Of a DNA stretch of 64,000 nt, positions 1 through 64,000 are shown in pieces (the first letter of the stretch is position 1; the number at the start of each line of letters is the position of its first letter). Source of the stretch: Planctomycetota bacterium (GTDB taxonomy: Bacteria; Planctomycetota; UBA1135; UBA2386); the NCBI GenBank assembly GCA_016235155.1, contig JACRLW010000071.1, forward strand, positions 20,258 through 84,257, written 5' to 3'. The position numbers and the translations under genes are program-made. Under the pieces are notes generated by a model. The model worked only from the letters and a program-made list of their open reading frames with translations. It had not been told where the DNA came from and searched no databases.

Positions 1-903
1 GTGGGTCTCGGAGAGGTCCAGGTCGAGCTGCTGCGGGAACGGTTGGAGTCGGAGCCGGATCCCAGACGCGCGGATGTGATGCGAAGGTTGCTCGAGCGAT
101 GTGGGAAGGACCGTCGGCTCCGATCCCGGTTCTACGTCGCAGCCAACTCAACGAATCGGATCACCGGCTTCGGCGGGGAGGACGGCGTGGCCTGCCAGTC
201 GATCGAAAAGGCGTTGTTGAACGAGTTCGTGCGAGCACCGGTTGGTCGCACCTTCCTGCAAGTCGACATCGTCGCTGCCGACGTGTTCAGCCTCGGCTGC
301 CTGAGCGAAGATGCACAGCTTCTGAGCGCCTACGCACGAGGGGACGTCTATGCGACGGTTTCCCGCGAACTGCTCCAGTCCGACAACCGCAGCCTCGGGA
401 AGCACTTTTTCCAGCTCGCGATTCACGGCGCTGGGGATTCTGGGCTTGCTGCAGCCCTGGGGGTTGACGCCGCCGAGGCCTCCAGGCTGAGGCAGAACCT
501 CTGGGAGCTGTTCCCGGCTGCCGAACGCTACCGGCAGCGATGCGTCGATTACGGGAACGTCAATTGGCGCACTCTCCCGTCGATCACCGGCTGGTATCGC
601 CACCTGGCGAGGCCGAACCCGGCCCTCGCCATCAATGCACCGGTCGCTGGAAGCACCGCCGACCTGTTCCGGGGCCTGACGACAAGGCTGACTCAGGCGG
701 CTGAAGGGCGCCGGAGCTGCCAGATTGTCCTCCTTCCGGTGCTCTCGGCCTACGATGGTGGCACGTGGGAGGTGGAACACGGAAGAGACGCACTGCTGTT
801 CGAGCTTCTGGACGAGGCGGTGGACTCAGTCACTCGGGACTTCCAACTGCCCGCGCCCCTTCGGCTTCGTCGGCGAATCTCGAGCAACCCGTGCGGGTCC
901 TAA
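1..903 (+). CDS. Family A DNA polymerase, C-terminal part, divergent (5' end outside window)
   Basis: Polymerase palm and fingers of the DNA polymerase I superfamily, cut by the window edge, so the GTG at base 1 is probably not the real start. Motif A is QVDIVAAD, with Asp near residue 89 of the visible part. Motif B keeps Arg130 and Lys134 in the R-x3-K-x7 spacing, but the usual Tyr-Gly is His142-Gly. The stretch INAPVAGSTADLF matches the helix normally read as N-x-P-V-Q-G-T-A-A-D-L. Motif C, normally His-Asp-Glu, is Tyr251-Asp252-Gly253, so the second acidic residue is missing. Such polymerases occur on phages and integrative elements and probably serve element replication. Family assignment is fairly sure; catalytic competence is not. 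Confidence 0.75.
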   Translation: MGLGEVQVELLRERLESEPDPRRADVMRRLLERCGKDRRLRSRFYVAANSTNRITGFGGEDGVACQSIEKALLNEFVRAPVGRTFLQVDIVAADVFSLGCLSEDAQLLSAYARGDVYATVSRELLQSDNRSLGKHFFQLAIHGAGDSGLAAALGVDAAEASRLRQNLWELFPAAERYRQRCVDYGNVNWRTLPSITGWYRHLARPNPALAINAPVAGSTADLFRGLTTRLTQAAEGRRSCQIVLLPVLSAYDGGTWEVEHGRDALLFELLDEAVDSVTRDFQLPAPLRLRRRISSNPCGS

Positions 904-1200
904 CCGTCGTCACTGCACCCACCGATGTCCCGCTCCGTCAGGCCCCGAGCCGACTTCTTGCAACGTTGGGTGGGGCCGGCCAGCCCTCCGGCATACTGAC
1001 TTCGCCCCCGCAACCAGTAGGTCGCCGGTGCCGAGGCCGGAGAAGCTGCGGGATGCTCATGCACAACTGACGGCTATCCGGCGCTCCGGGTTGTCGCCCT
1101 GGAAGCGCCGACTCCGGGACCGGCCATCCTGGAGATCCCGGCCGACCCGATCGAGCAAGTCGACCTCCTGACGGCCTGACAGCCCTTTCCGTCTGAGGCG
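904..1200. other. Intergenic region with no convincing gene
   Basis: No frame here gives a protein-like translation. The overlapping open frames are arginine- and proline-rich shadows typical of high-G+C sequence. The only structure seen is the hairpin at its right end, listed separately. Confidence 0.6.
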
Positions 1201-1228
1201 GACGGGAGGACCAAGCAGTCCTCCCGTC
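1201..1228. terminator. Perfect 11-bp hairpin between convergent genes
   Basis: GACGGGAGGAC and its exact reverse complement flank a 6-base loop (caagca). The hairpin lies between the polymerase gene and the end of the oppositely oriented DUF932 gene and overlaps the last codon and stop of the latter. No T-run follows on either strand, so it is terminator-like rather than a textbook intrinsic terminator. Its position suggests bidirectional transcription stop or 3'-end protection. Confidence 0.55.
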
Positions 1229-2318
1229 ACTGCGCCAACGCCAACACTCGGCCGGCCTGAACACTCAGGTCGGCCATGCTCCCCGCCCAGGTTTCGAGCT
1301 TGGCGATGGAGGTGAATCCGTTCGCGATTCCCCAGAGCGACAGGTCTCCGGGGTTTTCGGGGTTCAGGGCAGCCTCTACAGCGCGGCGAGACATGGTCTT
1401 CGTCGCCCCGAATTCGCGCTGCAACCGCTCCTCGGCAGCCTCACGATTCTCCTTCGTGGGAGAGCCATCCCCTGCGAACGAGATCTCCGCTGCCCGTCTG
1501 AAGACGTCCAGCTCGTGTTGCTCGATCTCCGCGGAGGCCTCGATGAGGTCCAGCTTGAATTCCCGGAACACGCGGTCCAGCGAACCCTTGTGGATCGCTC
1601 GCCGACGGACCACCTGCCGCGCATCCCAGATCAGGAAGTTGGCGCACATCTCCCGGAAGTAGAAGGTCTCGTAGCCGAAGGACCGCGCCCCTACCTCCGA
1701 GTTGTATACAACGATGCCCTTGCGCAGTCCGCCGAGACCGTCGTCGCCAGGACGCTTGCTCGAGTAGAAGAACGTGAAGCTGTCGCGATCTCCTCGGAAC
1801 AGCGCCGGCTTGTTGTTCCCGCGCAGGTTGGTACCCACCTGGTCGGTGTTCACCGTGGGCATCGCCGGCACGAAGCGGCCGTCAGGCAGCAACCAGCGGT
1901 GGATCTCCCCGAGCACGTGCACGTCCCAGAGTCGCGAGTAGGACGAACTGGTCAGGGCACGGAGCCGACCGTTCTCGACCAGGGCGAGTCGCTCGGACAG
2001 CTCCGATCTCGGGTAGGTCTCGTTCAGCACACGCACCGCGGTGTCGGTCTTCAGCTGCTCGAGGACGTACACCGGCACACGACAGGATGCGGCGATCTGG
2101 CTGAGCGACCATGCCGTGGGCACGACCTCGTGATCGTCACCGACCACCACGCTGAGCTTGTCGTTACGGTTCAGGAACAGGATGCGCTTGGCATCCGATG
2201 GCACCTCCCGCCCTGCCTGGCGCGACGTGTGACAGCGCTGCATCAGCTCGGGGAAGGAAGCGAAGTGCTCGTCCATCGGACGAGTGAACAGGTTGACGCT
2301 GGCGTCGGTCAGCAACAT
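1227..2318 (-). CDS. DUF932 family protein (phage/plasmid-like TIGR03299 type)
   Basis: A 363-residue protein beginning MLLTDASVNLF. The ATG at 2318 is chosen because AGAGG lies about 8 bases upstream and the longer frame extends into Arg/Ser-rich, non-protein-like sequence. The body matches the DUF932 pattern common on plasmids, phages and integrative elements: a central YSRLWDV-type segment, the stretch GNNKPALFRGDRDSFTFFYS, and VVYNSEVGARSFGYETFYFREMCANFLIW. The biochemical role of DUF932 is unknown to me. Hosts often encode it beside element replication genes, which fits the neighbouring polymerase. An unusual leader hairpin precedes it. Confidence 0.85.
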   Translation of the reverse strand: MLLTDASVNLFTRPMDEHFASFPELMQRCHTSRQAGREVPSDAKRILFLNRNDKLSVVVGDDHEVVPTAWSLSQIAASCRVPVYVLEQLKTDTAVRVLNETYPRSELSERLALVENGRLRALTSSSYSRLWDVHVLGEIHRWLLPDGRFVPAMPTVNTDQVGTNLRGNNKPALFRGDRDSFTFFYSSKRPGDDGLGGLRKGIVVYNSEVGARSFGYETFYFREMCANFLIWDARQVVRRRAIHKGSLDRVFREFKLDLIEASAEIEQHELDVFRRAAEISFAGDGSPTKENREAAEERLQREFGATKTMSRRAVEAALNPENPGDLSLWGIANGFTSIAKLETWAGSMADLSVQAGRVLALAQ

Positions 2319-2363
2319 GGCTGAACCTCTTGGTGGGGGTTGTTGGATGGGGACAGAAACGAC

Positions 2364-2398
2364 GAAGGCCCGCTCGATAGAGTCGGACGAGCCTTCGA
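2364..2398 (-). promoter_or_regulatory. Leader hairpin upstream of the DUF932 gene
   Basis: CGAAGGC and GCCTTCG form a 7-bp closing stem around a 21-base interior that can add a CCG/CGG pair. It lies in the 5' leader of the DUF932 gene, about 45 bases before its start. On the transcribed (minus) strand the stem is followed by a short T-containing stretch (TCGTTTCTG). It could be an attenuator or the terminator of an older upstream gene. No ligand class is recognisable. Confidence 0.4.
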
Positions 2399-2609
2399 GT
2401 GTGGTTTCAGGGACGACGCGCGAAGTCGGCCGGCGGCAGCGGCGACGGACTCCAAGCGCCAACCCAGCAGTGCTCGATGCAGACCTTGCGGTGTGCACCT
2501 GCCACCTGGCACCGCGGTCACGGTCGACGGAACTTAGGTCTCGAACGTCGGACCCAGCGCGCTAGGCTCCCCCACAGGCTCCCTGGGACTCCTGGAGCCG
2601 CGAGAAGCC

Positions 2610-2972
2610 ATGGCCAAGTTCCTGACGACCTCGGGTATCTCCTACCACCTCGAGAATCTGATCAAGAACGCTCGAGAGAAGCTGCTCCTGATCAGTCCCT
2701 ACCTGAAGATCAACGAGCGCATCCGTCAGTTGCTCGAGGACAAGGACCGCGACAAGATCGACATCCGCGTCGTGTACGGGAAGAACGAGCTTCAGCCGGA
2801 AGAGAACAACTGGCTCAAGTCGAAGGCCTCGGTGCGCTCGAGCTTCTGCAAGCACCTGCACGCGAAGTGCTTCCTCAACGAGTCCGAGGCGCTGATTACG
2901 TCGATGAACCTCTACGAGTTCTCGCAGGTGAACAACGAGGAAATGGGCATCCTCGTTTCCCAAGCAGGGTGA
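2610..2972 (+). CDS. Phospholipase D-like protein, single HKD motif, probably C-terminally truncated
   Basis: A 120-residue protein starting MAKFLTTSGISYHLE. It has one HKD-like motif: His84-x-Lys86, then Glu91 in place of the usual Asp, then Ser98-x-Asn100. PLD-superfamily enzymes need two such motifs, so this would act as a homodimer, typically as a nuclease or phosphodiesterase. Homologues I recall continue well past the GILVS segment, but here the frame stops three codons later (SQAG), so a C-terminal part appears lost. It is common in mobile and defence contexts. No good ribosome binding site is visible. Confidence 0.7.
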   Translation: MAKFLTTSGISYHLENLIKNAREKLLLISPYLKINERIRQLLEDKDRDKIDIRVVYGKNELQPEENNWLKSKASVRSSFCKHLHAKCFLNESEALITSMNLYEFSQVNNEEMGILVSQAG

Positions 2973-3069
2973 CAACGACGCAAGGGACGGTGCCACATCG
3001 ACTTCTGATCTGTCGATCGTCCACCCCATCGGATCTCCCAGCACGCAAGGTGCAGCGTGGAGCTAGATC

Positions 3070-3183
3070 GTGCGAGCCGACCCAGACCTGGCGATGATGG
3101 TCGAGGCGTGGGCGCGCCTGCCGAAGGCGCTTCGCGACGGGATCGTGGCGATCGTGAAGGCTGCTAGCGCTTCGTACCCTTGA
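3070..3183 (+). pseudogene. 37-codon remnant resembling the C-terminal tail of a tyrosine recombinase
   Basis: The frame from GTG encodes VRADPDLAMMVEAWARLP followed by KALRDGIVAIVKAAS. This 'DPDLAxxVEAWxxLPxxxRxGIxAxV' pattern is what I recall at the extreme C-terminus of integrases in planctomycetes and related bacteria. No recombinase catalytic region precedes it, so it would be a degraded leftover. It overlaps the 3' end of the oppositely oriented ribbon-helix-helix gene. The assignment rests on memory of a short pattern and is weak. Confidence 0.35.
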
Positions 3184-3379
3184 GCATCTGCTGCGCGCGC
3201 TCGATGCGATCACGCAAGCTGTCCTGGAACTGTCGATCGTGGGTGCGACGCTCAATGTGCTCGGTGATCGCGGCGCGAATGATCTCGGAGACGGGCTGGT
3301 TGTCGACCGTTGCTACCGTCTCCAGCTGCTCCGCTTGCTCGTTCGAGAGCCGGATCGTCATCGCTTTCGCTGGCTTCAT
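3164..3379 (-). CDS. Ribbon-helix-helix DNA-binding protein, likely autoregulator of the ubiquitin-like operon
   Basis: A 71-residue protein beginning MKPAKAMTIRLSNEQAEQLE. It has a short basic strand (AMTIRLS) and two helices (NEQAEQLETVATVD, QPVSEIIRAAITEHIERR), the ribbon-helix-helix fold of CopG/ParD/Arc-type repressors and antitoxins. A charged C-terminal helix follows. The ATG at 3379 is preferred over longer frames, which run into the divergent promoter and are not protein-like. RHH proteins bind short palindromes as dimers of dimers. A perfect palindrome lies 26 bases upstream, on the shared -35 region with the divergent operon, so autorepression and control of that operon are likely. 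No toxin partner is adjacent. Confidence 0.8.
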   Translation of the reverse strand: MKPAKAMTIRLSNEQAEQLETVATVDNQPVSEIIRAAITEHIERRTHDRQFQDSLRDRIERAQQMLKGTKR

Positions 3380-3404
3380 GCCGGTAGTTTGCCACGGATA
3401 CTTC

Positions 3405-3419
3405 GTGCTTGTCAAGCAC
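3405..3419. promoter_or_regulatory. Perfect 15-bp palindromic operator between the RHH gene and the ubiquitin-like operon
   Basis: GTGCTTG-T-CAAGCAC is a perfect inverted repeat with one central base. It contains TTGACA reading toward the RHH gene and TTGTCA reading toward the ubiquitin-like operon, so one bound repressor could close both promoters. The RHH protein encoded next door is the obvious ligand. This is inferred from position and symmetry. Confidence 0.6.
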
Positions 3420-3438
3420 CCTGGTCTCTTGGTATCGT
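3409..3438 (+). promoter_or_regulatory. Predicted sigma-70-type promoter of the ubiquitin-like operon
   Basis: TTGTCA (-35), an 18-base spacer and TATCGT (-10) precede the first gene. They imply transcription from about 3445 and a leader of about 20 bases. A strong ribosome binding site, GGAGG at 3455-3459, lies six bases before the ATG. On the other strand the perfect -35 TTGACA (3415-3410) faces a poor -10 in front of the RHH gene. Confidence 0.5.
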
Positions 3439-3465
3439 GGTGTCTTCTAGCCACGGAGGCAACGC

Positions 3466-3777
3466 ATGAACGAATCCAACCCAGAGGCAGGCGCCCCGCA
3501 GGGAGGGCCGCATCACCACGAGTTCCAGATCCAGATTGATCGGGTCCACTACACGGTTGCGCAGGAGCGGATGACCGGATCCGAGATCCGCCGCGTACCG
3601 CCGACACCCATCGGCCCCGAGCGAGATCTCTTCGAGGTCGTCCCCGGTCATCCCGACAACAAGGTCGACGACAACGAGGTCATCGAGATCCGGAACGGGA
3701 AGCGCTTCTTCACGGCGCCTGGGACCATCAACCCGGGCTCGGTGTCCATCCATCTTCGCACGTCGGCAGAGCGATGA
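3466..3777 (+). CDS. Ubiquitin-like modifier, Multiubiquitin family, single beta-grasp domain
   Basis: A 103-residue protein. After a His-rich, flexible N-terminus (about residues 1-20), residues 22-90 form one Multiubiquitin-type beta-grasp domain. Its conserved features are FQIQIDRVHYTV, the MTGSEIRRV helix, PIGPERDLFEVVPG, and EVIEIRNGKRFFTAP followed by INPG. It is predicted to be the protein tag conjugated by the downstream E1 and E2. The C-terminus does not end in Gly-Gly; about a dozen residues follow INPG, so maturation by the operon's JAB or ClpP-fold protease is plausible. Start and GGAGG spacing are excellent. The E2 start overlaps its stop (ATGA). Confidence 0.85.
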   Translation: MNESNPEAGAPQGGPHHHEFQIQIDRVHYTVAQERMTGSEIRRVPPTPIGPERDLFEVVPGHPDNKVDDNEVIEIRNGKRFFTAPGTINPGSVSIHLRTSAER

Positions 3778-4166
3778 GCCTACCAGAAGCCGACGCACTG
3801 TACCTTGCCACTCGCGGCCTACTCCACGAGATTGCCACCGAGTCGAACATGACGTGCATCGTGTTCCGGAACTGGCAGCTTCCCCCGGGCTACGACCGCG
3901 CCTCGGCAGACCTCTTGATCCGCCTTCCTGGTGGTTATCCCGACGTCCCACCCGACATGTGGTGGATCCACCCAGGCATCAAGTTGGCTAATGGGCAAGT
4001 CATCCAGGCCACCGAAGTTGTTGAAACTCATCTCGGTCGATCCTGGCAGCGGTGGTCGCGACACTTCCAGCCGGGTCAGTGGAAGCCAGGCATCGATGGC
4101 GTTGAGAGCTTCCTTGCGTTGATCGGCCGGGAACTGCATCGCTGGGTGCCGGAGCCCGTCCGATGA
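3774..4166 (+). CDS. E2-like ubiquitin-conjugating protein (Prok-E2_E family)
   Basis: A 130-residue protein with the bacterial E2 family E pattern: WQLPPGYDRASADLLIRLP, GGYPDVPPDMWW (the 'YP..PP' core of the UBC fold), IHPGIKL, and the family-specific RSWQRWSRHFQPGQWKPG with a C-terminal helix. It should carry or position the ubiquitin-like protein between E1 and target. The only cysteine is Cys28, near the N-terminus. The place where classical E2s have the active cysteine, after the HPG turn, has none. It is translationally coupled on both sides by ATGA overlaps with the modifier and the JAB-E1 gene. Confidence 0.85.
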   Translation: MSLPEADALYLATRGLLHEIATESNMTCIVFRNWQLPPGYDRASADLLIRLPGGYPDVPPDMWWIHPGIKLANGQVIQATEVVETHLGRSWQRWSRHFQPGQWKPGIDGVESFLALIGRELHRWVPEPVR

Positions 4167-5550
4167 CCACGACGCTTGTACTTCCGCTCGAACGCTCGCC
4201 CTGCTCTGCGAGGACGCCTTCTTCGCGCTCGCCGGCACAGGGCGCCTCGACGTCGACGTCCTGCGCGCCCTCGCGGGCCGAATCCTCGAGCGGCCCGACG
4301 CGGAGTCCCCGCCGCTGCCCGACGCTGCGTACACCCTTCGCGAACCAGACGCACTCAAGATCGCGTCGGAGGGATACGTCCCCGCCCTCCAAGACGCGGA
4401 GCAAACCGGGTGTGTAGCTCTCTGGCTTCACACGCATCCTGGGATCGGTGCCTCGCCATCGCCAAGTCGCCTGGACCAGATCGTTGATCGGCAGCTCAGC
4501 GACCTCTTCCGTCTCCGTACCAGTAGCGAACTCTACGGCAGCGTCATCGTTGCCCATGACCAAGGTCAGATCATCTTCTCCGGGTTCCTTGAGAACGCAG
4601 CTGGCCGATGGCCGATCGACTACCTTTGGATAGTCGGGGATCGTTTTCGCCTTGTCTCGAACGTCGACACGACGGCGACCTCGCCGCTTCCTCATGAGTT
4701 TGATCGAAACATCCGCGCCTTCGGTGGTGATGTCCAGCAGGTCCTCCAACGCCTGCACATCGCGGTCGTCGGCTGTGGTGGCACGGGTTCGGCAGTCGCG
4801 GAACAGCTGATTCGGCTCGGCGTCCGACGGCTCACCCTTGTCGATCCTGATACCCTGTCTTTGAGCAACGTGACACGGGTCTACGGATCCACTCTTGCGA
4901 CGGTTGGTCAACCCAAGGTCTCTGTGCTTCGCGATCACCTTCGTCGTATCGTTGACGGACTCAGCATTACGTGCGCTCCCACGATGGTCACCGTGGAGCA
5001 CGCAGCTCGCCAACTCACGGATGCAGACGTCGTCTTTGGGTGCACTGACGACAACGCCGGTCGGGTCGTGTTGTCGAGGCTATCCACGTACTTCCTGCTT
5101 CCTGTCATTGACTGTGGAGTACTGCTCGAAAGCGCAACCGGTGGACGTCTCTCGGGCATCCACGGGCGTGTAACTGTACTTCACCCAGAGGCAGCCTGCC
5201 TGCTGTGCCGAGGTCGCATCGACCTCGATCGCGCGCGAACCGAGCTCTTCACTCCGTCCGAACGCACACGTCTGGAGCATGAGGGCTATGCCCCAGCCCT
5301 CGGGGCTGTCGAGCCTGCGGTTGTCGTCTACACGACCATGGTGGCCGCGGCTGCGGTAGGCGAACTTCTCGAGCGACTCATACACTACGGCCCAGAGGAT
5401 AGGCCATCGGAGATCCTACTCCGCATACACGATCGTGAAGTCTCCACGAACAACGCCCTACCCAAGCCTCGACACTACTGCCACTCCACTTCAGGGAAGC
5501 GTGGGGCAGGCTTCACTTCTCCCTTCCTGGACTTGACATGGCAGGCGTAG
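4163..5550 (+). CDS. JAB deubiquitinase-E1 (ThiF) fusion, with an apparent frameshift near its start
   Basis: The ATG in the ATGA overlap opens MTTTLVLPLE, but the conserved frame is one base back from about 4190. It then runs uninterrupted from 4192 to the stop, giving about 462 residues if joined. The first half is a JAMM/JAB metalloprotease domain: LWLHTHPG gives the His-x-His, followed by a Ser-x2-Asp 10 residues on, two longer than usual. The second half is an E1-like ThiF domain: VVGCGGTGSAV nucleotide loop, VDPDTLSLSNVTRV, GQPKV, GCTDDNAGR, one Cys-x2-Cys zinc pair (CLLC) and a degenerate second pair (HYCHS), and a terminal PFLDLTW. No cysteine is seen at the usual E1 catalytic loop. 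Without joining the frames, only a TTG start at 4861 remains and the JAB half is lost. The frameshift may be a base error. Confidence 0.8.
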
Positions 5551-5900
5551 CGCGCATCCGCTGGTGGCAGTGGATTCCTTGGCCATGGCGAGGTTGGCGC
5601 GTCATCGCAACGGTCGACGCCGGCGACGAGATACCTGCTAGTCTTCCGTACAAGTCTGCGATACTTGTGTCGCTAGGAGGAACCCCAACCTGGATCGCTT
5701 TCGACTGCCCCTGCCGACGCGGCCACCGCATCATGCTCAACCTGTATCCAGGACGATCTCCCGCATGGGCCTTGCAGGCTCACCGGCGTCTGACACTCAG
5801 CCCGAGTGTTGACGACTCCACGCGGGACCGTCGATGCCACTTCTTCCTTCGCAGGGGCATAGTAGAGTGGGCTCCCAACGGCCGGAGGCACGACACATGA
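5538..5900 (+). CDS. DUF6527 family protein of the ubiquitin-like operon
   Basis: A 120-residue protein whose start overlaps the JAB-E1 gene by 13 bases. Conserved elements are LVSLGGTPTWIAFDCPCRRGHRIMLNL (a Cys-x-Cys...His group that looks metal-binding), a TLSPSVDDS turn, and RRCHFFLRRGIVEW near the C-terminus. DUF6527 is a small family I recall beside E1/E2/ubiquitin-like genes in bacteria; its function is unknown. The context suggests an adaptor, ligase-like factor or substrate-recognition subunit, which is inference. Its stop overlaps the next start (ATGA). Confidence 0.75.
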   Translation: MAGVARIRWWQWIPWPWRGWRVIATVDAGDEIPASLPYKSAILVSLGGTPTWIAFDCPCRRGHRIMLNLYPGRSPAWALQAHRRLTLSPSVDDSTRDRRCHFFLRRGIVEWAPNGRRHDT

Positions 5901-6844
5901 CCGACCCGAATCTAGAGGGCAGCCCAGTCCCCCACGATGACCAGCAGAAGCTCGTCAGGGAGTCGGTAGTTCCACCTCCGACGAAGACACCCTTCTACCA
6001 GGCTATTCACTCCGCGCGCTACCAGCGACAAGCGATCATCAAGCGCATTCAGGAGCGAACGCATCGCAGGTTCATCTGCTACGTGTGTGGAGGACTGAGT
6101 GCGATAGACCGCGACGATACGGTTGGATTCGTCGATCTCTTGCACAACGTTGCTGAGGGCGCCGATCTCGATCTGCTCCTGCATACCGGTGGTGGAGACA
6201 TCGATGCGGCGGAGAAGCTCATCACGATGGTTCGTACGAGGGTAGGCCTCGCGGCCCTTAGAGTCATCGTTCCTGACTTCGCCAAGAGCGCCGGAACTCT
6301 CATGGTTCTGGGCGCCGATGCCGTCGTCATGAGCGATACGTCAGAGCTTGGCCCCATTGATCCCCAAGTCATCCTGGCTGATGGCAATGGCAATCGGATC
6401 CGTCACTCTGTCCAGAGCTACCTCGACGCATACGAAGAGCACACGACCACGCTCGCGAGAACCCCTCATGATATCGCCGCGCGGATCATGCTGAGCAAGC
6501 TCGACCCAGCAACCGTGAAGTTGTTCCAGGCGGTTCAGGACCGGGCGCGCAGGTTCGCGGAGGATCAGCTCACACGAGGGATGTTCCGTAAGGCTGGCAA
6601 CGCAACTAGCGCTGCAAAGGAACTGATTGACACGAAGCGATGGCAATCCCACGGTCAGATGATATCTTGGGCGGACGCATGCGACTCTCGGATTGGACTC
6701 AACGTCGAGTACCTGAAGCCAAAGTCAGATGAGTGGCAAGAGTACTGGCAACTCTACTGCATGCAACGTCTAGCCGTCGCTGATAGACAGAAGCTCTTCG
6801 AATCCGACTACGCTTCACTGCTCATCGATAGCACGTCATCGTAG
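5897..6844 (+). CDS. ClpP-fold serine protease (SppA / serine dehydrogenase proteinase-like)
   Basis: A 315-residue protein. The ATG in the ATGA overlap is preferred over a longer frame starting 63 bases earlier. The core follows the SppA/SDH-proteinase pattern: LDLLLHTGGGDIDAAE (strand plus oxyanion Gly-Gly-Gly, residues 92-106), VIVPDFAKSAGTLMVLGAD with the nucleophile Ser131 in Lys-Ser-Ala-Gly-Thr, and MSDTSELGPIDPQV after it. A helical C-terminal region with a QSHGQMI segment follows. Proteases of this kind recur in bacterial ubiquitin-like operons, where they may process the modifier precursor or remove it from targets. There is no transmembrane segment or signal peptide, so it should be cytosolic. 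It is the last gene of the operon. Confidence 0.8.
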   Translation: MTDPNLEGSPVPHDDQQKLVRESVVPPPTKTPFYQAIHSARYQRQAIIKRIQERTHRRFICYVCGGLSAIDRDDTVGFVDLLHNVAEGADLDLLLHTGGGDIDAAEKLITMVRTRVGLAALRVIVPDFAKSAGTLMVLGADAVVMSDTSELGPIDPQVILADGNGNRIRHSVQSYLDAYEEHTTTLARTPHDIAARIMLSKLDPATVKLFQAVQDRARRFAEDQLTRGMFRKAGNATSAAKELIDTKRWQSHGQMISWADACDSRIGLNVEYLKPKSDEWQEYWQLYCMQRLAVADRQKLFESDYASLLIDSTSS

Positions 6845-7080
6845 ACGCGGTAGAGCAGCGATCGAAAGTGGCATCGACAGCCACCCAGCTTTACCCGCTG
6901 ACCAACAACTACTTCCCTGGTCGCGCGGTAGTTCCTCAAGCCACTCAGGGGCTTGTTCGGGATTCTGCTGCTGGCTGTCCTGGGTCATGGCCCTCGGATG
7001 CTGCCGCCTTCGCAACGAGGACGGCCTCTTCACCAGCGGATGATCTCTCAGCCGTTGCCGGCCTTCAAGCTCTTGGGAGC

Positions 7081-7395
7081 CTACTTCGCGGTCAGCCCGC
7101 GCTTCGTCAAGCTGGCCTTCCCGCCTACCATCCACAGGAACCCGTTCCTGAACAAGGCGCCGACCGTCGTGAAGCGGAGCTTGTGCTCCTGGCAGATCTC
7201 GCGGAGCTGGTCCCTGGTCACAGAACCCCCGCGCGACTTGATGGTCTGGCAGATCGCAACGACGCGGTTCCTCACATCCTGGTCAGAGAGGCGACGAGCC
7301 GGCTGCGCAGTCTTGAGGAGTCGTTCAATCTGGAGAAGTTCATGATGAAGGTGACGACGGATTGCCTCCAACTGCATGCGCTCGATGCGTTCCAT
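7081..7395 (-). CDS. Small helical protein of unknown function next to the DNA methyltransferase
   Basis: A 104-residue protein beginning MERIERMQLEAIRRHLHHE; a TTG start 21 bases upstream is an alternative. The N-terminal half is a long charged helix. Residues about 45-100 look like a small winged-helix-type domain (RNRVVAICQTIKSRGG, RDQLREICQEHKL, a strand-like FLWMVGGKASLTKRG end). It lies about 40 bases downstream of the methyltransferase on the same strand, so it is probably co-transcribed. I do not recognise the family. A DNA-binding or specificity partner of the methyltransferase is possible but unproven. Confidence 0.55.
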   Translation of the reverse strand: MERIERMQLEAIRRHLHHELLQIERLLKTAQPARRLSDQDVRNRVVAICQTIKSRGGSVTRDQLREICQEHKLRFTTVGALFRNGFLWMVGGKASLTKRGLTAK

Positions 7396-7437
7396 GCACG
7401 TCGGGAGTGCGAACAAGTATATAAGGGTGTCGGTGCA

Positions 7438-8622
7438 TCAGTGCGCGACGCGATGCAGCATGAGCACTTCCATGCTTCCCGAGCGCCCCTGTCGAACACG
7501 GTGGTACCACTTCCTGTTATGCACGCACCGTTGGATTCTCGTGGGCTCGCCTGACGGTAGCCGCAGAGGCTCGAACCCGGCTCGCTCCATCATCTCTTCG
7601 TATCGCGGCACCTGGGTGTCAGCGTCGGAGAACCCAACCAGCTGGGCGACGACAGCCTTCGGGTCGATCACACAACGAACGGAGGAGAACGCTCCTTCCA
7701 TTGTCTCGAAGTAGTTCGAAATGCCCGTGGGCGTCCTGCTTCCTGCCGTGTAGTAGCTTGCTGGCGAGCCATCCTGCAGGCCAGCGATATGGTAGGGTGC
7801 AGCAGTCTCTCTCCTTCCTTTGTACTGCCATCGGTGGTAAAGGACATGCACCCCGGGGTAGGGTGGTGATGTCAAGACGAGCTTCGGCTGGCAGTCCATG
7901 CGCATCAGTGCCCCGTGCTCATCAATCCCGACGCTTGATCGGTTGAGCAGCACCCTTCGGCCACGGATCTTGTTCTTCGCAACGCCTGCGTGTCGACATG
8001 ACATGGCGAGGTCATCCAATCCCGCGATCATCTGCTCGCCAAGGATGCGGAGCTGCTCGACGAGTCGCCTCTGTGAAGGAACCTGAGCCTCTCTGCAATC
8101 AAGCGCCCACTGTCCCAGACGCAGGATGAGGCAACGGGCGAACGCTTCCTGTCGTCGCTTGCTCAGTAGGCCGACGAGGAGCAACGCTGCGGACACAAAC
8201 CGATCGAGGCATGCCGGCATGTTGTGCACGCGCATCGGCGGAATGCGCGAAGCGAGCGACCCTGACAAGATCAGACACGCGTCATCCAGCCATCCGCGAA
8301 GCGACACCTCATCTGCCGAGCTCAGCGGCGATGTACGGACCTCGGTGACGAAGTGGGCCAGGGCGTTGATGTCCACGCCGATCATCCTTCGGCCCACGGC
8401 AAGTCCTTCGACGATCGACGTGCCTCCCCCCATGAACGGATCGAGCACCCAGTCGTTCGGCCTGCTCAGGAGCTCGATAATCGTGCGTGCGATCTCAGGC
8501 GAGAACCGAGCAGGGTAGTGGTAGAAGTCGTGCGTGAGCCCGTTGATGTAGCTCCCGGACGCCAGGCTCTCTTGAAGCCGTTGGAGGTCAGGGACGCCCC
8601 GGCTCAGGACCGCGTGCGCCAT
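7438..8622 (-). CDS. DNA methyltransferase (N6-adenine or N4-cytosine type)
   Basis: A 394-residue protein from the ATG at 8622, chosen because AAGAGG lies upstream and the conserved region starts just after it. An in-frame ATG at 8817 would add 65 poorly protein-like residues and overlap the divergent gene. The SAM-binding motif I is VLDPFMGGGTSIVEG (about residues 57-71). The catalytic motif IV is LVLTSPPYPG (about 249-258). The order I then IV, with about 180 residues between, fits an alpha- or gamma-class amino-methyltransferase. The ThDFYHYPARFSP lead-in is typical of the family. No restriction endonuclease is adjacent, so it may be an orphan or part of a defence module with the divergent ATPase. 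Confidence 0.85.
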   Translation of the reverse strand: MAHAVLSRGVPDLQRLQESLASGSYINGLTHDFYHYPARFSPEIARTIIELLSRPNDWVLDPFMGGGTSIVEGLAVGRRMIGVDINALAHFVTEVRTSPLSSADEVSLRGWLDDACLILSGSLASRIPPMRVHNMPACLDRFVSAALLLVGLLSKRRQEAFARCLILRLGQWALDCREAQVPSQRRLVEQLRILGEQMIAGLDDLAMSCRHAGVAKNKIRGRRVLLNRSSVGIDEHGALMRMDCQPKLVLTSPPYPGVHVLYHRWQYKGRRETAAPYHIAGLQDGSPASYYTAGSRTPTGISNYFETMEGAFSSVRCVIDPKAVVAQLVGFSDADTQVPRYEEMMERAGFEPLRLPSGEPTRIQRCVHNRKWYHRVRQGRSGSMEVLMLHRVAH

Positions 8623-8758
8623 CGAGTGAACCGCCTCTTGGTTGCCAACCGCCAGCCATGGTACCAGCTTGGGCACCCCCGGTTCCACCCTCCCCGAAGG
8701 AAAAACAGCGACGAAGTGAGGTCGCACCAACAACTTGCGTCGAGCCGCCCGTTTTCGC

Positions 8759-8788
8759 TTGATCTTCGCTGTAGAGTGCCTGTAGATT
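8759..8788 (+). promoter_or_regulatory. Predicted promoter giving a possibly leaderless transcript
   Basis: TTGATC, an 18-base spacer and TAGATT lie just before the ATG at 8795. A start site seven bases after the -10 would fall on the A of that ATG. No ribosome binding site is present in between. Leaderless initiation is an inference; an internal ATG at 8804 is the alternative. Confidence 0.4.
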
Positions 8789-8794
8789 CCTGGT

Positions 8795-9430
8795 ATGTCC
8801 AGGATGCGGCGCGCCACAGAAGTCCTTGCCGCAGCCGAGTCCGCGCTGCGTGACTTGATGTCAGAGGGTCTGCGCGAGAAGGCGTACGCGGAGGTGGCTG
8901 AGCTGGCAGGCCTTGCCGACGCACTCGCGAAGTTCCTGAAGGACCGCGGAACGCCGCTGCCAGCGGAACCGGAGGCTCAAGCATTGCCGCACGATGAACT
9001 GCCTCCGGCAACCTCTCCGGCTGCGCCAGCACCTGCACCATCTCGCGGAGCGAGACGACCGCTCGGAAAGCGCGACTTTCCTCGGTTCGAGCGAGACGGT
9101 GACAAGCTCGTGAAGCTCGGATGGTCCAAGAAGAACAGGGCGCAGTACGAGCACAAGGCGCCGCGTCCAGCCGTTGTTGCTGTGGTCCAGCAGATGGCAC
9201 GCGTCGTCAAACCAGATCATGTGTTTGGAATCGAGTCGCTGCTCCCGGTGACCGACGCCGCTGGTGAGGAAGTCCCAGGGTACCAGGTCTACTTGACGAT
9301 GGCGTGGTTGCGCAGCCTTGGCGCCGTGCAGAAGAAAGGGCGTGATGGGTATGTCGTGCGCAAGCATGCCGCCACGAATGGAGCATTCGACGACGTCTGG
9401 GGCCGCGTATCTGCAAAGAGTCTGGGATAG
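8795..9430 (+). CDS. Unknown protein preceding the GHKL ATPase
   Basis: A 211-residue protein in three parts. There is an N-terminal helical segment (residues 1-50, TEVLAAAESALRDLMSEGL), a Pro/Ala-rich linker (about 60-85), and a C-terminal domain of about 120 residues beginning RRPLGKRDFPRFERDGDKLV and ending with a helix-turn-strand pattern (VYLTMAWLRSLGAV, GRDGYVVRKHA). I do not recognise the family; the C-terminal part could be winged-helix-like. It ends eight bases before the ATPase gene, whose ribosome binding site overlaps its stop codon, so the two are coupled. Confidence 0.7.
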   Translation: MSRMRRATEVLAAAESALRDLMSEGLREKAYAEVAELAGLADALAKFLKDRGTPLPAEPEAQALPHDELPPATSPAAPAPAPSRGARRPLGKRDFPRFERDGDKLVKLGWSKKNRAQYEHKAPRPAVVAVVQQMARVVKPDHVFGIESLLPVTDAAGEEVPGYQVYLTMAWLRSLGAVQKKGRDGYVVRKHAATNGAFDDVWGRVSAKSLG

Positions 9431-9438
9431 GAGCCACC

Positions 9439-11970
9439 ATGCAGATCAAGACCAACGAGGAGAAAAGGGACTTTGCGCTCCGGTTGCTCAAGGCAGACCG
9501 CGAGGAGGAGGTGGTGAGGATCCTGGAGGAGGCCGGGTTGTGGGGCGACTCGGCGAGCTGGCGGCTGCTCGGTGACGACGAGAACAACTTCAAGACGGTT
9601 GGAGCCCAGCAGGCGAGGCCTGAACCTGCGCTGGTGGAGAAGCTCATCAACTGCGTCGATGCACGGCTGATGGCAGAGTGTATTCGCGCTGGTGTCGCTC
9701 CGGATAGCACCCAGGCACCGAAGTCGATCAATGAGGCGCGGACTCGGTTCTTCAGCTCAACCAGCAGGACAGAGTTGGCGAAGGGCATCACGATGGCGAT
9801 CACCGGCGCCCGGTCGCAGCAAGACGGCATGCCGTGTCTCACCATCTGCGACACCGGTGAGGGACAAACGCCTGAAAGTGTGCCCGACACGTTCATGTCC
9901 ATCGACAAGAAGAACAAGCTGCGCATCCCATTCGTCCAGGGGAAGTTCAACATGGGCGGCACGGGTGCTCTGCAGTTCTGCGGACGCAAGAAGCTCCAGC
10001 TCCTCATCACGCGCCGCGATCCGAGCATCGCCGCGCAGCAGCGCTCGAAGCACGAGAGCGACGCATGCTGGTCGGTGACCATCCTCCGGCGCGAGACTCC
10101 ACCCGAGGGGCCTGGCCAGGTTCGGAACCCGTACTTCAAGTACCTTGCGCCGGTCGGTGCCGTCGCGACACCTAGCCGAGGGGCTGTCCTCTCCTTCCAC
10201 GCCAAGAGCCTCCCGCTCATGCCAGAGGACAATCGACCCTACACGCGGCACATGGAATGGGGATCCTGCATCAAGCTCTACGAGTACGACGTGCAAGGGT
10301 TCAAGGGTCACATCCTCCGCAAAGGCGGACTGCTGCCGCGACTCGAGATCCTCCTGCCGGAAGTCGCGCTGCCCATCCGGGCGCACGAGTGTCGCGAGGG
10401 GTTCAAGGGTCACGCCGGAAGCTTCGACACGAACCTCGTTGGCCTCCGAGCCCGCCTCGAGGACAGCAAGAGCGACAGCTTGGAGGACGGCTATCCGGCG
10501 TCGCTGACGCTCAACGTCCAGGGCCAACTAATGGTTGCGCGCATCTACGCGTTCAAGGGGGACAACGCCGACAGCTACCGGGCAGACCAGGGAGTCGTCT
10601 TCACCATCAACGGGCAGACGCATGGGTGGTTTCCCAAGTCGTTCTTTGAGCGCAAGGGCGTGAAGATGGGGCGACTCGCCAAGTCCCTGCTCGTGGTTGT
10701 CGACTGCACTGACATCTCCGTCGAGTCGCGCGCGGACCTCTTCAAGAACAGCCGCGACCGACTGAGCGGCGGTAGCCTCCGACGGGACATCGAAGAGGAG
10801 ATGGAGTCGCAGATTGCGAACCACCCCGGGCTTCGGGAGTTGAGGGAACGCAGGCGACGCGAGGAAGTCTCTGAGAAGCTCAGCGAGGCGAAGCCTCTCG
10901 AGGACGTCCTGAGGCAGATCCTGAAGACATCACCGAGCCTTTCCAGACTCTTCCTCCAGGGCCAGCGCCTGAACTCCCCCTACCGGTCCCAGGAAAATGG
11001 GCAGACCTCAGGCGGCCAGGGCGGCACCGAAGGGCACCCTCCGGTTTTCAAGGGAAAGCGTCACCCCACGTTTTTCCACTTCGAGAAGCACAAGCCAGGG
11101 GAGGCGCTTCAGCGCACGACCGAGCACGGCCGCAGATGCAGGTTCCGGTTCGTCACGGACGTCGAGAACGATTACTTCAGCAGAGACCGAGAACGAGGGC
11201 GGTACCATGTCGAGGTCGTTGACGGTCCACTTGAGGGACGGGAACTGACCACGAGCATCAACCTCTTCAACGGTGTCGCGAACTGGAGTGTGACGATCCC
11301 CGAGGACGAGTCCGCGCCAGGCGACGTGTTCGCTCTGCAGTTGACCGTGATGGACGACACGCTCCCCCAGCCATTCGTGAGCATCGCGCACGTGACACTC
11401 GCGGAGAAGTCGGAGAAGCCCGGTGGCAAGACGCATACCAAGAAGGAGAAGGCAACCGGCGACACGCCGGAGACCGACAATGCCGGCGCCGAGAAGGGAG
11501 AAAAGGGCAAAGGTGATGGCGAGCCGCCGACCGGCATTCAAATCCCGCGGATTCACAAGGTGCACAAAGCTGAGTGGAGTGAACGCCAGTTTGACGAGCA
11601 CTCTGCGTGCACCATCATCGAGGAGGGCGACGAGAGCCAGAGTTCCTTCGAGTTCTACGTCAACGTCGACAACGTGTTTCTCAAGACCGACCTGAAGCAA
11701 GGTGACGGTGACCCTGCTGTGGTCGAAGCCAAGTTCGTGTACGGCAACGTCCTCCTCGCCCTTGCGTTGATTCACGATCAGCGATCAACCAGCGGCCGCA
11801 AGCCCAAGGCGCAAGAGGCTGAGGGCAACGAGGATGAACCATCCATCCGCGAACTCGTCGAACGTACGACCAGAGCTGCAGCTCCCTTTCTGGTTCCGAT
11901 GATCGATTACCTCGGCTCACTCGACTCCGATGCGGTGTCGCAGCTCGCCCAGACCGGGGATGAGGAGTGA
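9439..11970 (+). CDS. Large GHKL-type (Bergerat fold) ATPase
   Basis: An 843-residue protein with AGGAG five bases before its ATG. The ATP-binding fold shared by Hsp90, MutL, gyrase B and histidine kinases is clear. The N box has Glu67, Asn71 and Asp74 (VEKLINCVDA), the G1 box is CDTGEG (137-142), and the G2 region is KFNMGGTGAL (169-178). Residues about 180-450 form a transducer-like region. A Gln/Gly-rich linker follows near 515-530, then a beta-rich segment, a Lys/Glu-rich linker (about 655-695) and a final alpha/beta region. There is no kinase or topoisomerase domain. With the divergent methyltransferase it resembles DNA-modification-linked defence loci, but I cannot match a named system. 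Confidence 0.8.
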   Translation: MQIKTNEEKRDFALRLLKADREEEVVRILEEAGLWGDSASWRLLGDDENNFKTVGAQQARPEPALVEKLINCVDARLMAECIRAGVAPDSTQAPKSINEARTRFFSSTSRTELAKGITMAITGARSQQDGMPCLTICDTGEGQTPESVPDTFMSIDKKNKLRIPFVQGKFNMGGTGALQFCGRKKLQLLITRRDPSIAAQQRSKHESDACWSVTILRRETPPEGPGQVRNPYFKYLAPVGAVATPSRGAVLSFHAKSLPLMPEDNRPYTRHMEWGSCIKLYEYDVQGFKGHILRKGGLLPRLEILLPEVALPIRAHECREGFKGHAGSFDTNLVGLRARLEDSKSDSLEDGYPASLTLNVQGQLMVARIYAFKGDNADSYRADQGVVFTINGQTHGWFPKSFFERKGVKMGRLAKSLLVVVDCTDISVESRADLFKNSRDRLSGGSLRRDIEEEMESQIANHPGLRELRERRRREEVSEKLSEAKPLEDVLRQILKTSPSLSRLFLQGQRLNSPYRSQENGQTSGGQGGTEGHPPVFKGKRHPTFFHFEKHKPGEALQRTTEHGRRCRFRFVTDVENDYFSRDRERGRYHVEVVDGPLEGRELTTSINLFNGVANWSVTIPEDESAPGDVFALQLTVMDDTLPQPFVSIAHVTLAEKSEKPGGKTHTKKEKATGDTPETDNAGAEKGEKGKGDGEPPTGIQIPRIHKVHKAEWSERQFDEHSACTIIEEGDESQSSFEFYVNVDNVFLKTDLKQGDGDPAVVEAKFVYGNVLLALALIHDQRSTSGRKPKAQEAEGNEDEPSIRELVERTTRAAAPFLVPMIDYLGSLDSDAVSQLAQTGDEE

Positions 11971-12040
11971 CTTCATGTCCGCTTGCCACCAGAGCACTTA
12001 CATAGAAGGTCAATCTGACCATTCTGTATGTCACCGCTAA

Positions 12041-12240
12041 CACACTCCCGTCCGACGAGACCAGATCCTGGCCCCAACCCGTGACCACCTGTTCGTCAGC
12101 TATGCAAGTGAGGACGCGGCGTTTGCACAGTGGCCCACGCTTCGTCTGACTGCAGCGGGTTACAAGGTCTGGTGCGACCAGATCAAGCTGCTGGGTGGCG
12201 AGTCCTACCCCGTCGATATCGACGCTGCCATATGGACACG
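12041..12240 (+). pseudogene. TIR domain fragment without start codon
   Basis: In the frame open from 12041, translation gives DHLFVSYASEDAAFAQW, LRLTAAGYKVWCDQIKLL and GGESYPVDIDAAI. These are the N-terminal half of a bacterial TIR domain, including the Glu expected for NAD+ cleavage. No ATG, GTG or TTG lies between the upstream stop and the domain. Similarity fades just after DIDAAI, where the sequence passes into a different gene's frame. The second half of the TIR fold and any effector partner are missing. Confidence 0.7.
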
Positions 12241-12873
12241 CAAGTTCCGCTGCAGCAGCTCGTCGATGACTTCGCTCGCTACCTCTACCTGCCGAGGATG
12301 CGAGACCCGGCTGTCGTGGCCGGCGCCGTGCGCGAGGGGCTAGGCCTCATCACCTGGATGAAAGACTCGTTCGCGTTTGCGGATGCGTACGACGAGGCCG
12401 CTGGCCGCTATCAGGGTCTGCGGGGTGGGCGAAACGTCCCAATCCCCGAGACCGACTTTCCTGGCCTACTCGTTCAGTCGGAGGTGGCGAAGAGCCAGCT
12501 CGACAAAGAAGCTATCCCTGAGCCGACTGCCGGCCGATTGACGACATCGGCGCCGCCAGCCGGAGACCCTGCTGCGCCCAACGGCGGAACCGCGGGAGGA
12601 GCGGTCCAGGCCACAACTGCACCCGCCGAGCAACCGAAGCCACGGCGCTTCCACGGCAGCGTGGTTCTCGATGCTGCGCGCGTCGGCCGCGATGCCAGCC
12701 GCATTGCCGACGAGGTCATCTCGCACCTGGCCGGCCTTGTGGGCGCCAAGGTCCGCGTGACGCTTGAGGTTGAGGCTGAGGTCGGTAACGGGGTGCCCGA
12801 CAACGTGGTGAGAACGGTCACCGAGAACAGCCGCACGTTGAAGTTCACCGACCACGGCTTCGAGACAAGCTGA
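12232..12873 (+). pseudogene. C-terminal remnant of a DUF499-type ATPase, fused out of frame to the TIR fragment
   Basis: A 213-codon frame from an ATG encodes VPLQQLVDDFARYLYLPR, GLITWMKDSFAFADAYDEA and GRYQGLRGG. After a Pro/Ala/Gly-rich linker it continues RFHGSVVLDAARVGRDASRI and ends NVVRTVTENSRTLKFTDHGFE. This is what I recall as the C-terminal quarter of large DUF499 ATPases found in modification and defence loci. The AAA+ part is absent. A deletion apparently joined the TIR gene to it near 12232. It might still be translated as a small protein. Confidence 0.65.
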
Positions 12874-13138
12874 CCCCCAACCAACCGCGACTGACGCGCT
12901 ACGTCGTCCTCCGTTGTTGGTGGTGCCCATGCCACATGAGCCTTCGCCGCGACAGCTGCCACCGCAACTCCCAGCAACGCAACGCCGTTGTCGCTCGATT
13001 GTCGCTAGTCGTGGTTCCTTCCCGGTCCTGAGGCGTCCGAGGCCGTCCATCGATGGTTCGTCGGAAGCTCATACCCACGACTAGGTTACGCTCGTTCAGG
13101 CGTTCAACGTCCGAACCTGACCGACACCTCTCCGACAC

Positions 13139-13180
13139 TTCCTAAACCGGGGGTCGTGGGTTCGAATCCCGCCGGGCGTG
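13139..13180 (+). other. 3' fragment of tRNA-Arg(CCT): attachment site (att) at the island's right end
   Basis: The segment folds as tRNA positions 32-73. Anticodon loop is TTCCTAA (anticodon CCT), 3' anticodon stem ACCGG, variable loop GGGTC. The T-arm GTGGG-TTCGAAT-CCCGC pairs fully (one G-T), and the acceptor strand CGGGCGT plus discriminator G follow. The sequence before it (CCGACAC) cannot pair with the anticodon stem, so this is not an intact tRNA. A tRNA 3' end duplicated by integration is the standard explanation. Confidence 0.75.
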
Positions 13181-13208
13181 ATCGAAGGGCGCGCCTCGCG
13201 CCGACTGC

Positions 13209-14012
13209 TCAGACCCGGCGATCGGGGCGCCGCGGCTCGGGACGCTTCTCGTGCTCGCCGCCCTCATCGCCGTCCTCGCGCTCGCGACCTTCGCCGCGTT
13301 CGCGGAGTCGGCCGCGGAACTGTTCGAGGCGATCGCGGGCGGCGTCGAGCCGCTCACCGGCAAAGCCGCGCGCACCGGGTCGAGCCTGATCGGGTCGATT
13401 CCCGCCGCGGCCCGGCATGCCGCGGCCCGCGGCATCGGGACCACCGCGCATCGCACCCATGCGGCGCATGATCTGGCTGCGCATCGCGCGTTGCATCTTC
13501 ATGCGCATCTGCATGCGCATGCGGATCCCGGGCGGCACTCCCTCGTGGCCGGGACCGCCGGCGCGCGGACCCTGCTGGCCGCGACCCTTCTGGCCGGGGC
13601 CCTGCTGCCCTGGCCCCTTCTTTCCCGGGCCCTTCTTGCCGGGGCTCTTCTGTTCGGGGCCCTTCTGATCGGGGCCTCGCGGGCCGCGACCCTTCTCGCC
13701 GCGATCCTGCGGCGGCCCGCGACGCTCGCCGCGTTCGCCCTGCGGCGCTCGATCCTGAGGCCGACCCTGCGCACCGAGTTCATCGAGGCGGCGGCGGGCT
13801 TCGTCGAGCCGGGCCTTGGCCTCTTCCACGCGCGCGCGCATGCGCTCGAGCATCTCGTCGCGGTTCGGCGCCGCATCGCGATCGCGCGCCGGTCGCTCCT
13901 CACCCTTGACGGGCGGGCGGGCGCGACGCTCGGGCGCGACATCGTCCTGGGCGACCAGGGTCGGGGTTGCTGCACCGAAGATCATCAGCAGGCAGGCAAG
14001 TCGAGTTCTCAT
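13209..14012 (-). CDS. Secreted, highly charged low-complexity protein with Gly-Pro-Gln/Lys and Met/Arg-rich tracts
   Basis: A 267-residue protein beginning MRTRLACLLMIFGAATPTLVAQ, a clear signal peptide. Residues about 50-85 form a charged coiled-coil segment (ERMRARVEEAKARLDEARRR). Then come about 45 residues of repeated GPGKKGPGQQGPGQKG-like hexads. Next is a Met/Arg-rich helix (RMRMQMRMKMQRAM...), and finally an Arg/Gly/Glu-rich tail. It resembles the disordered secreted proteins frequent in planctomycetes; the Met tract could bind metal, which is speculation. It is the first host gene after the island and points toward the att site. Confidence 0.65.
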   Translation of the reverse strand: MRTRLACLLMIFGAATPTLVAQDDVAPERRARPPVKGEERPARDRDAAPNRDEMLERMRARVEEAKARLDEARRRLDELGAQGRPQDRAPQGERGERRGPPQDRGEKGRGPRGPDQKGPEQKSPGKKGPGKKGPGQQGPGQKGRGQQGPRAGGPGHEGVPPGIRMRMQMRMKMQRAMRSQIMRRMGAMRGGPDAAGRGMPGRGGNRPDQARPGARGFAGERLDAARDRLEQFRGRLRERGEGREREDGDEGGEHEKRPEPRRPDRRV

Positions 14013-14288
14013 GGCGTTCACTCTTCGTCGGGAAACTCTTTTGGGAGACTCTGTCGGGTGGTGTTCGAGTCGAGGCGGCACGAACGGGTCGGTCCGAATG
14101 CTGTCCACTCGTCGCAACCGACCGTTCGGCATCTCCCGTCGCGCCGGTCCATCCGATTGCGCGTCAAGCTCGACCGCGCGGAGTGTCGAATCCCGCGACG
14201 ACGCCCCGCTGCGACCGCGACGTTCGATCGCGCACGGCGCGGCGGCTAACGTGTTCGCCCCGCCGTCCGGCTCGCGCCGCCGTCCCCG

Positions 14289-15506
14289 ATGAACATCGCC
14301 ATCCTGAGCTACGAGTACCCGCCCGACACCGGCTTCGGCGGGATCGGCACCTACTCGTGGTACCAGGCCCGCGCGATGGCGAAGTTGGGACACTCGGTAC
14401 ACGTCTTCGCGGGCTCGTTGAAGCCGGGCATCCACCACAGCGAGCACGAAGGCGTGCGCGTCACGCGCATCCAGAAGAAGAACTGGCTGCATCGACTCGT
14501 GCAGGGGATGCGAGATCGCCGGCTGTGGTGGGCGACGAACCGCATCGAGACGGCGTACGGCGCCTACTACGCGCTTCGCAAGGCGCTCGACAAGGAGACC
14601 TTCGACATCGTCGAGTTCCCCGAGTGCGGCGCGGACGGGATGCTCGCGACCACGCTGCTCGACATCCCGTCGGCGATCAAGTTCCACAGCCCGGCGCGGC
14701 TGATCATGAACATCTACGACACGCGGCGGCTCGATCGCGAGTTGACGGCGTTCGTGGAGCAGCTCGCGATCAACCAGTGCACGGTGCGGACCTCGTGCTC
14801 GCAGTTCGTCGCCGACGAAGTGCGCGCCAAGATGCACGTGCGCAAGCCGATCCACGTCGTGCCGAACGGGATCGACCTGGACCTCTTCGACCGCGACGAA
14901 GGCGTCGACGCCACGGCGCGCTTCGGGCTGCCGCAGAAGGACGCGATCACCGTCTTCTTCGCGAACCGGCTCGAGGAGCGGAAGGGCATCCATCTCGTGC
15001 GCGACATGTGCTTCCACGTGATGCGGAAGTACCCGAACGTCCACTTCGCGTTCGCGGGCGCCGACCTGTTCGGCTTCATGGAGAAGCAGATCAAGCCGTT
15101 CATCGAGAAGAACGGCCTGCAGAAGCGCTTCCACTACTTCGGCAAGCTGCAGCTCGCCGAGGTCCGCGCGATCCTCAAGCGCGTCGACGTGTTCCTCATC
15201 CCGAGCCTGTGGGAGAACGCGCCGTATTCCTGCCTCGAAGCGATGTCGGCCGGACGCGCGATCGTCTCGTCGGACTGCGGCGGCATGCCGGAACTGATCC
15301 AGGACGGCGTCAACGGCCTGATCGCGACGAGCAACGATGCGCCGTCCTTCATCCGCGCCCTCGAGCGCCTGGTCGAGGACCGGGCCCTCCGCGAGCGGCT
15401 CGGCGCCGAAGCGCGTCGCACCGTCGAGCGGCGCTTGACCGACGTCGCGATCGCGCGCCAGGCCGCCGACCTCTACACGCGCGAGATCGCTGCCGCCCGG
15501 CACTAG
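14289..15506 (+). CDS. Glycosyltransferase family 4 (GT-B fold)
   Basis: A 405-residue protein beginning MNIAILSYEYPPDTGFGGIGTY, the N-terminal nucleotide-sugar glycosyltransferase pattern with the Gly-Gly loop. The C-terminal half has FFANRLEERKGIHLV and SLWENAPYSCLEAMSAG, the Glu-x7-Glu signature of retaining GT4 enzymes. It should transfer a sugar onto a growing envelope or exopolysaccharide on the cytoplasmic side of the membrane. It opens a run of glycosyltransferase genes, and the next gene starts four bases after its stop. Confidence 0.9.
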   Translation: MNIAILSYEYPPDTGFGGIGTYSWYQARAMAKLGHSVHVFAGSLKPGIHHSEHEGVRVTRIQKKNWLHRLVQGMRDRRLWWATNRIETAYGAYYALRKALDKETFDIVEFPECGADGMLATTLLDIPSAIKFHSPARLIMNIYDTRRLDRELTAFVEQLAINQCTVRTSCSQFVADEVRAKMHVRKPIHVVPNGIDLDLFDRDEGVDATARFGLPQKDAITVFFANRLEERKGIHLVRDMCFHVMRKYPNVHFAFAGADLFGFMEKQIKPFIEKNGLQKRFHYFGKLQLAEVRAILKRVDVFLIPSLWENAPYSCLEAMSAGRAIVSSDCGGMPELIQDGVNGLIATSNDAPSFIRALERLVEDRALRERLGAEARRTVERRLTDVAIARQAADLYTREIAAARH

Positions 15507-15510
15507 CCCG

Positions 15511-18500
15511 ATGGACGTCGTTCGCGTCACCGGCGCCGCGCACCAGACCTTCGCTCGCGACGAGATCGAACGCGTGCGTCGCCAACTGCGCCGCTCCCCG
15601 GCACCGCAAGGCGCCTTCCCGCTGTGCAGCGCGCCTTCGACGACCCTGGTCCTGAACGCCGACGGCGACGTCTTCGCATGCGAGGCGACGTCGCAGCCGC
15701 TGGCGAAGCGCAAGGCCCAGGACCTGCTCCGCGCTTTCCGTGGACCGACGGCGACCACTCTGCGCACCGGCCTCGCCGCCGGTGAACTCCCCGCCGAGCA
15801 CTGCGCCGCGTGCCTGCGTTGCCTCCGGCTCGATCTCGTCGCACAGAGCGCGATCCTCCGCGATCACGCCGACGAGATCGGTTCGGCCGAAGCCGTCGCG
15901 CCGCGCCGACTGGTCGTCCGCCTCGATCGCGGCGCGCGCGGCAAGGACGCGATCGCGTTGCTGCGACGCATCACGAGCGTCCTCGACGGCCTCGACAAGC
16001 TCGAACTCTGCGCCGACGACGCGAGCACCGACCCGGCGATCGAGCCGATCTGCGCGATGCTCGAAGCGCGTCTTGCGCCGCTCGCGGTGACGCTGCGGAC
16101 GCGCACGCTCTCCGACCCGCAGGTCCTGCGCGGTGCGCTGCGCACCCTGCGCCTCGCCCATCTCGTGCTCGGCGCCGCCATCGATCTCGAACACGCCACG
16201 ACAGCGCTACGTCCCTCGCTCGCCGACGGCGCGACGGTCACCGTCCGTTTCGTCCTTGCGCCCGACAACTGGTTCGAGCTTGCGCCGGTCGCCACGCGCG
16301 CCGCCGCGCTCGGCGCGAGGCTCGACCTGCGCGGCGCTGAGTCCGACGGCCGCACCCCGCTGCTCGAAGCGTCGCTGCACGAACAGCACTTCGTGATCGG
16401 CGTGCTCGGCAGCCTGTGGTTCCTGTTCGGCAACGAGCGCCGGCCGGCATCGATCTTCCAGGACGGCTACGGCCGGCTGCGCTCCGAACTGCGGCGTCTC
16501 GTCGAGGACCACGCGCGCGGCACCGGCGAGGCCGACGCGATGGCGTTGCTCGCCGGCCGCGAACCGCTGTGCTTCCCGCCGCCCGGGCACGCGCTCTGGG
16601 TGGAGCAGGCCTGCGCCGACGCGCTGCTCGGTTGGTCGGCGGGTCTCGAGAGCGCGCCCGGCCTCGCGCGTTGGAGCGAGGATCTGCTCGCGCGCGACGA
16701 CGCGCACGCGCTCCTCGCCGAGCACGCGTGGGCGCGACTGCTCCTGCAGAAGTGCGCCTTGCTCGCCCCGACGCGCGAGGCCTTCGCCGCGCTGCTCGAC
16801 GTCTACGGCGACGCATCGCGGCGCAAGCCGCTGCTCGACGACGACCGTGCGACCGCCACGCGCGCCGGCATCGCGAGCGCCTGCGCGCACTGGCGCGACT
16901 GGCTCGGTCTCGATCGACTCGCGAACCGCCGCCGCCCGTGGCGCGCCGCATCCGCGAACAAGGCGACGACCGCGGACGGCCGGCCCGACGTCACGGTGCT
17001 GATCCCGAGCTTCGGTCACGAGTCGTTCGTCGAGGAGTGCATCCGCAGCGCGCTCGGCCAGACCCACCGCTGGCTCGTCGTCCACGTCGTCGACGATCGA
17101 TCGACGGACGCGACCGCCGAGCACGCGCGTGCGATCCGCGACCCACGGCTCTCCGTGCGCGTGAACGAGCACAACCTCGGTCTCGGCAACAGCGTGCTCG
17201 CGGCGCTCGAGCGCGTCACCACACCCTTCGTCGCGTTGCTGAACTCAGACGACTTCTTCCACCCCGAGCGCATCGCGCGCTGTCGCCAGGTCCTCCTCGA
17301 CGATGCACGCGCGCAACTCGTGACCACCGACCTCGCGCTGGTCGACGCCGCCGGCGGCGAACTCACGACGGAGAACACGAGCCGCCTGCGCGACGGCCGG
17401 ATGATCTTCGACTGGGTCACCTGGTACGAGCAGGCACGCGCGACCACGGGCGAGGGCGAGGACCTCTTCGCCGACCTCCTGCGCCAGAACTTCCTCGCAA
17501 CCAGCTCCAACCTCTTCTGCCGGACGGACTGGCTGCGCGCGCAGGCGCCGGCGCTGACGAGCCTGAAGTACTGCCTCGACTGGCACGTGTTCCTCGGCGC
17601 GGCCCGCGAGGGGACGCTCCGCCACGTGAAGGAGCCGCTCGCCGCGTATCGACTGCACGGCGCCAACACCGTGTGGTTCAGGGAAGGACGCCGTTGGCGT
17701 TACTTCCTCGAGGTGAACCGCGTCGCGGCCGAGGCCCTCCGCGACGAGCTCGCGACCGCGAAGCAGGGCGCCGGGGCCGTCGTCCGCCACGTCGCGGCCC
17801 ACGTCGTCGCCAACACCGAGACCGACGGAATCGCGCTGTGGTTGAACTCGCTCGTCGGCGGCGTCGAGCTCGAACGGCTGAGCGAGACGGATCCCGCCGT
17901 GCGCGAAGCCCTGGTCGCGCTCGAGGAGCGCGCCGATCGCATCACGCGCCTCGGCTATGCGGTCCGCGATCTGGGCGCCGAGCGACTCGGCTCCGCGTTG
18001 GCCAACGCACGGCGCGGGCACGGGCTCGAGGTCGCGCGCATCCTCGGCGAGATCGTGCGCGAAGACGCGCGCGGCTTCCGCGACGCCCTGGTGTGGTCGC
18101 ACCGCGATGCGGAGCGCATCGAGCGCCGTCGCAACGAGTTGGAGGCCGAGCTCAACCGCCTGCGCCAGCGCGAGCGCGAGGCGTCGGAGCAACTGGCGCA
18201 CGCCCTCGAACGCGCGCGCGTCGTCCTCGACCGTTTCCGCTCGGTGTGCCTGGTCGACGCCGCGATGGCCGACGACCCGATCCACGCGCTCGAGGCCGGC
18301 GTGCAGCGCGCGGCGCAACTCCTCGCGACGCAGGGCGAGGAGAACAAAGAGTTGATGGATCGCGTGCGCCGCGCCGATTCCGCGGCGCGCCGCGAGATCG
18401 AGTCGCTGCGCGCGGACCTCGCGAAGTCGGCCCGTGCGAGCGAAGTCGCGGTCGCGACGGCGCGGACGACGATCGCGGAGCTCACGACCCGGCTCGACGA

Positions 18501-20571
18501 GGCGCGCCGCGCGGTCGACGTCTCGCGCAGGGACATCGCGGAGCACGCCGCGCACTCGGCGCGCGTCGAAGCTCGCCTCGCCGACGTCCAACGCGATGCG
18601 GCCGCCCAACGCGCCACGGCCGAACGTGTCGTCGGGGAACTGCGCGCGGAAACCACGAAGCTCGGCGAGGAAGCGCGACGGCTCGCGACCCTGGTCCAGC
18701 ACGCGACGCGAGAGCGCGACGCGACCAGGAGCGAAGCGACGGCCCTCGCCGAGGCAAAGCACGCCGTCGAGACCGCGCGCGACCGTCTCGCGGCGGAGAA
18801 GCAGCAGGCCCTCGCTGAACTGGAGCGCAACCAAGCGGACAAGCGAGGCGTCGAGAAGGACCTCGAGCGCGTCACCGCCGACAAGCGCGGCGTCGAAGCC
18901 GAGCGCGACAAGGTCCGCGGCGAGAAGCAGAGGCTCGAGACCGAACGCAACTCCGTCACCGCGGATCGCGACCGCATCGACGCCGAGCGGAAGTCCGCGG
19001 TCGCGCGCGGCAGCGATCTCGACGGCCGCCTGCGCCGAACCGACCAGGAACTCGGGGAGGCTCGCCGTCTGCTGCGCGAGTCGAACGCCGAACTCGACCG
19101 GCTGCTGAAGTCACCCGAGTGGCGGATCGGCTACGCCCTGTGGCGAAAGACGCCCTTGTTCGCGAAGTCGCGCCGCCTGGCCCGCGCGACCTGGCGCAGG
19201 ACCCGCGAGTCCGGCGTGCGCGGGATGATGTTCTTCCGCCGGCTGTTCGCGGGACGGAAGCCCGCGACCCCGGTCGGGGGACACCGCGAGGGACTCAAGA
19301 TCGCCGCCGGCTCGACCGCGCACTTCCCCGTCATCTCCCACACGTTCGTCTACCAGGAGCTGACGGCGATGCACGACATGCTCGGTGCGGACGTGAAGGT
19401 GTTCTACACCGAGAACGGCGATCCGAACGCGCTCCACGCCGCGTTCCAGTACCTCGGCGCCAACAAGGAGTACCTGCAGCCGGCCTGGGAGGTCCACAAG
19501 GCCGACTTCGAGCACTACAAGCGGACGCGACCGGACCGCGTGGAGTCGCTCCTCCTGGAACTCACGAAGTACTCCGGCATCGAGCGCGAGCCGCTGCTCA
19601 AACGCTTCGAACTGATGCTGGCGTTCACCTACGCGCGGCGTCACGCGCTGTGGGGCGCCGACTACCTCCACACCTACTTCTTCTACGACCAGGCGCTGTG
19701 CGGGCTGGTGTCGTCGTGGGTGAACGGCATCCCGCGCGGGTTGTCGACCTACGCCGACCACATGTTGAAGGACTGGCCGCTCAAGGTCGTCCCGCTGCAC
19801 CTGCGCACCGCCGACGTGATCGTGGCGACGTCGCGCCGCATCCGCGACGAACTGATCGGCATCGGCGGCGCCGAGATCGCGCCGAGGGTGATCGTGAAGC
19901 CCAACGGCACCGACGGTCAGCGCTTCCGCTTCGTGGCGCGCACCGCGCCCGCCGGCCGCACGCTCGAACTCGCGTGCGTGTCCCGCATCGAACCGAAGAA
20001 GGGCATGATCGAACTCGCGGAGGCGGCGAAGCTCCTGCGCGATTCGGGCAAGACGGTCCGCATCCACGTGATCGGCGCCGTCGACAAGGGCTCGGCGTCG
20101 AGCGAGGAATACGGCGAACGCTTCGAGCGCCGCATTGCCGAGCTCGGCGTCGGCGATCTCGTCGTGCGCCACGGTCGCATGAAGCAGGAGGAGCTCCGCC
20201 CTCTGCTCGACGCCGCCGACGTCTTCGTCGCCCCCTTCGTCGAAACCGAGAGCGGCGACAAGGACGGCATCCCGACCGCGATCCTCGAGGCCATGGCGAC
20301 CGGCCTGCCGATCATCGGCACCGACGCCGGCTCGATCAGCGAGACCTTCGACGACGGCGTCGAAGGCCTGCGCGTCCCCCAACGCGACCCCAAGGCCCTC
20401 GCGCACGCCATCACCCGCCTGATCGGGCACCCCGAACTCGCCCCGAAGATGGGCAAGCGCGCGAAGACCCGTTTCGACAGGGAGTTCGACATCCGCATCG
20501 CCGAGCCCCGCCTCCACGCGCGCATCCTCGCGGCCGTGGATGCGAGGAAGCCGGCGGCGAGTCCCGAATGA
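15511..20571 (+). CDS. Giant multidomain protein: SPASM-like Cys domain, GT2, long coiled coil, GT4
   Basis: A 1686-residue protein. Residues about 35-110 carry spaced cysteines (LCSAP, FACEA, HCAACLRC) like the SPASM iron-sulfur domain, but without a radical-SAM core. Residues 490-715 are a family 2 glycosyltransferase (VTVLIPSFGHESFVEECI, VVDDRSTDAT, LLNSDDFFHPER). About 870-1205 is a long coiled coil with Lys/Glu/Arg-rich heptads that become short near-repeats (TADKRGVEKDLERV, TADKRGVEAERDKV). Residues 1260-1680 are a GT4 domain (VSRIEPKKGMIELAE, DGIPTAILEAMATG). A coiled-coil bridge between two transferases suggests a processive or length-setting polymerising enzyme. Domain calls are firm, the product is not. 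Confidence 0.85.
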   Translation: MDVVRVTGAAHQTFARDEIERVRRQLRRSPAPQGAFPLCSAPSTTLVLNADGDVFACEATSQPLAKRKAQDLLRAFRGPTATTLRTGLAAGELPAEHCAACLRCLRLDLVAQSAILRDHADEIGSAEAVAPRRLVVRLDRGARGKDAIALLRRITSVLDGLDKLELCADDASTDPAIEPICAMLEARLAPLAVTLRTRTLSDPQVLRGALRTLRLAHLVLGAAIDLEHATTALRPSLADGATVTVRFVLAPDNWFELAPVATRAAALGARLDLRGAESDGRTPLLEASLHEQHFVIGVLGSLWFLFGNERRPASIFQDGYGRLRSELRRLVEDHARGTGEADAMALLAGREPLCFPPPGHALWVEQACADALLGWSAGLESAPGLARWSEDLLARDDAHALLAEHAWARLLLQKCALLAPTREAFAALLDVYGDASRRKPLLDDDRATATRAGIASACAHWRDWLGLDRLANRRRPWRAASANKATTADGRPDVTVLIPSFGHESFVEECIRSALGQTHRWLVVHVVDDRSTDATAEHARAIRDPRLSVRVNEHNLGLGNSVLAALERVTTPFVALLNSDDFFHPERIARCRQVLLDDARAQLVTTDLALVDAAGGELTTENTSRLRDGRMIFDWVTWYEQARATTGEGEDLFADLLRQNFLATSSNLFCRTDWLRAQAPALTSLKYCLDWHVFLGAAREGTLRHVKEPLAAYRLHGANTVWFREGRRWRYFLEVNRVAAEALRDELATAKQGAGAVVRHVAAHVVANTETDGIALWLNSLVGGVELERLSETDPAVREALVALEERADRITRLGYAVRDLGAERLGSALANARRGHGLEVARILGEIVREDARGFRDALVWSHRDAERIERRRNELEAELNRLRQREREASEQLAHALERARVVLDRFRSVCLVDAAMADDPIHALEAGVQRAAQLLATQGEENKELMDRVRRADSAARREIESLRADLAKSARASEVAVATARTTIAELTTRLDEARRAVDVSRRDIAEHAAHSARVEARLADVQRDAAAQRATAERVVGELRAETTKLGEEARRLATLVQHATRERDATRSEATALAEAKHAVETARDRLAAEKQQALAELERNQADKRGVEKDLERVTADKRGVEAERDKVRGEKQRLETERNSVTADRDRIDAERKSAVARGSDLDGRLRRTDQELGEARRLLRESNAELDRLLKSPEWRIGYALWRKTPLFAKSRRLARATWRRTRESGVRGMMFFRRLFAGRKPATPVGGHREGLKIAAGSTAHFPVISHTFVYQELTAMHDMLGADVKVFYTENGDPNALHAAFQYLGANKEYLQPAWEVHKADFEHYKRTRPDRVESLLLELTKYSGIEREPLLKRFELMLAFTYARRHALWGADYLHTYFFYDQALCGLVSSWVNGIPRGLSTYADHMLKDWPLKVVPLHLRTADVIVATSRRIRDELIGIGGAEIAPRVIVKPNGTDGQRFRFVARTAPAGRTLELACVSRIEPKKGMIELAEAAKLLRDSGKTVRIHVIGAVDKGSASSEEYGERFERRIAELGVGDLVVRHGRMKQEELRPLLDAADVFVAPFVETESGDKDGIPTAILEAMATGLPIIGTDAGSISETFDDGVEGLRVPQRDPKALAHAITRLIGHPELAPKMGKRAKTRFDREFDIRIAEPRLHARILAAVDARKPAASPE

Positions 20572-21287
20572 GCCCGCTCGAATCCGCCACCTCCCGCGTC
20601 GTCGCCGCGATCGAGCCCCTGCGCTTCTCCCCGCCGGTCGACGTCGTCTACGACCCCTTGGTGCACGCGCGGCGGGCGCATCTCGCGTGGCTGCGGCGCT
20701 ATGGCGTCGGGCCGAAACACGTCGTGCTCGTCGGCATGAACCCCGGCCCCTTCGGGATGGTGCAGACCGGCGTGCCGTTCGGCGAGGTCGCGGCGGTGCG
20801 CGATTGGCTCGGTATCGAGGAGGACGTCGAGCGGCCGGCGCGCGAGCACGGCAAGCGGCCGATCGAGGGCTTCGCGTGTGCGCGCAGCGAGGTGAGCGGT
20901 CGCCGCTTCTGGGGATTCGTGCGCTCGCGTTTCGGCGAGCCCGAGCGCTTCTTCGCCCGCTACTGGGTCCACAACTACTGCCCGCTCGCGTTCGTCGAAG
21001 CGAGCGGTCGCAACCTCACGCCGGACAAGCTGCCGCGCGAGGAGACGGCGCCGCTCTTCTTGGCCTGCGATCGCTACCTGCGCGACGTCGTGCAGGCGAC
21101 CGGCGCTTCGCTCGTGATCGGCGTCGGCGCCTTTGCCGAGGATCGCGCGCGGCGCGCCCTCGCCGATCGCGCGCTGCGCTTCGGGCGCATCCCGCATCCG
21201 AGTCCGGCGAGTCCCGCCGCCAACCGCGGCTGGGACGACGCCGCGGCGGCGGCCTTCGCCGAACTCGGCCTCACGCTCGGCGAGTAA
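20568..21287 (+). CDS. SMUG1-type single-strand-selective uracil-DNA glycosylase
   Basis: A 239-residue protein with ATGA overlap with the giant glycosyltransferase gene. Motif 1 is VGMNPGPFGMVQTGVPFGE and motif 2 is HPSPASPAANRGW, closely matching the SMUG1 family, including the Asn that positions water and the His of the leucine/intercalation loop. ENYCPLAF-like NYCPLAFVE lies between them. It removes uracil (and oxidised pyrimidines) from DNA in base-excision repair. Its place inside a polysaccharide operon is odd and is probably only a matter of co-transcription. Confidence 0.9.
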   Translation: MSPLESATSRVVAAIEPLRFSPPVDVVYDPLVHARRAHLAWLRRYGVGPKHVVLVGMNPGPFGMVQTGVPFGEVAAVRDWLGIEEDVERPAREHGKRPIEGFACARSEVSGRRFWGFVRSRFGEPERFFARYWVHNYCPLAFVEASGRNLTPDKLPREETAPLFLACDRYLRDVVQATGASLVIGVGAFAEDRARRALADRALRFGRIPHPSPASPAANRGWDDAAAAAFAELGLTLGE

Positions 21288-21308
21288 GCGGCGCTTGCCC
21301 CGTCTCGG

Positions 21309-22124
21309 GTGGGACCCGAAGCTTCGCGCGTGCCCGCGGCTCTCGACGACGTCCTCGCGGTCCTCGATCGGATCGCTCCTCCCGCGCTCGCGGAGGACTG
21401 GGACAACGTCGGGCTGATCGTCGATGCGACGCCGCGCGTGCCCGTGCAGCGCGCCTTGTTGACGATCGACCTCACCGAGGCGGTGCTCGACGAAGCGATC
21501 GCTCGCCGCTGCCAACTGGTCGTCGCCTACCACCCGCCGCTGTTCGCACCGCTGCGACGGCTCCATGCGAGCGACGCAAGTGCGCGCGTCGTGCTTCGCG
21601 CCGTGCGCGAGGGCATCGCGATCCACTCGCCGCACACGGCGCTCGACGCCGTCTCCGCCGGCCTCTGCGACTGGCTCGCCGAGGCGCTCGGTTCCGGCGC
21701 GCGCACGCCGCTCCGCGCGACGAACGACGGCGACGATCCGTCGCATGGCCCCGGCCGCTGCGTCGTGCTCGAGTCGCCCGCGTCGCTCGACGAGATCGTC
21801 GCGCGCATCAAGTCCTGGCTGAAGCTGCCCGCGCTGCGCATCGCGCGCGCGCCGCACGCCGGGTCGATCCGCCGCGTCGCGCTCTGCCCCGGCGCGGGCG
21901 GCAGCGTTCTCGCCGGCGTGAACGCCGACCTGTACTGGACCGGCGAACTCCGTCATCACGACGTGCTCGCCGCACTCGCTCGCGGCACGAGCGTCGTGCT
22001 GTGCGAACACAGCAGCAGCGAACGCGGCTATCTCGCCGTGCTTCGCGGTCGGCTCGCCGAGCAGTGCCCCGGCGTCGAGTTCCTCGTCAGCGCGCACGAT
22101 CGCGAACCGCTCGTGCTCGCGTGA
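21309..22124 (+). CDS. NIF3-like dinuclear metal-centre protein
   Basis: A 271-residue protein from a GTG start; a second GTG seven codons later is equally plausible and gives VPAALDDVLAVLDRIAP. Family features are LAEDWDNVGLIVD, the first metal site VVAYHPPLF (normally two His, here Tyr-His), IHSPHTALDAV, and the C-terminal site LCEHSSSERGYL with His and Glu. NIF3/YbgI proteins form toroidal hexamers; GTP cyclohydrolase type 2-like activity has been proposed, but the role is not settled. It follows the uracil-DNA glycosylase by about 20 bases. Confidence 0.85.
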   Translation: MGPEASRVPAALDDVLAVLDRIAPPALAEDWDNVGLIVDATPRVPVQRALLTIDLTEAVLDEAIARRCQLVVAYHPPLFAPLRRLHASDASARVVLRAVREGIAIHSPHTALDAVSAGLCDWLAEALGSGARTPLRATNDGDDPSHGPGRCVVLESPASLDEIVARIKSWLKLPALRIARAPHAGSIRRVALCPGAGGSVLAGVNADLYWTGELRHHDVLAALARGTSVVLCEHSSSERGYLAVLRGRLAEQCPGVEFLVSAHDREPLVLA

Positions 22125-22145
22125 GCACGGCAAGGGCCCCAAGTC

Positions 22146-22802
22146 ATGGCAGGCGAATCCGAACTCTTCCTCGCGCTGCGGGCCGGTGACGTCGACGCGA
22201 TCCGCAGGGCGATCGAAGCCGAACCGGGCCGCGCGTTGTGCCGCGACTCCACGGGCATCTCGCTGCTGATGACGGCGCTCTACCACCGTCACTTCGGGCT
22301 CGTCGAGTTCCTGCTCGAGCGGGTCGGCACCCTCGATTGCTTCGAGGCCGCGGCGCTCGGCCGCACCCATGATCTCGTCAGCGCCGCCGGTCGTTCGCAC
22401 AGCGTGATCACCAATCACTCGCCCGACGGCTTCACGGTCCTCCACCTCGCGGCGTACTTCGGTCACGTCGACACCGTGCAGTGGCTCCTCCGCCACGGCG
22501 CACCCGTGGACGCCGTCGCCGCGAACCCGAGCCTGCTCCGCCCGCTGCACAGCGCGGTTGCCGCGGGCAGCGCGCGTATCGCGCTGCTCCTGCTCGACGC
22601 CGGCGCCGAGCCGAACGCTTCCCATCGCGGCGGCTTCACGCCCCTGCATGCGGCGGCACACCGCGGCGATCCGGATCTCGTCGACCTGCTCCTCGCGCGC
22701 GGCGCCGATCCGAAGTGCGCGTGCGACGACGGCCGCAAACCCGCGGACTTCGCGCGCGACGCCGGGCACGACGCGATCGCGGCGCGGCTGACGAGGACGT
22801 GA
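22146..22802 (+). CDS. Ankyrin repeat protein
   Basis: A 218-residue protein made almost entirely of ankyrin repeats. Good copies are DGFTVLHLAAYFGHVDTVQWLL (about 99-120), RPLHSAVAAGSARIALLLLDAGAEP and FTPLHAAAHRGDPDLVDLLLARGADP, with degenerate copies before and after. There is no signal peptide and no catalytic domain, so it is probably a cytosolic protein-binding module. It is coupled to the next glycosyltransferase through a GTGA overlap. Confidence 0.85.
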   Translation: MAGESELFLALRAGDVDAIRRAIEAEPGRALCRDSTGISLLMTALYHRHFGLVEFLLERVGTLDCFEAAALGRTHDLVSAAGRSHSVITNHSPDGFTVLHLAAYFGHVDTVQWLLRHGAPVDAVAANPSLLRPLHSAVAAGSARIALLLLDAGAEPNASHRGGFTPLHAAAHRGDPDLVDLLLARGADPKCACDDGRKPADFARDAGHDAIAARLTRT

Positions 22803-24157
22803 GTCGGACCACGACCGTGCGCATCCTCTACGTCGTCCACCAGTTCCTGCCGCGGTACTTCACCGGCACGGAGCAGCACACCTGGGCGATCGCGAGCGAG
22901 GCGAAGCGGCGCGGACACGAGGTCGAGGTCTTCACGCTCGAGCCGGACTTCTCCGAGCGCTCCCCGCTGATCGAGACCACGCACGACGTGATCGACGGCG
23001 TTCCGATCACGCGTCTCCGGTTCTGGATGCACCTGGACCGCAGCTTCGAGCGGATGGAGTACCGCCATCCGTTCGTCGCCGAGCGCTTCCGCCGGCTCCT
23101 CGTCGAGCGGCGACCCGACCTCGTGCACGTCGCGCACCTCCGCTACCTCGGCGTCGGACTGCTCGACGAGTGCAAGAGCCTCGGCATCCCGACTCTCGTC
23201 TACCTGCACGACTTCTGGTTCCTCTGCCCCGCGGTCACGCTGCGGCGGAACGACGGCGCACTCTGCGACGGACCGCCCGAGGGCGGGCTCGGCTGCGTCG
23301 CCTGCGTGCGGCCCGACGCAGCACAGGAGCTCGAGCGCAACGGACTGCGCGAGGCGATCGCACGCGCGCGCGGGGCGATGCCGCCCTCGAGCACGCCGTC
23401 GCGCACGGCGCAAGGCCGGGCGCGCACGCTGATCGAGCGGCCGGGCCTACTGCGCGACGCACTCCTGCGCGCGGACTGCATCGTGTCGCCGTCGCGGTTC
23501 CTCGCGGCGACCTTCGTCGCGAACGGGTTCCCCGCCGGGCGGATCGAGGTCCTCGGCTTCGGTCTCGACCCCGCGCATCTCGCGGGAGTCGTGCATACGC
23601 CGCGTGCCGCCGGTGCGCCCCTGCGCGTCGGCTACATCGGTTCGATCGCGGAGTACAAGGGCACCGACCTCGCGGTCGACGCCGTCGCGGGAGCGCGCGA
23701 GCCGATGAAGCTCATGGTGTTCGGGCGCATCGAAGAGCACGACCCCTGGGCGAAGGCTCTCGCCGCGCGCGCGCGCGCCTCGCCGAACGTCTCCTTCGCG
23801 GGTCCGTTCGCGCGGAGCGATCTCGGCGCGGTGCTCGGCGGACTCGACGTCGTCGTCGTGCCCTCGCGTTGGTACGAGAACGCGCCGTTCGTCGTGCTCG
23901 AGGCGCAGGCGGCGGGCGTGCCGGTCCTCGCGTCGGGCCACGGCGGCCTGTCGGAACGGATCCGTCACGAACAAGACGGCGAGTTGTTCGCGCCCGGCGA
24001 CGTCGCGGATCTGTGCGCGCGGCTCGAACGGCTCGCCAGAGAACCCGCGCGGCTCGCCCGCTACCGCGCGAACCAACCCCGCATCCCGACGCTCGCCGAG
24101 CACGGCGCCGAACTGGTCGCGATCTACGCATCGCTGGCAGAGGGACGCGGTTCGTGA
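22799..24157 (+). CDS. Glycosyltransferase family 4
   Basis: A 452-residue protein from the GTG overlapping the ankyrin stop; a GTG six codons later is an alternative. The N-terminal donor-fold motif is VRILYVVHQFLPRYFTGTEQH. The region LVYLHDFWFLCP is followed by a Cys-containing insert (LGCVACVRPD) typical of this GT4 subgroup. The C-terminal half has VGYIGSIAEYKGTDLAVDA and SRWYENAPFVVLEAQAAG (Glu-x7-Glu). It is predicted to build envelope or extracellular polysaccharide together with the flanking transferases. Confidence 0.9.
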   Translation: MSRTTTVRILYVVHQFLPRYFTGTEQHTWAIASEAKRRGHEVEVFTLEPDFSERSPLIETTHDVIDGVPITRLRFWMHLDRSFERMEYRHPFVAERFRRLLVERRPDLVHVAHLRYLGVGLLDECKSLGIPTLVYLHDFWFLCPAVTLRRNDGALCDGPPEGGLGCVACVRPDAAQELERNGLREAIARARGAMPPSSTPSRTAQGRARTLIERPGLLRDALLRADCIVSPSRFLAATFVANGFPAGRIEVLGFGLDPAHLAGVVHTPRAAGAPLRVGYIGSIAEYKGTDLAVDAVAGAREPMKLMVFGRIEEHDPWAKALAARARASPNVSFAGPFARSDLGAVLGGLDVVVVPSRWYENAPFVVLEAQAAGVPVLASGHGGLSERIRHEQDGELFAPGDVADLCARLERLAREPARLARYRANQPRIPTLAEHGAELVAIYASLAEGRGS

Positions 24158-25575
24158 CCCCGGGCAGCAGGTTCGCGCTGCTCGCGCTGCCGCTCTTCTG
24201 GGCTTTCGCCGTGCCGGTCGCGCTCGGCGCCTGGCTCGTCGATCTCCTCGCGACGCCCTGGGTCCGGATCGCGCGCCGCCGGGCGCAACGTCCCGACGCC
24301 GCGCCGTCCGGTCGGCGCGCGAGCGTCGTGATCCCGAGTTGGAACGGCAAGGAGCTCCTCGAAGCGCTCCTGCCGACGCTGCGCCTCGCGATCGACCACG
24401 CCGGCGGCGCGCACCAGACGATCGTCGTCGACAACGGCAGCGACGACGGCACCGCCGAGTTCCTGCGCACGGCGCATCCCTGGGCCGAGGTCGTGCGGCT
24501 CGAACGGAATCGCTTCTACGTCGGCGGCGTGCGCGCGGGCGTCGCTGCCGCGACCGGCGACGTGCTGGTGCTGCTGAACAACGACATGCGCGTCGAACCG
24601 ACCTTCCTCGCGGCGCTGCTCGCGCGCTTCGGCGCGCCGGACCTCTTCGCCGTGACGGCGCGCATCGAGCTCCAGGAGTCCGCGCACGGGACCGCGAAGG
24701 TGGAGACGGGCCGGACGCGCATCGTCCAGAAGAAGGGTCTCCTGCGGTTCGAACAGGTGCTCGGCGACGACCGTGCACCGGCGATCCCCGCGGCATGGGC
24801 CGGCGGCGGGAGCTCGGCGTACGACCTCGCCAAGTTCCGCGAGCTCGACGGCATGGAGGATCTCTACGCGCCGTGCTATGCGGAGGACGCGAGCGTCTCC
24901 TGGCTCGCGTGGCGGCGCGGTTGGCGCATCGAGTACGAGCCGCAGAGCGTCGTGCATCACCTCCACCGCGCCACCTCGACGCGCGTGTTCGGCCGGAGCG
25001 AGGTCGAGGTGCTCGACCGCCGCAACCGCGAACTGATGTTCTGGCGCACGGTCACCGACTTCGGCCTCGCGCTCGCCCACGCGGTCTGGCTGCCGTGGAA
25101 CGCGCGCAAGGAGGCGCGGCGCACGGGGCTGCTCGTCCAAGCCAAGGCGCTCGTCCGCGCGACCGCGCGACTGCCTCGCGCCGTCTTGCTGCGCCAACGC
25201 GTGCGCGTCACGTCGCGGCGGAGCGATCGCGAGGTGCTGCGCATCGCGAACGACGTGACCGCGTACTGCCGTGCGATCGGCGCGCGCCCGACCGGAGCGT
25301 GCGTGCTCGTCCTGCACGCGGGACCGCCGCCTCGGGTCGTCGCTCCCGACCACGCGCGCGTGACCCTCGTCGACCTGCGCGACGGTCCGCCGTCCGAACT
25401 CGCGCGCCGTGCGGTGGCCGAGCACTACGCCGACGTGGTCGCGCTCGCCGACGACGTCGCGCGACGAGCCGCGCGCGGGATCCGGGAGCGATGCACGGAT
25501 CGGATCTGGATCGACGCCGCGGACGAAGCCGCGATCGCGCGGGCGCTCACGCGCGTTCCAGCGCCGCCGAGATGA
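24154..25575 (+). CDS. Glycosyltransferase family 2 with N-terminal membrane segment
   Basis: A 473-residue protein from a GTG in a GTGA overlap. Residues about 5-30 are hydrophobic (LLALPLFWAFAVPVALGAWL), suggesting membrane anchoring. The GT-A domain follows: SVVIPSWNGKELLEALLPTL, IVVDNGSDDGTAEFL, LVLLNNDMRVEP (the acidic metal site) and CYAEDASVSWLAWRRGW. A C-terminal extension of about 130 residues, from roughly residue 345, has no recognised domain. The gene's 3' end overlaps the oppositely oriented next gene by 29 bases. Confidence 0.9.
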   Translation: MTPGSRFALLALPLFWAFAVPVALGAWLVDLLATPWVRIARRRAQRPDAAPSGRRASVVIPSWNGKELLEALLPTLRLAIDHAGGAHQTIVVDNGSDDGTAEFLRTAHPWAEVVRLERNRFYVGGVRAGVAAATGDVLVLLNNDMRVEPTFLAALLARFGAPDLFAVTARIELQESAHGTAKVETGRTRIVQKKGLLRFEQVLGDDRAPAIPAAWAGGGSSAYDLAKFRELDGMEDLYAPCYAEDASVSWLAWRRGWRIEYEPQSVVHHLHRATSTRVFGRSEVEVLDRRNRELMFWRTVTDFGLALAHAVWLPWNARKEARRTGLLVQAKALVRATARLPRAVLLRQRVRVTSRRSDREVLRIANDVTAYCRAIGARPTGACVLVLHAGPPPRVVAPDHARVTLVDLRDGPPSELARRAVAEHYADVVALADDVARRAARGIRERCTDRIWIDAADEAAIARALTRVPAPPR

Positions 25576-26737
25576 CCTTCGCGAGCGCGGGAACCGTCAC
25601 CGCGTGGGAGTGTCGCGCCTCGACGAGCGCGCGCCCCGCCCGCACGAGTCCGTCCGCGCCCTGGTCGAGGACCCGCGCGACGCTCGCGACGCCGTCCTGC
25701 GGCGACTCGCACGAGAGCCAGTGCACGTCGCGCCGGACGGCGAGTCCTTCGACGCCGACCGCCGTCGAGATCACGGGCCGGCCGAACGCCATCGCCTCGA
25801 TCACCTTGATGCGCGTACCGCCGCCATCGCGGATCGGCGCGTAGATCGCCGTCGCCTCGGTGTAGTGCGGGACGAGTTCACCGACGAAGCCGGTGAGTTC
25901 GAGCCCGGGCCGACCGGCGAACTCGCGCAACTCGCCGTCCGGGTCGTGGCCGATCAGGCGCACGCGCAGGTCGGGCCAACGCGCGCGCAACGCCGGCAGG
26001 TGATCGCGCACGAGCACGCGCGCGGCGTCGAGATTCGGCGGGTACTGGAAGCTGCCGACCAACAAGAGCAGCGGCACTTCGCCGGGTGCGGGCGGCAGCA
26101 GCGGCACCGTGCGGAGGTCGAGCGAGTTCTCCACGACGGCGATCCGCGCCGACGGCTCGAGTCCGCGGGCGAGGCGGGCGTCGACCTCGGACACGGCGAC
26201 GGCGAGGCGCGCGCTCCGCAGCGTTCGCCGCTCCGCCCGCTCGATGCGGCGCGACTCCACGCGACGCAGCCAGGCGTCGACGCGGCTCGGCGCGTGCCCC
26301 GCCGAGCGCCGCATCACCGCGAACTCGAGGTTGTGGAGTTGGATCACGATCGGCGGGGTGCAGCGCGCCGGCAGCAGCGGGATCACGAAGCTCGAGTCGA
26401 GGGCGACGACGTCGAACGCCTCGCGCTCGAGCAGGGCGGCGACGCACGCACGGGCCATCGGCGTCCACCGCCGCTCGAGGACCTCGCTGCGCGAGCGCGA
26501 CCAGCAGCCGAGCTTGCGCAGCGGCGAGGTCGCGATCGCCGGCGGGCCGAGCGGCGCGAGCCGGCAGCCGTTCTCCGCCGTGATCGCGCGCGCCTCGTCC
26601 TCGTGCGCCGCCGACAGCGGCGCGGCGAGGACGACCTCGCCGAGCGAGCCGAGCGCCGTGCACAGCATCGCGCTGCGGATCCGCCCGCCGTGGTTCGGCG
26701 GGAACGGAACGTACGGGCACAGCACGAGGCTCTTCAT
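25547..26737 (-). CDS. Glycosyltransferase family 4 on the opposite strand
   Basis: A 396-residue protein starting MKSLVLCPYVPFPPNHGGRIR. The donor-binding half shows LVGSFQYPPNLDAARVLV and PIRDGGGTRIKVIEAMAFGRPVIS, the 'GGGTRxKxxEAMA' variant of the GT4 signature. HNLEF, near residue 140, is conserved in the same subgroup. It is convergent with, and slightly overlaps, the preceding GT2 gene, and is divergent from the next one with 47 bases between, so that short gap must hold both promoters. Confidence 0.9.
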   Translation of the reverse strand: MKSLVLCPYVPFPPNHGGRIRSAMLCTALGSLGEVVLAAPLSAAHEDEARAITAENGCRLAPLGPPAIATSPLRKLGCWSRSRSEVLERRWTPMARACVAALLEREAFDVVALDSSFVIPLLPARCTPPIVIQLHNLEFAVMRRSAGHAPSRVDAWLRRVESRRIERAERRTLRSARLAVAVSEVDARLARGLEPSARIAVVENSLDLRTVPLLPPAPGEVPLLLLVGSFQYPPNLDAARVLVRDHLPALRARWPDLRVRLIGHDPDGELREFAGRPGLELTGFVGELVPHYTEATAIYAPIRDGGGTRIKVIEAMAFGRPVISTAVGVEGLAVRRDVHWLSCESPQDGVASVARVLDQGADGLVRAGRALVEARHSHAVTVPALAKVISAALERA

Positions 26738-26784
26738 TCGACGATCGATGTGCGCACGTCTACGCTGCCGCCCCTGCTTCCGCC

Positions 26785-27771
26785 ATGACGCAGTCCCACG
26801 CGCCGATGCTCGCCCTCGCGATCCCGACGTGGAACGGCGGGCGGGTCCTGCAAGAAGTCCTCGCGGCGGTCGAACGCCAGCCGGACGCTCATCGGCTCGA
26901 GCGCGTCGCGATCGACAGCGGTAGCGGGGACGACACCGTCGCCACCCTCCGTCGCCACGGTTTTTGCGTGACGGCCATCGACCAGAAGGACTTCGACCAC
27001 GGCGCGACGCGCGACGCATTGGTCGAGCGTTGTCGTGCGGACATCGTCGTCCTCCTCACGCAGGACGCGATCCCCGCCGACGAGCACTGGCTCGCCGCGC
27101 TCGCGTCGAGCTACGCGGACGAGCGGGTCGGCGCGGCCTACTGCAAGCAGGTCCCTCGACCCGACTGCAATCCCTTCCTCGCCCGACGGCTGCGCGAGTG
27201 GACCGCCGGAAAGGACCAACCCGTCGTGCAGGAACCGGCCACGCAAGGCGAGTTCGACGCCTTGCAGCCGATGCAGCGCTTGCAGCGCTGCGCCTACGAC
27301 AACGTCGCGGGCTCGGTGCGACGCACGGCATGGCGTGCCGCCGGGGGCTTCGGCCGCCGGCCCTTCGGCGAAGACGTCGCCTTCGGCAAGCGCCTGGTGC
27401 TCGGTGGCTGGCGCATCGTGTTCCAGGCCAAGAGCGCCGTGGTCCACTCCCACAACCGACCGGCCAAGGAAGAGGGTCGCCGCATCTACTGCGACCACCA
27501 GAACCTGCGCGACCTCTTCGACCTGCGCCTGCTGCCGACCTGGGACTCGTACCGCGACGGCGTCGCCTGGGGCGAACGCGAGTACTCGCGCATCGTCGAC
27601 GAGCTCCTCCTGCCGCCCGCGGAGGCGGAGGTCCTGCGCGCCTGGGCGCGTGCCTACGCTCACGACTCCGCGCTCGGCATGTTCCTCGGCGCGGCCTGGC
27701 CCGAGAACTCGCGCGGCCCACACGCCGCGTTCTTCGCCGAGATCGACCGCCGCATGCACCGCGGCATCTAG
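26785..27771 (+). CDS. Glycosyltransferase family 2 (rhamnosyltransferase-like)
   Basis: A 328-residue protein. Motifs are LALAIPTWNGGRVLQEVL, VAIDSGSGDDTV, an FDHGATRD segment typical of rhamnosyltransferase-like GT2 proteins, LLTQDAIPADEHWL (metal site) and PFGEDVAFGKRLVLGGW (catalytic base region). A C-terminal helical part ends at residue 328. It is likely to add a deoxyhexose or similar residue to the same surface polysaccharide. A small coiled-coil gene follows seven bases after its stop. Confidence 0.88.
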   Translation: MTQSHAPMLALAIPTWNGGRVLQEVLAAVERQPDAHRLERVAIDSGSGDDTVATLRRHGFCVTAIDQKDFDHGATRDALVERCRADIVVLLTQDAIPADEHWLAALASSYADERVGAAYCKQVPRPDCNPFLARRLREWTAGKDQPVVQEPATQGEFDALQPMQRLQRCAYDNVAGSVRRTAWRAAGGFGRRPFGEDVAFGKRLVLGGWRIVFQAKSAVVHSHNRPAKEEGRRIYCDHQNLRDLFDLRLLPTWDSYRDGVAWGEREYSRIVDELLLPPAEAEVLRAWARAYAHDSALGMFLGAAWPENSRGPHAAFFAEIDRRMHRGI

Positions 27772-27778
27772 CTCCGCC

Positions 27779-27997
27779 ATGGACCCCGACCTCATCCGCC
27801 GTCTCGACGAACTCGCCGCGCGCCTCGACCGCATCGAGTCCTCCCTCCTGCGCGAACGCGAGCTCGCCGACCGCCTGGCGCACGAAGAACGCTCCCGCCG
27901 CGAGCTCGCCGATCAATCCGCATGGCTGATCGAGTTCCTCGGCGAGGCGCGGCAGGAGATCCGCTGGTTGAAGGAGCAGCGGGGGAAGGGCGTGTAG
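27779..27997 (+). CDS. Small coiled-coil protein
   Basis: A 72-residue protein, MDPDLIRRLDELAARLDRIE followed by almost continuous heptad-like helix rich in Arg, Glu and Leu, ending WLKEQRGKGV. There is no signal peptide. The codon pattern matches its neighbours, and it closes the glycosyltransferase run, followed by a hairpin. It is probably a scaffold or partner for a neighbouring transferase; no family is recognised. Confidence 0.6.
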   Translation: MDPDLIRRLDELAARLDRIESSLLRERELADRLAHEERSRRELADQSAWLIEFLGEARQEIRWLKEQRGKGV

Positions 27998-28018
27998 CGC
28001 CGAATCGGCGCGCCGGGG

Positions 28019-28041
28019 CGAACTCGGGCGAGCCGAGTTCG
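28019..28041. terminator. Nine-bp hairpin ending the glycosyltransferase cluster
   Basis: CGAACTCGG and CCGAGTTCG are exact reverse complements around a 5-base loop (gcgag), 21 bases after the last stop codon of the cluster. No T-run follows, so it is terminator-like rather than a canonical intrinsic terminator. Confidence 0.5.
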
Positions 28042-28070
28042 ACTCCGGTTACTCCAAGAGAATCCTTGAC

Positions 28071-28090
28071 TCTCTCGCTCTCTCTCTCTC
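28071..28090. repeat. CT-dinucleotide tract
   Basis: A nearly pure CT run (one CG interruption) lies in the intergenic region between the hairpin and the next secreted-protein gene. It is a simple sequence able to slip in length. No gene reads through it. Confidence 0.8.
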
Positions 28091-28178
28091 GGTAACTGAG
28101 CTTCCCAGCTCACTAGGCAAAGATCGCTGAGGGCGGTCTTCCTTGTGTGATGACAATCGATCCCGAAAGAGGTTGCTC

Positions 28179-28538
28179 ATGAGACTGGTGTCTATCACTT
28201 GGGTGCTTTCCCTGTGGCTCGCGCTTCTCACCTCCAGCCTTCGTGCGCAGGGTGGGACGTTTGACGTGAAGGTGGGCACGACCTCGGTCACGGTTACGCT
28301 TGCTGTAAGCGCCGGGGCGAACATCGTGCTCTACAATGGGGTGTTGCAGCCTGGGGCAACCTGGACGGTCGAAGACGGCGATGGTGACGGAGCGGATGAC
28401 GACTACGTCATTCACGACGGCGCGGGCCAAGCTGTCCTGGAGGACGGCCCCGCGACGCTCAAGAACAAGAGCGACAACGTCCGCGACGGCGCCGCGCCCG
28501 GTGACCCCGTCGTCGGTACCTACACGCGAACCCAGTAG
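28179..28538 (+). CDS. Small secreted protein of unknown function
   Basis: A 119-residue protein starting MRLVSITWVLSLWLALLTS with a signal peptide probably cleaved after LRAQ (about residue 25). AAAGAGG precedes the ATG by six bases, which fixes this start over a longer frame. The mature part begins with a beta-rich segment (FDVKVGTTSVTVTLAVSA) and then an Asp-rich DGDGDGADDDY stretch that resembles a calcium-binding loop. No family is recognised. Confidence 0.75.
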   Translation: MRLVSITWVLSLWLALLTSSLRAQGGTFDVKVGTTSVTVTLAVSAGANIVLYNGVLQPGATWTVEDGDGDGADDDYVIHDGAGQAVLEDGPATLKNKSDNVRDGAAPGDPVVGTYTRTQ

Positions 28539-28579
28539 AGTCGCGTAGCGAGATACTCCTGTGCCTCGACTCGCAGACC

Positions 28580-30184
28580 ATGCGTAGCCGCAGACGGTCC
28601 CTCCTGCTCGTCGCGATCGCAGCAGCGATCGCGATCGTTGCCCTCCTCCTGCGATCGGGACCCGCCTCCGACACACCGACCGCCGCGGAGTCCGATGCCG
28701 GGTCAGGGGTCTCTGACCCTGCGATCGCGATCGGTGGTGCCGAAAGCCGACGGACCGGAATCGAGGCGCCACCGCGTTTCGATCTGTCAGGAAGGACGAT
28801 CACGCGCGACGGCACTCCCACCGCCGCTCGTCTGTCGATCATGCCCATTGGCGAAGCGGGCGCTGGAGAGGAACGAGGGCTGAGCATTGACATCGATGCG
28901 AGCGGCATTCTCGCGGCGACCATCCCGCACACCTGGACAGCCGGAACCGTCGCGGCCGAGTCGATCGATGGCCTGCGCCGCGGCCAGGCTTCCTGGTCCG
29001 TCGAGCATGACTTCGATCAGGGCACGGTTCGGCTGGGTGACGTGGTGCTGGAGCTGAATCCGGTTCTCGAACTCGAACTCCAGGTCGAGGACGCGGTACG
29101 AGTTGCTTTCGCAGCCTTGCCCGGAGCGACCTTCGAGGTCGTGGCAAGTCCTGGCTCCGGGGCGGGAGGGATCGGTCCACTCAACGCGCCACGCCAGACG
29201 ACACTTCACAGGTTTCTCTTCGCCGACGGCGACCGGCAGATCGCCACGGTTCGCATCCCGAAGGATTGCATCGACGCCCGCGGCGTCACGCGGGTTCTCT
29301 GGCGCTTCCGGAGAGAGGACGATCAGTCTTCATCCTGGCTGCAGGAGGAGTCGATCGACGCGCTTCAGAAGGGAGCGCGGTCAGAACTCCGCTTGACCGG
29401 CGAATACCTGCTGTCCGGCGAGGTGCTCGACCGCGGAACGCCGTCTCCGCCGTTGTCCATGACGGCCTTGGTGTTCACCAGGAGTGCCTACTCCGCGACA
29501 TTCCTGTCCGATTGGCAGGGGAGGTTCCTGCTGCTTGTCCCCCCGCGATCCTCCGGATCCCTCTGGATCGGCCTGCTCGGCCAGAAGACCGAAAAGCCAT
29601 GGACCGCGGGTCAGCCGGTTCGAATGGACGTCGACCTGAGTGGGTTCTTGAGAGTGCGCGTCGTGGACGGACGTGGCACACCGGTGCAGAGATGCGCCTT
29701 GGGAGCAGGATGCGCTTGGGAACCGCCAGGCAGCAACGCGAAGCGCAAGACCGAGTACTCGCCCGAGGGCCGCTTCATGCTCTGGTGGGGCAGTCTGCGG
29801 CCGGGCGACATGATCTTCGTCTCCACGCCAGAGATCCCGCCGCGCATGCACGTCTGTGAAAGAGCGGTCTCCACGGAAGACGGTGATTACGTCATCGACA
29901 TTGACGCAGCGCGCGTGCCGCGTGCCTCACTCCGGATCATGGGGGTCGATCGCTACATCGGCACGCGGGACGTCAAGGTCTTCGTCCACTTCCGCTTGGT
30001 CATGGCGCCGCTGAACGAGCGCAAACTGAGCCACGAGTACTTCCTGGAGCCCGAAGGCAACGATTGGCAGGCCGACGGACTTTTCGCGGGCGACTACTCC
30101 TACGAATTCCAGGTCGGACTCGACGTCATCGCCAGGGGCGAGGTCGCGCTACGAGACGGCGAGGTCGCCACCGTCCGTTTGTGA
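28580..30184 (+). CDS. Membrane-anchored or secreted protein with carboxypeptidase-regulatory-like beta domains
   Basis: A 534-residue protein. An Arg-rich start and a hydrophobic stretch (LLLVAIAAAIAIVALLL, residues 8-24) give an N-terminal anchor or signal. The rest is beta-rich, with recurring patterns such as FDLSGRTITRDGTPTAARL, LSGEVLDRGTPSPPL and LRVRVVDGRGTPVQRCAL. These look like CarboxypepD_reg/Ig-like sandwiches common in planctomycete exported proteins. No catalytic residues are recognised. Its stop lies one base from the end of the convergent next gene. Confidence 0.7.
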   Translation: MRSRRRSLLLVAIAAAIAIVALLLRSGPASDTPTAAESDAGSGVSDPAIAIGGAESRRTGIEAPPRFDLSGRTITRDGTPTAARLSIMPIGEAGAGEERGLSIDIDASGILAATIPHTWTAGTVAAESIDGLRRGQASWSVEHDFDQGTVRLGDVVLELNPVLELELQVEDAVRVAFAALPGATFEVVASPGSGAGGIGPLNAPRQTTLHRFLFADGDRQIATVRIPKDCIDARGVTRVLWRFRREDDQSSSWLQEESIDALQKGARSELRLTGEYLLSGEVLDRGTPSPPLSMTALVFTRSAYSATFLSDWQGRFLLLVPPRSSGSLWIGLLGQKTEKPWTAGQPVRMDVDLSGFLRVRVVDGRGTPVQRCALGAGCAWEPPGSNAKRKTEYSPEGRFMLWWGSLRPGDMIFVSTPEIPPRMHVCERAVSTEDGDYVIDIDAARVPRASLRIMGVDRYIGTRDVKVFVHFRLVMAPLNERKLSHEYFLEPEGNDWQADGLFAGDYSYEFQVGLDVIARGEVALRDGEVATVRL

Positions 30185-30185
30185 C

Positions 30186-31406
30186 TCACCGCCGCAACGC
30201 CCGCGCCGCCACGCAGTCGCGGTACATCGCGTCGGCGAGCAGCAGCCAGCCGAGTTCGTAGGGGCGACACTCGCCGCAAACGAAGCCCTCGTCCCCCTCG
30301 AAGGGGCGATGGTCGAGGGCGCCCAACCAGGCGCTGCGGTCGAGCCGCGCGATCTCCATCCGTCCGAGGCCGAGGCGACCGGTCCTTCGCGGGTCGTCGC
30401 GCTGGATCGCGCGCCAGACGACGCCCCGCTTGTGGTCGATCATCTCGGCCGCCGGCAGTTCGGGACGGCGATCGAACCACGACAGGCTCTTCTCGATCGC
30501 GACGTCATAGCGCGGATCGTGGCCGCCGCCGATCTCGGCGGCGCAGAGCATCATCGGTCCCATGCCGTGTTGATGGACCGAGTAGACCGGGTGACGAGCA
30601 GCGGCTCCGCCACGCACGACGTTGTAGACCCACCACCACTGACCCGCGTCGCCCTGCAGCGCGCAGAGTCGATCGGCGCAGGTGCGCGCGATGCGCGCCG
30701 AACGCGGATCGCCGGTCGCGCGCGCGTGGAACGCGAAGCCGATCGTCGGGTAGACCTGCGACGCGAACGAGCCGAGCCGGTAGTCGGCGCGCCCGCGCAT
30801 CACGTTGCGGCGACGCGCTCGCGCCGCGAACGCGAAGAGATGGGTCCGCGCGTGCTGGTTGCGCGCGAGGCGCTCCGCGACGGCGTCGGCGAACTCGGCC
30901 ATCGGCTTGCCGCCGACGCCGAGGCGCTCGGCTTCGGCGACGCCGATCAGGAGGTACGCGAACTCCATGCTCGCCGGCAGGTAGGTCGAGCGGAGCACCT
31001 CGTCGCGGCGCGCGAGGATCGCCTTCGCGAGGTCCTCCGCGCGCGAGTCCTTCAGGGCCACCAGCAGCCAGAGCACGAGACCGGCGTCGCCGAGTTCGAG
31101 CGCCGACGGCGCCCAGCGGCAGAGACTGTCGAGCAATCGTGCGTGCGGCAGGTCGGCGCTCCGGCCGTGCGCCGCCTGCGCCGCGAGCCCGATCAAGGAC
31201 ATTGCGGTGTAGCGCTCGGAGCGTCCCTCGAGCGCGAGCTGGTCGGGACCAGCACCGGGCAAGGCTTTGAAGCAGAGCCACGCGCCGTCGTCGGTGACCG
31301 AGCGTTCGAGACCGCGCAACGCGATCGGCACGAAGCGCTCGCCGGTGAGACGCTGCAAGGCGCTCTCGCGACGGATCGTCGGGTCGACGTCGGTGACGGT
31401 GCTCAT
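30186..31406 (-). CDS. Helical (alpha/alpha-barrel-like) protein paired with an ATP-grasp ligase
   Basis: A 406-residue, mostly helical protein with regularly spaced helices (LLDSLCRWAPSALELGDAGL, FAYLLIGVAEAERLG, YPTIGFAFHARATG). A conserved-looking aromatic core follows: GQWWWVYNVVRGG and VYSVHQHGMGPM. This is the spacing of alpha/alpha toroids of glycoside-processing or prenyltransferase-like proteins, but I do not recognise the family. It starts nine bases after the ATP-grasp gene and is surely co-transcribed with it, so a joint role in modifying an envelope compound is likely. Confidence 0.7.
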   Translation of the reverse strand: MSTVTDVDPTIRRESALQRLTGERFVPIALRGLERSVTDDGAWLCFKALPGAGPDQLALEGRSERYTAMSLIGLAAQAAHGRSADLPHARLLDSLCRWAPSALELGDAGLVLWLLVALKDSRAEDLAKAILARRDEVLRSTYLPASMEFAYLLIGVAEAERLGVGGKPMAEFADAVAERLARNQHARTHLFAFAARARRRNVMRGRADYRLGSFASQVYPTIGFAFHARATGDPRSARIARTCADRLCALQGDAGQWWWVYNVVRGGAAARHPVYSVHQHGMGPMMLCAAEIGGGHDPRYDVAIEKSLSWFDRRPELPAAEMIDHKRGVVWRAIQRDDPRRTGRLGLGRMEIARLDRSAWLGALDHRPFEGDEGFVCGECRPYELGWLLLADAMYRDCVAARALRR

Positions 31407-31415
31407 CGTGCGGGA

Positions 31416-32574
31416 TCAGGGAGCGGTCGCGCGCGGCCTCGCGCCGACCAGCCGGCCGAGCTTGCGGAACGCGCGCTTCAGCGTGTCACGGGCGATCGCG
31501 AGCGCCGGCCCGGGATCGTCGAACGACCAATACGCCGGACGCACCGGCGGACGGATCGACCAGATCCAGGACACGAGGCCGAGTGGTCCCCGACGCCGGT
31601 AGTAGTCGGCCGGGCGGCGATCCGAGTTGAGATGCACCCAGCGCCAGCGCAGACGGGAGGGGCACGCCGTTGTCGTCGGCGACCGCGCTCTGCCAATCCG
31701 TACGGCAGACGGTCGGCTCGATCATGTGGAAGCGGCCGTCGCGGGGATCGCGCTTGAACTCGAGCGAGCCGAGGCCGCGCAGTCCGACCTTCTCGAAGTA
31801 GTCGACCGAGAGGGCGACGAGTTCATCGGCGCGACCCGGCTCGCACGAGGAGGTCCCTCCGCAATGCGGCGGCCACTGGCGGATCTTGTGGCCCACGAAG
31901 GTCCCGAGCGGCGCGCCGGAGCGACCGATCGCGAGCAGGCAGAACCAGACGTCGGCGTCGGTGCCGGGGATGAACTCCTGGACGACGACGCGCGGCTCGA
32001 AGTCTTGGAAGGTCGCGTAGGTCGCGAGCACTTCGGCGGGCGTGTCGAGGCGGAAGGCCTTCTTCGCGCCGCTCTTCGCATAGGCCTCCGACTTGTCCTT
32101 GGGCTTGAGGATGAACGGCGGCCGCAGTTCACGCAGCGCGGCCTCGAGTTCGTCGCGCGACGTGCACGTGCGGGTCGGCGGGACCGGCATGCCGATCCGC
32201 TTCGCGGCGGCATCCACGCCTTCCTTGCTGAGCTGTTCGAGCACGACCCGCGGATCGCCCATCGGCACGCGGTAGTGCGGCGCGAGACGGTCCTTGTCGC
32301 GGGCGATCGCCTCGACGCTCTCGTCGGTGATCGCGATCAGCACCGGACGATCGCCGCCGAGGGTCGGCGCGCGGGTGAGCAGCAGGTCGACGAGGGACTC
32401 GCCCTCGGTGCGCCGCCAGACTTCGCGCACGTGTCGGCTGCGCAACTCGGGTCCGTCGTCGCCCGCGTGCACCGCGTAGACCGGCACGCCACGGCGCCCG
32501 AGCGCGCGCGCGACCCCGAGGCCGTTGAGGTTGAGCGCCGTCACGACGGCGGGCACGTGCGAGGTCGGCGCCAC
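31416..32574 (-). CDS. ATP-grasp carboxylate-amine ligase-like protein, frameshifted near its C-terminus
   Basis: About 386 residues if the frames are joined. It begins MAPTSHVPAVVTALNLNGLG and follows the ATP-grasp plan: PPFILKPKDK (first ATP lysine region), RVVVQEFIPGTDADVW, GLGSLEFKRDPRDGRFHMIE and PTVCRTDWQ (metal and ATP-binding acidic residues). After NGVPLPS the frame changes. The natural continuation RWRWVHLNSDRRPADYYR to the stop lies in another frame. The break coincides with a GGGAGGGG run at 31654-31662 (plus strand), a place prone to base-count error. Such ligases join an amine to a carboxylate at ATP cost. Confidence 0.75.
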
Positions 32575-32749
32575 TGCGGGTCTATCGTCGTGCGGGGGAG
32601 GCAGGCCGCACCTCCCGGGCGTACCGGGGGGCGAGGATGGTAGCGACGCCTCGCGAGGCCCGATACCCGGGACGTCCCGCGATCCTCACGCGCGCCTTGG
32701 CATCGCGCACACGGAGCGGCATCCTCGCGCGGCCCGCGCGCGCGAACCC

Positions 32750-33601
32750 ATGCCTGGACGCCTCCACTACGGCACTTCGAGTTGGTCCGAGAAGAGCTGG
32801 GTCGGCGTCTTCTACCCCGACGGCATGCCGCCTTCGGACTGGCTGTCGTACTACGCGACGGTGTTCGACAGCGTCGAAGCCGACGTCACCTACTACCGCG
32901 TCCCCGACAAGAAGCTGGTCGACGGCTGGGCGGAACGCACGCCGGACGGTTTCGTGCTCGCCGCGAAGTTCCCGCGCAGCGTGGTCCACGGCGGCGACCA
33001 GGCGCAGCCGGACGGCGACAAGGTGCTCGTGCCGGATGTGGTCGGCGACGACTGCAAGCGCTTCCTCGACGCGATGGGTCGGCTCGGCAGCAAGTGCGGT
33101 CCGCTCGTCCTGCAGTTCCCCTACTTCAACAAGAAGGCGTTCACGAGCCGCCAGCCGTTCTTCGACCGGCTCGACGCGTTCCTCGGCGCCCTGCCGAAGT
33201 CCTTCCGCTACGCCGTCGAACTGCGCAACAAGACCTGGATCACGACGGACGCGCTCGCGCTGCTGCGCCGCCACCGCGCGGCGCTCGTCCTCGTCGACCT
33301 GCTCTACATGCCGCACCCGGCGGACCTCCACGAACAGCTCGACGGGGAGCTCGATCTCGTCACGACGGACTTCGTCTACGCGCGGCTGATCGGCGATCGC
33401 AAGGCGGTCGAGGAGCGCACCAAGAGCTTCGATCACATCGTGGTCGACCAGGGGTCGCGCCTCGATCGCTGGGCGGCGTTGTTGCGCACGCTGCTCGAGA
33501 ACGTGCCCGAGGCCTACGTCTACGCGAACAACCACTACGCCGGGCACGGGCCCGCGACGATCAAAGACCTCGTCGCGCGCTACGAGGCGCTCGCGCGATG
33601 A
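32750..33601 (+). CDS. DUF72 family protein
   Basis: A 283-residue protein starting MPGRLHYGTSSWSEKSWVGV, the usual DUF72 opening. Other family landmarks are YYATVFDSVEADVTYYRVP, FVLAAKFPRSVVHG, FRYAVELRNKTW and AYVYANNHYAGHGP near the C-terminus. DUF72 proteins are TIM-barrel-like (YecE family) with no settled function. It starts an operon with a methyltransferase, linked by an ATGA overlap. Confidence 0.9.
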   Translation: MPGRLHYGTSSWSEKSWVGVFYPDGMPPSDWLSYYATVFDSVEADVTYYRVPDKKLVDGWAERTPDGFVLAAKFPRSVVHGGDQAQPDGDKVLVPDVVGDDCKRFLDAMGRLGSKCGPLVLQFPYFNKKAFTSRQPFFDRLDAFLGALPKSFRYAVELRNKTWITTDALALLRRHRAALVLVDLLYMPHPADLHEQLDGELDLVTTDFVYARLIGDRKAVEERTKSFDHIVVDQGSRLDRWAALLRTLLENVPEAYVYANNHYAGHGPATIKDLVARYEALAR

Positions 33602-34347
33602 GCGCGCGCCCGGGCTTCGATCTCGACGCCGCGTTCGACGACGACTACCTGCACTTCTACGCGCCGTACACGACCGAGGAGCGCAGCGATGCCGACGCCG
33701 CGTTGATCGGCGGTCTGCTCGGGCTTCGCTCCGGAGAGACGGTCCTCGATCTCGCCTGCGGCACCGGGCGCATCGCGGTCCGCTTCGCGCAGCACGGTTG
33801 CCGCGTCGTCGGTCTCGACCGCTCGCCGCGCTTCCTCGCGATCGCGCGCGAGACGGCGCTCGCGCGCGGCGTCGAGGCGCAGTGGTTCGAGGGCGACCAG
33901 CGGCGATTGCACTTCGTCGAGGAGTTCGACGCGGTGTTGTCGTGGTTCACGTCGTTCGGCTACGACGACGACGCCACGAGCCGCGACATCCTCGCGCGCG
34001 TGCAGCGGGCGCTGGTCCCCGGCGGGCGCTTCCTCCTCGAGACGATGAACGTCTTCCAGGTCGCGTTCGACGGCGAGCGCGAGGTGAAGAAGGTCGGCCG
34101 CGATCGCATGGTCGATCGCAAGCGCTTCGACGCGGTCGGCGGCTTCGTCGTGCACGATCGGACGATCGAGCGCGAGGACCGGCCGCCCCGCGCCTTCACC
34201 TTCGCGGTGCGCCTCTTCACCGTTCCCGAACTGCGCGGCTGGCTCGAAGCCGCCGGCTTCCGCGACGTGCAGGCCTTCGGCGGCGACGGCGAACCCTTTT
34301 GCGTCGAGAGCGAGCGGCTGATCGTCGTCGCCACCAAACCGGCATGA
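33598..34347 (+). CDS. Class I SAM-dependent methyltransferase
   Basis: A 249-residue protein. The SAM-binding fold is clear: TVLDLACGTGRIAVRFAQHG (motif I), VVGLDRSPRFLAIA (acidic ribose ligand), LHFVEEFDAVLSWF and LVPGGRFLLE. A C-terminal beta half has RAFTFAVRLFTVPELRGWL, typical of small-molecule methyltransferases. The substrate is unknown. ATGA overlaps couple it to both neighbours. Confidence 0.88.
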   Translation: MSARPGFDLDAAFDDDYLHFYAPYTTEERSDADAALIGGLLGLRSGETVLDLACGTGRIAVRFAQHGCRVVGLDRSPRFLAIARETALARGVEAQWFEGDQRRLHFVEEFDAVLSWFTSFGYDDDATSRDILARVQRALVPGGRFLLETMNVFQVAFDGEREVKKVGRDRMVDRKRFDAVGGFVVHDRTIEREDRPPRAFTFAVRLFTVPELRGWLEAAGFRDVQAFGGDGEPFCVESERLIVVATKPA

Positions 34348-35540
34348 CCCGTTCACCCCTCGCCGAGCACTGGTTGCTAGATCCGTCGATCACGTTCCTC
34401 AACCACGGGTCCTTCGGCGCGTGCCCGCGCGCCGTGCTCGACGAGCAGTCGCGGTGGCGCGAGCGGATGGAGCGCGAGCCGGTGCTGTTCCTCCACCGTG
34501 AGAGCGAGGGCCTCCTCGACGAAGCGCGCGCGGTCCTCGCGACCTTCGTCGGCGCCGATCCGGACGACGTCGCGTTCGTCGTCAACGCGACGACCGGCGT
34601 GAACACCGTGCTGCGTTCGCTCGAGCTCCAGGCCGGCGACGACCTGCTCGTCACCGACCAGGAGTACAACGCCTGCCGCAACGCGCTCGACTTCGTCGCG
34701 GCGCGACGCGGGGCGCGGGTGGTCGTGGCGCACGTGCCGTTCCCGCTGCGCGATCCCTCGCAGGTCGTCGGCGCGATCACGGCGGCGGTCACGCCCAGGA
34801 CGCGCGTGCTGCTCGTCGACCTGGTGACGAGCCAGACGGGACTCGTGATGCCGATCGAGCGGATCGTCGCGGCGATGCAGGAGCGCGGCATCGACGTGCT
34901 CGTCTACGGCGCGCACGCGCCCGGCATGGTGCCGCTTGACCTCGAGCGGCTCGGCGCGGCGTGGTTCACCGGCAACTGCCACAAATGGTTGTGCACACCC
35001 AAGGGCGCCGCGTTCCTGTGGGTGCGCCGTGATCGGCAGGCCGCGATCCGGCCGCTCGTGATCAGCCACGGCGCGAACAGCAAACGCACCGATCGCTCGC
35101 GCTTCCGCATCGAGGCCGACTGGATCGGTACGCACGACCCGACGCCCTGGCTCTGCATCCCGCAGGCGCTGCGCTTCCTCGCCGGACTTCTGCCGGGCGG
35201 CATCGACGCGCTGCGCGCCCACAACCACTCCCTCGTCCTCGACGGGCGCACGGCGATCTGCCGTGCCCTGGGCATCGCCGCGCCGGCCCCCGAGTCGATG
35301 ATCGGCTCGCTCGCATCGATCCCCCTGCCGAAGGGACTCCCGGGCGAACCGCCGCTGTTCCTCGATCCCTTGCAGGTGCGGCTGTTCGAGGGTGAGCGCA
35401 TCGAGGTGCCGGTGATGAGTCTCGGCAACCCGACGCGCCGGCTGCTCCGCATCTCCGCGCAGGCCTACAACCACCGCGACGAATACGCGCGCCTCGCGGC
35501 GGTCCTGCCGCGCCTTGTGGGTGAAACCTCGTCGACGTGA
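34344..35540 (+). CDS. Class V aminotransferase-fold PLP protein (isopenicillin N epimerase-like) with Asp-to-Tyr change at the PLP site
   Basis: A 398-residue protein. ITFLNHGSFGACPRAVL, FVVNATTGVNTVLRSL, WFTGNCHKWLCTPKGAAFLW (PLP lysine in His-Lys-Trp) and IGTHDPTPWLCIP follow the epimerase/desulfurase-like class V pattern. The segment normally reading V-D-G-A-H-A-P-G is VYGAHAPG: residue 188 is Tyr (codon TAC) where an Asp (GAC) contacts the PLP ring nitrogen. One base separates the two. Either the enzyme is altered or the base is wrong. Substrate unknown. It lies between the methyltransferase and an ABC transporter. Confidence 0.88.
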   Translation: MTRSPLAEHWLLDPSITFLNHGSFGACPRAVLDEQSRWRERMEREPVLFLHRESEGLLDEARAVLATFVGADPDDVAFVVNATTGVNTVLRSLELQAGDDLLVTDQEYNACRNALDFVAARRGARVVVAHVPFPLRDPSQVVGAITAAVTPRTRVLLVDLVTSQTGLVMPIERIVAAMQERGIDVLVYGAHAPGMVPLDLERLGAAWFTGNCHKWLCTPKGAAFLWVRRDRQAAIRPLVISHGANSKRTDRSRFRIEADWIGTHDPTPWLCIPQALRFLAGLLPGGIDALRAHNHSLVLDGRTAICRALGIAAPAPESMIGSLASIPLPKGLPGEPPLFLDPLQVRLFEGERIEVPVMSLGNPTRRLLRISAQAYNHRDEYARLAAVLPRLVGETSST

Positions 35541-35547
35541 AACCGCG

Positions 35548-36441
35548 ATGCTCCGACTGACCGGCCTCCGCAAGACCTTCGGCGCGCTCGTCGCCGTCGA
35601 CGGCGTCGATCTGGAGGTCGCCCCGGGCGAGACCCTCGGATTGCTCGGCCCGAACGGCGCCGGCAAGTCTACGACGATCAAGCTCGCGCTCGGCGTGCTC
35701 GACCCGGACGCGGGGAGCGTCGAACTAGCCGGGCTCGGTTCGCCGCGCGATCCGGACGTGCGGCGTCGCCTCGGCTACGCGCCGCAGGACCTCGCGATCT
35801 ACGAAGAGCTGAGCGCCGACGAGAACCTGCGCTTCTTCGGGCGACTGCAGGGGCTGCACGGTCGCGACCTCTCGCGCGCGGTCGACGAGGCGCTCGCGCT
35901 CGCCGGGCTGGTCGATCGGCGGCGCGACCGCACCGGCACGTACTCCGGCGGCATGAAGCGGCGATTGAACCTCGCATGCGCGACGTTGCACGCGCCCGCA
36001 TTGCTCCTGCTCGACGAGCCGACGGCCGGCGTCGACCCGCAGTCACGCAACCACCTGTTCGAGTCGATCGAGGCGCTCGCGGCGCGCGGGACGACGATCG
36101 TCTACACGACGCACTACATGGAGGAGGCCGAGCGGCTCTGCGACCGCGTGGCGATCGTCGACCACGGCCGCGTGCTCGCGTGCGACAGCGTCGACTCGCT
36201 GCTCGCCGCGCACGGTTCGCAACCGGTCGTCGAGGTGGAACTCGCCGAGCTGCCGCCCGCGTCGGCGAAGCTCCCCGGCCCGATCGAGGACGGCCGCCTC
36301 CGCTTCGGCGTGGACGAACCCGAACTCGCGCTCGCCGAGCTGCGCGCGCAAGGTCTGCGCTGGCGATCGCTGCGCGTGCAGCGGGCCGACCTCGAGACCG
36401 TGTTCCTCGAACTCACGGGCCGGAGCCTGCGCGACGCATGA
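35548..36441 (+). CDS. ABC transporter ATP-binding protein
   Basis: A 297-residue protein; the ATG seven bases after the aminotransferase stop is used. Walker A is GPNGAGKST, the Q-loop lies in GYAPQDLAIYEEL, the signature is TYSGGMKRR, Walker B is LLLLDEPTAGVDP, and the switch His is TTHYMEE. The C-terminal DUF4162-like part (ETVFLELTGRSL) marks ABC-2-type drug or polymer exporters. It pairs with the following permease through an ATGA overlap. Confidence 0.93.
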   Translation: MLRLTGLRKTFGALVAVDGVDLEVAPGETLGLLGPNGAGKSTTIKLALGVLDPDAGSVELAGLGSPRDPDVRRRLGYAPQDLAIYEELSADENLRFFGRLQGLHGRDLSRAVDEALALAGLVDRRRDRTGTYSGGMKRRLNLACATLHAPALLLLDEPTAGVDPQSRNHLFESIEALAARGTTIVYTTHYMEEAERLCDRVAIVDHGRVLACDSVDSLLAAHGSQPVVEVELAELPPASAKLPGPIEDGRLRFGVDEPELALAELRAQGLRWRSLRVQRADLETVFLELTGRSLRDA

Positions 36442-37703
36442 GCACCATTTGGACGCTCGCGAAGAAGGACCTGCTGCTCCTCTCGCGCGACAAGCTCGCG
36501 CTGTTCTGGATGCTGCTCTTCCCGTTCGTCTTCGCCGTGTTCTTCGGCGCGATCTTCGGCGGCCAGGGCGACGGCAGCTCGAACCGCATCAAGGTGGCGG
36601 TCGTGCAGGAGGGACTCGACGCCGGCAAGGAGGCCTTCCTCGCGCGACTCGACGATCGGCCCGTCGAACTCGTGCGCGTGCCGCGCGCGGAAGCCGCGGA
36701 CCTGGTGAGGCGCGGCAAGGCGAGCGCCTACCTCGACCTCGTGCGCGTTCCCGCCGACGCGTTCGCCGTCTTCCGCGGCGAGACGGCCGAGATCGAGCTC
36801 GGCATCGATCCGTCGCGACTCGCGGAGCGCGGCATGCTCGAGGGCTTCCTCGCCGAGGCGAGCTTCGGCGGCCTGCGAGAGGTCTTCACCGACAGGGCGG
36901 CGGGCATCGCGGCGGCAAGGAAGGCGCGCGAGGATCTGAGCGTCGGCGAGGACGTGCCGCTCGCGCAGCGCGTGGTGCTCGCCACCTTCTTCGCGTCGCT
37001 CGAGACCTTCTTCGGCGCGATCGACTTCACGCGCGGCGACGCCGGCGGCGCGAATCCGATGGCCGGCCCCGCGATCCGCACGGTCGACGTCACGCGTGCG
37101 CGCAGCGGCCCGCTGAATGCGTACGACGTGTCGTTCCCGCAGGCGATCCTCTGGGGCCTGCTCGGTTGCGCAGCCGGTTTCGCGCAGACCTTCGTGCGCG
37201 AGCGTTCGTCCGGCACGCTCGTCCGCCTCTGGACCGCGCCGATCGGGCGAAGCACGGTCCTGCTCGGCAAGGCGCTCGCCTGTGCGATCGCCGCCGCCGG
37301 CATCGTCGTCGTGCTGCTCGCCGCGGGTGCCCTGACTTTCGGCGTCGGCGTCAGCCGGCCGGCGACGCTCGCGCTGGCGATCGCGGCGTCGGCGTTCTGC
37401 TTCGGCGGCGTGTCCGTGCTGCTGTCGACGATCGGCCGCACCGAACAGGCCAACGCCGGCATCGCCTGGGGACTGCTCTGCCTGCTCGCGATGATCGGCG
37501 GTGGGATGGTGCCGCAGTTCGTGATGCCCGCGTGGATGCGGCAGATCGGCGCAGTGAGCCCGGTGCGTTGGGCGATCGAAGCGCTCGAAGGCGGCATCTG
37601 GCGCAGCTACTCGATCGGCGAGGTGCTCGTGCCGGTCGCGGCGTTGCTCGGGTTCGGGGCGGCGGGGATGGTCGCGGGGATGCTGCGACTGCGGCGGATC
37701 TGA
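36438..37703 (+). CDS. ABC-2 type transporter permease
   Basis: A 421-residue protein. There is one transmembrane helix at residues about 22-40 (FWMLLFPFVFAVFFGAIFG). A soluble extracytoplasmic domain of about 180 residues follows, then five helices from about residue 235 (GLLGCAAGFAQTF, ACAIAAAGIVVVLLAAGAL, LAIAASAFCFGGVSVLL, GLLCLLAMIGGGMVPQFV, VAALLGFGAAGMVAGML). The segment SPVRWAIEALEGGIWR is typical of the ABC2_membrane family. With the ATPase it forms an exporter; cargo is unknown. It is the last gene of the operon. Confidence 0.92.
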   Translation: MSTIWTLAKKDLLLLSRDKLALFWMLLFPFVFAVFFGAIFGGQGDGSSNRIKVAVVQEGLDAGKEAFLARLDDRPVELVRVPRAEAADLVRRGKASAYLDLVRVPADAFAVFRGETAEIELGIDPSRLAERGMLEGFLAEASFGGLREVFTDRAAGIAAARKAREDLSVGEDVPLAQRVVLATFFASLETFFGAIDFTRGDAGGANPMAGPAIRTVDVTRARSGPLNAYDVSFPQAILWGLLGCAAGFAQTFVRERSSGTLVRLWTAPIGRSTVLLGKALACAIAAAGIVVVLLAAGALTFGVGVSRPATLALAIAASAFCFGGVSVLLSTIGRTEQANAGIAWGLLCLLAMIGGGMVPQFVMPAWMRQIGAVSPVRWAIEALEGGIWRSYSIGEVLVPVAALLGFGAAGMVAGMLRLRRI

Positions 37704-38072
37704 ACACCTGCTCTTGGTCCGCCTCCTGCCGGAACGCGGCGGCTGCCGATCAGCGCATGCATGCGACGCTGGTTGGTCCTCGCATCGCGGCCGAGGCCGC
37801 AGCCCATTCGGGCCGCCGGCGTCGTCGCTGGCGCGACGATTCACCGGCCTACGGACGCACTGCTCGCGCTCGCGGTTCTCGCCGCGGCGCTGCTCGCCGT
37901 GTTCGACGGTGCCCCGGATACGGTCCCGGGGCGCGAGGCCGTCGTTGCGGCCGGGGTTCCCGCCTCGGTCCCGGGCGACCCGCGGGTGTGGTGACTCGAC
38001 TCTCCTCCCCCCAACTCTTGCCAAGCAGCCCGACGGCCCCAGAATCCCCGCGCTCTCGCGCTGCCTGCCCAG
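37704..38072 (+). other. Intergenic region; one doubtful small open frame
   Basis: A 77-codon frame at 37761-37994 starting MRRWLVLASRPRPQPIRAAG has one hydrophobic stretch (LLALAVLAAALLAVF) that could be a transmembrane helix, but its ends look like random high-G+C translation. No ribosome binding site is seen. The region otherwise separates the ABC operon from the BNR-like gene and should contain the latter's promoter, which I cannot pinpoint. Confidence 0.4.
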
Positions 38073-40457
38073 ATGCATCACTCACTCGTCGCGCTCGCGC
38101 TCGCTCTCGGCGCGTTGGGCCTCACGGGTCCCAGCTCGCCTCCCCTTCCCCATCACCCGCACGACATCATTGCGGCGACCGCGCTCTCGCCGCGCTTCCC
38201 CGAAGACCCCCGGATGTTCGTGGCCTCGCCGGGGACCATCAATCTGTTCATGGTCAGCTCGGACTTCGGATTCACGTGGGAGCCGAGCCGGAGCGGGATC
38301 CGCGGCGAGGTCTTCCGCCGGATCGCGTTCGCCTCGGATTGGACCGAGTCCGGATTGGCCTACCTGGTCACGGAGGACGGGGGACTCCAGGTCTCCGCCG
38401 ACTTCGGCAAGACCTGGCAGCCGCCGGGCGGCGGTGAGCGACTGCGACACCTCGCCGTGCCGCCCGTCGGCTCCGATGGCCGGCGCGCGCTCTTCTTTGC
38501 GTCATCCGCGATCCTGTACGGCTCCTTCGACAATGGTGCCACGCACAAGACGATCTTCGGTTGGCGAAACGTCCGCATCGAGTCGGTCGCCGTCTCGAAG
38601 ACCTTTGCGACCGACCACACGGTCTTCGTCGGACTCGCCGACGGCCGATTCATGTTCAGCGGCAACGAGGGCAGGAGCTGGCAGGAGACGCGTCTGCCGG
38701 CGTCGGTGACATTCATCGAGTGCTCGCCCGACTTCGACCAGGACAAGACCGTCTGGGCGGCGACCTTCGGAGCCGGCGTGTTCCGCTCCGTCGACGGCGG
38801 CAAGACCTTCGAACCGTGCGTGACCGGCCTCTCCGATCTGTCGGTGAATCAGGTGCGCGTGGTGCGCGGCGAGACGGCGCTCGAGTTGTTCGCCTGCACG
38901 AAGGACGAGGGCGTCTTCCATTCGACGGACTCCGGCGCGAGTTGGACGCTCACGCCTCTCCGCGTCCAGAAGACCAACCAGACCGAGAACCACTACACGT
39001 CGCTCGCCTTGTCACCGACCTGGCCCGCGGACAAGACCGTGCTCTGCGGCACGTTCGAGGGATTGAACATCTCGCGCGACGGCGGAGCGACCTGGCGTGA
39101 GAGCAACGTCAATCCGCCGCGCATCGGCCGGATCATCCGGGCCTCGCCCACCTACGCGACCGATCACCACCTCTTCGCATGCGGTTACGGCATGCACCTC
39201 CTGGTCAGCCCGGACGGCGGGGACTCCTGGGACCTCCGATTCACGGGCGTTCGGGCCGGCAGCGTCTATTCGGTCGGCGTCAGCCCGGACTACGCCAGTC
39301 AGCCGATCCTGATGCTCGGGGTGTTCCGCGGCATACGACGTTCGGTCGACGGCGGCCTCAACTGGACCAAGCTCGAGTTCGGCAAGTACCCGGACGAACC
39401 CAAGGACGGCTACACGATGCGCGCGATCACGTTCGCACCGGGTTTCCCCGCGGATCGCCGCGTGTTCTCGGTCGCGAACAGCGGCCTGTTCATGAAGTCG
39501 GACGACCTCGGCGAGACCTGGCGAAGCACGAAAGTCGTGACGCCCTGGGCGACGAACATCAATCTGTCGCCGAAGTTCAGCGAAGATCACACGCTCTTCG
39601 TCTCCGGTAGCGGGATCTACGTCTCGGAGGACGCCGGCGAAACATTCACAGGCCCGCTGCACAAGCAGCACGTCTACGGCGGCGGTCTCGCACTCGCACC
39701 GGACTACCCGACGTCCGGCGAGATGTACGCGATCATGCGTTACGACGGCTTCATGATCGGCTCTGACCACGGCAAGACCTGGAAGGCGTCGAGCGGAGGG
39801 CTCGAGGAATACGCGCCGATGGCGATGAGCCTCTCCCCCGACTTCGCGCGCGACGGGACGATCTACGTGCTGACCAGCGGCGGCGGACTCTTCCGCAGTG
39901 TCGATCGCGGCCGAACCTGGCAACGCGTGACGGGACTGGGCAGCCCCGTCGACCAGGGCTTCTCGCTCGCACTGTCCCCGCAGTTGGCGACGGACCAGAC
40001 GATGTTCGTCGGCACCTACGACGGGTTCGTGCGCTCCCGCGACGGCGGCCGTCATTGGGAGTCGATCACCCGGACCGAGCTGTACGACGACCTGCGCGAC
40101 CCGTGGGAGCGCCGCGGGACCTGGGTCCACGAGTACCGCGGCAGCCCCATCGACCAGTCGACGAGCGTCTCGACGACGGTCGGTGACGAGATCTCGATCC
40201 AGTTCCAGGGCATCGGTTGTCGACTGATCGGTCCCAAGGGACCGGAGTTCGGGATCAGCATGGTCCAGCTCGACGGCGGCCGGGCGAGCTTCGTCGATCA
40301 ATACGCCGAGACGTTCCGCGACCAGGAGACGCTGTTCGAGGGCGAGGCATTGAAGCCGACTTCGCACCGATTGGTGATGCGAGTCAGCGGCGAGAAGCGT
40401 CGCGAAGCGAGCGGGATCAAGGCGGGCGTCGACGCGCTCGAAGTCGTCTTCCGCTGA
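38073..40457 (+). CDS. Secreted BNR/sortilin-like beta-propeller repeat protein
   Basis: A 794-residue protein with an N-terminal signal peptide (HHSLVALALALGALGL). It is built from about a dozen repeats of two alternating units: an Asp-box motif (SADFGKTWQ, SVDGGKTFE, SRDGGATWR, SPDGGDSWD, SVDGGLNWT, SDDLGETWR, SVDRGRTWQ, SRDGGRHWE) and a 'LSPxFxxDxTxFVG' strand. This is the pattern of Vps10/sortilin and photosystem-assembly-type multi-bladed propellers. The last 130 residues (from about 665) form a separate beta domain. It is likely an extracellular or periplasmic binding protein. Confidence 0.88.
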   Translation: MHHSLVALALALGALGLTGPSSPPLPHHPHDIIAATALSPRFPEDPRMFVASPGTINLFMVSSDFGFTWEPSRSGIRGEVFRRIAFASDWTESGLAYLVTEDGGLQVSADFGKTWQPPGGGERLRHLAVPPVGSDGRRALFFASSAILYGSFDNGATHKTIFGWRNVRIESVAVSKTFATDHTVFVGLADGRFMFSGNEGRSWQETRLPASVTFIECSPDFDQDKTVWAATFGAGVFRSVDGGKTFEPCVTGLSDLSVNQVRVVRGETALELFACTKDEGVFHSTDSGASWTLTPLRVQKTNQTENHYTSLALSPTWPADKTVLCGTFEGLNISRDGGATWRESNVNPPRIGRIIRASPTYATDHHLFACGYGMHLLVSPDGGDSWDLRFTGVRAGSVYSVGVSPDYASQPILMLGVFRGIRRSVDGGLNWTKLEFGKYPDEPKDGYTMRAITFAPGFPADRRVFSVANSGLFMKSDDLGETWRSTKVVTPWATNINLSPKFSEDHTLFVSGSGIYVSEDAGETFTGPLHKQHVYGGGLALAPDYPTSGEMYAIMRYDGFMIGSDHGKTWKASSGGLEEYAPMAMSLSPDFARDGTIYVLTSGGGLFRSVDRGRTWQRVTGLGSPVDQGFSLALSPQLATDQTMFVGTYDGFVRSRDGGRHWESITRTELYDDLRDPWERRGTWVHEYRGSPIDQSTSVSTTVGDEISIQFQGIGCRLIGPKGPEFGISMVQLDGGRASFVDQYAETFRDQETLFEGEALKPTSHRLVMRVSGEKRREASGIKAGVDALEVVFR

Positions 40458-40468
40458 TTCCGCGGCGA

Positions 40469-41272
40469 CTACGCGCGGAGCCGGGCGAGGAGCTCGCGCA
40501 GCTCCGCGACGTTCTCGATGAACTCGTCGACGGGCGGCGCGACCTTCGAGGAGCCCATCCATTCCGGAGCCATGGGCGGCACCCCCACGAACTGGAAGAG
40601 CCGGTCCCAGGCGCCCGCGGCGTTCGACTCGAGGTCGTTCTCGAAGCTGAACTCGCAGACCTCGTGGGTCCCCAGCAGGCGGGCGAGTTGTGCGTCGATC
40701 TCCTGCGCCATCCGAACGTAGGCGGTGAAGTCCTCGACGGCGATCGCGAACTTCCCGGGTGGGTTCTGACTCGCGCCGTCTTTCGCCGCGGACCACGAGT
40801 GCCACTTGCCGGACTTCTGCGCGCGCAGCAAGGACGCGTACTGCGCCACCCAGTCGTCGCGCCGGACGTGGATGACTTTCAGGCCCGGGAAGTACTCCAC
40901 CAGCGAATCGGCCAGGAGCTTGGCGTCGTTCGCGTTCGGGATGGCGACCTTCAACCCATTGGCGCGGAGCTCCTGCTTCGGGAAGCGTGGGGTGCCGCAA
41001 TACGCGATCAGGCGCTTGCCGTCGGGGTCCGGCGCATTGGTGGGGTAGATCGTCACGGCGTCGAAGAGGCGGTTGTAGTTGCGCAACCGCTCCCAGCGGT
41101 TCACCCCGCCCACCGTGAAGCAGCCGACCCCCTTGGTGAAGAAAGGCTGCACCCTGAACTCGTCGTCCATCGCGCAGATGTTCGGGTGGCCGAACAAGGC
41201 GCGGTGCGTCGCGGTCGTCCCGCTCCGTTGCATGCCGACGATGATGTATCGGGTGGTTCCGGGAGTGCTCAT
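40469..41272 (-). CDS. Sulfotransferase family protein
   Basis: A 267-residue protein beginning MSTPGTTRYIIVGMQRSGTT. The PAPS 5'-phosphosulfate loop is GMQRSGTTATHRAL (residues 13-26). The 3'-phosphate loop with its Arg and Ser is VIHVRRDDWVAQYASLLRAQ. It transfers sulfate from PAPS to an acceptor, often a carbohydrate, which fits the polysaccharide setting. It is convergent with the propeller gene and divergent from the Fic gene. Confidence 0.87.
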   Translation of the reverse strand: MSTPGTTRYIIVGMQRSGTTATHRALFGHPNICAMDDEFRVQPFFTKGVGCFTVGGVNRWERLRNYNRLFDAVTIYPTNAPDPDGKRLIAYCGTPRFPKQELRANGLKVAIPNANDAKLLADSLVEYFPGLKVIHVRRDDWVAQYASLLRAQKSGKWHSWSAAKDGASQNPPGKFAIAVEDFTAYVRMAQEIDAQLARLLGTHEVCEFSFENDLESNAAGAWDRLFQFVGVPPMAPEWMGSSKVAPPVDEFIENVAELRELLARLRA

Positions 41273-41437
41273 CGGTGTGGTGCTGCTCGAGGGCGCCGCA
41301 GGGTCGTGGCGAGTCGGTCGTACGTGGGTCTCGCCGTGATCCTAGCCCGAGTGACGCGCGGTTCGTCGAGCGAGGAAAGTCGATCCGCGGGGGAGGAGGA
41401 AGGAGAGCGACCATCGCTTGCGCTCGGAAGTCCGTGG

Positions 41438-42943
41438 ATGATGCATCCGCGAGCGATGTCCACCCCCCCGCCCAAGCCGTGGTCTCCGATCGAGGATCTC
41501 AGCGATGGTCTCCGGACCGAACACGATCCGGAACTCCGGACGCTGACGACCCAGTGGCAGTCGCGGAAGGACGAGTTGAAGACCAGTGCCGCGCTGCGGA
41601 ACTTCCAGCAGCGCTTGGTGCGACGGTGGAGCGTCGAGACCGGCATCCTGGAGCGGCTCTACACGCTGAACGAAGGTGTGACGCTCACGCTCGTGGAACT
41701 GGGCTTCGACGCGGCGTACCTCTCGCACGGCGACTCCGACCTGCCACCGGCGCGACTGATCGAGATCCTCGAGGATCACCGCGAGGCCGCCGAAGGGCTC
41801 TTCGCCTTCGTCCGCCAGGGCCGGTCGCTCACGGAGTCCTACATCAAGGAACTCCACCAGCAGTTGTTGGCTCACCAGACCCACGCCGACGCGATCGACT
41901 CGCTCGGCCACGCGGGCCGGGTTCAGGTGCTGAAGGGTGCCTGGAAGATCCAGCCAAACAACCCCAGCGACCGCGTCACGAGGCAGGTCGTGCATTTCTA
42001 CTGCCCACCCGAGCATGTCGGCAGCGAGATGGAACGGTTGGTAGCGATGCATGCTCGACACATTGCGGATGGCGTCAGCTTCGACATCGAGGCGGCGTGG
42101 CTCCACCATCGTTTCACGCAGATCCATCCGTTCCAGGACGGCAACGGCCGCGTCGCGCGGGCGCTTGCGACCCTCGTCTGCTTGCGCGCCGGAGCCTTTC
42201 CGCTCGTCGTTCTGCGCAGCGACAAGCCGGCCTACATCGGGGCTCTGCACTCCGCCGACGGCGGTGACCTGAAACCGCTCGTCGAGTTGTTCCGTTCGAT
42301 CGAACGCCGTGCGTTCCTGGAAGCGATGTCGCTCGCATCGGACACGATCCGCGAAACGACGTCGCTTCGGGTGATCGCAGAGGAAGCGAAGCGTCGCATG
42401 CAGGCCGCCGAGCACGAGCGCTCGGCACAACTGCGTGAACGCATCGAGGTCGTCCAACGCCTCGCGCAGGCCTACGTCGAGGAGCAAGGACGCTCTTTCC
42501 AGGTTCTGGCGGGTCCGGACGTCCGGCGCATCCGCTCCGAAGTCTCCGTCGACGACGACGAGCATCGGCACTGGTTTCGCGGGCAGATCTCCCGCTGCGC
42601 GCTCGTCCTGGGCTACTTCGCGAACCTCGTCGCCGTGAACCACTGGGTGCACTTCAAGATCACCTCCGTGGCGATCGGGACATCCACCAGCGTCATCGTC
42701 GCGATCCACACGCTCGGTCGCGGGCGCATCGACATCGCTGCGGTGAGTGCCTTCGTGACGCAGCGCTCTTCGAGCCAGTCCGGCGACGACGCGGATGTCG
42801 AGCCTTGGTCCGTGAAGCCAGCTTGCGACTCTCCCTTCACGTTCGACGGTGGATGGGACGTCGACACGCTGGCCAAGTCCTTCGATCGGTGGCTCCGGAC
42901 AGCGATCGATCGCGCCCTGCAGATCTGGCTCGACTCGCTCTGA
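41438..42943 (+). CDS. Fic family protein (AMPylation or related nucleotidyl transfer)
   Basis: A 501-residue protein. The start at 41438 is chosen because GGAAG lies seven bases upstream; ATGs at 41441 and 41456 are alternatives. The Fic core is intact: IHPFQDGNGRVARALATL carries the catalytic His and the anion-binding loop HPFxDGNGRxxR. Upstream, RRWSVETGILERLYTLNEGV resembles the N-terminal inhibitory helix region of this Fic subgroup. A C-terminal region of about 250 residues beyond the Fic fold, including a coiled segment, has no recognised domain. Fic proteins modify target proteins with AMP or similar groups. Confidence 0.88.
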   Translation: MMHPRAMSTPPPKPWSPIEDLSDGLRTEHDPELRTLTTQWQSRKDELKTSAALRNFQQRLVRRWSVETGILERLYTLNEGVTLTLVELGFDAAYLSHGDSDLPPARLIEILEDHREAAEGLFAFVRQGRSLTESYIKELHQQLLAHQTHADAIDSLGHAGRVQVLKGAWKIQPNNPSDRVTRQVVHFYCPPEHVGSEMERLVAMHARHIADGVSFDIEAAWLHHRFTQIHPFQDGNGRVARALATLVCLRAGAFPLVVLRSDKPAYIGALHSADGGDLKPLVELFRSIERRAFLEAMSLASDTIRETTSLRVIAEEAKRRMQAAEHERSAQLRERIEVVQRLAQAYVEEQGRSFQVLAGPDVRRIRSEVSVDDDEHRHWFRGQISRCALVLGYFANLVAVNHWVHFKITSVAIGTSTSVIVAIHTLGRGRIDIAAVSAFVTQRSSSQSGDDADVEPWSVKPACDSPFTFDGGWDVDTLAKSFDRWLRTAIDRALQIWLDSL

Positions 42944-43010
42944 GGGGCGACCGAACCCGCAGGCCACACCTTGCGCCGCGTCCCTCCCAACGGCACCATC
43001 CCACGCCATT

Positions 43011-43026
43011 TCAAACGTTCGTTTGA
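43011..43026. promoter_or_regulatory. Perfect 16-bp palindrome, TetR-type operator of the efflux operon
   Basis: TCAAACG-TT-CGTTTGA is a perfect inverted repeat with two central bases. It lies 26 bases before the regulator's GTG start. Palindromes of this size and position are typical TetR-family operators, so the adjacent repressor probably binds here and controls itself and the pump. Confidence 0.65.
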
Positions 43027-43051
43027 GTGCAAACCTCGGTTCCCGCCACGA

Positions 43052-43708
43052 GTGACCCCCCTCGACCCCGGCACCAAGACCCAGATCCTCGACGTCGCCG
43101 AGCGCCTCTTCGCCGAGCAGGGCTTCGCCGCGACTTCGCTGCGCGCGCTGACCGCGGCGGCGGGGGTGAACCTCGCGGCGGTGAACTACCACTTCGGAAC
43201 GAAGGAGGCGTTGCTCGTCGCGGTTTTCGAGCGCCGCCTGCGGCCGCTGAACGAGCGGCGACTCGCGGGGGTCGACGCCCTGATGCGCGAGGCCGACGCG
43301 GCAGGACGCGCGCCGTCGCTCGAGGGACTGCTCGACACCTTGTTCCGGCCGGTGCTGGAAATGGCGGGCGAGCCCGGTGGGGACTCCTGCGCGAAGCTCT
43401 TCGCGCGCGTGCACCTCGAGACCGAGGCGGAGGCGCTCGAGTCGATGTTCCTCGCGCAGTTCTGCGCGGTGCGCGATCGGATCATGCCGGCGCTGCTGCG
43501 CGCGCTGCCGGATCTCCCCGAGCACGAACTGATCTGGCGACTGCACTTCGCGATCGGCGCCCTCGCCCACACGATGCAGAGCACGATCCGCCTGCAGTGG
43601 CTCGCGCGCGGCAAGGCGATGACGACCGATCGCGAGGCGACCCTGCGCCGTCTCGTCGGGTTCTGCGCCGCGGGCATGCGCGCCCCGGCTTCGAAGGAAG
43701 ACCGCTGA
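43052..43708 (+). CDS. TetR family repressor of the RND efflux operon
   Basis: A 218-residue protein from a GTG. The frame extends further upstream, but across the palindrome. The DNA-binding domain is textbook TetR: TQILDVAERLFAEQGFAATSL, then the recognition helix LTAAAGVNLAAVNYHFGTKEAL. The C-terminal ligand domain contains LIWRLHFAIGALAHTM, as in the CerR/YbiH-like (DUF1956) group. It is translationally coupled to the outer-membrane gene (TGATG overlap), so repressor and pump form one operon. Confidence 0.9.
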   Translation: MTPLDPGTKTQILDVAERLFAEQGFAATSLRALTAAAGVNLAAVNYHFGTKEALLVAVFERRLRPLNERRLAGVDALMREADAAGRAPSLEGLLDTLFRPVLEMAGEPGGDSCAKLFARVHLETEAEALESMFLAQFCAVRDRIMPALLRALPDLPEHELIWRLHFAIGALAHTMQSTIRLQWLARGKAMTTDREATLRRLVGFCAAGMRAPASKEDR

Positions 43709-45141
43709 TGCGACTGCTTCTCCACTCTGCGCTGATGAGCACGCTCGCCTGCGCCGCGTGCACCGCCCCGGTCACCCCGTCCCCGCGCGACGGCGGCCTG
43801 GTCCTGCCCGAGCGCTTCCTCGCCGACGCCGCGCCGGCGTCCGCGGACACCACGATCGACGCGGACCTGTGGTGGCGCCGCCTCGGCGACGATCGCCTCG
43901 GCGAGACGGTCGAGGAAGCGCTGCGCTTCAACCGCGACCTCGCCGCGGCCGCGGCGCGCGTCGACGTCGCGCGCGCACGCGCGGAACTCGCGGGCGCGAG
44001 CCTCGCGCCGGCGCTGGCCGCGCGCCTCGACGCCCAGCGCCGCCGCTTCAACTTCATCGGCCTGCCGATCGCCGGCGGCGACGTGTTCAGCGTCACCACG
44101 AACCAGCACACGGTCTCGCTCGACCTGAGCTGGGAGCTGGACCTCTGGGGTCGCGTGCGCGCGGGCGAAGCGGCCGCCATCGCCGACGTCGAGGCCGCAA
44201 ACGCCGACCTTCGCGGCGCGGCGCACTCGATCGCCGGCCGCACGGGCAAGGCCTGGATCGCGTGCGTCGAGGCCGCGCAGCAGCTCCGGCTCGCCGAAGC
44301 GACCGCCGCGTCGCGCGCGCGCACGGAGGAGATGGTCCGCCGTCGCTTCACCGGCGGCGTGCGACCCGCACTCGACCTGCACCTCGCGCGCGCGGATCGC
44401 GAAGCGGCCGACGCGTTGGTCCAGACGCGCCTGCGCGCGCGCGAAGCCGCGATCCGCGCCCTCCACGTCCTGCTCGGTCGCTATCCGGGCCTCGCGCTCG
44501 ACCCGGGTACGGACTTGCCGCCGTCGCCGTCGCCGATCCCCGCGGGCCTGCCCGCCACGATGTTGCGCCGCCGTCCCGATCTCGCCGCCGCCGAACGCCG
44601 GCTGGCCACCGCCGACCTGCGCGTCGGCGAAGCGAAGGCCGATCGCTGGCCGCGGCTGTCGCTCACGGCGAGCGGCGGCACGTCGAGCAACGAGCTCAGT
44701 GATCTGGTCGACCTCGACTTCCGGCAGTGGACGCTCGGCGCGAACTTGCTCGCGCCGATCTTCGACGGCGGACGGCGCGGAACGACGATCGAGCTGCGCG
44801 ACGCCGAGCGCCGCGAGTCGGAGGCGCGCTTCGCCGCGCTCGTGCTGCAGGCGCTGGCCGAGGTCGAAGGCGCCCTCGCCAACGCCGGCACGCTCGCCGA
44901 GGAGGAAGCGCACCTCGCGAGCGCCGCGTCGCAGTCGCGCGCCGCCGCGACCATCTCCACCGATCGCTACGTCCGCGGCCTCACCGACATCACGACGCTC
45001 CTCGACACCGAGCGCCGTGCGCTCGCCGCGGACACCGCGCTGCTCGCCGTGCGACGGGTCCGGCTCGAGAACCACATCGACCTCATGCTCGCGCTCGGCG
45101 GCGGAATCCCGTCCGAGCCGGCGGGCGACGAACGACCATGA
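43708..45141 (+). CDS. TolC/NodT-like outer membrane efflux lipoprotein
   Basis: A 477-residue protein. The N-terminus MRLLLHSALMSTLACAACT carries a lipobox-like Leu-Ala-Cys. WWRRLGDDRLGETVEEALRFN and two long helical repeats (AAAAARVDVARARAELAG, AKADRWPRLSLTASGG, FDGGRRGTTIELRDAE) fit the outer membrane efflux protein family. It should form the outer-membrane channel of the tripartite pump. ATGA overlaps connect it to the next gene. Confidence 0.9.
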   Translation: MRLLLHSALMSTLACAACTAPVTPSPRDGGLVLPERFLADAAPASADTTIDADLWWRRLGDDRLGETVEEALRFNRDLAAAAARVDVARARAELAGASLAPALAARLDAQRRRFNFIGLPIAGGDVFSVTTNQHTVSLDLSWELDLWGRVRAGEAAAIADVEAANADLRGAAHSIAGRTGKAWIACVEAAQQLRLAEATAASRARTEEMVRRRFTGGVRPALDLHLARADREAADALVQTRLRAREAAIRALHVLLGRYPGLALDPGTDLPPSPSPIPAGLPATMLRRRPDLAAAERRLATADLRVGEAKADRWPRLSLTASGGTSSNELSDLVDLDFRQWTLGANLLAPIFDGGRRGTTIELRDAERRESEARFAALVLQALAEVEGALANAGTLAEEEAHLASAASQSRAAATISTDRYVRGLTDITTLLDTERRALAADTALLAVRRVRLENHIDLMLALGGGIPSEPAGDERP

Positions 45142-46316
45142 GCTTCCTGAGATCCGTCCTGCGCGTGCTGTTGCCGCTGCTGGTCCTCGCACTCGGCGTC
45201 GCCGGCGCATGGGCGCTCGTGCAGGCGCGCGAGAAGAAGCCCGTCGACGCGGTGCCGCCCGCGCATCCGCTGATCGAGGTCGCGATCGCGCAGCGCGCGA
45301 CCTGGTCGCCGACGATCCGCGCCCAGGGCACCGTGCGACCCGCGGTCGAGAGCGAACTCGTCAGCGAGGTCGCGGGCCGCGTGATCGAACTCGCTCCGGG
45401 CCTGCGCGCGGGCGCGCGGTTCGAGCGCGGCGAGCCGCTCGCGCGCATCGACCCGCGCGACTACGAACTCGCGGTCGTCGAGGCCGAGGCTGCGGTCGCC
45501 CAGGCCCAACTCGCGCTCGAGGTCGAGAAGGCGGAGAGCGAGGCCGCGCAACAAGCGTGGCAATCGCTCGGCGAGGCGACGCCGCCGACCCCGCTCGCGC
45601 TCCGCGAGCCGCAGCTCGCCGAAGCGCGCGCGCGCGTCGCCGCGAGCAAGGCGCGACTCGAGGGCGCGCGGCGCGATCTCGAACGCACGACGTTGACCGC
45701 GCCGTACGACGGCATCACCTTCGAGAAGTCCGTCGACCTCGGCCAGTTCGTCGCGCGCGGCGCACGTCTCGCGCACCTGCTCGGCCGCGACGCGGTCGAG
45801 GTCCGCATCCCGATCCAACCGGACGAACTCGCCTTGCTCGGGCTCGCCGGCGCTCCCGATGCCGGTCGCGACCGCACGGTCGAACTGCGCGCACACGACG
45901 GCATCGACTCCGCGCGCTGGACCGGCCGCATCGTTCGTCGCGAGGACTGGCTCGACCCGCGCTCGCGGACGATCGCTCTGGTGGTTCGCGTCGAGGACCC
46001 CTACCCGGCGACCGGCGATCGCACGCCGATGTTCGTCAACCTGTTCGTGCAGGCGGAACTGCGCGGGACCGAACTCGCGGACGTCGTCGTGCTGCCGCGC
46101 GCCGCGCTCCGCAACGACCAGCGCGTGTGGGTCGTCGACGGCGAACAGCGCCTTCGCCCGCGCGCCGTCGACATCGTCCGCAAGGAGCGCGACACGATCG
46201 TCGTGCGCGGCGGACTCGACGCCAGCGAACGCGTCTGCACGACGCCGCTCGACGCCGTCACCGACGGCATGCACGTGCGCGTCGTGGATCCCGCGACGCG
46301 GAGCAGCTCCCGATGA
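45138..46316 (+). CDS. RND efflux membrane fusion (periplasmic adaptor) protein
   Basis: A 392-residue protein. There is one N-terminal membrane anchor (LLPLLVLALGVAGAWAL), a biotinyl-lipoyl-like domain split around a helical hairpin (IRAQGTVRPAVESELVSEVAG, TTLTAPYDGITFEKSVDLGQ), a beta-barrel domain and a C-terminal membrane-proximal domain (VVVLPRAALRNDQRVWVVD). It bridges the inner-membrane pump and outer-membrane channel. It is coupled to the permease by an ATGA overlap. Confidence 0.92.
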   Translation: MSFLRSVLRVLLPLLVLALGVAGAWALVQAREKKPVDAVPPAHPLIEVAIAQRATWSPTIRAQGTVRPAVESELVSEVAGRVIELAPGLRAGARFERGEPLARIDPRDYELAVVEAEAAVAQAQLALEVEKAESEAAQQAWQSLGEATPPTPLALREPQLAEARARVAASKARLEGARRDLERTTLTAPYDGITFEKSVDLGQFVARGARLAHLLGRDAVEVRIPIQPDELALLGLAGAPDAGRDRTVELRAHDGIDSARWTGRIVRREDWLDPRSRTIALVVRVEDPYPATGDRTPMFVNLFVQAELRGTELADVVVLPRAALRNDQRVWVVDGEQRLRPRAVDIVRKERDTIVVRGGLDASERVCTTPLDAVTDGMHVRVVDPATRSSSR

Positions 46317-49300
46317 GTGGTCCGATCGCCTGGTTCATCCGCAATCCCGTCGCGACCAACCTCGCGATGTGGACCGTGATCGCGGCGGGACTCCTTTCGC
46401 TCCCGCACATCGAGCGCGAGGTCTTCCCCGAGTTCTCGGCGGAGATGATCGTCGTCACCGTGCCCTACCCGGGCGCCACGCCGAACGAGGTCGAGGAAGC
46501 GATCTGCGTCAGGGTCGAGGAGGAGGTCGCCGGGCTCGAGGACATCGAGAAGCTCAGCTCGACGGCGACCGAGAACGGCGGCTCGATCGTCATCAAGCTG
46601 CGCGAGGGCGCCGACGTCGCGCGCGCTCTCGACGACGTCAAGGCGCGCGTCGACGCGATCGACACGTTCCCCGTCGAGGCCGAGGAGCCGGTCGTCGCCG
46701 AGGTCGTGATGCGACGCCAGGTCCTCAGCGTCGCGATCTCCGGCCCGCTCGACGAACGCGGGCTGCGCTCCGCCGCCGAGCGCGTGCGCGACGAACTCAT
46801 GGCGTTGCCCGACGTCACGCTCGCCGAACTCGTGAACGTGCGCCCGTACGAGATCGCGATCGAGGTCAGCGAGGACGCGCTGCGCCGCCATCGCCTGAGC
46901 TTCGACGACGTCGCGAACGCCGTGCGCCGTTCGTCGCTCGACCTGCCGGGCGGTTCGGTCCGCACGCGTGCCGGCGAGATCCTGCTGCGCACGAAGGGCC
47001 AGGCCTACTCCGGCGACCAGTTCGAGGAGCTGGTCGTGCTCACGCGCGACGACGGCACGCGCGTGCTGGTGCGCGACGTCGCGACCGTGGTCGACGGCTT
47101 CGCCGAGACCGACCAGTCGACGCGCTTCGACGGCGCGCCCACCGCGCTCGTCAACGTGTTCCGCGTCGACAAGGAGGACGCGGTGCACGTCTCGGACGCG
47201 GTGCACGCGTTCTGCGCGAATCCACCGGCATGGCTGCCCGAAGGCGTGCGCATCACGCCATGGTTCGACCAGTCGTTGATCCTGAAGAGCCGGGAGGAGC
47301 TGCTGGTCCGCAACGGCCTGCAAGGCTTCGTGCTGGTCTTCCTGATCCTCACGCTGTTCCTGCGCTTCCAGCTCGCGTTCTGGGTCGCGGCGGGGATCCC
47401 GCTGGCGTTCCTCGGCGCGTTCGCGGTGATGCCGTGGATCGGCGCGTCGATCAACATGCTGTCGTTGTTCGCGTTCGTCCTCGTGCTCGGCATCGTCGTG
47501 GACGACGCGATCGTGGTCGGCGAGAACGTGTTCGCGCACTCGCGCGCGGGACGGCCGCCGCGACTCGCGGCGGAGGAAGGCGCGCGCGAGGTCGCGCTGC
47601 CGGTGGCGGCGTCGGTGCTGACGACCGTCGCCGCGTTCCTGCCGATGTTCAACATCCCGGGGCTGTTCGGGCGCTTCTTCTCGCTGATCCCGATGGTCGT
47701 CATCCCGGTGCTGCTGATCTCGCTGCTGGAGTCGACCTTCCTGTTGCCCGCGCACCTGCGCCACTTCCACGCCGACGCGCCGGCCCACGGGCTCGGGCGC
47801 TACTGGCGCGGCTTCCAGGAGTTCTTCGCGAGCGGCATGGAGCGCTTCGCGCGAGGTGTCTACCGGCCGGTCGTCGACGTCTGCCTGCGCCACCGGGCGA
47901 TCACGATCGCCGCGTCGTTCGCGATGCTCCTCGTGAGCGTCGGCGCCGTCGCCGGCGGTCACGTGCGCTTCGTGTTCTTCCCCGAGGTCGAGGGCGACAA
48001 CGTGATCGCCACGCTCACGATGCCGCAAGGCACTCCGGTCGAGGTCACGACCCGTGCGATCGACGAACTCGAAGCTGCGGCGTTCCGCATCCGCGACGAA
48101 CTGACGGCCGCGACCGCGCCCGGCACAGCGCCGGCCATCGCCCACGTGCTGACCGCGATCGGCGAGCAGCCGTTTCGCAAGGTCCAGGAAGAGATGGGCG
48201 GCCGCGTGAAGACCAGCGGCTACTCCGGTTCGCGCTACGGCGAGATCAACCTCCAGCTCGCGCCGTCCGAGTCGCGGAGCGTGACCAGCGAGCAGATCGG
48301 CGCGCGCTGGCGCGCGCTGGTCGGCGAAGTGCCGGGTGCGGTCCGCTTCGAGATCTCGGCCTCGATCATCAAGACCGGCGCGGACATCGACGTCAGCCTG
48401 CGTTCGCAGGACCTCGACGACCTGCAGGCCGCCGCCGCGCGCGTGCAGGCGTGGCTCGCCGCGCGCGCCGGGGTCTTCGAGATCGGCGACAGCTTCGACG
48501 AGGGCAAGGAAGAACTCGCGCTCCGCATCCGGCGGGAGGCCGAGGCGTACGGGCTCGGCACCGCGGATCTCGCGCGCCAGGTCCGCCAGGGCTTCTACGG
48601 CGAGGAGGTGCAGCGCGTGCAGCGCGGGCGCGACGACGTGCGCGTGATGGTCCGCTACCCGCGCGACGAACGTCGCTCGTTGCTCGACGTCGAGTCGATG
48701 CGCATCCGCACGCGAGCAGGCGACGAAATCCCGATCGCGACCGTCGCCGAGTCCGCCATCGGTCGCGGCTACGCAGCGATCCAGCGCACCGACCGCGCGC
48801 GGTCGATCAACGTCACCGCCAAGGTCGACAAGACCGAGCACGACCCGAACGAGGTCCTCGCCGCGCTGGACGCCGAGGTGCTGCCGTCGCTCGCCAGCGA
48901 GTTCGAGGGTCTGCGCTGGACCTTCGAGGGCGAACGCGAGGAGCAGAAGAAGACCTTCGCCGGGCTCGGCAGCGGCTTCGCGATGGCGCTGCTCCTGATC
49001 TACGCCCTGATGGCGATCCCCTTCCGCAGCTACCTGCAACCGCTGCTGGTGATGACGGCGATCCCGTTCGGCCTGATCGGCGCGATCCTCGGCCACGTGA
49101 TCATGGGTCTGCCGCTCAGCGTGCTGTCGATGTGCGGGATCGTCGCGCTGTCCGGCGTGGTCGTGAACGACGCGATCGTGCTCGTCGACTTCATCAACCG
49201 TCACCGCAGCGAGGGCGGCGGGCTGCTCGAAGCCGTGCGCGAAGCGGGCGTGCGGCGTTTCCGGCCGATCATGCTCACGTCGCTCACGACCTTCGGCGGC

Positions 49301-49492
49301 TTGATGCCGCTGGTGATGGAGAAGAGCGTGCAGGCGCTCTTCCTCGTCCCGATGGCGATCTCGCTCGCGTTTGGCGTGATGTTCGCGACCTTCATCACTC
49401 TCGTGCTGGTGCCCGCGGGTTACCTCGTGCTCGAGGACCTGCGGCACGGCTTCCGCTGGCTCTATCCGCCGCGGCGCGAACGCCCGCACTGA
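46313..49492 (+). CDS. RND family efflux permease (AcrB-like)
   Basis: A 1059-residue protein starting MSGPIAWFIRNPVATNLAMW. It has the doubled RND plan: a transmembrane helix, a porter domain with FPEFSAEMIVVTVPYPGATPNEVEEAI, helices carrying LGIVVDDAIVVGENVF (the proton-relay Asp pair) and LPVAASVLTTVAAFLPMF, and then the same layout again (NDAIVLVDFINRHRSEG, RPIMLTSLTTFGGLMPLV). Full length. Substrates cannot be told; HAE-1-like drug or lipid export is likely. It is the last gene of the efflux operon. Confidence 0.94.
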   Translation: MSGPIAWFIRNPVATNLAMWTVIAAGLLSLPHIEREVFPEFSAEMIVVTVPYPGATPNEVEEAICVRVEEEVAGLEDIEKLSSTATENGGSIVIKLREGADVARALDDVKARVDAIDTFPVEAEEPVVAEVVMRRQVLSVAISGPLDERGLRSAAERVRDELMALPDVTLAELVNVRPYEIAIEVSEDALRRHRLSFDDVANAVRRSSLDLPGGSVRTRAGEILLRTKGQAYSGDQFEELVVLTRDDGTRVLVRDVATVVDGFAETDQSTRFDGAPTALVNVFRVDKEDAVHVSDAVHAFCANPPAWLPEGVRITPWFDQSLILKSREELLVRNGLQGFVLVFLILTLFLRFQLAFWVAAGIPLAFLGAFAVMPWIGASINMLSLFAFVLVLGIVVDDAIVVGENVFAHSRAGRPPRLAAEEGAREVALPVAASVLTTVAAFLPMFNIPGLFGRFFSLIPMVVIPVLLISLLESTFLLPAHLRHFHADAPAHGLGRYWRGFQEFFASGMERFARGVYRPVVDVCLRHRAITIAASFAMLLVSVGAVAGGHVRFVFFPEVEGDNVIATLTMPQGTPVEVTTRAIDELEAAAFRIRDELTAATAPGTAPAIAHVLTAIGEQPFRKVQEEMGGRVKTSGYSGSRYGEINLQLAPSESRSVTSEQIGARWRALVGEVPGAVRFEISASIIKTGADIDVSLRSQDLDDLQAAAARVQAWLAARAGVFEIGDSFDEGKEELALRIRREAEAYGLGTADLARQVRQGFYGEEVQRVQRGRDDVRVMVRYPRDERRSLLDVESMRIRTRAGDEIPIATVAESAIGRGYAAIQRTDRARSINVTAKVDKTEHDPNEVLAALDAEVLPSLASEFEGLRWTFEGEREEQKKTFAGLGSGFAMALLLIYALMAIPFRSYLQPLLVMTAIPFGLIGAILGHVIMGLPLSVLSMCGIVALSGVVVNDAIVLVDFINRHRSEGGGLLEAVREAGVRRFRPIMLTSLTTFGGLMPLVMEKSVQALFLVPMAISLAFGVMFATFITLVLVPAGYLVLEDLRHGFRWLYPPRRERPH

Positions 49493-49518
49493 CGCGCACC
49501 CGGGCTCGGACTACGCGC

Positions 49519-52468
49519 TCAAGGCAAGCCGACGCGGAACTGCAAGCCGTCGGACACCGCGATGCCGGGCAGGAACGTGCCCGCGGGGTCGATCACAGCC
49601 CACTGCGCGAAGAGCTCCGCACCCGCGATCGACGGCTGGTTCGGGATGCCGAGCGTCAGCGACGCGATGCCGGCGCCCGAGGTGAGCTGCGTCGGACCCG
49701 CGACCAGCGGCGGAGCGATCAGGAGACCGCAGGACGCGGGCGGCATGCCGGCGAAGCCGACGAGGACGACGGCGCCCGCCCACGGCAACGCGCGGGTGAG
49801 TTCGATCCGGAAGTTGGTGTCGCCGAGTCGCGGCAGCACCGGGGCGCCGATGCTCGGCGGGAAGCCGCTCGAGCCGGCGCAGCCCGTGCCGTAGGTCGAC
49901 TGGAACGCGCGACGCGCGTCGAGGTCGGCGCTCCATGGCTCGAGGCCGAAGGCGCCGTCGTCCGCCGCGAACCATGCCGCGTTGCCGGCGACGCGGAGAT
50001 TCGTCATGCGCGCGGCGCCGGGTCCGATCGCCGTCGTGAGTTGACCGACCGGATGCGTGCCGAACACCGAACCGTCGGAGACCCAGACCTGCAACTGATC
50101 GACGGGGTGATAGCCCGCGAACACGATGCCCGCGTAACCCGGTAGCGCCGCGAACGGCGCCGTGCCGAGTCCGGTGCCGGGGCCGATGTTCGCCTCGCGC
50201 AGGAGCCGCGTGCCGGCCGCGGTGCCGTCGGAGGTCCACAACTCGGTGCCGAGCATGTCGGTCATCGCGAAGAACACGCGGCTGAAGCCCGCGACGAGCC
50301 GCGTGATCGGCGCGCTTCCCGACGGCGCGAGATCGACGACCATGCGCGTCCCCGGCGTGGTGCCGTCCGACACGTGGAGTTCGCGGCCGGAGCCGGAGTC
50401 GGCGACGAAGAACAAGCGGCCGTCGCCGGTGACCACCAGATCGCGCGGGTCGGAGCCCGACGGGCCGGGGGAGAGATCGGCGATCGGGTTGGTGCCGAAG
50501 TAGGTGCCGTCGGTGCGCCAGACCTCGCTGCCGTAGGTCGTGTGGTTGCGCACGACGAACACCGCCGCGTTGCCGAACGCGCGCAGCTCGGCGCCGGCGA
50601 TCGCACCGTTGGTCGGTTCGAGGTCGGCGAAGATCGAGGTGCCGAGGACGGTGCCGTCGGTCCGGAACAACTCGAGCCCGGGGGACACGTCGTCGGCGAA
50701 GAACACGACGATCGCGCCGCAAGCCGTGAACTGCGACGGGAACGAACTCGAGATGCTCGGCGCGAGGTCGCCGAGGCGGAACGTGCCGGCGACGGTGCCG
50801 TCGCTGACGAACGGCTCGAACCCCATCGTCGCGGTCGTCGCGGAGAAGTACAGGCGGTTGCCGATGACCGCGAGGCCGCGCGGCGACGAACTCGCGGAGC
50901 CCGCCGCGATGTTCGTGAACAGCGCCGTGCCCGCGAGCGTGCCATCGCTGCGGAACAGCTCGCGCCCGGTGCTCGGACTCGTCGCCGCGAACCACGCGAA
51001 GTTCTGGAACGACACGAACTCCGCGGGGTCCGCCGCACCGGCGCCGAGGTCGAGGACCTGCGTGCCGGCGGCGCTGCCGTCGGTGCCGACCGCCTCGAAG
51101 CCGGTGCCGGGATCGGCCCGGAACACCGTGCGCGTGCCCGCCGCGACGAAGTCGCTCGGCGAGGAGTCCGCCGCGGCGATGCCGAGGTCGGCGAGCATGC
51201 GCGTGCCCGCGCCGTCGCTCACCCACGGTTCGGAGCCGGTCCCGTTCACCGTCGCGGCGAAGTAGTAGCGCGATCCGATCCGCGCGATCGAGTCCGGTGA
51301 CGATCCCGTCGTGCCGGGAATGACGTCGGCGATCAGCCGAGTGCCCGCGGTCGTCCCGTCGCTCACCCACGGTTCGGAACCCGACGCGCTCGTCGTCGCG
51401 CGGAACACGACGCCGGTGCCGGCGATCGCGAGCGGCGAAGTACGCGCGCGTGCCGCTCGAGACGAGATAGGGCAGCGAGGTCGCGGGCATGCTCGACGGC
51501 GGGCCGGGCATCACGTCGGCGAGTTGGAACGTGCCGGCCGCGGTGCCGTCGGAGATCCACGGTTCGAAACCGGTCGCCGCCGTGTTCAGGTAGAGGACGG
51601 CGCTCGAGCCGAGGGGGACGCCGCGGTCGTACACGCTGCTGCTCGCGGCGCCGGGCGAGAGGTCGGCGACCATCGCGGTGCCGGCCGCGGTGCCGTCGCT
51701 GAACCACAGCTCCCGACCGGCCGCGCCGCCCCACATCGTGAACAGGACGCCATTGGTCGTGCCGGTCAGCGATTGCGGGTAGCTCACCCCCGGCACGGAG
51801 GCGGTGCCCGCGGTGGTGCCGTCGGAGATCCAGAGTTGATCCACGCCGGTGCTGCCGCGCGCGATGAAGAACAGGCCGCGCGACGTCGAGGTCAGCATGC
51901 GCGGCGACGAACTCGACGCTCCGGGATAGACGTCCGCGACGAGCGCGGTGCCCGCGATCGTTCCGTCGCTCCGCCACAGTTCGTCGCCGACGTCGGCGCG
52001 CCGTCCGGCGAAGTAGTGGATGCCGGCGTGGAGCATCGGCAACGCGCTCGACGACGGCTTCACGCCGTCGGGCGAGGTGAGTTCGTAGGTGCCGAGGATC
52101 GTGCCGTCGGTGCGGAACAGGCCGTAGCCGGCGCTGTCGCGGCGGCCGAAGCAGAACAACGCGATGCCCCCGGACGGCACCAGCGCGGTGCCGAGGATCG
52201 ATACCGGCGCCTCGGTCGTGCGCAGCAGCGCGCGCGTGCCGGCGCTCGTGCCGTCGGTCGCCCACAATCGCCCGCTGCCCGTGCCGAAGGTGAGGAACAG
52301 CGTGTCGGCGCCGAGCGCCGCGAAGTCGCGCGGCGTCGACGACGCGACGGTGCTCGTCGTGGCGAGATCCGCGAGGCGGACCTGCGCGTGCGCGCGGGCT
52401 GCGGCGAGAACCGCGGCCGTGACGGCAAATGCAACCAGGGAACGGGATGTCGGAGTGGCCAAGGACAT
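49519..52468 (-). CDS. Secreted ELAP-type repeat protein with planctomycete-style C-terminal domain, frameshifted
   Basis: About 983 residues if the two frames are joined near 51431-51436. MSLATPTSRSLVAFAVTAAV... is a signal peptide. The rest is about 17 copies of a roughly 47-residue unit centred on GxELWxSDGTxAGTxLVxDLxPG (for example DELWRSDGTIAGTALVADV and GSEVWRTDGTYFGTNPIADL). The last 115 residues (from STYGTGCAGSSGFPPSIGAP) form a separate beta domain seen at the end of many planctomycete secreted proteins. The frame changes after GTRAYFA; the continuation is LAIAGTGVVFRATTSASGSE. Probably an extracellular propeller-like protein of unknown ligand. Confidence 0.8.
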
Positions 52469-52608
52469 GCAGCAGGGAGGAAGCGAGGGCGCGGGGATTC
52501 TAGGGACGACCCGCGCGAACCGGACGCCGCGTCTCGAACCGATTCCGTATCCGCGGTGCTCGCCCGGTGATTGCGCGCGGTTCGCCGAGCGGTTCCGCTG
52601 CGCCGGTC

Positions 52609-55437
52609 ATGTCGTTCGGCGCCGGTCTGCTCGTCTTGTTCGCATCGATGCTCCCGCAGGACGACGCCGCGAGCCGCGGTCCGATCCTGTGGTACCGGGC
52701 GCCCGCGGCGCGCTGGGAGGAGGCGCTGCCGGTCGGCAACGGGCGGCTCGGTGCCATGGTCTTCGGCGATCCCGATCGCGAGGTCCTGCAACTGAACGAG
52801 GACTCGGTCTGGTCCGGCGGGCCGACGGAGATGGACAAGAAGGGCGCGTCGCGCTTTCTCGCCGAAGCCCGTGCCCTGCTCTTCGCGGGCAAGGTCGTCG
52901 AGGGGCAGCGGCTGATGCAGAAGGAGTTCATGAACGAGGAGCAGCGGCCGAGCCATCAGACGCTCGGCGAGCTCGGATTGGCGTGGCGGCACGGCGGGAC
53001 GGTGAGCGCCTACCGCCGCGAACTCGACCTCGACACCGCGATCGCGAGCACGGCGTTCACGGTCGAGGGCACGTCGTTCCGCGAGGAGGTCTTCGCGAGC
53101 GCCGCCGATCACGTGCTCGTCGTGCGGTTGTCGCGCGAGGGGGCGCGACCGATCGACGTCGACCTCGAGCTCACCCGCGCGCGCGGCGCGACGACCGCGT
53201 ACGGCGAACGCGATGCGACGCTGGACGGCCGCGCGTGGACTGCGCACGCGCGCGACGAGTCGCAGCGGCATCGCGACGCCGCACGCGGCGATGCGGCTGG
53301 TTATTGGGCGCGGCTCGCGTCGGACGATCGCGGCTGGCGCGAGCGCTGGCAGGATCCCGAGCTCGACGATTCCGCGTGGGCGACGCTCGCGATGCCGTCA
53401 CGCTGGTCGGGCACGGCGCTCGCCGAGGCCGACGGACTGGTCTGGTTCCGCAGGACGCTCGAAGTGCCGGACGCGCTCGCCGGGCGCGAACTCGCGCTCG
53501 CACTCGGCGCGATCGACGACAGCGACCTCTGCTTCTGGGACGGCGAACCGATCGGTGAGAGCGTGCAGGCCTGGCAGCAGCCGCGCGGCTACGCGGTGCC
53601 GGCGGCGAAGGCGACGGCCGGCAAACACCTGCTGTGCGTGCTCGTGCACGACAGCGGCGGCGAGGGCGGATTCGCCGCGACCGCGACCGACTTCGCGCTG
53701 CGCGCGCGCGACGACGCGAGCGCATCGCTGCCGTTCGCGGGCGCATGGCGCTGGCGTCGCGACGCGCAAGCGCTCGTGCCCGACGACGATCGCGGCGTGC
53801 ACTTCGCGGCGCGGCTCGGCGTCACGAGCGACGGCGAGGTGACCGCGCACGACGACCACCTCGCGATCCGCAGCGCCGGCGAGATCGTCGTGCTGCTCGC
53901 GGCGCGCACCGACTACCGCGGCGGCGACCCCGGCCGGCGCGCAGCGGAGGATCTCGCGCGAGCACGCGTGAAGTCCGTCGGTGCGCTGCGTAACGCGCAC
54001 GTCGCCGAGCATCGCCGTCTGTTCCGCCGCGTCAGCCTCGATCTCGGCGGCGCCGAACGACGCACGACGCCGACCGACGAACGGCTCGCCGCGTTGCGCG
54101 CCGATCCTGCCGCCGACGATCAGGATCTTTGCGCCACGTACTTCCAGTACGGCCGCTACCTGCTGATGTCGTCGTCGCGACCCGGCGGACTTCCCGCGAA
54201 CCTGCAAGGCCTCTGGAACCGTCACTTCGAAGCGCCCTGGGGCGCTGACTACCACATCAACATCAACGTCCAGATGAACTACTGGCCCGCCGAGGTGACC
54301 AACCTCGCCGAGTGCCACGAACCGTTCTTCGACCTGATCGAGGGGCTCGCGCGCCGCGGCGCTTCGACCGCGCGCGAGCTCTATGCGTGCCCCGGCTGGG
54401 TCGCGCACCACACCACCAACGCCTGGCACTTCACATCGCCGATCGGGCTCACGGTCTGGGGACTCTGGCCGACCGGTGGTGCCTGGTGCACCCGGCACCT
54501 CTGGGAGCACTACGAGTACGGCCAGGACCTCGCGTTCCTGCGCGAGCGCGCGTGGCCGCTGCTGCGCGGCTCGGCCGAGTTCTTCCTCGCCTATCTCTGC
54601 GAGGATCCCGCGACCGGCTTGCTCGTGAGCGGCCCGTCGTCGTCGCCCGAGAACAGCTTCCGCACCGGCGACGGCCAGGTCGCCGACACCGGAATGGGTG
54701 CGACGATGGACCAGATGATCGTCTGGGACCTCTTCACCAACCTGCTGCTCGCGGCGGACGTGCTCGGGATCCGCGAGAGCGACCCGCTCGTCGCGAAGGT
54801 CGAAGCCGCGCGCGCGAGGCTGGCTGGTCCGCGGATCGGGAGCGATGGCCGTCTCCTCGAATGGTCGCGCGAATACGCGGAGCCCGAGCCGGGGCACCGC
54901 CACATGTCGCACCTCTATGGGCTGCACCCCGGCCGCCAGATCACGTCGCAGACCCCCGAACTCCTCGCCGCGGCTCGCAAGTCGCTCGACCACCGCCTTG
55001 CCTACGGCGGCGGGCACACCGGCTGGAGCCGTGCCTGGATGATCAACTTCTTCTCTCGCTTCCGCGACGCGGAGAGCGCACACGACAACCTGCTCGCATT
55101 GCTCCGCAAGTCGACCCTGCCGAACCTCTTCGACGACCACCCGCCCTTCCAGATCGACGGCAACTTCGGCGGCTGCGCCGGCATCGCCGAAATGCTCGTG
55201 CAGTCGCACGACGGCGAGATCGTGCTGCTGCCGGCATTGCCGAAGGCCTGGGCGAACGGCGCTGTGCGCGGCCTGCGCGTGCGCGGCGGCGCGGAGTTGG
55301 ACATGCGCTGGAAGGACGGGGCGCTGGTCGAGGCGAAGCTGCACGCGACGACGAGCTTCACCGGACGCGTCCGCTACGGAGCGAAGGCCGTTCCGATGAC
55401 CCTCGCTGCCGGTGAGCGCGGGCGCTTCGCGCCGTGA
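52609..55437 (+). CDS. GH95 family glycosidase (alpha-L-fucosidase-like) with an inserted domain
   Basis: A 942-residue secreted protein (signal MSFGAGLLVLFASML). The GH95 N-terminal beta domain (WYRAPAARWEEALPVGNGRLGAMVFG, LNEDSVWSGGP) is split near residue 205-230 by a galactose-binding-like insert ending about 365 (RWQDPELDDSAWATLAMP, VWFRRTLEVPD). It then resumes (ARTDYRGGDP). The catalytic barrel has HININVQMNYWPAEV (substrate Asn residues), SSSPENSF (general acid Glu, about residue 681), HRHMSHLYGLHPG and HPPFQIDGNFGG (Asp, about 849). It should release alpha-1,2-linked fucose or a similar sugar outside the cytoplasm. Confidence 0.9.
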   Translation: MSFGAGLLVLFASMLPQDDAASRGPILWYRAPAARWEEALPVGNGRLGAMVFGDPDREVLQLNEDSVWSGGPTEMDKKGASRFLAEARALLFAGKVVEGQRLMQKEFMNEEQRPSHQTLGELGLAWRHGGTVSAYRRELDLDTAIASTAFTVEGTSFREEVFASAADHVLVVRLSREGARPIDVDLELTRARGATTAYGERDATLDGRAWTAHARDESQRHRDAARGDAAGYWARLASDDRGWRERWQDPELDDSAWATLAMPSRWSGTALAEADGLVWFRRTLEVPDALAGRELALALGAIDDSDLCFWDGEPIGESVQAWQQPRGYAVPAAKATAGKHLLCVLVHDSGGEGGFAATATDFALRARDDASASLPFAGAWRWRRDAQALVPDDDRGVHFAARLGVTSDGEVTAHDDHLAIRSAGEIVVLLAARTDYRGGDPGRRAAEDLARARVKSVGALRNAHVAEHRRLFRRVSLDLGGAERRTTPTDERLAALRADPAADDQDLCATYFQYGRYLLMSSSRPGGLPANLQGLWNRHFEAPWGADYHININVQMNYWPAEVTNLAECHEPFFDLIEGLARRGASTARELYACPGWVAHHTTNAWHFTSPIGLTVWGLWPTGGAWCTRHLWEHYEYGQDLAFLRERAWPLLRGSAEFFLAYLCEDPATGLLVSGPSSSPENSFRTGDGQVADTGMGATMDQMIVWDLFTNLLLAADVLGIRESDPLVAKVEAARARLAGPRIGSDGRLLEWSREYAEPEPGHRHMSHLYGLHPGRQITSQTPELLAAARKSLDHRLAYGGGHTGWSRAWMINFFSRFRDAESAHDNLLALLRKSTLPNLFDDHPPFQIDGNFGGCAGIAEMLVQSHDGEIVLLPALPKAWANGAVRGLRVRGGAELDMRWKDGALVEAKLHATTSFTGRVRYGAKAVPMTLAAGERGRFAP

Positions 55438-55462
55438 ACCCGGAGGCAGGAAGATCGCCGCC

Positions 55463-58400
55463 ATGTCCGCCCTGACGCTCGCCGTGTTGTTCGCCGTCGT
55501 GCCGATCCTTCCCACGCAGGACCCTGAATCCGCCCGCGAGACCTCGCTCTGGACCATCGGCAAGCGCGACGGCAGCGGCGCCGAGTTCGCACTCGCGCCG
55601 GACCGCCACAGCGAGTTCACGCGCGACGGTTGCTTCGCCGTCGACCGCAGCGACCCGGCGCGGGACTGGCCCTACGTGCAACCCGGGCCGAGCGATGCAT
55701 GGGCCGGCGGTCGATCGCACACCTTCACCGTCGCGTTCGGGCTGGTCGCGGCGCCGACGAGCGCAGGCACGTGCAGGCTCGTTCTCGACTTCGTCGACAC
55801 GCACGAGCATCAGCCGCCGCGCGTGAGTCTGCGCCTGAACGACGCCGAGGCGTCGCTGCGTCTGCCCGCCGGCGGCGGCGACGCGTCGATCCACGGCGAG
55901 CCGGGCAAGGGTCGCCCCCACCACGCCGAGCTCGCGTTCCCCACCGCCGCGCTGCGCGCGGGCACCAACCTGCTGCAGATCACCACCGCGCAGGGTTCGT
56001 GGCTGCTCTGGGATCACCTCGCGTTGACCGCACCCGCGGGCCTCGCGATCGCACCCGTCGAGGGCACGGTGATCGCGTCCGCGCAGACTTCGCCCGTCGT
56101 GCACCGCGTGGGTGGCGAGCCGCGTCGTCTGGTCCACGCCTCGGTGCTCCACTTCGGCGCCGCGACCCACGCGCGGATCGCGGTCGGCGACGAAGGCGCG
56201 ATCGGGTTCGATCTCGACACCGGCCTTGCGCAGGTCGACGTCCCGACACGTGAACTCGACGCGCCGACCACGCTGCCGCTGGCGGTGACCATCGGCGAGC
56301 GCGAAGTCGCCAGGACCGCGTTCACGATGCGGCCCGCCCGGCAACTGACGATCTATCTGCTGCCGCACTCGCACACCGACATCGGCTACACCGAGCTGCA
56401 GACGCGCATCGAGCAGAAGCAGGTCGACAACCTGCTCGCCGGCATGGCCGCGGCGCGACGCACGGCGGAGTACCCGGACGGCGCGCGCTTCGTCTGGAAC
56501 GTCGAGGTGCTGTGGGCCGCCGAGCTGTTCCTCGAACGCATGCCCGCGGCGCAGCGAGGCGAGTTCTTCGCCGCGGTGAAGGCGGGGCAGGTGTCGTTGC
56601 AGGGCATGTACCTGAACGAACTCAGCGGCCTGTGCCGGCCCGAGGAACTGCTGCGCCTGTTCCGCACGGCGACGACGATCAGCGCCGTCACCGGAGTGCC
56701 GATCGACTCGGCGATGATCAGCGACGTGCCGGGCCACACCTGGGGCATGGTCACCGCGATGGCGCAGGCCGGCATCCGCTACCTGTCGACGGCGCCCAAC
56801 TACATCGACCGGATCGGCGACACGCTGGTGCAGTGGGAGAACCGGCCATTCTGGTGGCTGTCGCCGTCCGGCACGGAGCGCGTGCTCGTGTGGATCCCGA
56901 AGCTGGGTTACGCGCTGTCGCACGCGATCCGCACGTTGACGCCGCGCTTCGTCGACGACTACGTCGCCGAACTCGACCGTTCGGACTATCCGTACGAGAT
57001 CGCCTACCTGCGCTGGTCCGGCCATGGCGACAACGCGGTGCCCGACCCGTCGATCTGCGACTTCGTGCGTCAATGGAACGCCGACCACGCCTGGCCGCGC
57101 TTCGTCATCGCGTCGACGAGCACGGCGTTCCGCGCGCTCGAGGAGCGACACGGCGAGCAGTTGCCCGAGGTGCGCGGCGAGTGGTCGCCCTACTGGGAGG
57201 ATGGCGCCGGCTCGTCGGCGTCGGAGACCGCGAAGAACCGCGCCAGCGCGGAGCGGCTGACGCAGGCCGAGGCGCTGTGGGCGATGCTCGATCCCGGACA
57301 GTTCCCGGTGCGCGAGTTCGAGGCGGCGTGGCGGGATGTCCTGCTGTACTCGGAACACACCTGGGGTGCCTGGTGCAGCGTGAGCGACCCGAACGCGCCA
57401 GCGACGCGCGAGCAGTGGGACCAGAAGCAGGCCTATGCGGCACAGGCGGACTTGCAGTCGCGACGACTGCTCGCGCGCGTGCTGCAGCAACCGCGGGCCG
57501 TCGCCTTCGGCGGCGCTCCCGGCGCGATCGACGTCCACAACACGACGGGCTGGCCGCGCAGCGAAGTGGTGTTGCTGTCGTCTGGCATCAGCGACGCCGG
57601 CGACATGGTGAGCGATGTCGACGGCCGTCCGGTTCCTTCCCAGCGGTTGCACGGCGGCGAACTCGCCGTGCTGGTCGAGGACCTCGCGCCGTTCTCGACG
57701 CGGCGACTGCTGCTCGCGCGCGGACCCGCGCACGCGCCGAAGGCCGCACGCGTCGTGGCGAACGGCGACGGCATCGACAACGGCCTGTTGCGCGCGCTCG
57801 TCGACGTGCGCAGCGGCGGCATCGTCGAACTGCGCGCGACGGGCATCGACGGCAACCTCATCGACACCGCTTCGGGCCACGCTCTCGGCGAGTACCTCTA
57901 CCTCGTCGGCGACGACCTGGCGCAGTTGCAGTCCAACGACATCGTGTTGCTGAGCATCGACGACGGCGGTCCTCTGGTCGCCACCTTGCGCGTGGAATCG
58001 CAAGCACCGGGCTGCCATTCGCTGGTGCGCGAGATCCGCCTCGCCGCCGGCCAACGGCACCTCGAGCTGTCCAACACTGTCGACAAGCAGCGCCTCGTCG
58101 CTCGCAGCTACACGCGGCGAAGCGGCAAGGAGGCGATCCACTTCGCCTTCCCGTTCGCCGTGCCCGGCGGCCGGATGCTGCTCGATCTGCCGATCGGCGC
58201 GGTGCGACCCGAGTCGGACCTGATCCCTGGCTCGTGCCGCAATTGGCTCACGGCCGGCCGCTTCGCCGACGTCGCCAACGCCGAGTTCGGGGTCACGTGG
58301 GTCACGCTCGACGCCCCATTGGTCGAGGTCGGCGCACTGAGCGCCACGCTCCTGAACTCGCAGACCGACCCCAAGGCCTGGCGATCGGCGATCGAACCGA

Positions 58401-58837
58401 CGCAACGGCTGTTCTCGTGGGTGATGAACAACCACTGGCACACGAACTACCGCGCGTTCCAGGAGGGACCGGTGACGTTCCGCTACGCGGTCTTGCCGCA
58501 CCGCGGCGACGACACCGCCGAAGCGTCGCGCTTCGCAATCGGATTGAGCCAACCGCTGCTCGCCGACCTCGCGGGCGCTTCACCGCCGATCGACGTGCCG
58601 TTGCTCTCCCTGTCCAGCCCCGACGTGATCGTGCTCGGCCTCAAACCGAGCGACGACCACCGCGCCTGGATCGTGCGCCTCTATGGGGCATCGGGGCGCG
58701 ACGCCGACACGACGCTCGCGTGGCGGAACGCGGACACCAAGGTCTGGCTCAGCGACACGAGCGAACAGCGTCGCACGCCGGCGGACGGCCCGATCCGGGT
58801 GCCGGCCTGGGGCATCGTCACGCTGCGCGCCGAGTGA
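55463..58837 (+). CDS. GH38-type alpha-mannosidase fused to a rhamnogalacturonan-lyase-like N-terminal domain
   Basis: A 1124-residue secreted protein (signal MSALTLAVLFAVVPIL). Residues about 35-180 look like the C-terminal beta domain of rhamnogalacturonan lyases (LWTIGKRDGSGAEFAL, VSLRLNDAEASL, TNLLQITTAQGSWLLWDHLAL). The GH38 domain starts near 295 with LPHSHTDIGYTELQ (zinc His and Asp). The likely nucleophile Asp is in ISDVPGHTWGM (about residue 421). A beta-rich C-terminal mannosidase region follows from about 690. It lies 25 bases after the GH95 gene, GGAGG upstream, so the two act in one operon on fucose- and mannose-containing glycans. Confidence 0.83.
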   Translation: MSALTLAVLFAVVPILPTQDPESARETSLWTIGKRDGSGAEFALAPDRHSEFTRDGCFAVDRSDPARDWPYVQPGPSDAWAGGRSHTFTVAFGLVAAPTSAGTCRLVLDFVDTHEHQPPRVSLRLNDAEASLRLPAGGGDASIHGEPGKGRPHHAELAFPTAALRAGTNLLQITTAQGSWLLWDHLALTAPAGLAIAPVEGTVIASAQTSPVVHRVGGEPRRLVHASVLHFGAATHARIAVGDEGAIGFDLDTGLAQVDVPTRELDAPTTLPLAVTIGEREVARTAFTMRPARQLTIYLLPHSHTDIGYTELQTRIEQKQVDNLLAGMAAARRTAEYPDGARFVWNVEVLWAAELFLERMPAAQRGEFFAAVKAGQVSLQGMYLNELSGLCRPEELLRLFRTATTISAVTGVPIDSAMISDVPGHTWGMVTAMAQAGIRYLSTAPNYIDRIGDTLVQWENRPFWWLSPSGTERVLVWIPKLGYALSHAIRTLTPRFVDDYVAELDRSDYPYEIAYLRWSGHGDNAVPDPSICDFVRQWNADHAWPRFVIASTSTAFRALEERHGEQLPEVRGEWSPYWEDGAGSSASETAKNRASAERLTQAEALWAMLDPGQFPVREFEAAWRDVLLYSEHTWGAWCSVSDPNAPATREQWDQKQAYAAQADLQSRRLLARVLQQPRAVAFGGAPGAIDVHNTTGWPRSEVVLLSSGISDAGDMVSDVDGRPVPSQRLHGGELAVLVEDLAPFSTRRLLLARGPAHAPKAARVVANGDGIDNGLLRALVDVRSGGIVELRATGIDGNLIDTASGHALGEYLYLVGDDLAQLQSNDIVLLSIDDGGPLVATLRVESQAPGCHSLVREIRLAAGQRHLELSNTVDKQRLVARSYTRRSGKEAIHFAFPFAVPGGRMLLDLPIGAVRPESDLIPGSCRNWLTAGRFADVANAEFGVTWVTLDAPLVEVGALSATLLNSQTDPKAWRSAIEPTQRLFSWVMNNHWHTNYRAFQEGPVTFRYAVLPHRGDDTAEASRFAIGLSQPLLADLAGASPPIDVPLLSLSSPDVIVLGLKPSDDHRAWIVRLYGASGRDADTTLAWRNADTKVWLSDTSEQRRTPADGPIRVPAWGIVTLRAE

Positions 58838-58843
58838 TGGGAA

Positions 58844-59386
58844 TCACGCCACGAGGAGATCTCGACGGCGCCGGACCCAGAGCACGAAGCCCCACCAACA
58901 CGCGACGAACAACAGCGCCGACCAGGTCGCCGTGCTCAACATCGACTCCTCGTCGACGATCCCCCGCAGCGCATTGATCTCCGAGGCCAGCCTCGCGCGC
59001 AGGCCCGGTCGATCGAGGACGTACCGCACGTTGTCGATCGTGTAGACGCAGGTGCCCGCCGACAGCAGCGGGTACGCCCAGCGCCGGAGCTGCCACAGAC
59101 CGACGAACAGCGCGGCGAACAGAGCGGTGTACGCGCCGTGGTAGACCTGCGCGACGAGTCCGCCGCGGAGTTCACCGGCCAACGGCACCGCGCTGCCGAT
59201 CGAGAGGACCTCGAGCACGGCCGAGAAGCCGAACGCCGCGGCGGCAAACTTCAGCGTGAAGAGACCGCGTGCGGGGCGCGGCGCGATGGCCGCGCGGCGC
59301 CACTCGCCGTCCGACTTCACGGCGCCGCAGAAGCGACACACGATCGCCTCGGGCTGGATCAGCTCGGCACAGAAGCGGCACTTCAT
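58844..59386 (-). CDS. Zinc-ribbon membrane protein with four transmembrane helices
   Basis: A 180-residue protein starting MKCRFCAELIQPEAIVCRFCG, a Cys-x2-Cys...Cys-x2-Cys zinc ribbon. After a short linker come four hydrophobic helices (LKFAAAAFGFSAVLEVLSIG, GAYTALFAALFVGLW, YPLLSAGTCVYTIDN, WSALLFVACWWGFVLWV). It is probably an inner-membrane protein whose ribbon faces the cytoplasm. Function unknown. Its stop is seven bases from the convergent GH38 stop. Confidence 0.8.
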   Translation of the reverse strand: MKCRFCAELIQPEAIVCRFCGAVKSDGEWRRAAIAPRPARGLFTLKFAAAAFGFSAVLEVLSIGSAVPLAGELRGGLVAQVYHGAYTALFAALFVGLWQLRRWAYPLLSAGTCVYTIDNVRYVLDRPGLRARLASEINALRGIVDEESMLSTATWSALLFVACWWGFVLWVRRRRDLLVA

Positions 59387-59495
59387 CGGTTTCTCTCGGA
59401 GATCGGTGCACGGTCACGTCGGCGGCGCGGCAATCTAGGGCCACGCGACGGTTTCGATCGTCGGTTCCCTTCCGGTCGGTCCACGATCGGACGAA

Positions 59496-59759
59496 GTGCC
59501 GCTCGCGGTGCTCTCCCAACTCCCGAAGCTGGGGATGAGCTTCTTCGGTCTTCACGCGTACCCCGAAGGCGGACCGAACGCCGAGCCGCTGGTGTGGATC
59601 GGCCGCAACGGCGAGTTTGGTCCCGACGGCACCGTGACGGCGAGCTATCCCGCGAGCTGGCCGGATGGTCGGACCGCGGTCTTCCCCGCGACGGCGCCGC
59701 AAGTCGGGCAGGCCGTCGTGGTGGTCCCGGGTCCGACGGGTCGGAGCGTGGGAGGCTGA
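59496..59759 (+). pseudogene. Fragment of a secreted glycosidase-like (DUF4838-type) protein
   Basis: An 87-codon frame reads LPKLGMSFFGLHAYPEGG, EPLVWIGRNGEFGPDGTVTA and SYPASW. This is what I recall from the middle of large planctomycete proteins of the DUF4838/alpha-glucuronidase-like kind. Neither the N-terminal domain nor the catalytic barrel is present, and the frame ends after 264 bases. It looks like a deletion remnant. A short independent protein cannot be excluded. Confidence 0.45.
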
Positions 59760-59830
59760 GTCACGTCGAGCGACGGTCCTTACGTAGACATGGGTCTTGT
59801 ATTGCGGATCGCGCTCGCTACGATGGGCGC

Positions 59831-61078
59831 ATGAAGGCGCCGAACTCGGAAGACACTCACGAACTCGTGTTGGTCGACGGCCTTTGCGCGGAGCAGGTCG
59901 ACGAACGGCTGCGCGACGCATGTCGCTTTGCGGACGTGGGCCATCGCGCAGTCGCGTTCTACCTCGCGGACATGCACGAACGCGGATTGCACGCCGCGCT
60001 CGGGATGCCGACGACGGTCGCCTATGCCGTGCGCTCGCTGGGCATGGCGCGCCGCGGGGCGCGCGAGCTGCTCCATGCAGGACTGCGCCTGCGTGAGCTC
60101 TCCTTGATCGACGGAGCATTCCGCGAGAGCCGTCTCGCCTAGTCGCGCGTCAGGAGGCTCTGCGAGGTCGCGACTCCGGACAGCGAGGCGGCATGGCTGG
60201 AGCGAGCCCTGACGACCTCGCAGGAGGATCTCGACCTGCTCGTGAAGCGCGCGCGCTTCGGCGAACCACCGCCGAGCGGCGAGGGACTCCCGCGTTCGCG
60301 ATTCCGCGTGAGCGTCGAGCTCGACGCCGTCCAGTGGCAGGCGTGGGAGAACGCCCGCGAGAAGCTGCGCGCCGAGTTGAAGAACAGCGGCGAACTCCGC
60401 GACGCCGACTTGCTCGCAGAGATGACGCGTCTCGTGCTCGCCAGCGACGTGGACAGCGGCGTGAAGGGCCGTCACGCGGTCGAGGGCGGCGCCTTCCGCG
60501 TGTTGGTGCGCGAGGAGGACCAGGCGTCCGATCCGCTGCCGGCAGTCGAAGCGGTCGCGAGCGACGCGGCCACTCCTCCAGCACTGCGCACGAAGGTCCT
60601 CGCCCGCGATGGTCACGCTTGCCGTAACTGCTCGTCGAAGCGAGGCCTCCATGCCCACCACGTGGTCTGGCGCAGCAAGGGCGGGCCAACGACGCTCGAG
60701 AACCTCGTCACGATCTGCGCCCGCTGCCACAGCCTCGTGCACGAAGGCTTCCTCGACGTCGAAGTGGCGCAATGCGCCACCCGGCCGGGTGGCGTTGCCT
60801 TCGTCTTCCGTGACGCGAACGGGCAGCGGATCGAGCGCCGCGTGCTCGCGGGCGCGCGCGTGACGCTCCGTGCCCCGCTTGCGGCGTCGGTGGCGCAATG
60901 CGCCGCCCCTGTGACCGCGACGCCGAAGCTCGACGTCCGCTGGCTCGCCACCCGCCTCGACTGGTTCGACGGACGCAGCGGCCGCTTCGTCGTGCGGCCC
61001 GAGTTCAGGGATCGGCTCGACGAGGAGCTGCGCGAATTCGTGCGCCCGGCTACTCCTGCTCGAACCCGTGGCTGGTGA
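59831..61078 (+). pseudogene. HNH endonuclease gene interrupted by one in-frame TAG
   Basis: One continuous frame of 416 codons with a TAG at 60140-60142. Before it: MKAPNSEDTHELVLVDGLCA...LSLIDGAFRESRLA. After it: SRVRRLCEVATPDSEAAWLE..., exactly the junction where related HNH proteins have Trp (TGG). The second part holds the HNH nuclease: LARDGHACRNCSSKRGLHAHHVVW, then NLVTICARCHSLVHEG, with two Cys-x2-Cys zinc pairs and the His-His catalytic strand. A single G-to-A change explains the stop. The second part could be re-initiated at the GTG at 60242 as a 278-residue protein. Confidence 0.75.
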
Positions 61079-61227
61079 ACTCGAGGAGATCTGGGGGCCG
61101 AGGACGAGAACACTCCGCCGAGGTGCGCCAAGTGACCGTCGCGCTCGTCGACGAGGCCGTGCGCGCCGGCGCTCGCGTCGCATGACCGCTCACGCGACAA
61201 CTACCTTGACACCTACCGCCTCGAGCC

Positions 61228-62178
61228 TCACACCCGATACCCCGTCAACCACCCCACGCGCCCCGCAATGCGTCCGTGCACCGCGTCGAAGAACCGCGAC
61301 TGCAGACGCTCCGTCACCGGGCCCCGCCCGCCCGTGCCGATCACGTAGCCGTCGATCTCGCGGACGGGGGTCAACTCGGCGGCGGTGCCGGTGAGGAAGA
61401 CTTCGTCGGCGATGTAGAGCGTGTCGCGGGTGAAGCGGTCTTCGCGGACGGGTAGGCCGAGTTCGCGGGCGAGTTCGATCACCGAGGCGCGGGTGATGCC
61501 TTCGAGGATCGGCTGGGAGGTCGGCGGCGTGACGACGGCGCCGTCGCGCACGATGAACAGGTTCTCGCCGGTGGCTTCGGCGACGTAACCGTCGTCGTCG
61601 AGGAGGATCGCTTCGTCGAAGCCGGCCTGCTGCGCGGCGCGCTTGGCGAGGATCGAGTTCACGTATTGGCCGTTGATCTTGCCCTTGGGCAGGAACGAGC
61701 GGGCGTTCATGCGGACGGTCGACGAGACCTGTGCGCGGATCCCGTGCTGCACGCCTTCGTCGCCGAGGTAGCGGCCCCAGGGCCAGGTCGCGATCGCGAC
61801 GCGGATGCGGTTGTTCGTCACGCCGAGGCCCCGCTTGCCGTCGTCGATGAAGACGACCGGGCGCAGGTAACCGGCGGCCAGCTGATTGCGCTTCAGGGTC
61901 TCGACGCAGCCCTTGGTCAACGCCTCGAGCGTGAACGGGATCTCGATGCGGCACAGCGCCGCCGAGCGGAACAGGCGCTCCAAGTGCTCGCGCAGGCGGA
62001 ACACGGCGGGGCCCGACGCACCGTCGTAGGCACGGATGCCCTCGAAGGCGCCGAGGCCGTAGTGCAGCGTGTGCGTCATGATCGGCACGAGCGCCTGCTC
62101 GGTCGGGACGCACGCGCCGTCGAGCCAGGTGAACGGGACGCGGCAGTTCTCGGGGACGGGGTCGAAGGTCTTCGTCAT
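61228..62178 (-). CDS. ilvE: Branched-chain amino acid aminotransferase
   Basis: A 316-residue PLP fold IV enzyme. FTWLDGACVPTEQALVPIMT, HYGLGAFEGIRAY, the PLP lysine in KGKINGQYVNSILAK (Lys167 likely), GFDEAILLDDDGYVAEATGENLF, ILEGITRASVIELA and TGTAAELTPVREIDG are all standard for IlvE. It carries out the last step of leucine, isoleucine and valine synthesis with glutamate. It is followed downstream only by a non-coding gap; the next gene upstream on the same strand is the small secreted protein. Confidence 0.93.
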   Translation of the reverse strand: MTKTFDPVPENCRVPFTWLDGACVPTEQALVPIMTHTLHYGLGAFEGIRAYDGASGPAVFRLREHLERLFRSAALCRIEIPFTLEALTKGCVETLKRNQLAAGYLRPVVFIDDGKRGLGVTNNRIRVAIATWPWGRYLGDEGVQHGIRAQVSSTVRMNARSFLPKGKINGQYVNSILAKRAAQQAGFDEAILLDDDGYVAEATGENLFIVRDGAVVTPPTSQPILEGITRASVIELARELGLPVREDRFTRDTLYIADEVFLTGTAAELTPVREIDGYVIGTGGRGPVTERLQSRFFDAVHGRIAGRVGWLTGYRV

Positions 62179-62196
62179 CGCGGAGGTCTCTCGCGG

Positions 62197-62847
62197 TCAG
62201 CGCTTGATCTCGCCGGTCGTGTCCAACGGACGCGCCTCGAAGACTTCGGTGAACGCGGCGCTGCGATGCAGCGTGCCGAAGTGCAGGCGCAACGCGAAGT
62301 CCATCCCGCCGGCGGGCTCGGCGCTGAAACGCGCGCGGGCCGTATAGCCGGCGAGCAGCATCTCCATCTCGAGGTGCTCGACGTCGTCCGACGCGAACGC
62401 GATCGACGGCACGACGATGCGCTCGGGTACGCCGCGGCCGGCGAGGTCCTTCGTGAGGCGCGCGATCTCCTCGGCGACCGCGGGGTTGTCGCGCGCGGTG
62501 CGCTTGGTCTGCCACAGTTCGAACGGCGTGAGCAGCACGCTCCAGTCGTCTGCGGTCACACCGCGCAGGACGTCGAGCTTCCAGCGCGCGGCGGGGATCG
62601 CGACGTCGCCGGCGCGGAGCGGCACTTCGTTGGTGAGCGACGCGAAGCCGAGGTGCCACTCGAACCCGTCGCCGAGCTCGGCGAGATGCTCGGCGTTGAA
62701 GGGCACGGTGAACCACTGGACCGTGACCTTGCCCCCCGCACCCGCCGCGACGATCGCCTTCGGCACGTGAGGATGAGGGATGCCGGGCGCGAGCCACGAT
62801 CCGGCGACGGCGAGAGCGAACGCGACGAACCAGGTGACGAGCGTCAT
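62197..62847 (-). CDS. Exported DUF2911-like protein
   Basis: A 216-residue protein starting MTLVTWFVAFALAVAGSWLA, a signal peptide or anchor. The mature part is beta-rich: GKVTVQWFTVPFNAEHLAEL, WHLGFASLTNEVPLRAGDVAIPAARW and DWSVLLTPFELWQTKRTA, the pattern I associate with DUF2911-type proteins. A C-terminal beta segment (MDFALRLHFGTLHRSAAF) follows. No catalytic residues are known. It is divergent from the amidohydrolase, with only 20 bases between the two starts, and sits 18 bases upstream of ilvE on the same strand. Confidence 0.7.
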   Translation of the reverse strand: MTLVTWFVAFALAVAGSWLAPGIPHPHVPKAIVAAGAGGKVTVQWFTVPFNAEHLAELGDGFEWHLGFASLTNEVPLRAGDVAIPAARWKLDVLRGVTADDWSVLLTPFELWQTKRTARDNPAVAEEIARLTKDLAGRGVPERIVVPSIAFASDDVEHLEMEMLLAGYTARARFSAEPAGGMDFALRLHFGTLHRSAAFTEVFEARPLDTTGEIKR

Positions 62848-62867
62848 CGCGGCGTATCTTGCCGCGC

Positions 62868-64000
62868 ATGCGTGCGACGTGCCTCCTTGCATCGCTCCTC
62901 TTCTTCGTGACCACGGGACTCGACGCCCAGGACGTCCCGCCGCCGAATGGTCCGCGCGCGGTCGACCCGGGTTGGCACGCGCTGGTCGGCGCGCGCGTGA
63001 TCGTCGCGCCGGGGCAGGTCTTCGAGGACACGACGATCGTCGTCCGCGACGGCCGCATCACCGCCGTCGAGCGCGGCGCTGCGCCGCCGGCGGGCGCTCG
63101 CGTGCACGAACTCGCGGGGCGCACGGTGCACGCGGCATTCGTCGACGCGCACGTCGGAATCGCGATGCCGCGCCCGCCTGCCGGCGCGCCCGGTGCGCAC
63201 TGGCATGCGGGCGTGATGCCGCAGCGCGACGCCCTCGACGGCGACGGCCTCGCCGCGGAGACGGTGAAGGAACTGCGCGAACTCGGCTTCGGCGCGGCGG
63301 CCGTGTTCCCGAGCGACGGACTCGGGCGCGGCCGCGGCGCCGGCGTCACGCTCGAAGATCCGCGCGACGGTGCGCGACGGCGCAGCGTGCCGTCGATTAG
63401 GACGACAGCGCTCGCGTTCGAGATGCAGAGCGGCGCGTATCCGGCGTCGAAGATGGGCGCCGTTGCGATGCTGCGGCAGACCCTGCTCTCGCTCGACCTC
63501 CACACTCAGTTCCTGTTCGCGACGAGCGACGAGCTCGACCTGCTGCGCGCGGTGCGCACGATGCAGGAGATCGCGCCCGACACGCGCACGGTGTTCCTCG
63601 GCACCGGCCTCGAGTTCCGCCGCCTCGACGCGATCGCCGCCGCACAACCGTGGCTGATCGTCCCCCTCGCGTTCCCCAAGGCACCGGACGTGTCGACGCT
63701 CGAAGCGCGCGAGCGCGTGTCGCTGCGGCAGATGCTGTCCTGGGAACTCGCGCCGACCAACGCCGCGCGCGTGCACGACGCGGGCGTGAGTTTCGCGCTG
63801 ACCAGTGACCGACTGGAGAAGCGCGCCGAGTTCTCCGCGGCGCTGCGCTCCGCGATCCGTCACGGCCTGCCGCCGGATGCTGCGCTCGCGGCGCTCACCA
63901 CCACGCCCGCCGCGATGACCGGCGCGCAGACGGACCTCGGCACGATCGAAGCGGGCAAGCTCGCGAACCTCTGCGTCGTGCGCGGCGATCCGTTCGGCGA
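62868..64000 (+). CDS. Exported amidohydrolase-family protein (3' end outside window)
   Basis: At least 377 residues, running off the window. MRATCLLASLLFFVTTGLDAQ is a signal peptide. The N-terminal beta domain (GARVIVAPGQVFEDTTIVVRDGRITAVERG) and the C-terminal pattern (LAALTTTPAAMTGAQTDLGTIEAGKLANLCVVRGDP) are those of imidazolonepropionase-like amidohydrolases. The usual metal motif His-x-His after the first beta domain is replaced: AAFVDAHVGIAM keeps one His only. It may have lost metal-dependent catalysis or bind one metal. The frame is clean throughout. Confidence 0.8.
   Translation, partial: MRATCLLASLLFFVTTGLDAQDVPPPNGPRAVDPGWHALVGARVIVAPGQVFEDTTIVVRDGRITAVERGAAPPAGARVHELAGRTVHAAFVDAHVGIAMPRPPAGAPGAHWHAGVMPQRDALDGDGLAAETVKELRELGFGAAAVFPSDGLGRGRGAGVTLEDPRDGARRRSVPSIRTTALAFEMQSGAYPASKMGAVAMLRQTLLSLDLHTQFLFATSDELDLLRAVRTMQEIAPDTRTVFLGTGLEFRRLDAIAAAQPWLIVPLAFPKAPDVSTLEARERVSLRQMLSWELAPTNAARVHDAGVSFALTSDRLEKRAEFSAALRSAIRHGLPPDAALAALTTTPAAMTGAQTDLGTIEAGKLANLCVVRGDPFG

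Follow-up and report, generated by a model that had tools for sequence, protein, structure and literature searches.

A probable horizontally acquired Bub-type (class 6e) operon with a divergent RHH regulator, an appended SDH-type protease and a disrupted JAB-E1 gene

The 64,000-nucleotide stretch of DNA analysed here (the window) carries a cassette composed of a ribbon-helix-helix (RHH) regulator gene followed, in divergent orientation, by genes for a ubiquitin-like modifier (Ubl), an E2-like protein, a JAB-E1 fusion, a DUF6527 protein and a ClpP-fold serine protease (Table 1). All six genes are present in the order and orientation given by the original prediction, and with the corrected starts there are overlaps of 4-13 nt at four of the five operon junctions. 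For the protease, the most likely start is 5897, in an ATGA overlap that gives 315 aa, rather than 5834, and the RHH start is most likely 3379 and not 3607, according to an alignment of 19 orthologues. The genome is metagenome-assembled (152 contigs, 85.5% complete), and its assignment to a planctomycete is plausible, with 13 matches to PSCyt2, a hallmark of this phylum; a search for a 16S gene retrieved none.

Table 1. Features of the cassette, with window coordinates, strand and evidence.
Feature	Position	Strand	Evidence
Cassette: RHH regulator (-), then Ubl, E2-like, JAB-E1, DUF6527, ClpP-fold protease (+)	3164-6844		
RHH (CopG/RelB-like) regulator, 71 aa, divergent from the operon	3164-3379	-	DUF6290 9.6e-8, RHH_1 2.7e-5
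Predicted promoter/operator: TTGTCA (3409-3414) and three tandem 8-bp repeats TGGTCTCT-TGGTATCG-TGGTGTCT (3422-3445)	3409-3444	+	
Ubl modifier, 103 aa, one beta-grasp domain, ends in INPG and a 12-residue tail	3466-3777	+	Multi_ubiq 4.6e-4, AF2 model, alignment
E2-like protein, 130 aa, invariant WQRWSRH (Ser95), no conserved Cys	3774-4166	+	Prok-E2_E 8.2e-38, BubB, alignment
JAB-E1 fusion gene, 5' end disrupted; JAMM HTHP...SRLD	4163-5550	+	ThiF 1e-38, BubCD 8e-23, frame analysis
Anomalous GC-rich stretch in place of the conserved JAB N-terminal region	4187-4308	+	Homology and GC
DUF6527 putative metal-binding protein, 120 aa (FDCPC...GHR...CH)	5538-5900	+	DUF6527 6.7e-19
SDH-type ClpP-fold serine protease, about 315 aa	5897-6844	+	SDH_protease 5.5e-13

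Profile searches recovered the families expected for the operon proteins, the weakest match being that of the Ubl to Pfam Multi_ubiq (20.8 bits, under the curated cut-off of 24.5). This weak match is resolved because the AF2 model of the protein best fits Citrobacter multi-ubiquitin structures (9d5a, E 8e-5, rmsd 1.3 A, as best PDB matches), so that the predicted fold settles its identity as a BubA-type beta-grasp modifier of the Multi-Ubl family. The INPG motif and its tail were found in all 22 aligned Ubls. The E2-like protein is matched by Citrobacter BubB (6e-14). Its alignment of 22 rows contains no invariant Cys, and the only one in the window protein, Cys28, is not conserved. The 103-aa protein falls in a beta-grasp family and the 130-aa protein in the UBC fold, as originally predicted. 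No relatives of this E2 were found in phages. Ye et al. reportedly described serine-based E2 chemistry in Bub Ubl conjugation.

The DUF6527 and SDH-type protease assignments hold at the profile level. In the DUF6527 protein, C57, C59, H63, C100 and H101 are invariant over 22 aligned rows, and its model gave no significant match to solved folds; a DUF6527 gene after E1 is also found in classical Bub. For the protease, Ser152 of AKSAGT (counted on the 336-aa form) is the candidate nucleophile, and both the SAGT region and SELG.IDPQ are invariant among its relatives. The protease profile matches PH1510-N (3bpp) at 5.7e-7, and NCBIfam Clp_like_SDH matches it at 7e-17, far under the 250-bit cut-off of that model. 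The cassette protease shares the SAGT nucleophile region and a SELGPIDPQ-type motif with SDH-type and PH1510-N (NfeD) proteases, but forms its own subfamily tied to the operon. Viral contigs encode distant ClpP-fold proteases that share about 33% identity with it over most of their length, and no Bub core was found beside them, except for a DUF6527-like frame in one contig (L049).

The JAB-E1 gene must be interpreted more cautiously. Its description as a fusion is supported by the ThiF match and by the alignment to Citrobacter BubCD, which spans both JAB and E1; the JAB domain is recognised through alignment to relatives and BubCD, and Pfam reports none. The fusion is intact in relatives, with intact cassettes on, for example, the Phenylobacterium pA and Methylocystis plasmids, whereas the window copy carries other sequence in place of the JAB N-terminal region and its start does not share the frame of the gene body. 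The conserved start ATG at 4163 still encodes MTTTLVLP, the sequence seen in relatives, but in another frame than the body; the body frame is open from 4165, and its first ATG/GTG/TTG is a TTG at 4861, downstream of the ATP-binding loop. Homology to the family restarts only at about 4309. The anomalous stretch, with GC up to 0.74 versus about 0.60, does not match the JAB-E1 family in any frame, and a search for its donor in the same genome retrieved just short weak matches. A one-base slip was ruled out, this stretch being non-homologous in all frames, and a loss of about 22 nt was discarded as an explanation, since 122 nt are observed where about 120 are expected. A gapless alignment of EDAFFALAG to the conserved ETAGVLLA was also rejected (6/26 identical by eye, without profile support). 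Because the 5' end of JAB-E1 is disrupted, the claim of a complete operon is not borne out for the window copy, which is therefore probably non-functional or mis-assembled and unsuitable as a functional reference.

The RHH gene is supported by its RHH_1 match (24.4 bits versus a cut-off of 20.5), resembles RelB-type antitoxins and is co-distributed with the cassettes described below, in line with the view that it is dedicated to this cassette. Nearly all RHH-positive promoters contain TTGTCA and 8-bp tandem TGGTATCN repeats in fixed phase, and these elements are absent at all three RHH-less loci; the repeats are weak at locus L018 and not recognisable at locus L037. The putative operator stretch can be written TTGTCA...TGGTATCNTGGTATC, and the exact double repeat occurs once in the window's genome. 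From these sequences, the RHH protein would repress the operon via the conserved repeats. In the accessible literature, we found no description of such an operator at RHH-positive Bub promoters, and only CapW, CapH/P and CapK/S are described for the control of Bub.

Of 21 independent related loci, spread over several phyla, 18 have the same six genes in the same order, and the arrangement is therefore more than chance. In our tree, these operons form a well-supported clade (support 100/97 and 100/99), whose E1s share only about 25-35% identity with those of other Bub operons. Among 72,556 plasmids, relatives of the RHH are confined to seven records carrying this sub-lineage, as are close relatives of the protease. 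Nevertheless, the two are not inseparable, because L022 has the protease without the RHH and L037 the RHH without the protease. The occurrence is sporadic: the sub-lineage is missing from a genome of the same genus and present in four other genomes of 199. It is a distinct, horizontally travelling Bub sub-lineage with its own RHH, operator and protease, and we found no description of its six-gene order and RHH/protease linkage in the accessible literature. The original prediction mentioned neither the operator nor the tight co-distribution nor the damage to JAB-E1.

Judged by its sequence, the operon is of a known kind, class 6e, now called Bub, in which JAB is fused to the N-terminus of E1 and the Ubl has one to three repeats (Iyer et al., 2006, PMC1779556). 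A Ubl with one domain and a JAB fused to E1, both originally highlighted as unusual, are thus ordinary in this class, and a single-domain-sized Ubl is also encoded on a Rhizobium phaseoli plasmid. The protease and the RHH were rightly singled out as the unusual part. Homology to BubB and BubCD and the BubA-type fold support a ubiquitin-like conjugation operon of Bub type. With Citrobacter Bub (BubA/BubB/BubCD and DUF6527), the cassette shares a Ubl, a Cys-less E2-like protein and a DUF6527-type putative metal-binding protein, as well as, in its intact relatives, JAB on the E1 N-terminus, and with Bub in general its sporadic distribution and presence on plasmids. In contrast, it adds the SDH-type protease and encodes a separate single-domain Ubl, and a divergent RHH and repeat operator take the place of CapW, CapH/P or CapK/S. 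The anti-phage system Bil (BilABCD) also has Ubl, E1, E2 and JAB in one operon, but its E2 has a cysteine and its JAB is separate. Membership in Bil was ruled out, the window E2 having no conserved Cys (Cys28 only) and the JAB being fused to E1. Of the suggested link to phage defence, such a role has been shown for Bil, and Bub is not known to act against phage. Type II CBASS Cap2/Cap3 shares distant E1 homology (PADLOC E1-E2 models, 2e-19), whereas the window operon has a separate E2 and its own Ubl. CBASS was ruled out, these being just generic E1 matches; no CD-NTase/nucleotidyltransferase or CBASS effector was found among the operon's genes.

In our view, the locus is likely a Bub (class 6e) operon that was acquired horizontally and belongs to a distinct sub-lineage, recognisable by its divergently encoded RHH repressor and by the SDH-type protease added to the operon; its JAB-E1 5' end is disrupted here. 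Gene content, homology, linkage, the conserved promoter repeats and the broken reading frame are direct observations, whereas every biochemical step, the repression by the RHH and the physiological role are what we infer for an intact member. There, the RHH would occupy the tandem GGTATC repeats, which overlie the -10 of the Ubl promoter, and keep the operon off until some signal. The JAB domain (or the protease) would trim the Ubl precursor to ...INPG, the E1 domain would adenylate the INPG glycine, and the Cys-less E2 would pass the Ubl to targets, either using the invariant serine of WSRH or by holding the Ubl in position. JAB would reverse the tag, DUF6527 would be an accessory protein that binds metal and perhaps serves as a substrate adaptor, and the protease may act on tagged proteins or on the Ubl precursor.

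The disruption of JAB-E1 may have arisen in assembly, the operon being intact and functional in the organism; we rate this as a serious prospect, somewhat short of an even chance. The assembly is fragmented, and the remainder of JAB-E1, like all the other operon genes, is intact and conserved; however, the altered stretch is about 122 bp of GC-rich, unrelated sequence rather than a one-base slip, and the sub-lineage has a real decayed copy on a Microbacterium plasmid, where several frames are needed to cover the E1 and likewise the protease. Tentatively, the protease could instead be the main Ubl-processing or deconjugating enzyme in an ordinary reversible modification pathway, and not a downstream effector. 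All Ubls need trimming after INPG, and PH1510-N, a site-specific protease, is its closest solved relative. On the other hand, every relative already has JAB fused to E1, and Bub operons lacking the protease share the same JAB-E1 design.

The remaining readings involve a Fic gene, which flanks the cassette beside the RHH in 12 of the 21 loci and on several plasmids; we found no description of such a Fic gene flanking a Bub cassette in the accessible literature. We regard as unlikely a self-contained tag-and-destroy pathway, in which a Cys-less (serine-based) Ubl cascade would mark products to be cut by the dedicated ClpP-fold protease, under a dedicated RHH switch that is often coupled to a Fic toxin pair. 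Still more doubtful is a toxin-antitoxin-like addiction module, with the RHH as antitoxin-type regulator of the linked Fic pair and the Bub genes as cargo. The position of Fic next to the RHH, a gene of about 70 aa recurring beside Fic and the kinship of the RHH with RelB-type antitoxins would fit such a module, but no Fic adjoins the window operon, as in 9 of the 21 loci, and Fic occurs in both orientations whereas the operator sits at the Ubl promoter.

In the preferred reading of a Bub sub-lineage, its own regulator and linked protease, together with the short predicted operator, provide a testable handle: switching the operon on would reveal the tagged proteins and whether the protease consumes them.

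The six-gene sub-lineage represented in the window is a distinct branch within Bub, a class already known and defined as operon class 6e by Iyer et al. (2006; PMC1779556), with one to three Ubl domains, an E2/RWD-like domain lacking the cysteine, an E1 with JAB at its N-terminus and a small putative metal-binding protein. Hence the single-domain Ubl and the JAB-E1 fusion, which the original prediction had counted, together with the protease and the RHH control, as an unusual combination, are both ordinary for this class. The window E2 matched Citrobacter BubB at 6e-14, and the JAB-E1 matched BubCD at 8e-23. An operon on a Citrobacter freundii plasmid shares the multiubiquitin, ThiF and DUF6527 genes with the window, but it is preceded by a winged-HTH regulator and has neither protease nor RHH. 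HTH and ImmA-type genes precede several other Bub operons, and published counts place CapW or CapH/P in 219 of 544 Bub operons and CapK/S in 59; no anti-phage action of Bub has been demonstrated in published work.

The window spans positions 20258-84257 of its contig. The positions of the six genes predicted at 3164-6844 were confirmed and Pfam families were assigned, the profiles naming Prok-E2_E, ThiF, DUF6527, SDH_protease and RHH, and Multi_ubiq only weakly. Based on alignment with relatives and, for the protease, an ATGA overlap, the starts were corrected to their most likely positions, 3379 (RHH) and 5897 (protease). Despite its low profile score, the predicted beta-grasp fold of the Ubl is supported by its AlphaFold2 model (core pLDDT about 90), as the best solved matches are multi-ubiquitin proteins of Citrobacter, Methylobacterium and E. 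coli, BubA from the BubCD-BubA complex ranking ninth. No conserved cysteine was found in 22 aligned E2s, across which WQRWSRH (Ser95) is invariant (YQRWSRH in BubB). According to Ye et al., a serine reportedly takes the place of the E2 cysteine in Bub.

The operon is therefore real, but it cannot be called complete as originally proposed, because the window copy is damaged in JAB-E1. Upstream of 4861, the JAB-E1 frame contains no ATG, GTG or TTG, and a start at 4861 would cost the protein its ATP-binding GCGGTGS loop. The ATG at 4163, which is the start used by relatives and overlaps the E2 stop, encodes MTTTLVLP like theirs, in a different frame. Using a JAB N-terminus profile made from relatives, window excluded, only these eight residues matched in frame 4163, not significantly, while model positions 49-109 matched in frame 4165 at 4e-27. 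The GC-rich stretch at 4187-4308 (122 nt) matched the family profile in no frame and, being unrelated to the family, implies that the region with the conserved ETAG stretch of JAB, which contains the JAMM glutamate, is lost from this copy. The disruption could be either biological decay or mis-assembly.

When 84,980 species genomes were scanned, an E2 at 46-61% identity turned up in 21 loci, distributed over Proteobacteria, Acidobacteriota, Spirochaetota, Gemmatimonadota and Actinomycetota. The full set of six genes is kept in unchanged order in 18 of them; RHH is missing from L022, and L006 and L019 have neither RHH nor protease. Among 72,556 plasmid records, E1 relatives at 55-59% identity occur in seven, the remainder being at about 35% or lower; RHH relatives are confined to these seven records, and protease relatives above 48% identity are found in exactly the same ones. 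In the E1 tree, the sub-lineage forms one well-supported clade (100/97, or 100/99 when the long-branched L037 is left out), within which phyla are mixed, the window being placed beside one spirochaete and one acidobacterium. The window E2 is absent from the sampled genome of the same genus, and any form of E2 occurs in only four other genomes among 199. Given this mixing of phyla and sporadic occurrence, horizontal transfer of the cassette is the natural reading.

Almost every RHH-positive locus has, ahead of its Ubl gene, a TTGTCA followed by tandem TGGTATCN repeats at fixed phase, the gap between them measuring 7 or 15 nt (15 = 7+8; 14 in L011). An equally good match was almost never reached in shuffled sequences. 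Variants are a partly inverted repeat form based on GATACC...GGTATC (L010 and L011), weak repeats with TTGTCA (L018), TTGTCG instead of TTGTCA (L005) and repeats without TTGTCA (L029); the diverged L037 has neither element, and the site is absent from all three RHH-less loci. In the source genome (5.34 Mb, 152 contigs, 85.5% complete), the exact double repeat occurs at this promoter only; allowing one mismatch adds only the third repeat, which overlaps it, and a single further site. Because the repeats cover the expected -10 position, the simplest model from these sequences is that RHH would repress the Ubl promoter through them.

A Fic-domain gene adjoins RHH in 12 of the 21 loci, with both orientations represented, and eight of the loci also have a gene of ~70 aa adjacent to Fic; the Fic and RHH arrangement is also found on several plasmids. 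No Fic gene lies next to the window operon, and apart from Fic and its small partner nothing is widely recurrent in the flanks of the 21 loci.

Features around the window operon and in related loci (Fic-domain genes beside RHH occur in others besides those listed)
Location	Strand	Feature	Details
Window 1-903	+	C-terminal portion of a family A DNA polymerase	Pfam 1.1e-10; borders masked run of N upstream in contig
Window 2610-2972	+	PLD-type gene upstream of RHH	phrog_9329, 117/236 positions, 1.7e-61; apparently truncated, first half of family only
Window 3082-3181	+	Short open tail (VRADPDLAMMVEAWARLPKALRDGIVAIVKAASAS...)	Overlaps RHH 3' end; looks like C-terminal remnant of another gene
Window 7438-8817	-	N6/N4-type DNA methyltransferase	Pfam 5e-14; PADLOC MTase_II; closely downstream of operon
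Window 12130-12873	+	Match to C-terminal part of defence protein HmaC	Positions 734-940 of 941, PADLOC 1e-37; remainder of that system not identified
Window 41999-42283	+	Weak Fic-like match	33% over 100 aa, 1e-12; distant from operon
L007:5789-6373		Fic-domain gene beside RHH	
L008:5700-6278		Fic-domain gene beside RHH	
L011:5688-6272		Fic-domain gene beside RHH	
L015:1046-1624		Fic-domain gene beside RHH	
L016:5561-6145		Fic-domain gene beside RHH	
L028:3066-3644		Fic-domain gene beside RHH	
L029:4302-7483		Same cassette, decayed copy (Microbacterium plasmid pSGAir0570_2)	Several reading frames each for E1 and protease; RHH and repeats still there
L049:2045-3957		Protease of same fold near DUF6527-like frame (viral contig)	No other Bub operon genes

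In all 22 Ubls, an invariant INPG near the C-terminus is followed by 1-26 further residues, so the precursor would need cutting if the INPG glycine is to be activated. JAB would be the obvious enzyme to cut after INPG, and the SDH protease could be an alternative. AKSAGT and SELG.IDPQ are conserved throughout this protease family, whose profile matches PH1510-N. In DUF6527, five Cys/His positions are conserved; as its model (mean pLDDT 81) matched no solved fold, a role as putative adaptor or ligase is a guess. In the literature accessible to us, the dedicated regulator, the promoter repeats and the protease have not been described previously, and it is in these three elements that the interest of the sub-lineage lies.

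Follow-up and report, generated by a model that had tools for sequence, protein, structure and literature searches.

In this analysis, we sought to determine how a bacterial operon that encodes a ubiquitin-like modifier, an E2-like protein and an E1 could operate when neither enzyme carries a cysteine at the classical position. The locus lies in a 64,000-nucleotide stretch of a Planctomycetota genome (hereafter the window, whose positions are used throughout), and a sequence-only reading of it had proposed that the thioesters known from eukaryotes are replaced by another acyl intermediate or by a non-covalent relay. We find that the locus is a member of the known Bub system (class 6e), an identity which that reading had not recognized, and that oxyesters in place of thioesters would be the best reading of its chemistry, one that has already been published. 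The idea of a non-thioester pathway is therefore right but not new, since the locus belongs to a described system.

Six genes are clustered here. On the forward strand, a modifier with a single beta-grasp domain (BubA-like Ubl; 3466-3777, PF14452) is followed by an E2-like protein (BubB-like, Prok-E2_E; 3774-4166), identified by PF14462, conservation and a model match to chain C of PDB 9EAE, and by a JAB/JAMM protease fused to a ThiF-type E1 (BubCD-like; 4163-5550), identified by PF00899, a BubCD match and conservation. A DUF6527 protein (5538-5900; PF20137, E 6.7e-19) and a ClpP-like serine protease of the SDH type (5897-6844; PF01972, E 5.5e-13) complete the series, and the ends of these five genes overlap. 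Divergent from them, on the minus strand, a ribbon-helix-helix (RHH) gene (CopG/DUF6290-like; 3164-3379, PF19807 at E 4.8e-7 and PF01402) encodes 71 amino acids from an ATG at 3379; its product is likely a regulator or antitoxin-like, and the gene occupies the same position in four relatives (L002, L004, L005 and L006). The gene order of the window operon recurs in four plasmid relatives (L002-L005), among them an intact operon on a Methylocystis bryophila plasmid (L004), and no PADLOC model fits the Ubl, E2, DUF6527 or ClpP-like protein.

In L002-L005, the Ubl gene is preceded at 0.3-1.5 kb by a gene of the Fic family and a small partner gene. No such pair was seen in the window; a short PLD-domain ORF at 2610-2972 is similar to the C-terminal region of DISARM DrmC, though its E of 5e-9 misses the cut-off by far, and is probably a remnant. 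A small defence island may be present here, as an N6/N4 DNA methyltransferase-like gene (7438-8817, minus strand; PF01555) adjoins the operon. Further out, an 843-residue ORF (9439-11970) has no match in Pfam, NCBIfam or PADLOC, and an ORF at 1-903, open towards the window start, is similar to a portion of a family-A DNA polymerase, its best E of 1e-6 again falling well short of the cut-off.

The nearest solved proteins are BubB and BubCD of the Bub (bacterial ubiquitination-like) pathway of Citrobacter (PDB 9EA4, 9EA5, 9EA8, 9EAE and 9EAV); identity between the solved proteins and those of the window is 22-33%. Both systems have a Ubl, a Ser-type E2, a JAB domain fused to an E1 with the same loop Tyr, DUF6527, and a modifier that ends at a single glycine. 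They differ in that Ubl and E2 are separate single-domain genes in the window, whereas Citrobacter Bub has a fused protein of three Ubl domains and the E2; moreover, the modifier ends in INPG plus a tail rather than NNG, the E1 keeps its zinc-type cysteines, the upstream gene is RHH instead of capK/capS, and the window has an extra ClpP-like gene. Class 6e polyUbl operons were predicted by Iyer, Burroughs and Aravind in 2006, who noted the missing E2 cysteine and took it as inactivity; their components match those of the window, namely a Ubl, a Cys-less E2/RWD-like protein, a JAB-E1 fusion and a small metal-binding protein (DUF6527), which was then called a Zn-finger protein (PMC1779556). The operons of that description have two or three Ubl, compared with one in the window, and no ClpP-like gene is mentioned (PMC1779556). 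Bub is now a named family with 544 identified operons, for which, according to its authors, phage protection is not demonstrated (PMC13373217). The folds also resemble those of the eukaryotic ubiquitin and UFM1 cascades (UBA1, UBA5, UBE2), with Z about 24-26 for the E1 and about 8-9.5 for the E2; unlike those cascades, however, the window has no catalytic cysteine at the E2 site or in the E1 loop or Cys domain and no di-glycine end, and it holds a Ser, a Tyr and a single Gly in their place.

Conservation was assessed in a set of 95 loci, comprising the window, 13 plasmid loci, 80 loci from a genome scan and one viral contig. Because the retrieval pattern of the first search contained WSRH, conservation of the E2 Ser was also assessed among loci retrieved by Pfam profile from the family of the window and from four phylum samples, which gave 47 alignable loci, three of them repeating earlier loci. 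One genome collection alone held 436 E2 relatives, so the cysteine-free pattern is not due to chance. The E2 or operon occurs in 3 of 34 genomes of the same family, in 16 of 392 in the phylum and in about 2 to 4% of those in three other phyla, and relatives are present in 99 plasmid records; this patchy distribution, together with the plasmid records, indicates that the operon is mobile. No such E2 was found in the phage records searched, and IMG/VR yielded one fragment only.

The modifier (103 residues; PF14452 Multi_ubiq, E 4.6e-4, below the curated cut-off) had been described as lacking Gly-Gly and ending about a dozen residues past INPG, and this is what it does: its C-terminus reads ...TINPG-SVSIHLRTSAER, a 12-residue tail without a di-glycine that follows the conserved Gly91 of INPG (3736-3738). 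As in Bub/class 6e, a single conserved Gly marks the end of the modifier in its relatives, within INPG, LNPG, VNPG, VTPG, ITPG, TTEG or NNG. Some of these Ubl end exactly at TTEG, others have TTEG or NNG at the junction of fused Ubl-E2 proteins, and the last residue of Citrobacter BubA in the PDB is a single Gly, Gly229. Where the motif is [ILV][NT]PG (68 loci), the Gly is never the last residue, and the unconserved stretch after it is 1 to 25 residues long. Given the conserved single Gly and the variable tail, the tail of the window modifier looks like a propeptide, probably one that the fused JAB domain trims.

In the E2 (PF14462 Prok-E2_E, E 8.2e-38), the residue that stands out is Ser95 (4056-4058), the candidate nucleophile, within the motif (W/Y)QRWSRH: both this Ser and the His two residues on (His97, 4062-4064) are present in 95 of 95 loci. 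In the Pfam-profile sample (n=47) the position is Ser in 43, Cys in three (L106, L108, L111) and Asn in one with an interrupted frame. A column that holds Ser with a few Cys fits what would be expected of a nucleophile site, and it departs from inactive E2s of the RWD/UEV kind, which have no conserved nucleophile at the active-site position. The three Cys-type members are themselves of note, as they carry Prok-E2_E with Cys in place of the WSRH Ser and lack the His, and two of them (L106, L111) keep the E1 loop Tyr. An AlphaFold2 model of the window E2 (pLDDT 93.8) matches BubB (9EAE chain C) with TM 0.89 and Z 20.0, and canonical E2s with Z 8 to 9.5; in it, Ser95 lies at a strand end, 15 residues before the last helix. 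When the profile of the Bub E2 family was compared with that of four E2s from eukaryotes, only YP..PP and the Trp after the active site aligned, and Ser95 was not placed. That Cys28 (3855-3857) is the sole cysteine of the protein, as the sequence-only reading had it, holds true; the model places it in the second strand (residues 26-35). Were it the conserved catalytic residue of the family, alignment should have shown it, and did not: position 28 is Cys in 49 of 95 loci and Gly, Asn, Ala or another residue in the other 46. As a catalytic residue Cys28 was rejected on these grounds and for its location inside the sheet.

The JAB/E1 fusion is likewise conserved at its predicted active sites. The JAMM residues (His at 4429-4431 and 4435-4437, Ser at 4465-4467, Asp at 4474-4476) are present in 94 of 94 loci, and in 93 of 93 alignable loci of the 95 a Tyr (5287-5289) occupies the E1 catalytic loop, which leads into the last helix of the adenylation domain. 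It had been noted that the E1 shows no cysteine in the usual loop, and we concur: its cysteines lie in FGCTDD, CLLC and HYC, and none is in that loop. The search for a conserved E1 cysteine at the adenylate did return one, that of FGCTDD, which is invariant and sits in the nucleotide-pocket strand; MoeB has DCTDN at the same position, and hence a cysteine there too. As a catalytic residue it was rejected, given its strand location and the Tyr at the loop position. A model of the JAB+E1 part (pLDDT 88.1) matches BubCD with Z 40.5 and ThiF, MoeB and UBA5 with Z about 26, and the window Tyr aligns with BubCD Tyr370. This residue is Phe370 in 9EAV, an E1-E2-Ubl complex of BubCD(D104A/Y370F), BubB and BubA(155-229), for which the depositors combined Y370F with a JAB mutation.

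Taken as a whole, we consider it very probable that this is a Bub (class 6e) operon with the proposed oxyester path through the E1 Tyr and E2 Ser95. The JAB domain would trim the modifier after Gly91, the E1 would adenylate the new C-terminus, and the acyl group would pass to the catalytic-loop Tyr of the E1 and then to E2 Ser95, helped by His97, before reaching the target; DUF6527, perhaps with the ClpP-like protease, may remove the modifier or act downstream. In an abstract, Ye et al. 2026 (Nat Struct Mol Biol) reportedly state that the Bub enzymes act entirely via oxyester intermediates. Gene content and order, predicted folds and the conserved Gly, Tyr, Ser-x-His and JAMM residues are observed for the window, and solved or published relatives supply the E1-E2-Ubl complex, the oxyester chemistry and the evidence that the Tyr is important. 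Since the E1 Tyr persists in two loci whose E2 is of the Cys type, this residue may have another role, and is not by itself proof of the mechanism. Conservation, the structure match and the solved relatives support replacement of the thioesters by another acyl intermediate, and a non-covalent relay is not needed. The purpose of the operon may be a response to stress or phage.

Other explanations account less well for these observations. That the E2 is an inactive, RWD-like scaffold for Ubl binding, with the modifier only adenylated and passed on without a covalent E2 intermediate, was the conclusion of Iyer et al. 2006 (PMC1779556) from the missing cysteine, and the fold also matches UEV/TSG101 domains (Z about 8); we judge it improbable, because binding alone would require neither the invariant Ser and His nor the replacement of that Ser by Cys in three distant members. 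Still harder to sustain is a thioester on Cys28 or on an E1 cysteine in the window's own branch. Although 39 of the 55 operons that carry the ClpP-like gene have Cys28 and the FGCTDD cysteine is invariant, the former gives way to Ala, Asn or Ser in 16 close relatives whose operons are intact and lies inside the sheet, and the latter belongs to the adenylate pocket strand. An equally remote prospect is sulfur carriage as in MoeB/ThiF systems, where the single glycine would bear a thiocarboxylate: the lone C-terminal glycine, the ThiF/MoeB-like E1 with its CxxC and the JAB domain would all suit it, yet the operon has no rhodanese or other sulfur enzyme, the E2 is always present, and the BubCD structures hold E1, E2 and Ubl together.

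A separate matter, compatible with the Bub explanation for the family, is whether the window copy is decaying and no longer functional. A break interrupts the JAB/E1 frame somewhere in roughly its first 60 codons (4163-4350), with an open frame from about 4195 and no ATG, GTG or TTG in it before 4861; the interval 4163-5550 spans 1388 bases, one fewer than the 1389 of L002-L004, and the match of the ORF to the E1 profile begins at column 54. On a Microbacterium plasmid (L006), the E1 and ClpP-like frames are broken too. On the other hand, the source assembly is a draft of 152 contigs, so a one-base error, and with it an assembly origin of the frameshift, is possible, and no damage is seen in the remaining core frames or in any active-site codon. 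We therefore regard decay as a serious possibility, if not the favored one.

Regarding the two downstream genes, DUF6527 has an invariant Ser90 (5805-5807) and His101 (5838-5840), the Ser and His being found in 93 of 93 loci, and two of its putative metal cysteines are not invariant, most of these cysteines being missing in one relative (L011). The Bub paper is said to describe a Ser-His protease in Bub operons; the invariant residues agree with this, and DUF6527 is a probable candidate for it. Neither DUF6527 nor the ClpP-like protein has a solved relative by sequence, the Citrobacter DUF6527 giving only a weak, chance-like match. The ClpP-like protein exceeds the Pfam cut-off for PF01972 but falls below the NCBIfam equivalog cut-off for Clp_like_SDH, so it is, as judged from these profiles, a divergent member of the SDH type; it has the SDH_protease domain and a putative nucleophile, the Ser of AKSAGT (6287-6289), which is invariant in 55 of 55. 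The gene lies 3' of DUF6527 in the window and 54 further loci (L002-L006, L015-L028 and others), where PGAP calls it hypothetical. All of these 55 operons, out of 95, have DMWW in the E2, and the gene occurs in none of the 31 operons without WW; some absences are explained by contig ends. Of the carriers, 54 entered the E1 tree, and all of them group in a single clade of 61 members that has support of 100/100 and spans several phyla. Outside the main Bub paper, the literature searched contains no description of a ClpP-like link to Bub operons, and the presence of the gene in 54 of 61 members of one Bub clade is apparently the only undescribed part of the system. We tentatively propose, while thinking it less likely than not, that this clade is a distinct Bub subtype with a dedicated ClpP/SDH-type protease, in which the modifier is always a precursor (PG plus tail) and Ubl conjugates made through oxyesters would be coupled to a private protease, as a bacterial analogue of ubiquitin-dependent proteolysis.

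Altogether, a cysteine-free layout with an E1 Tyr, an E2 Ser-x-His and a single-glycine modifier is found in about 95 operons from around ten phyla and not in Citrobacter alone; to the described system the window contributes one member, a broad test of conservation and a candidate protease-linked subtype. The natural Ser/Cys series at one E2 position allows a test of how oxyester and thioester relays interconvert, and the protease-linked clade is a defined group in which to ask if ubiquitin-like tags lead to degradation in bacteria.
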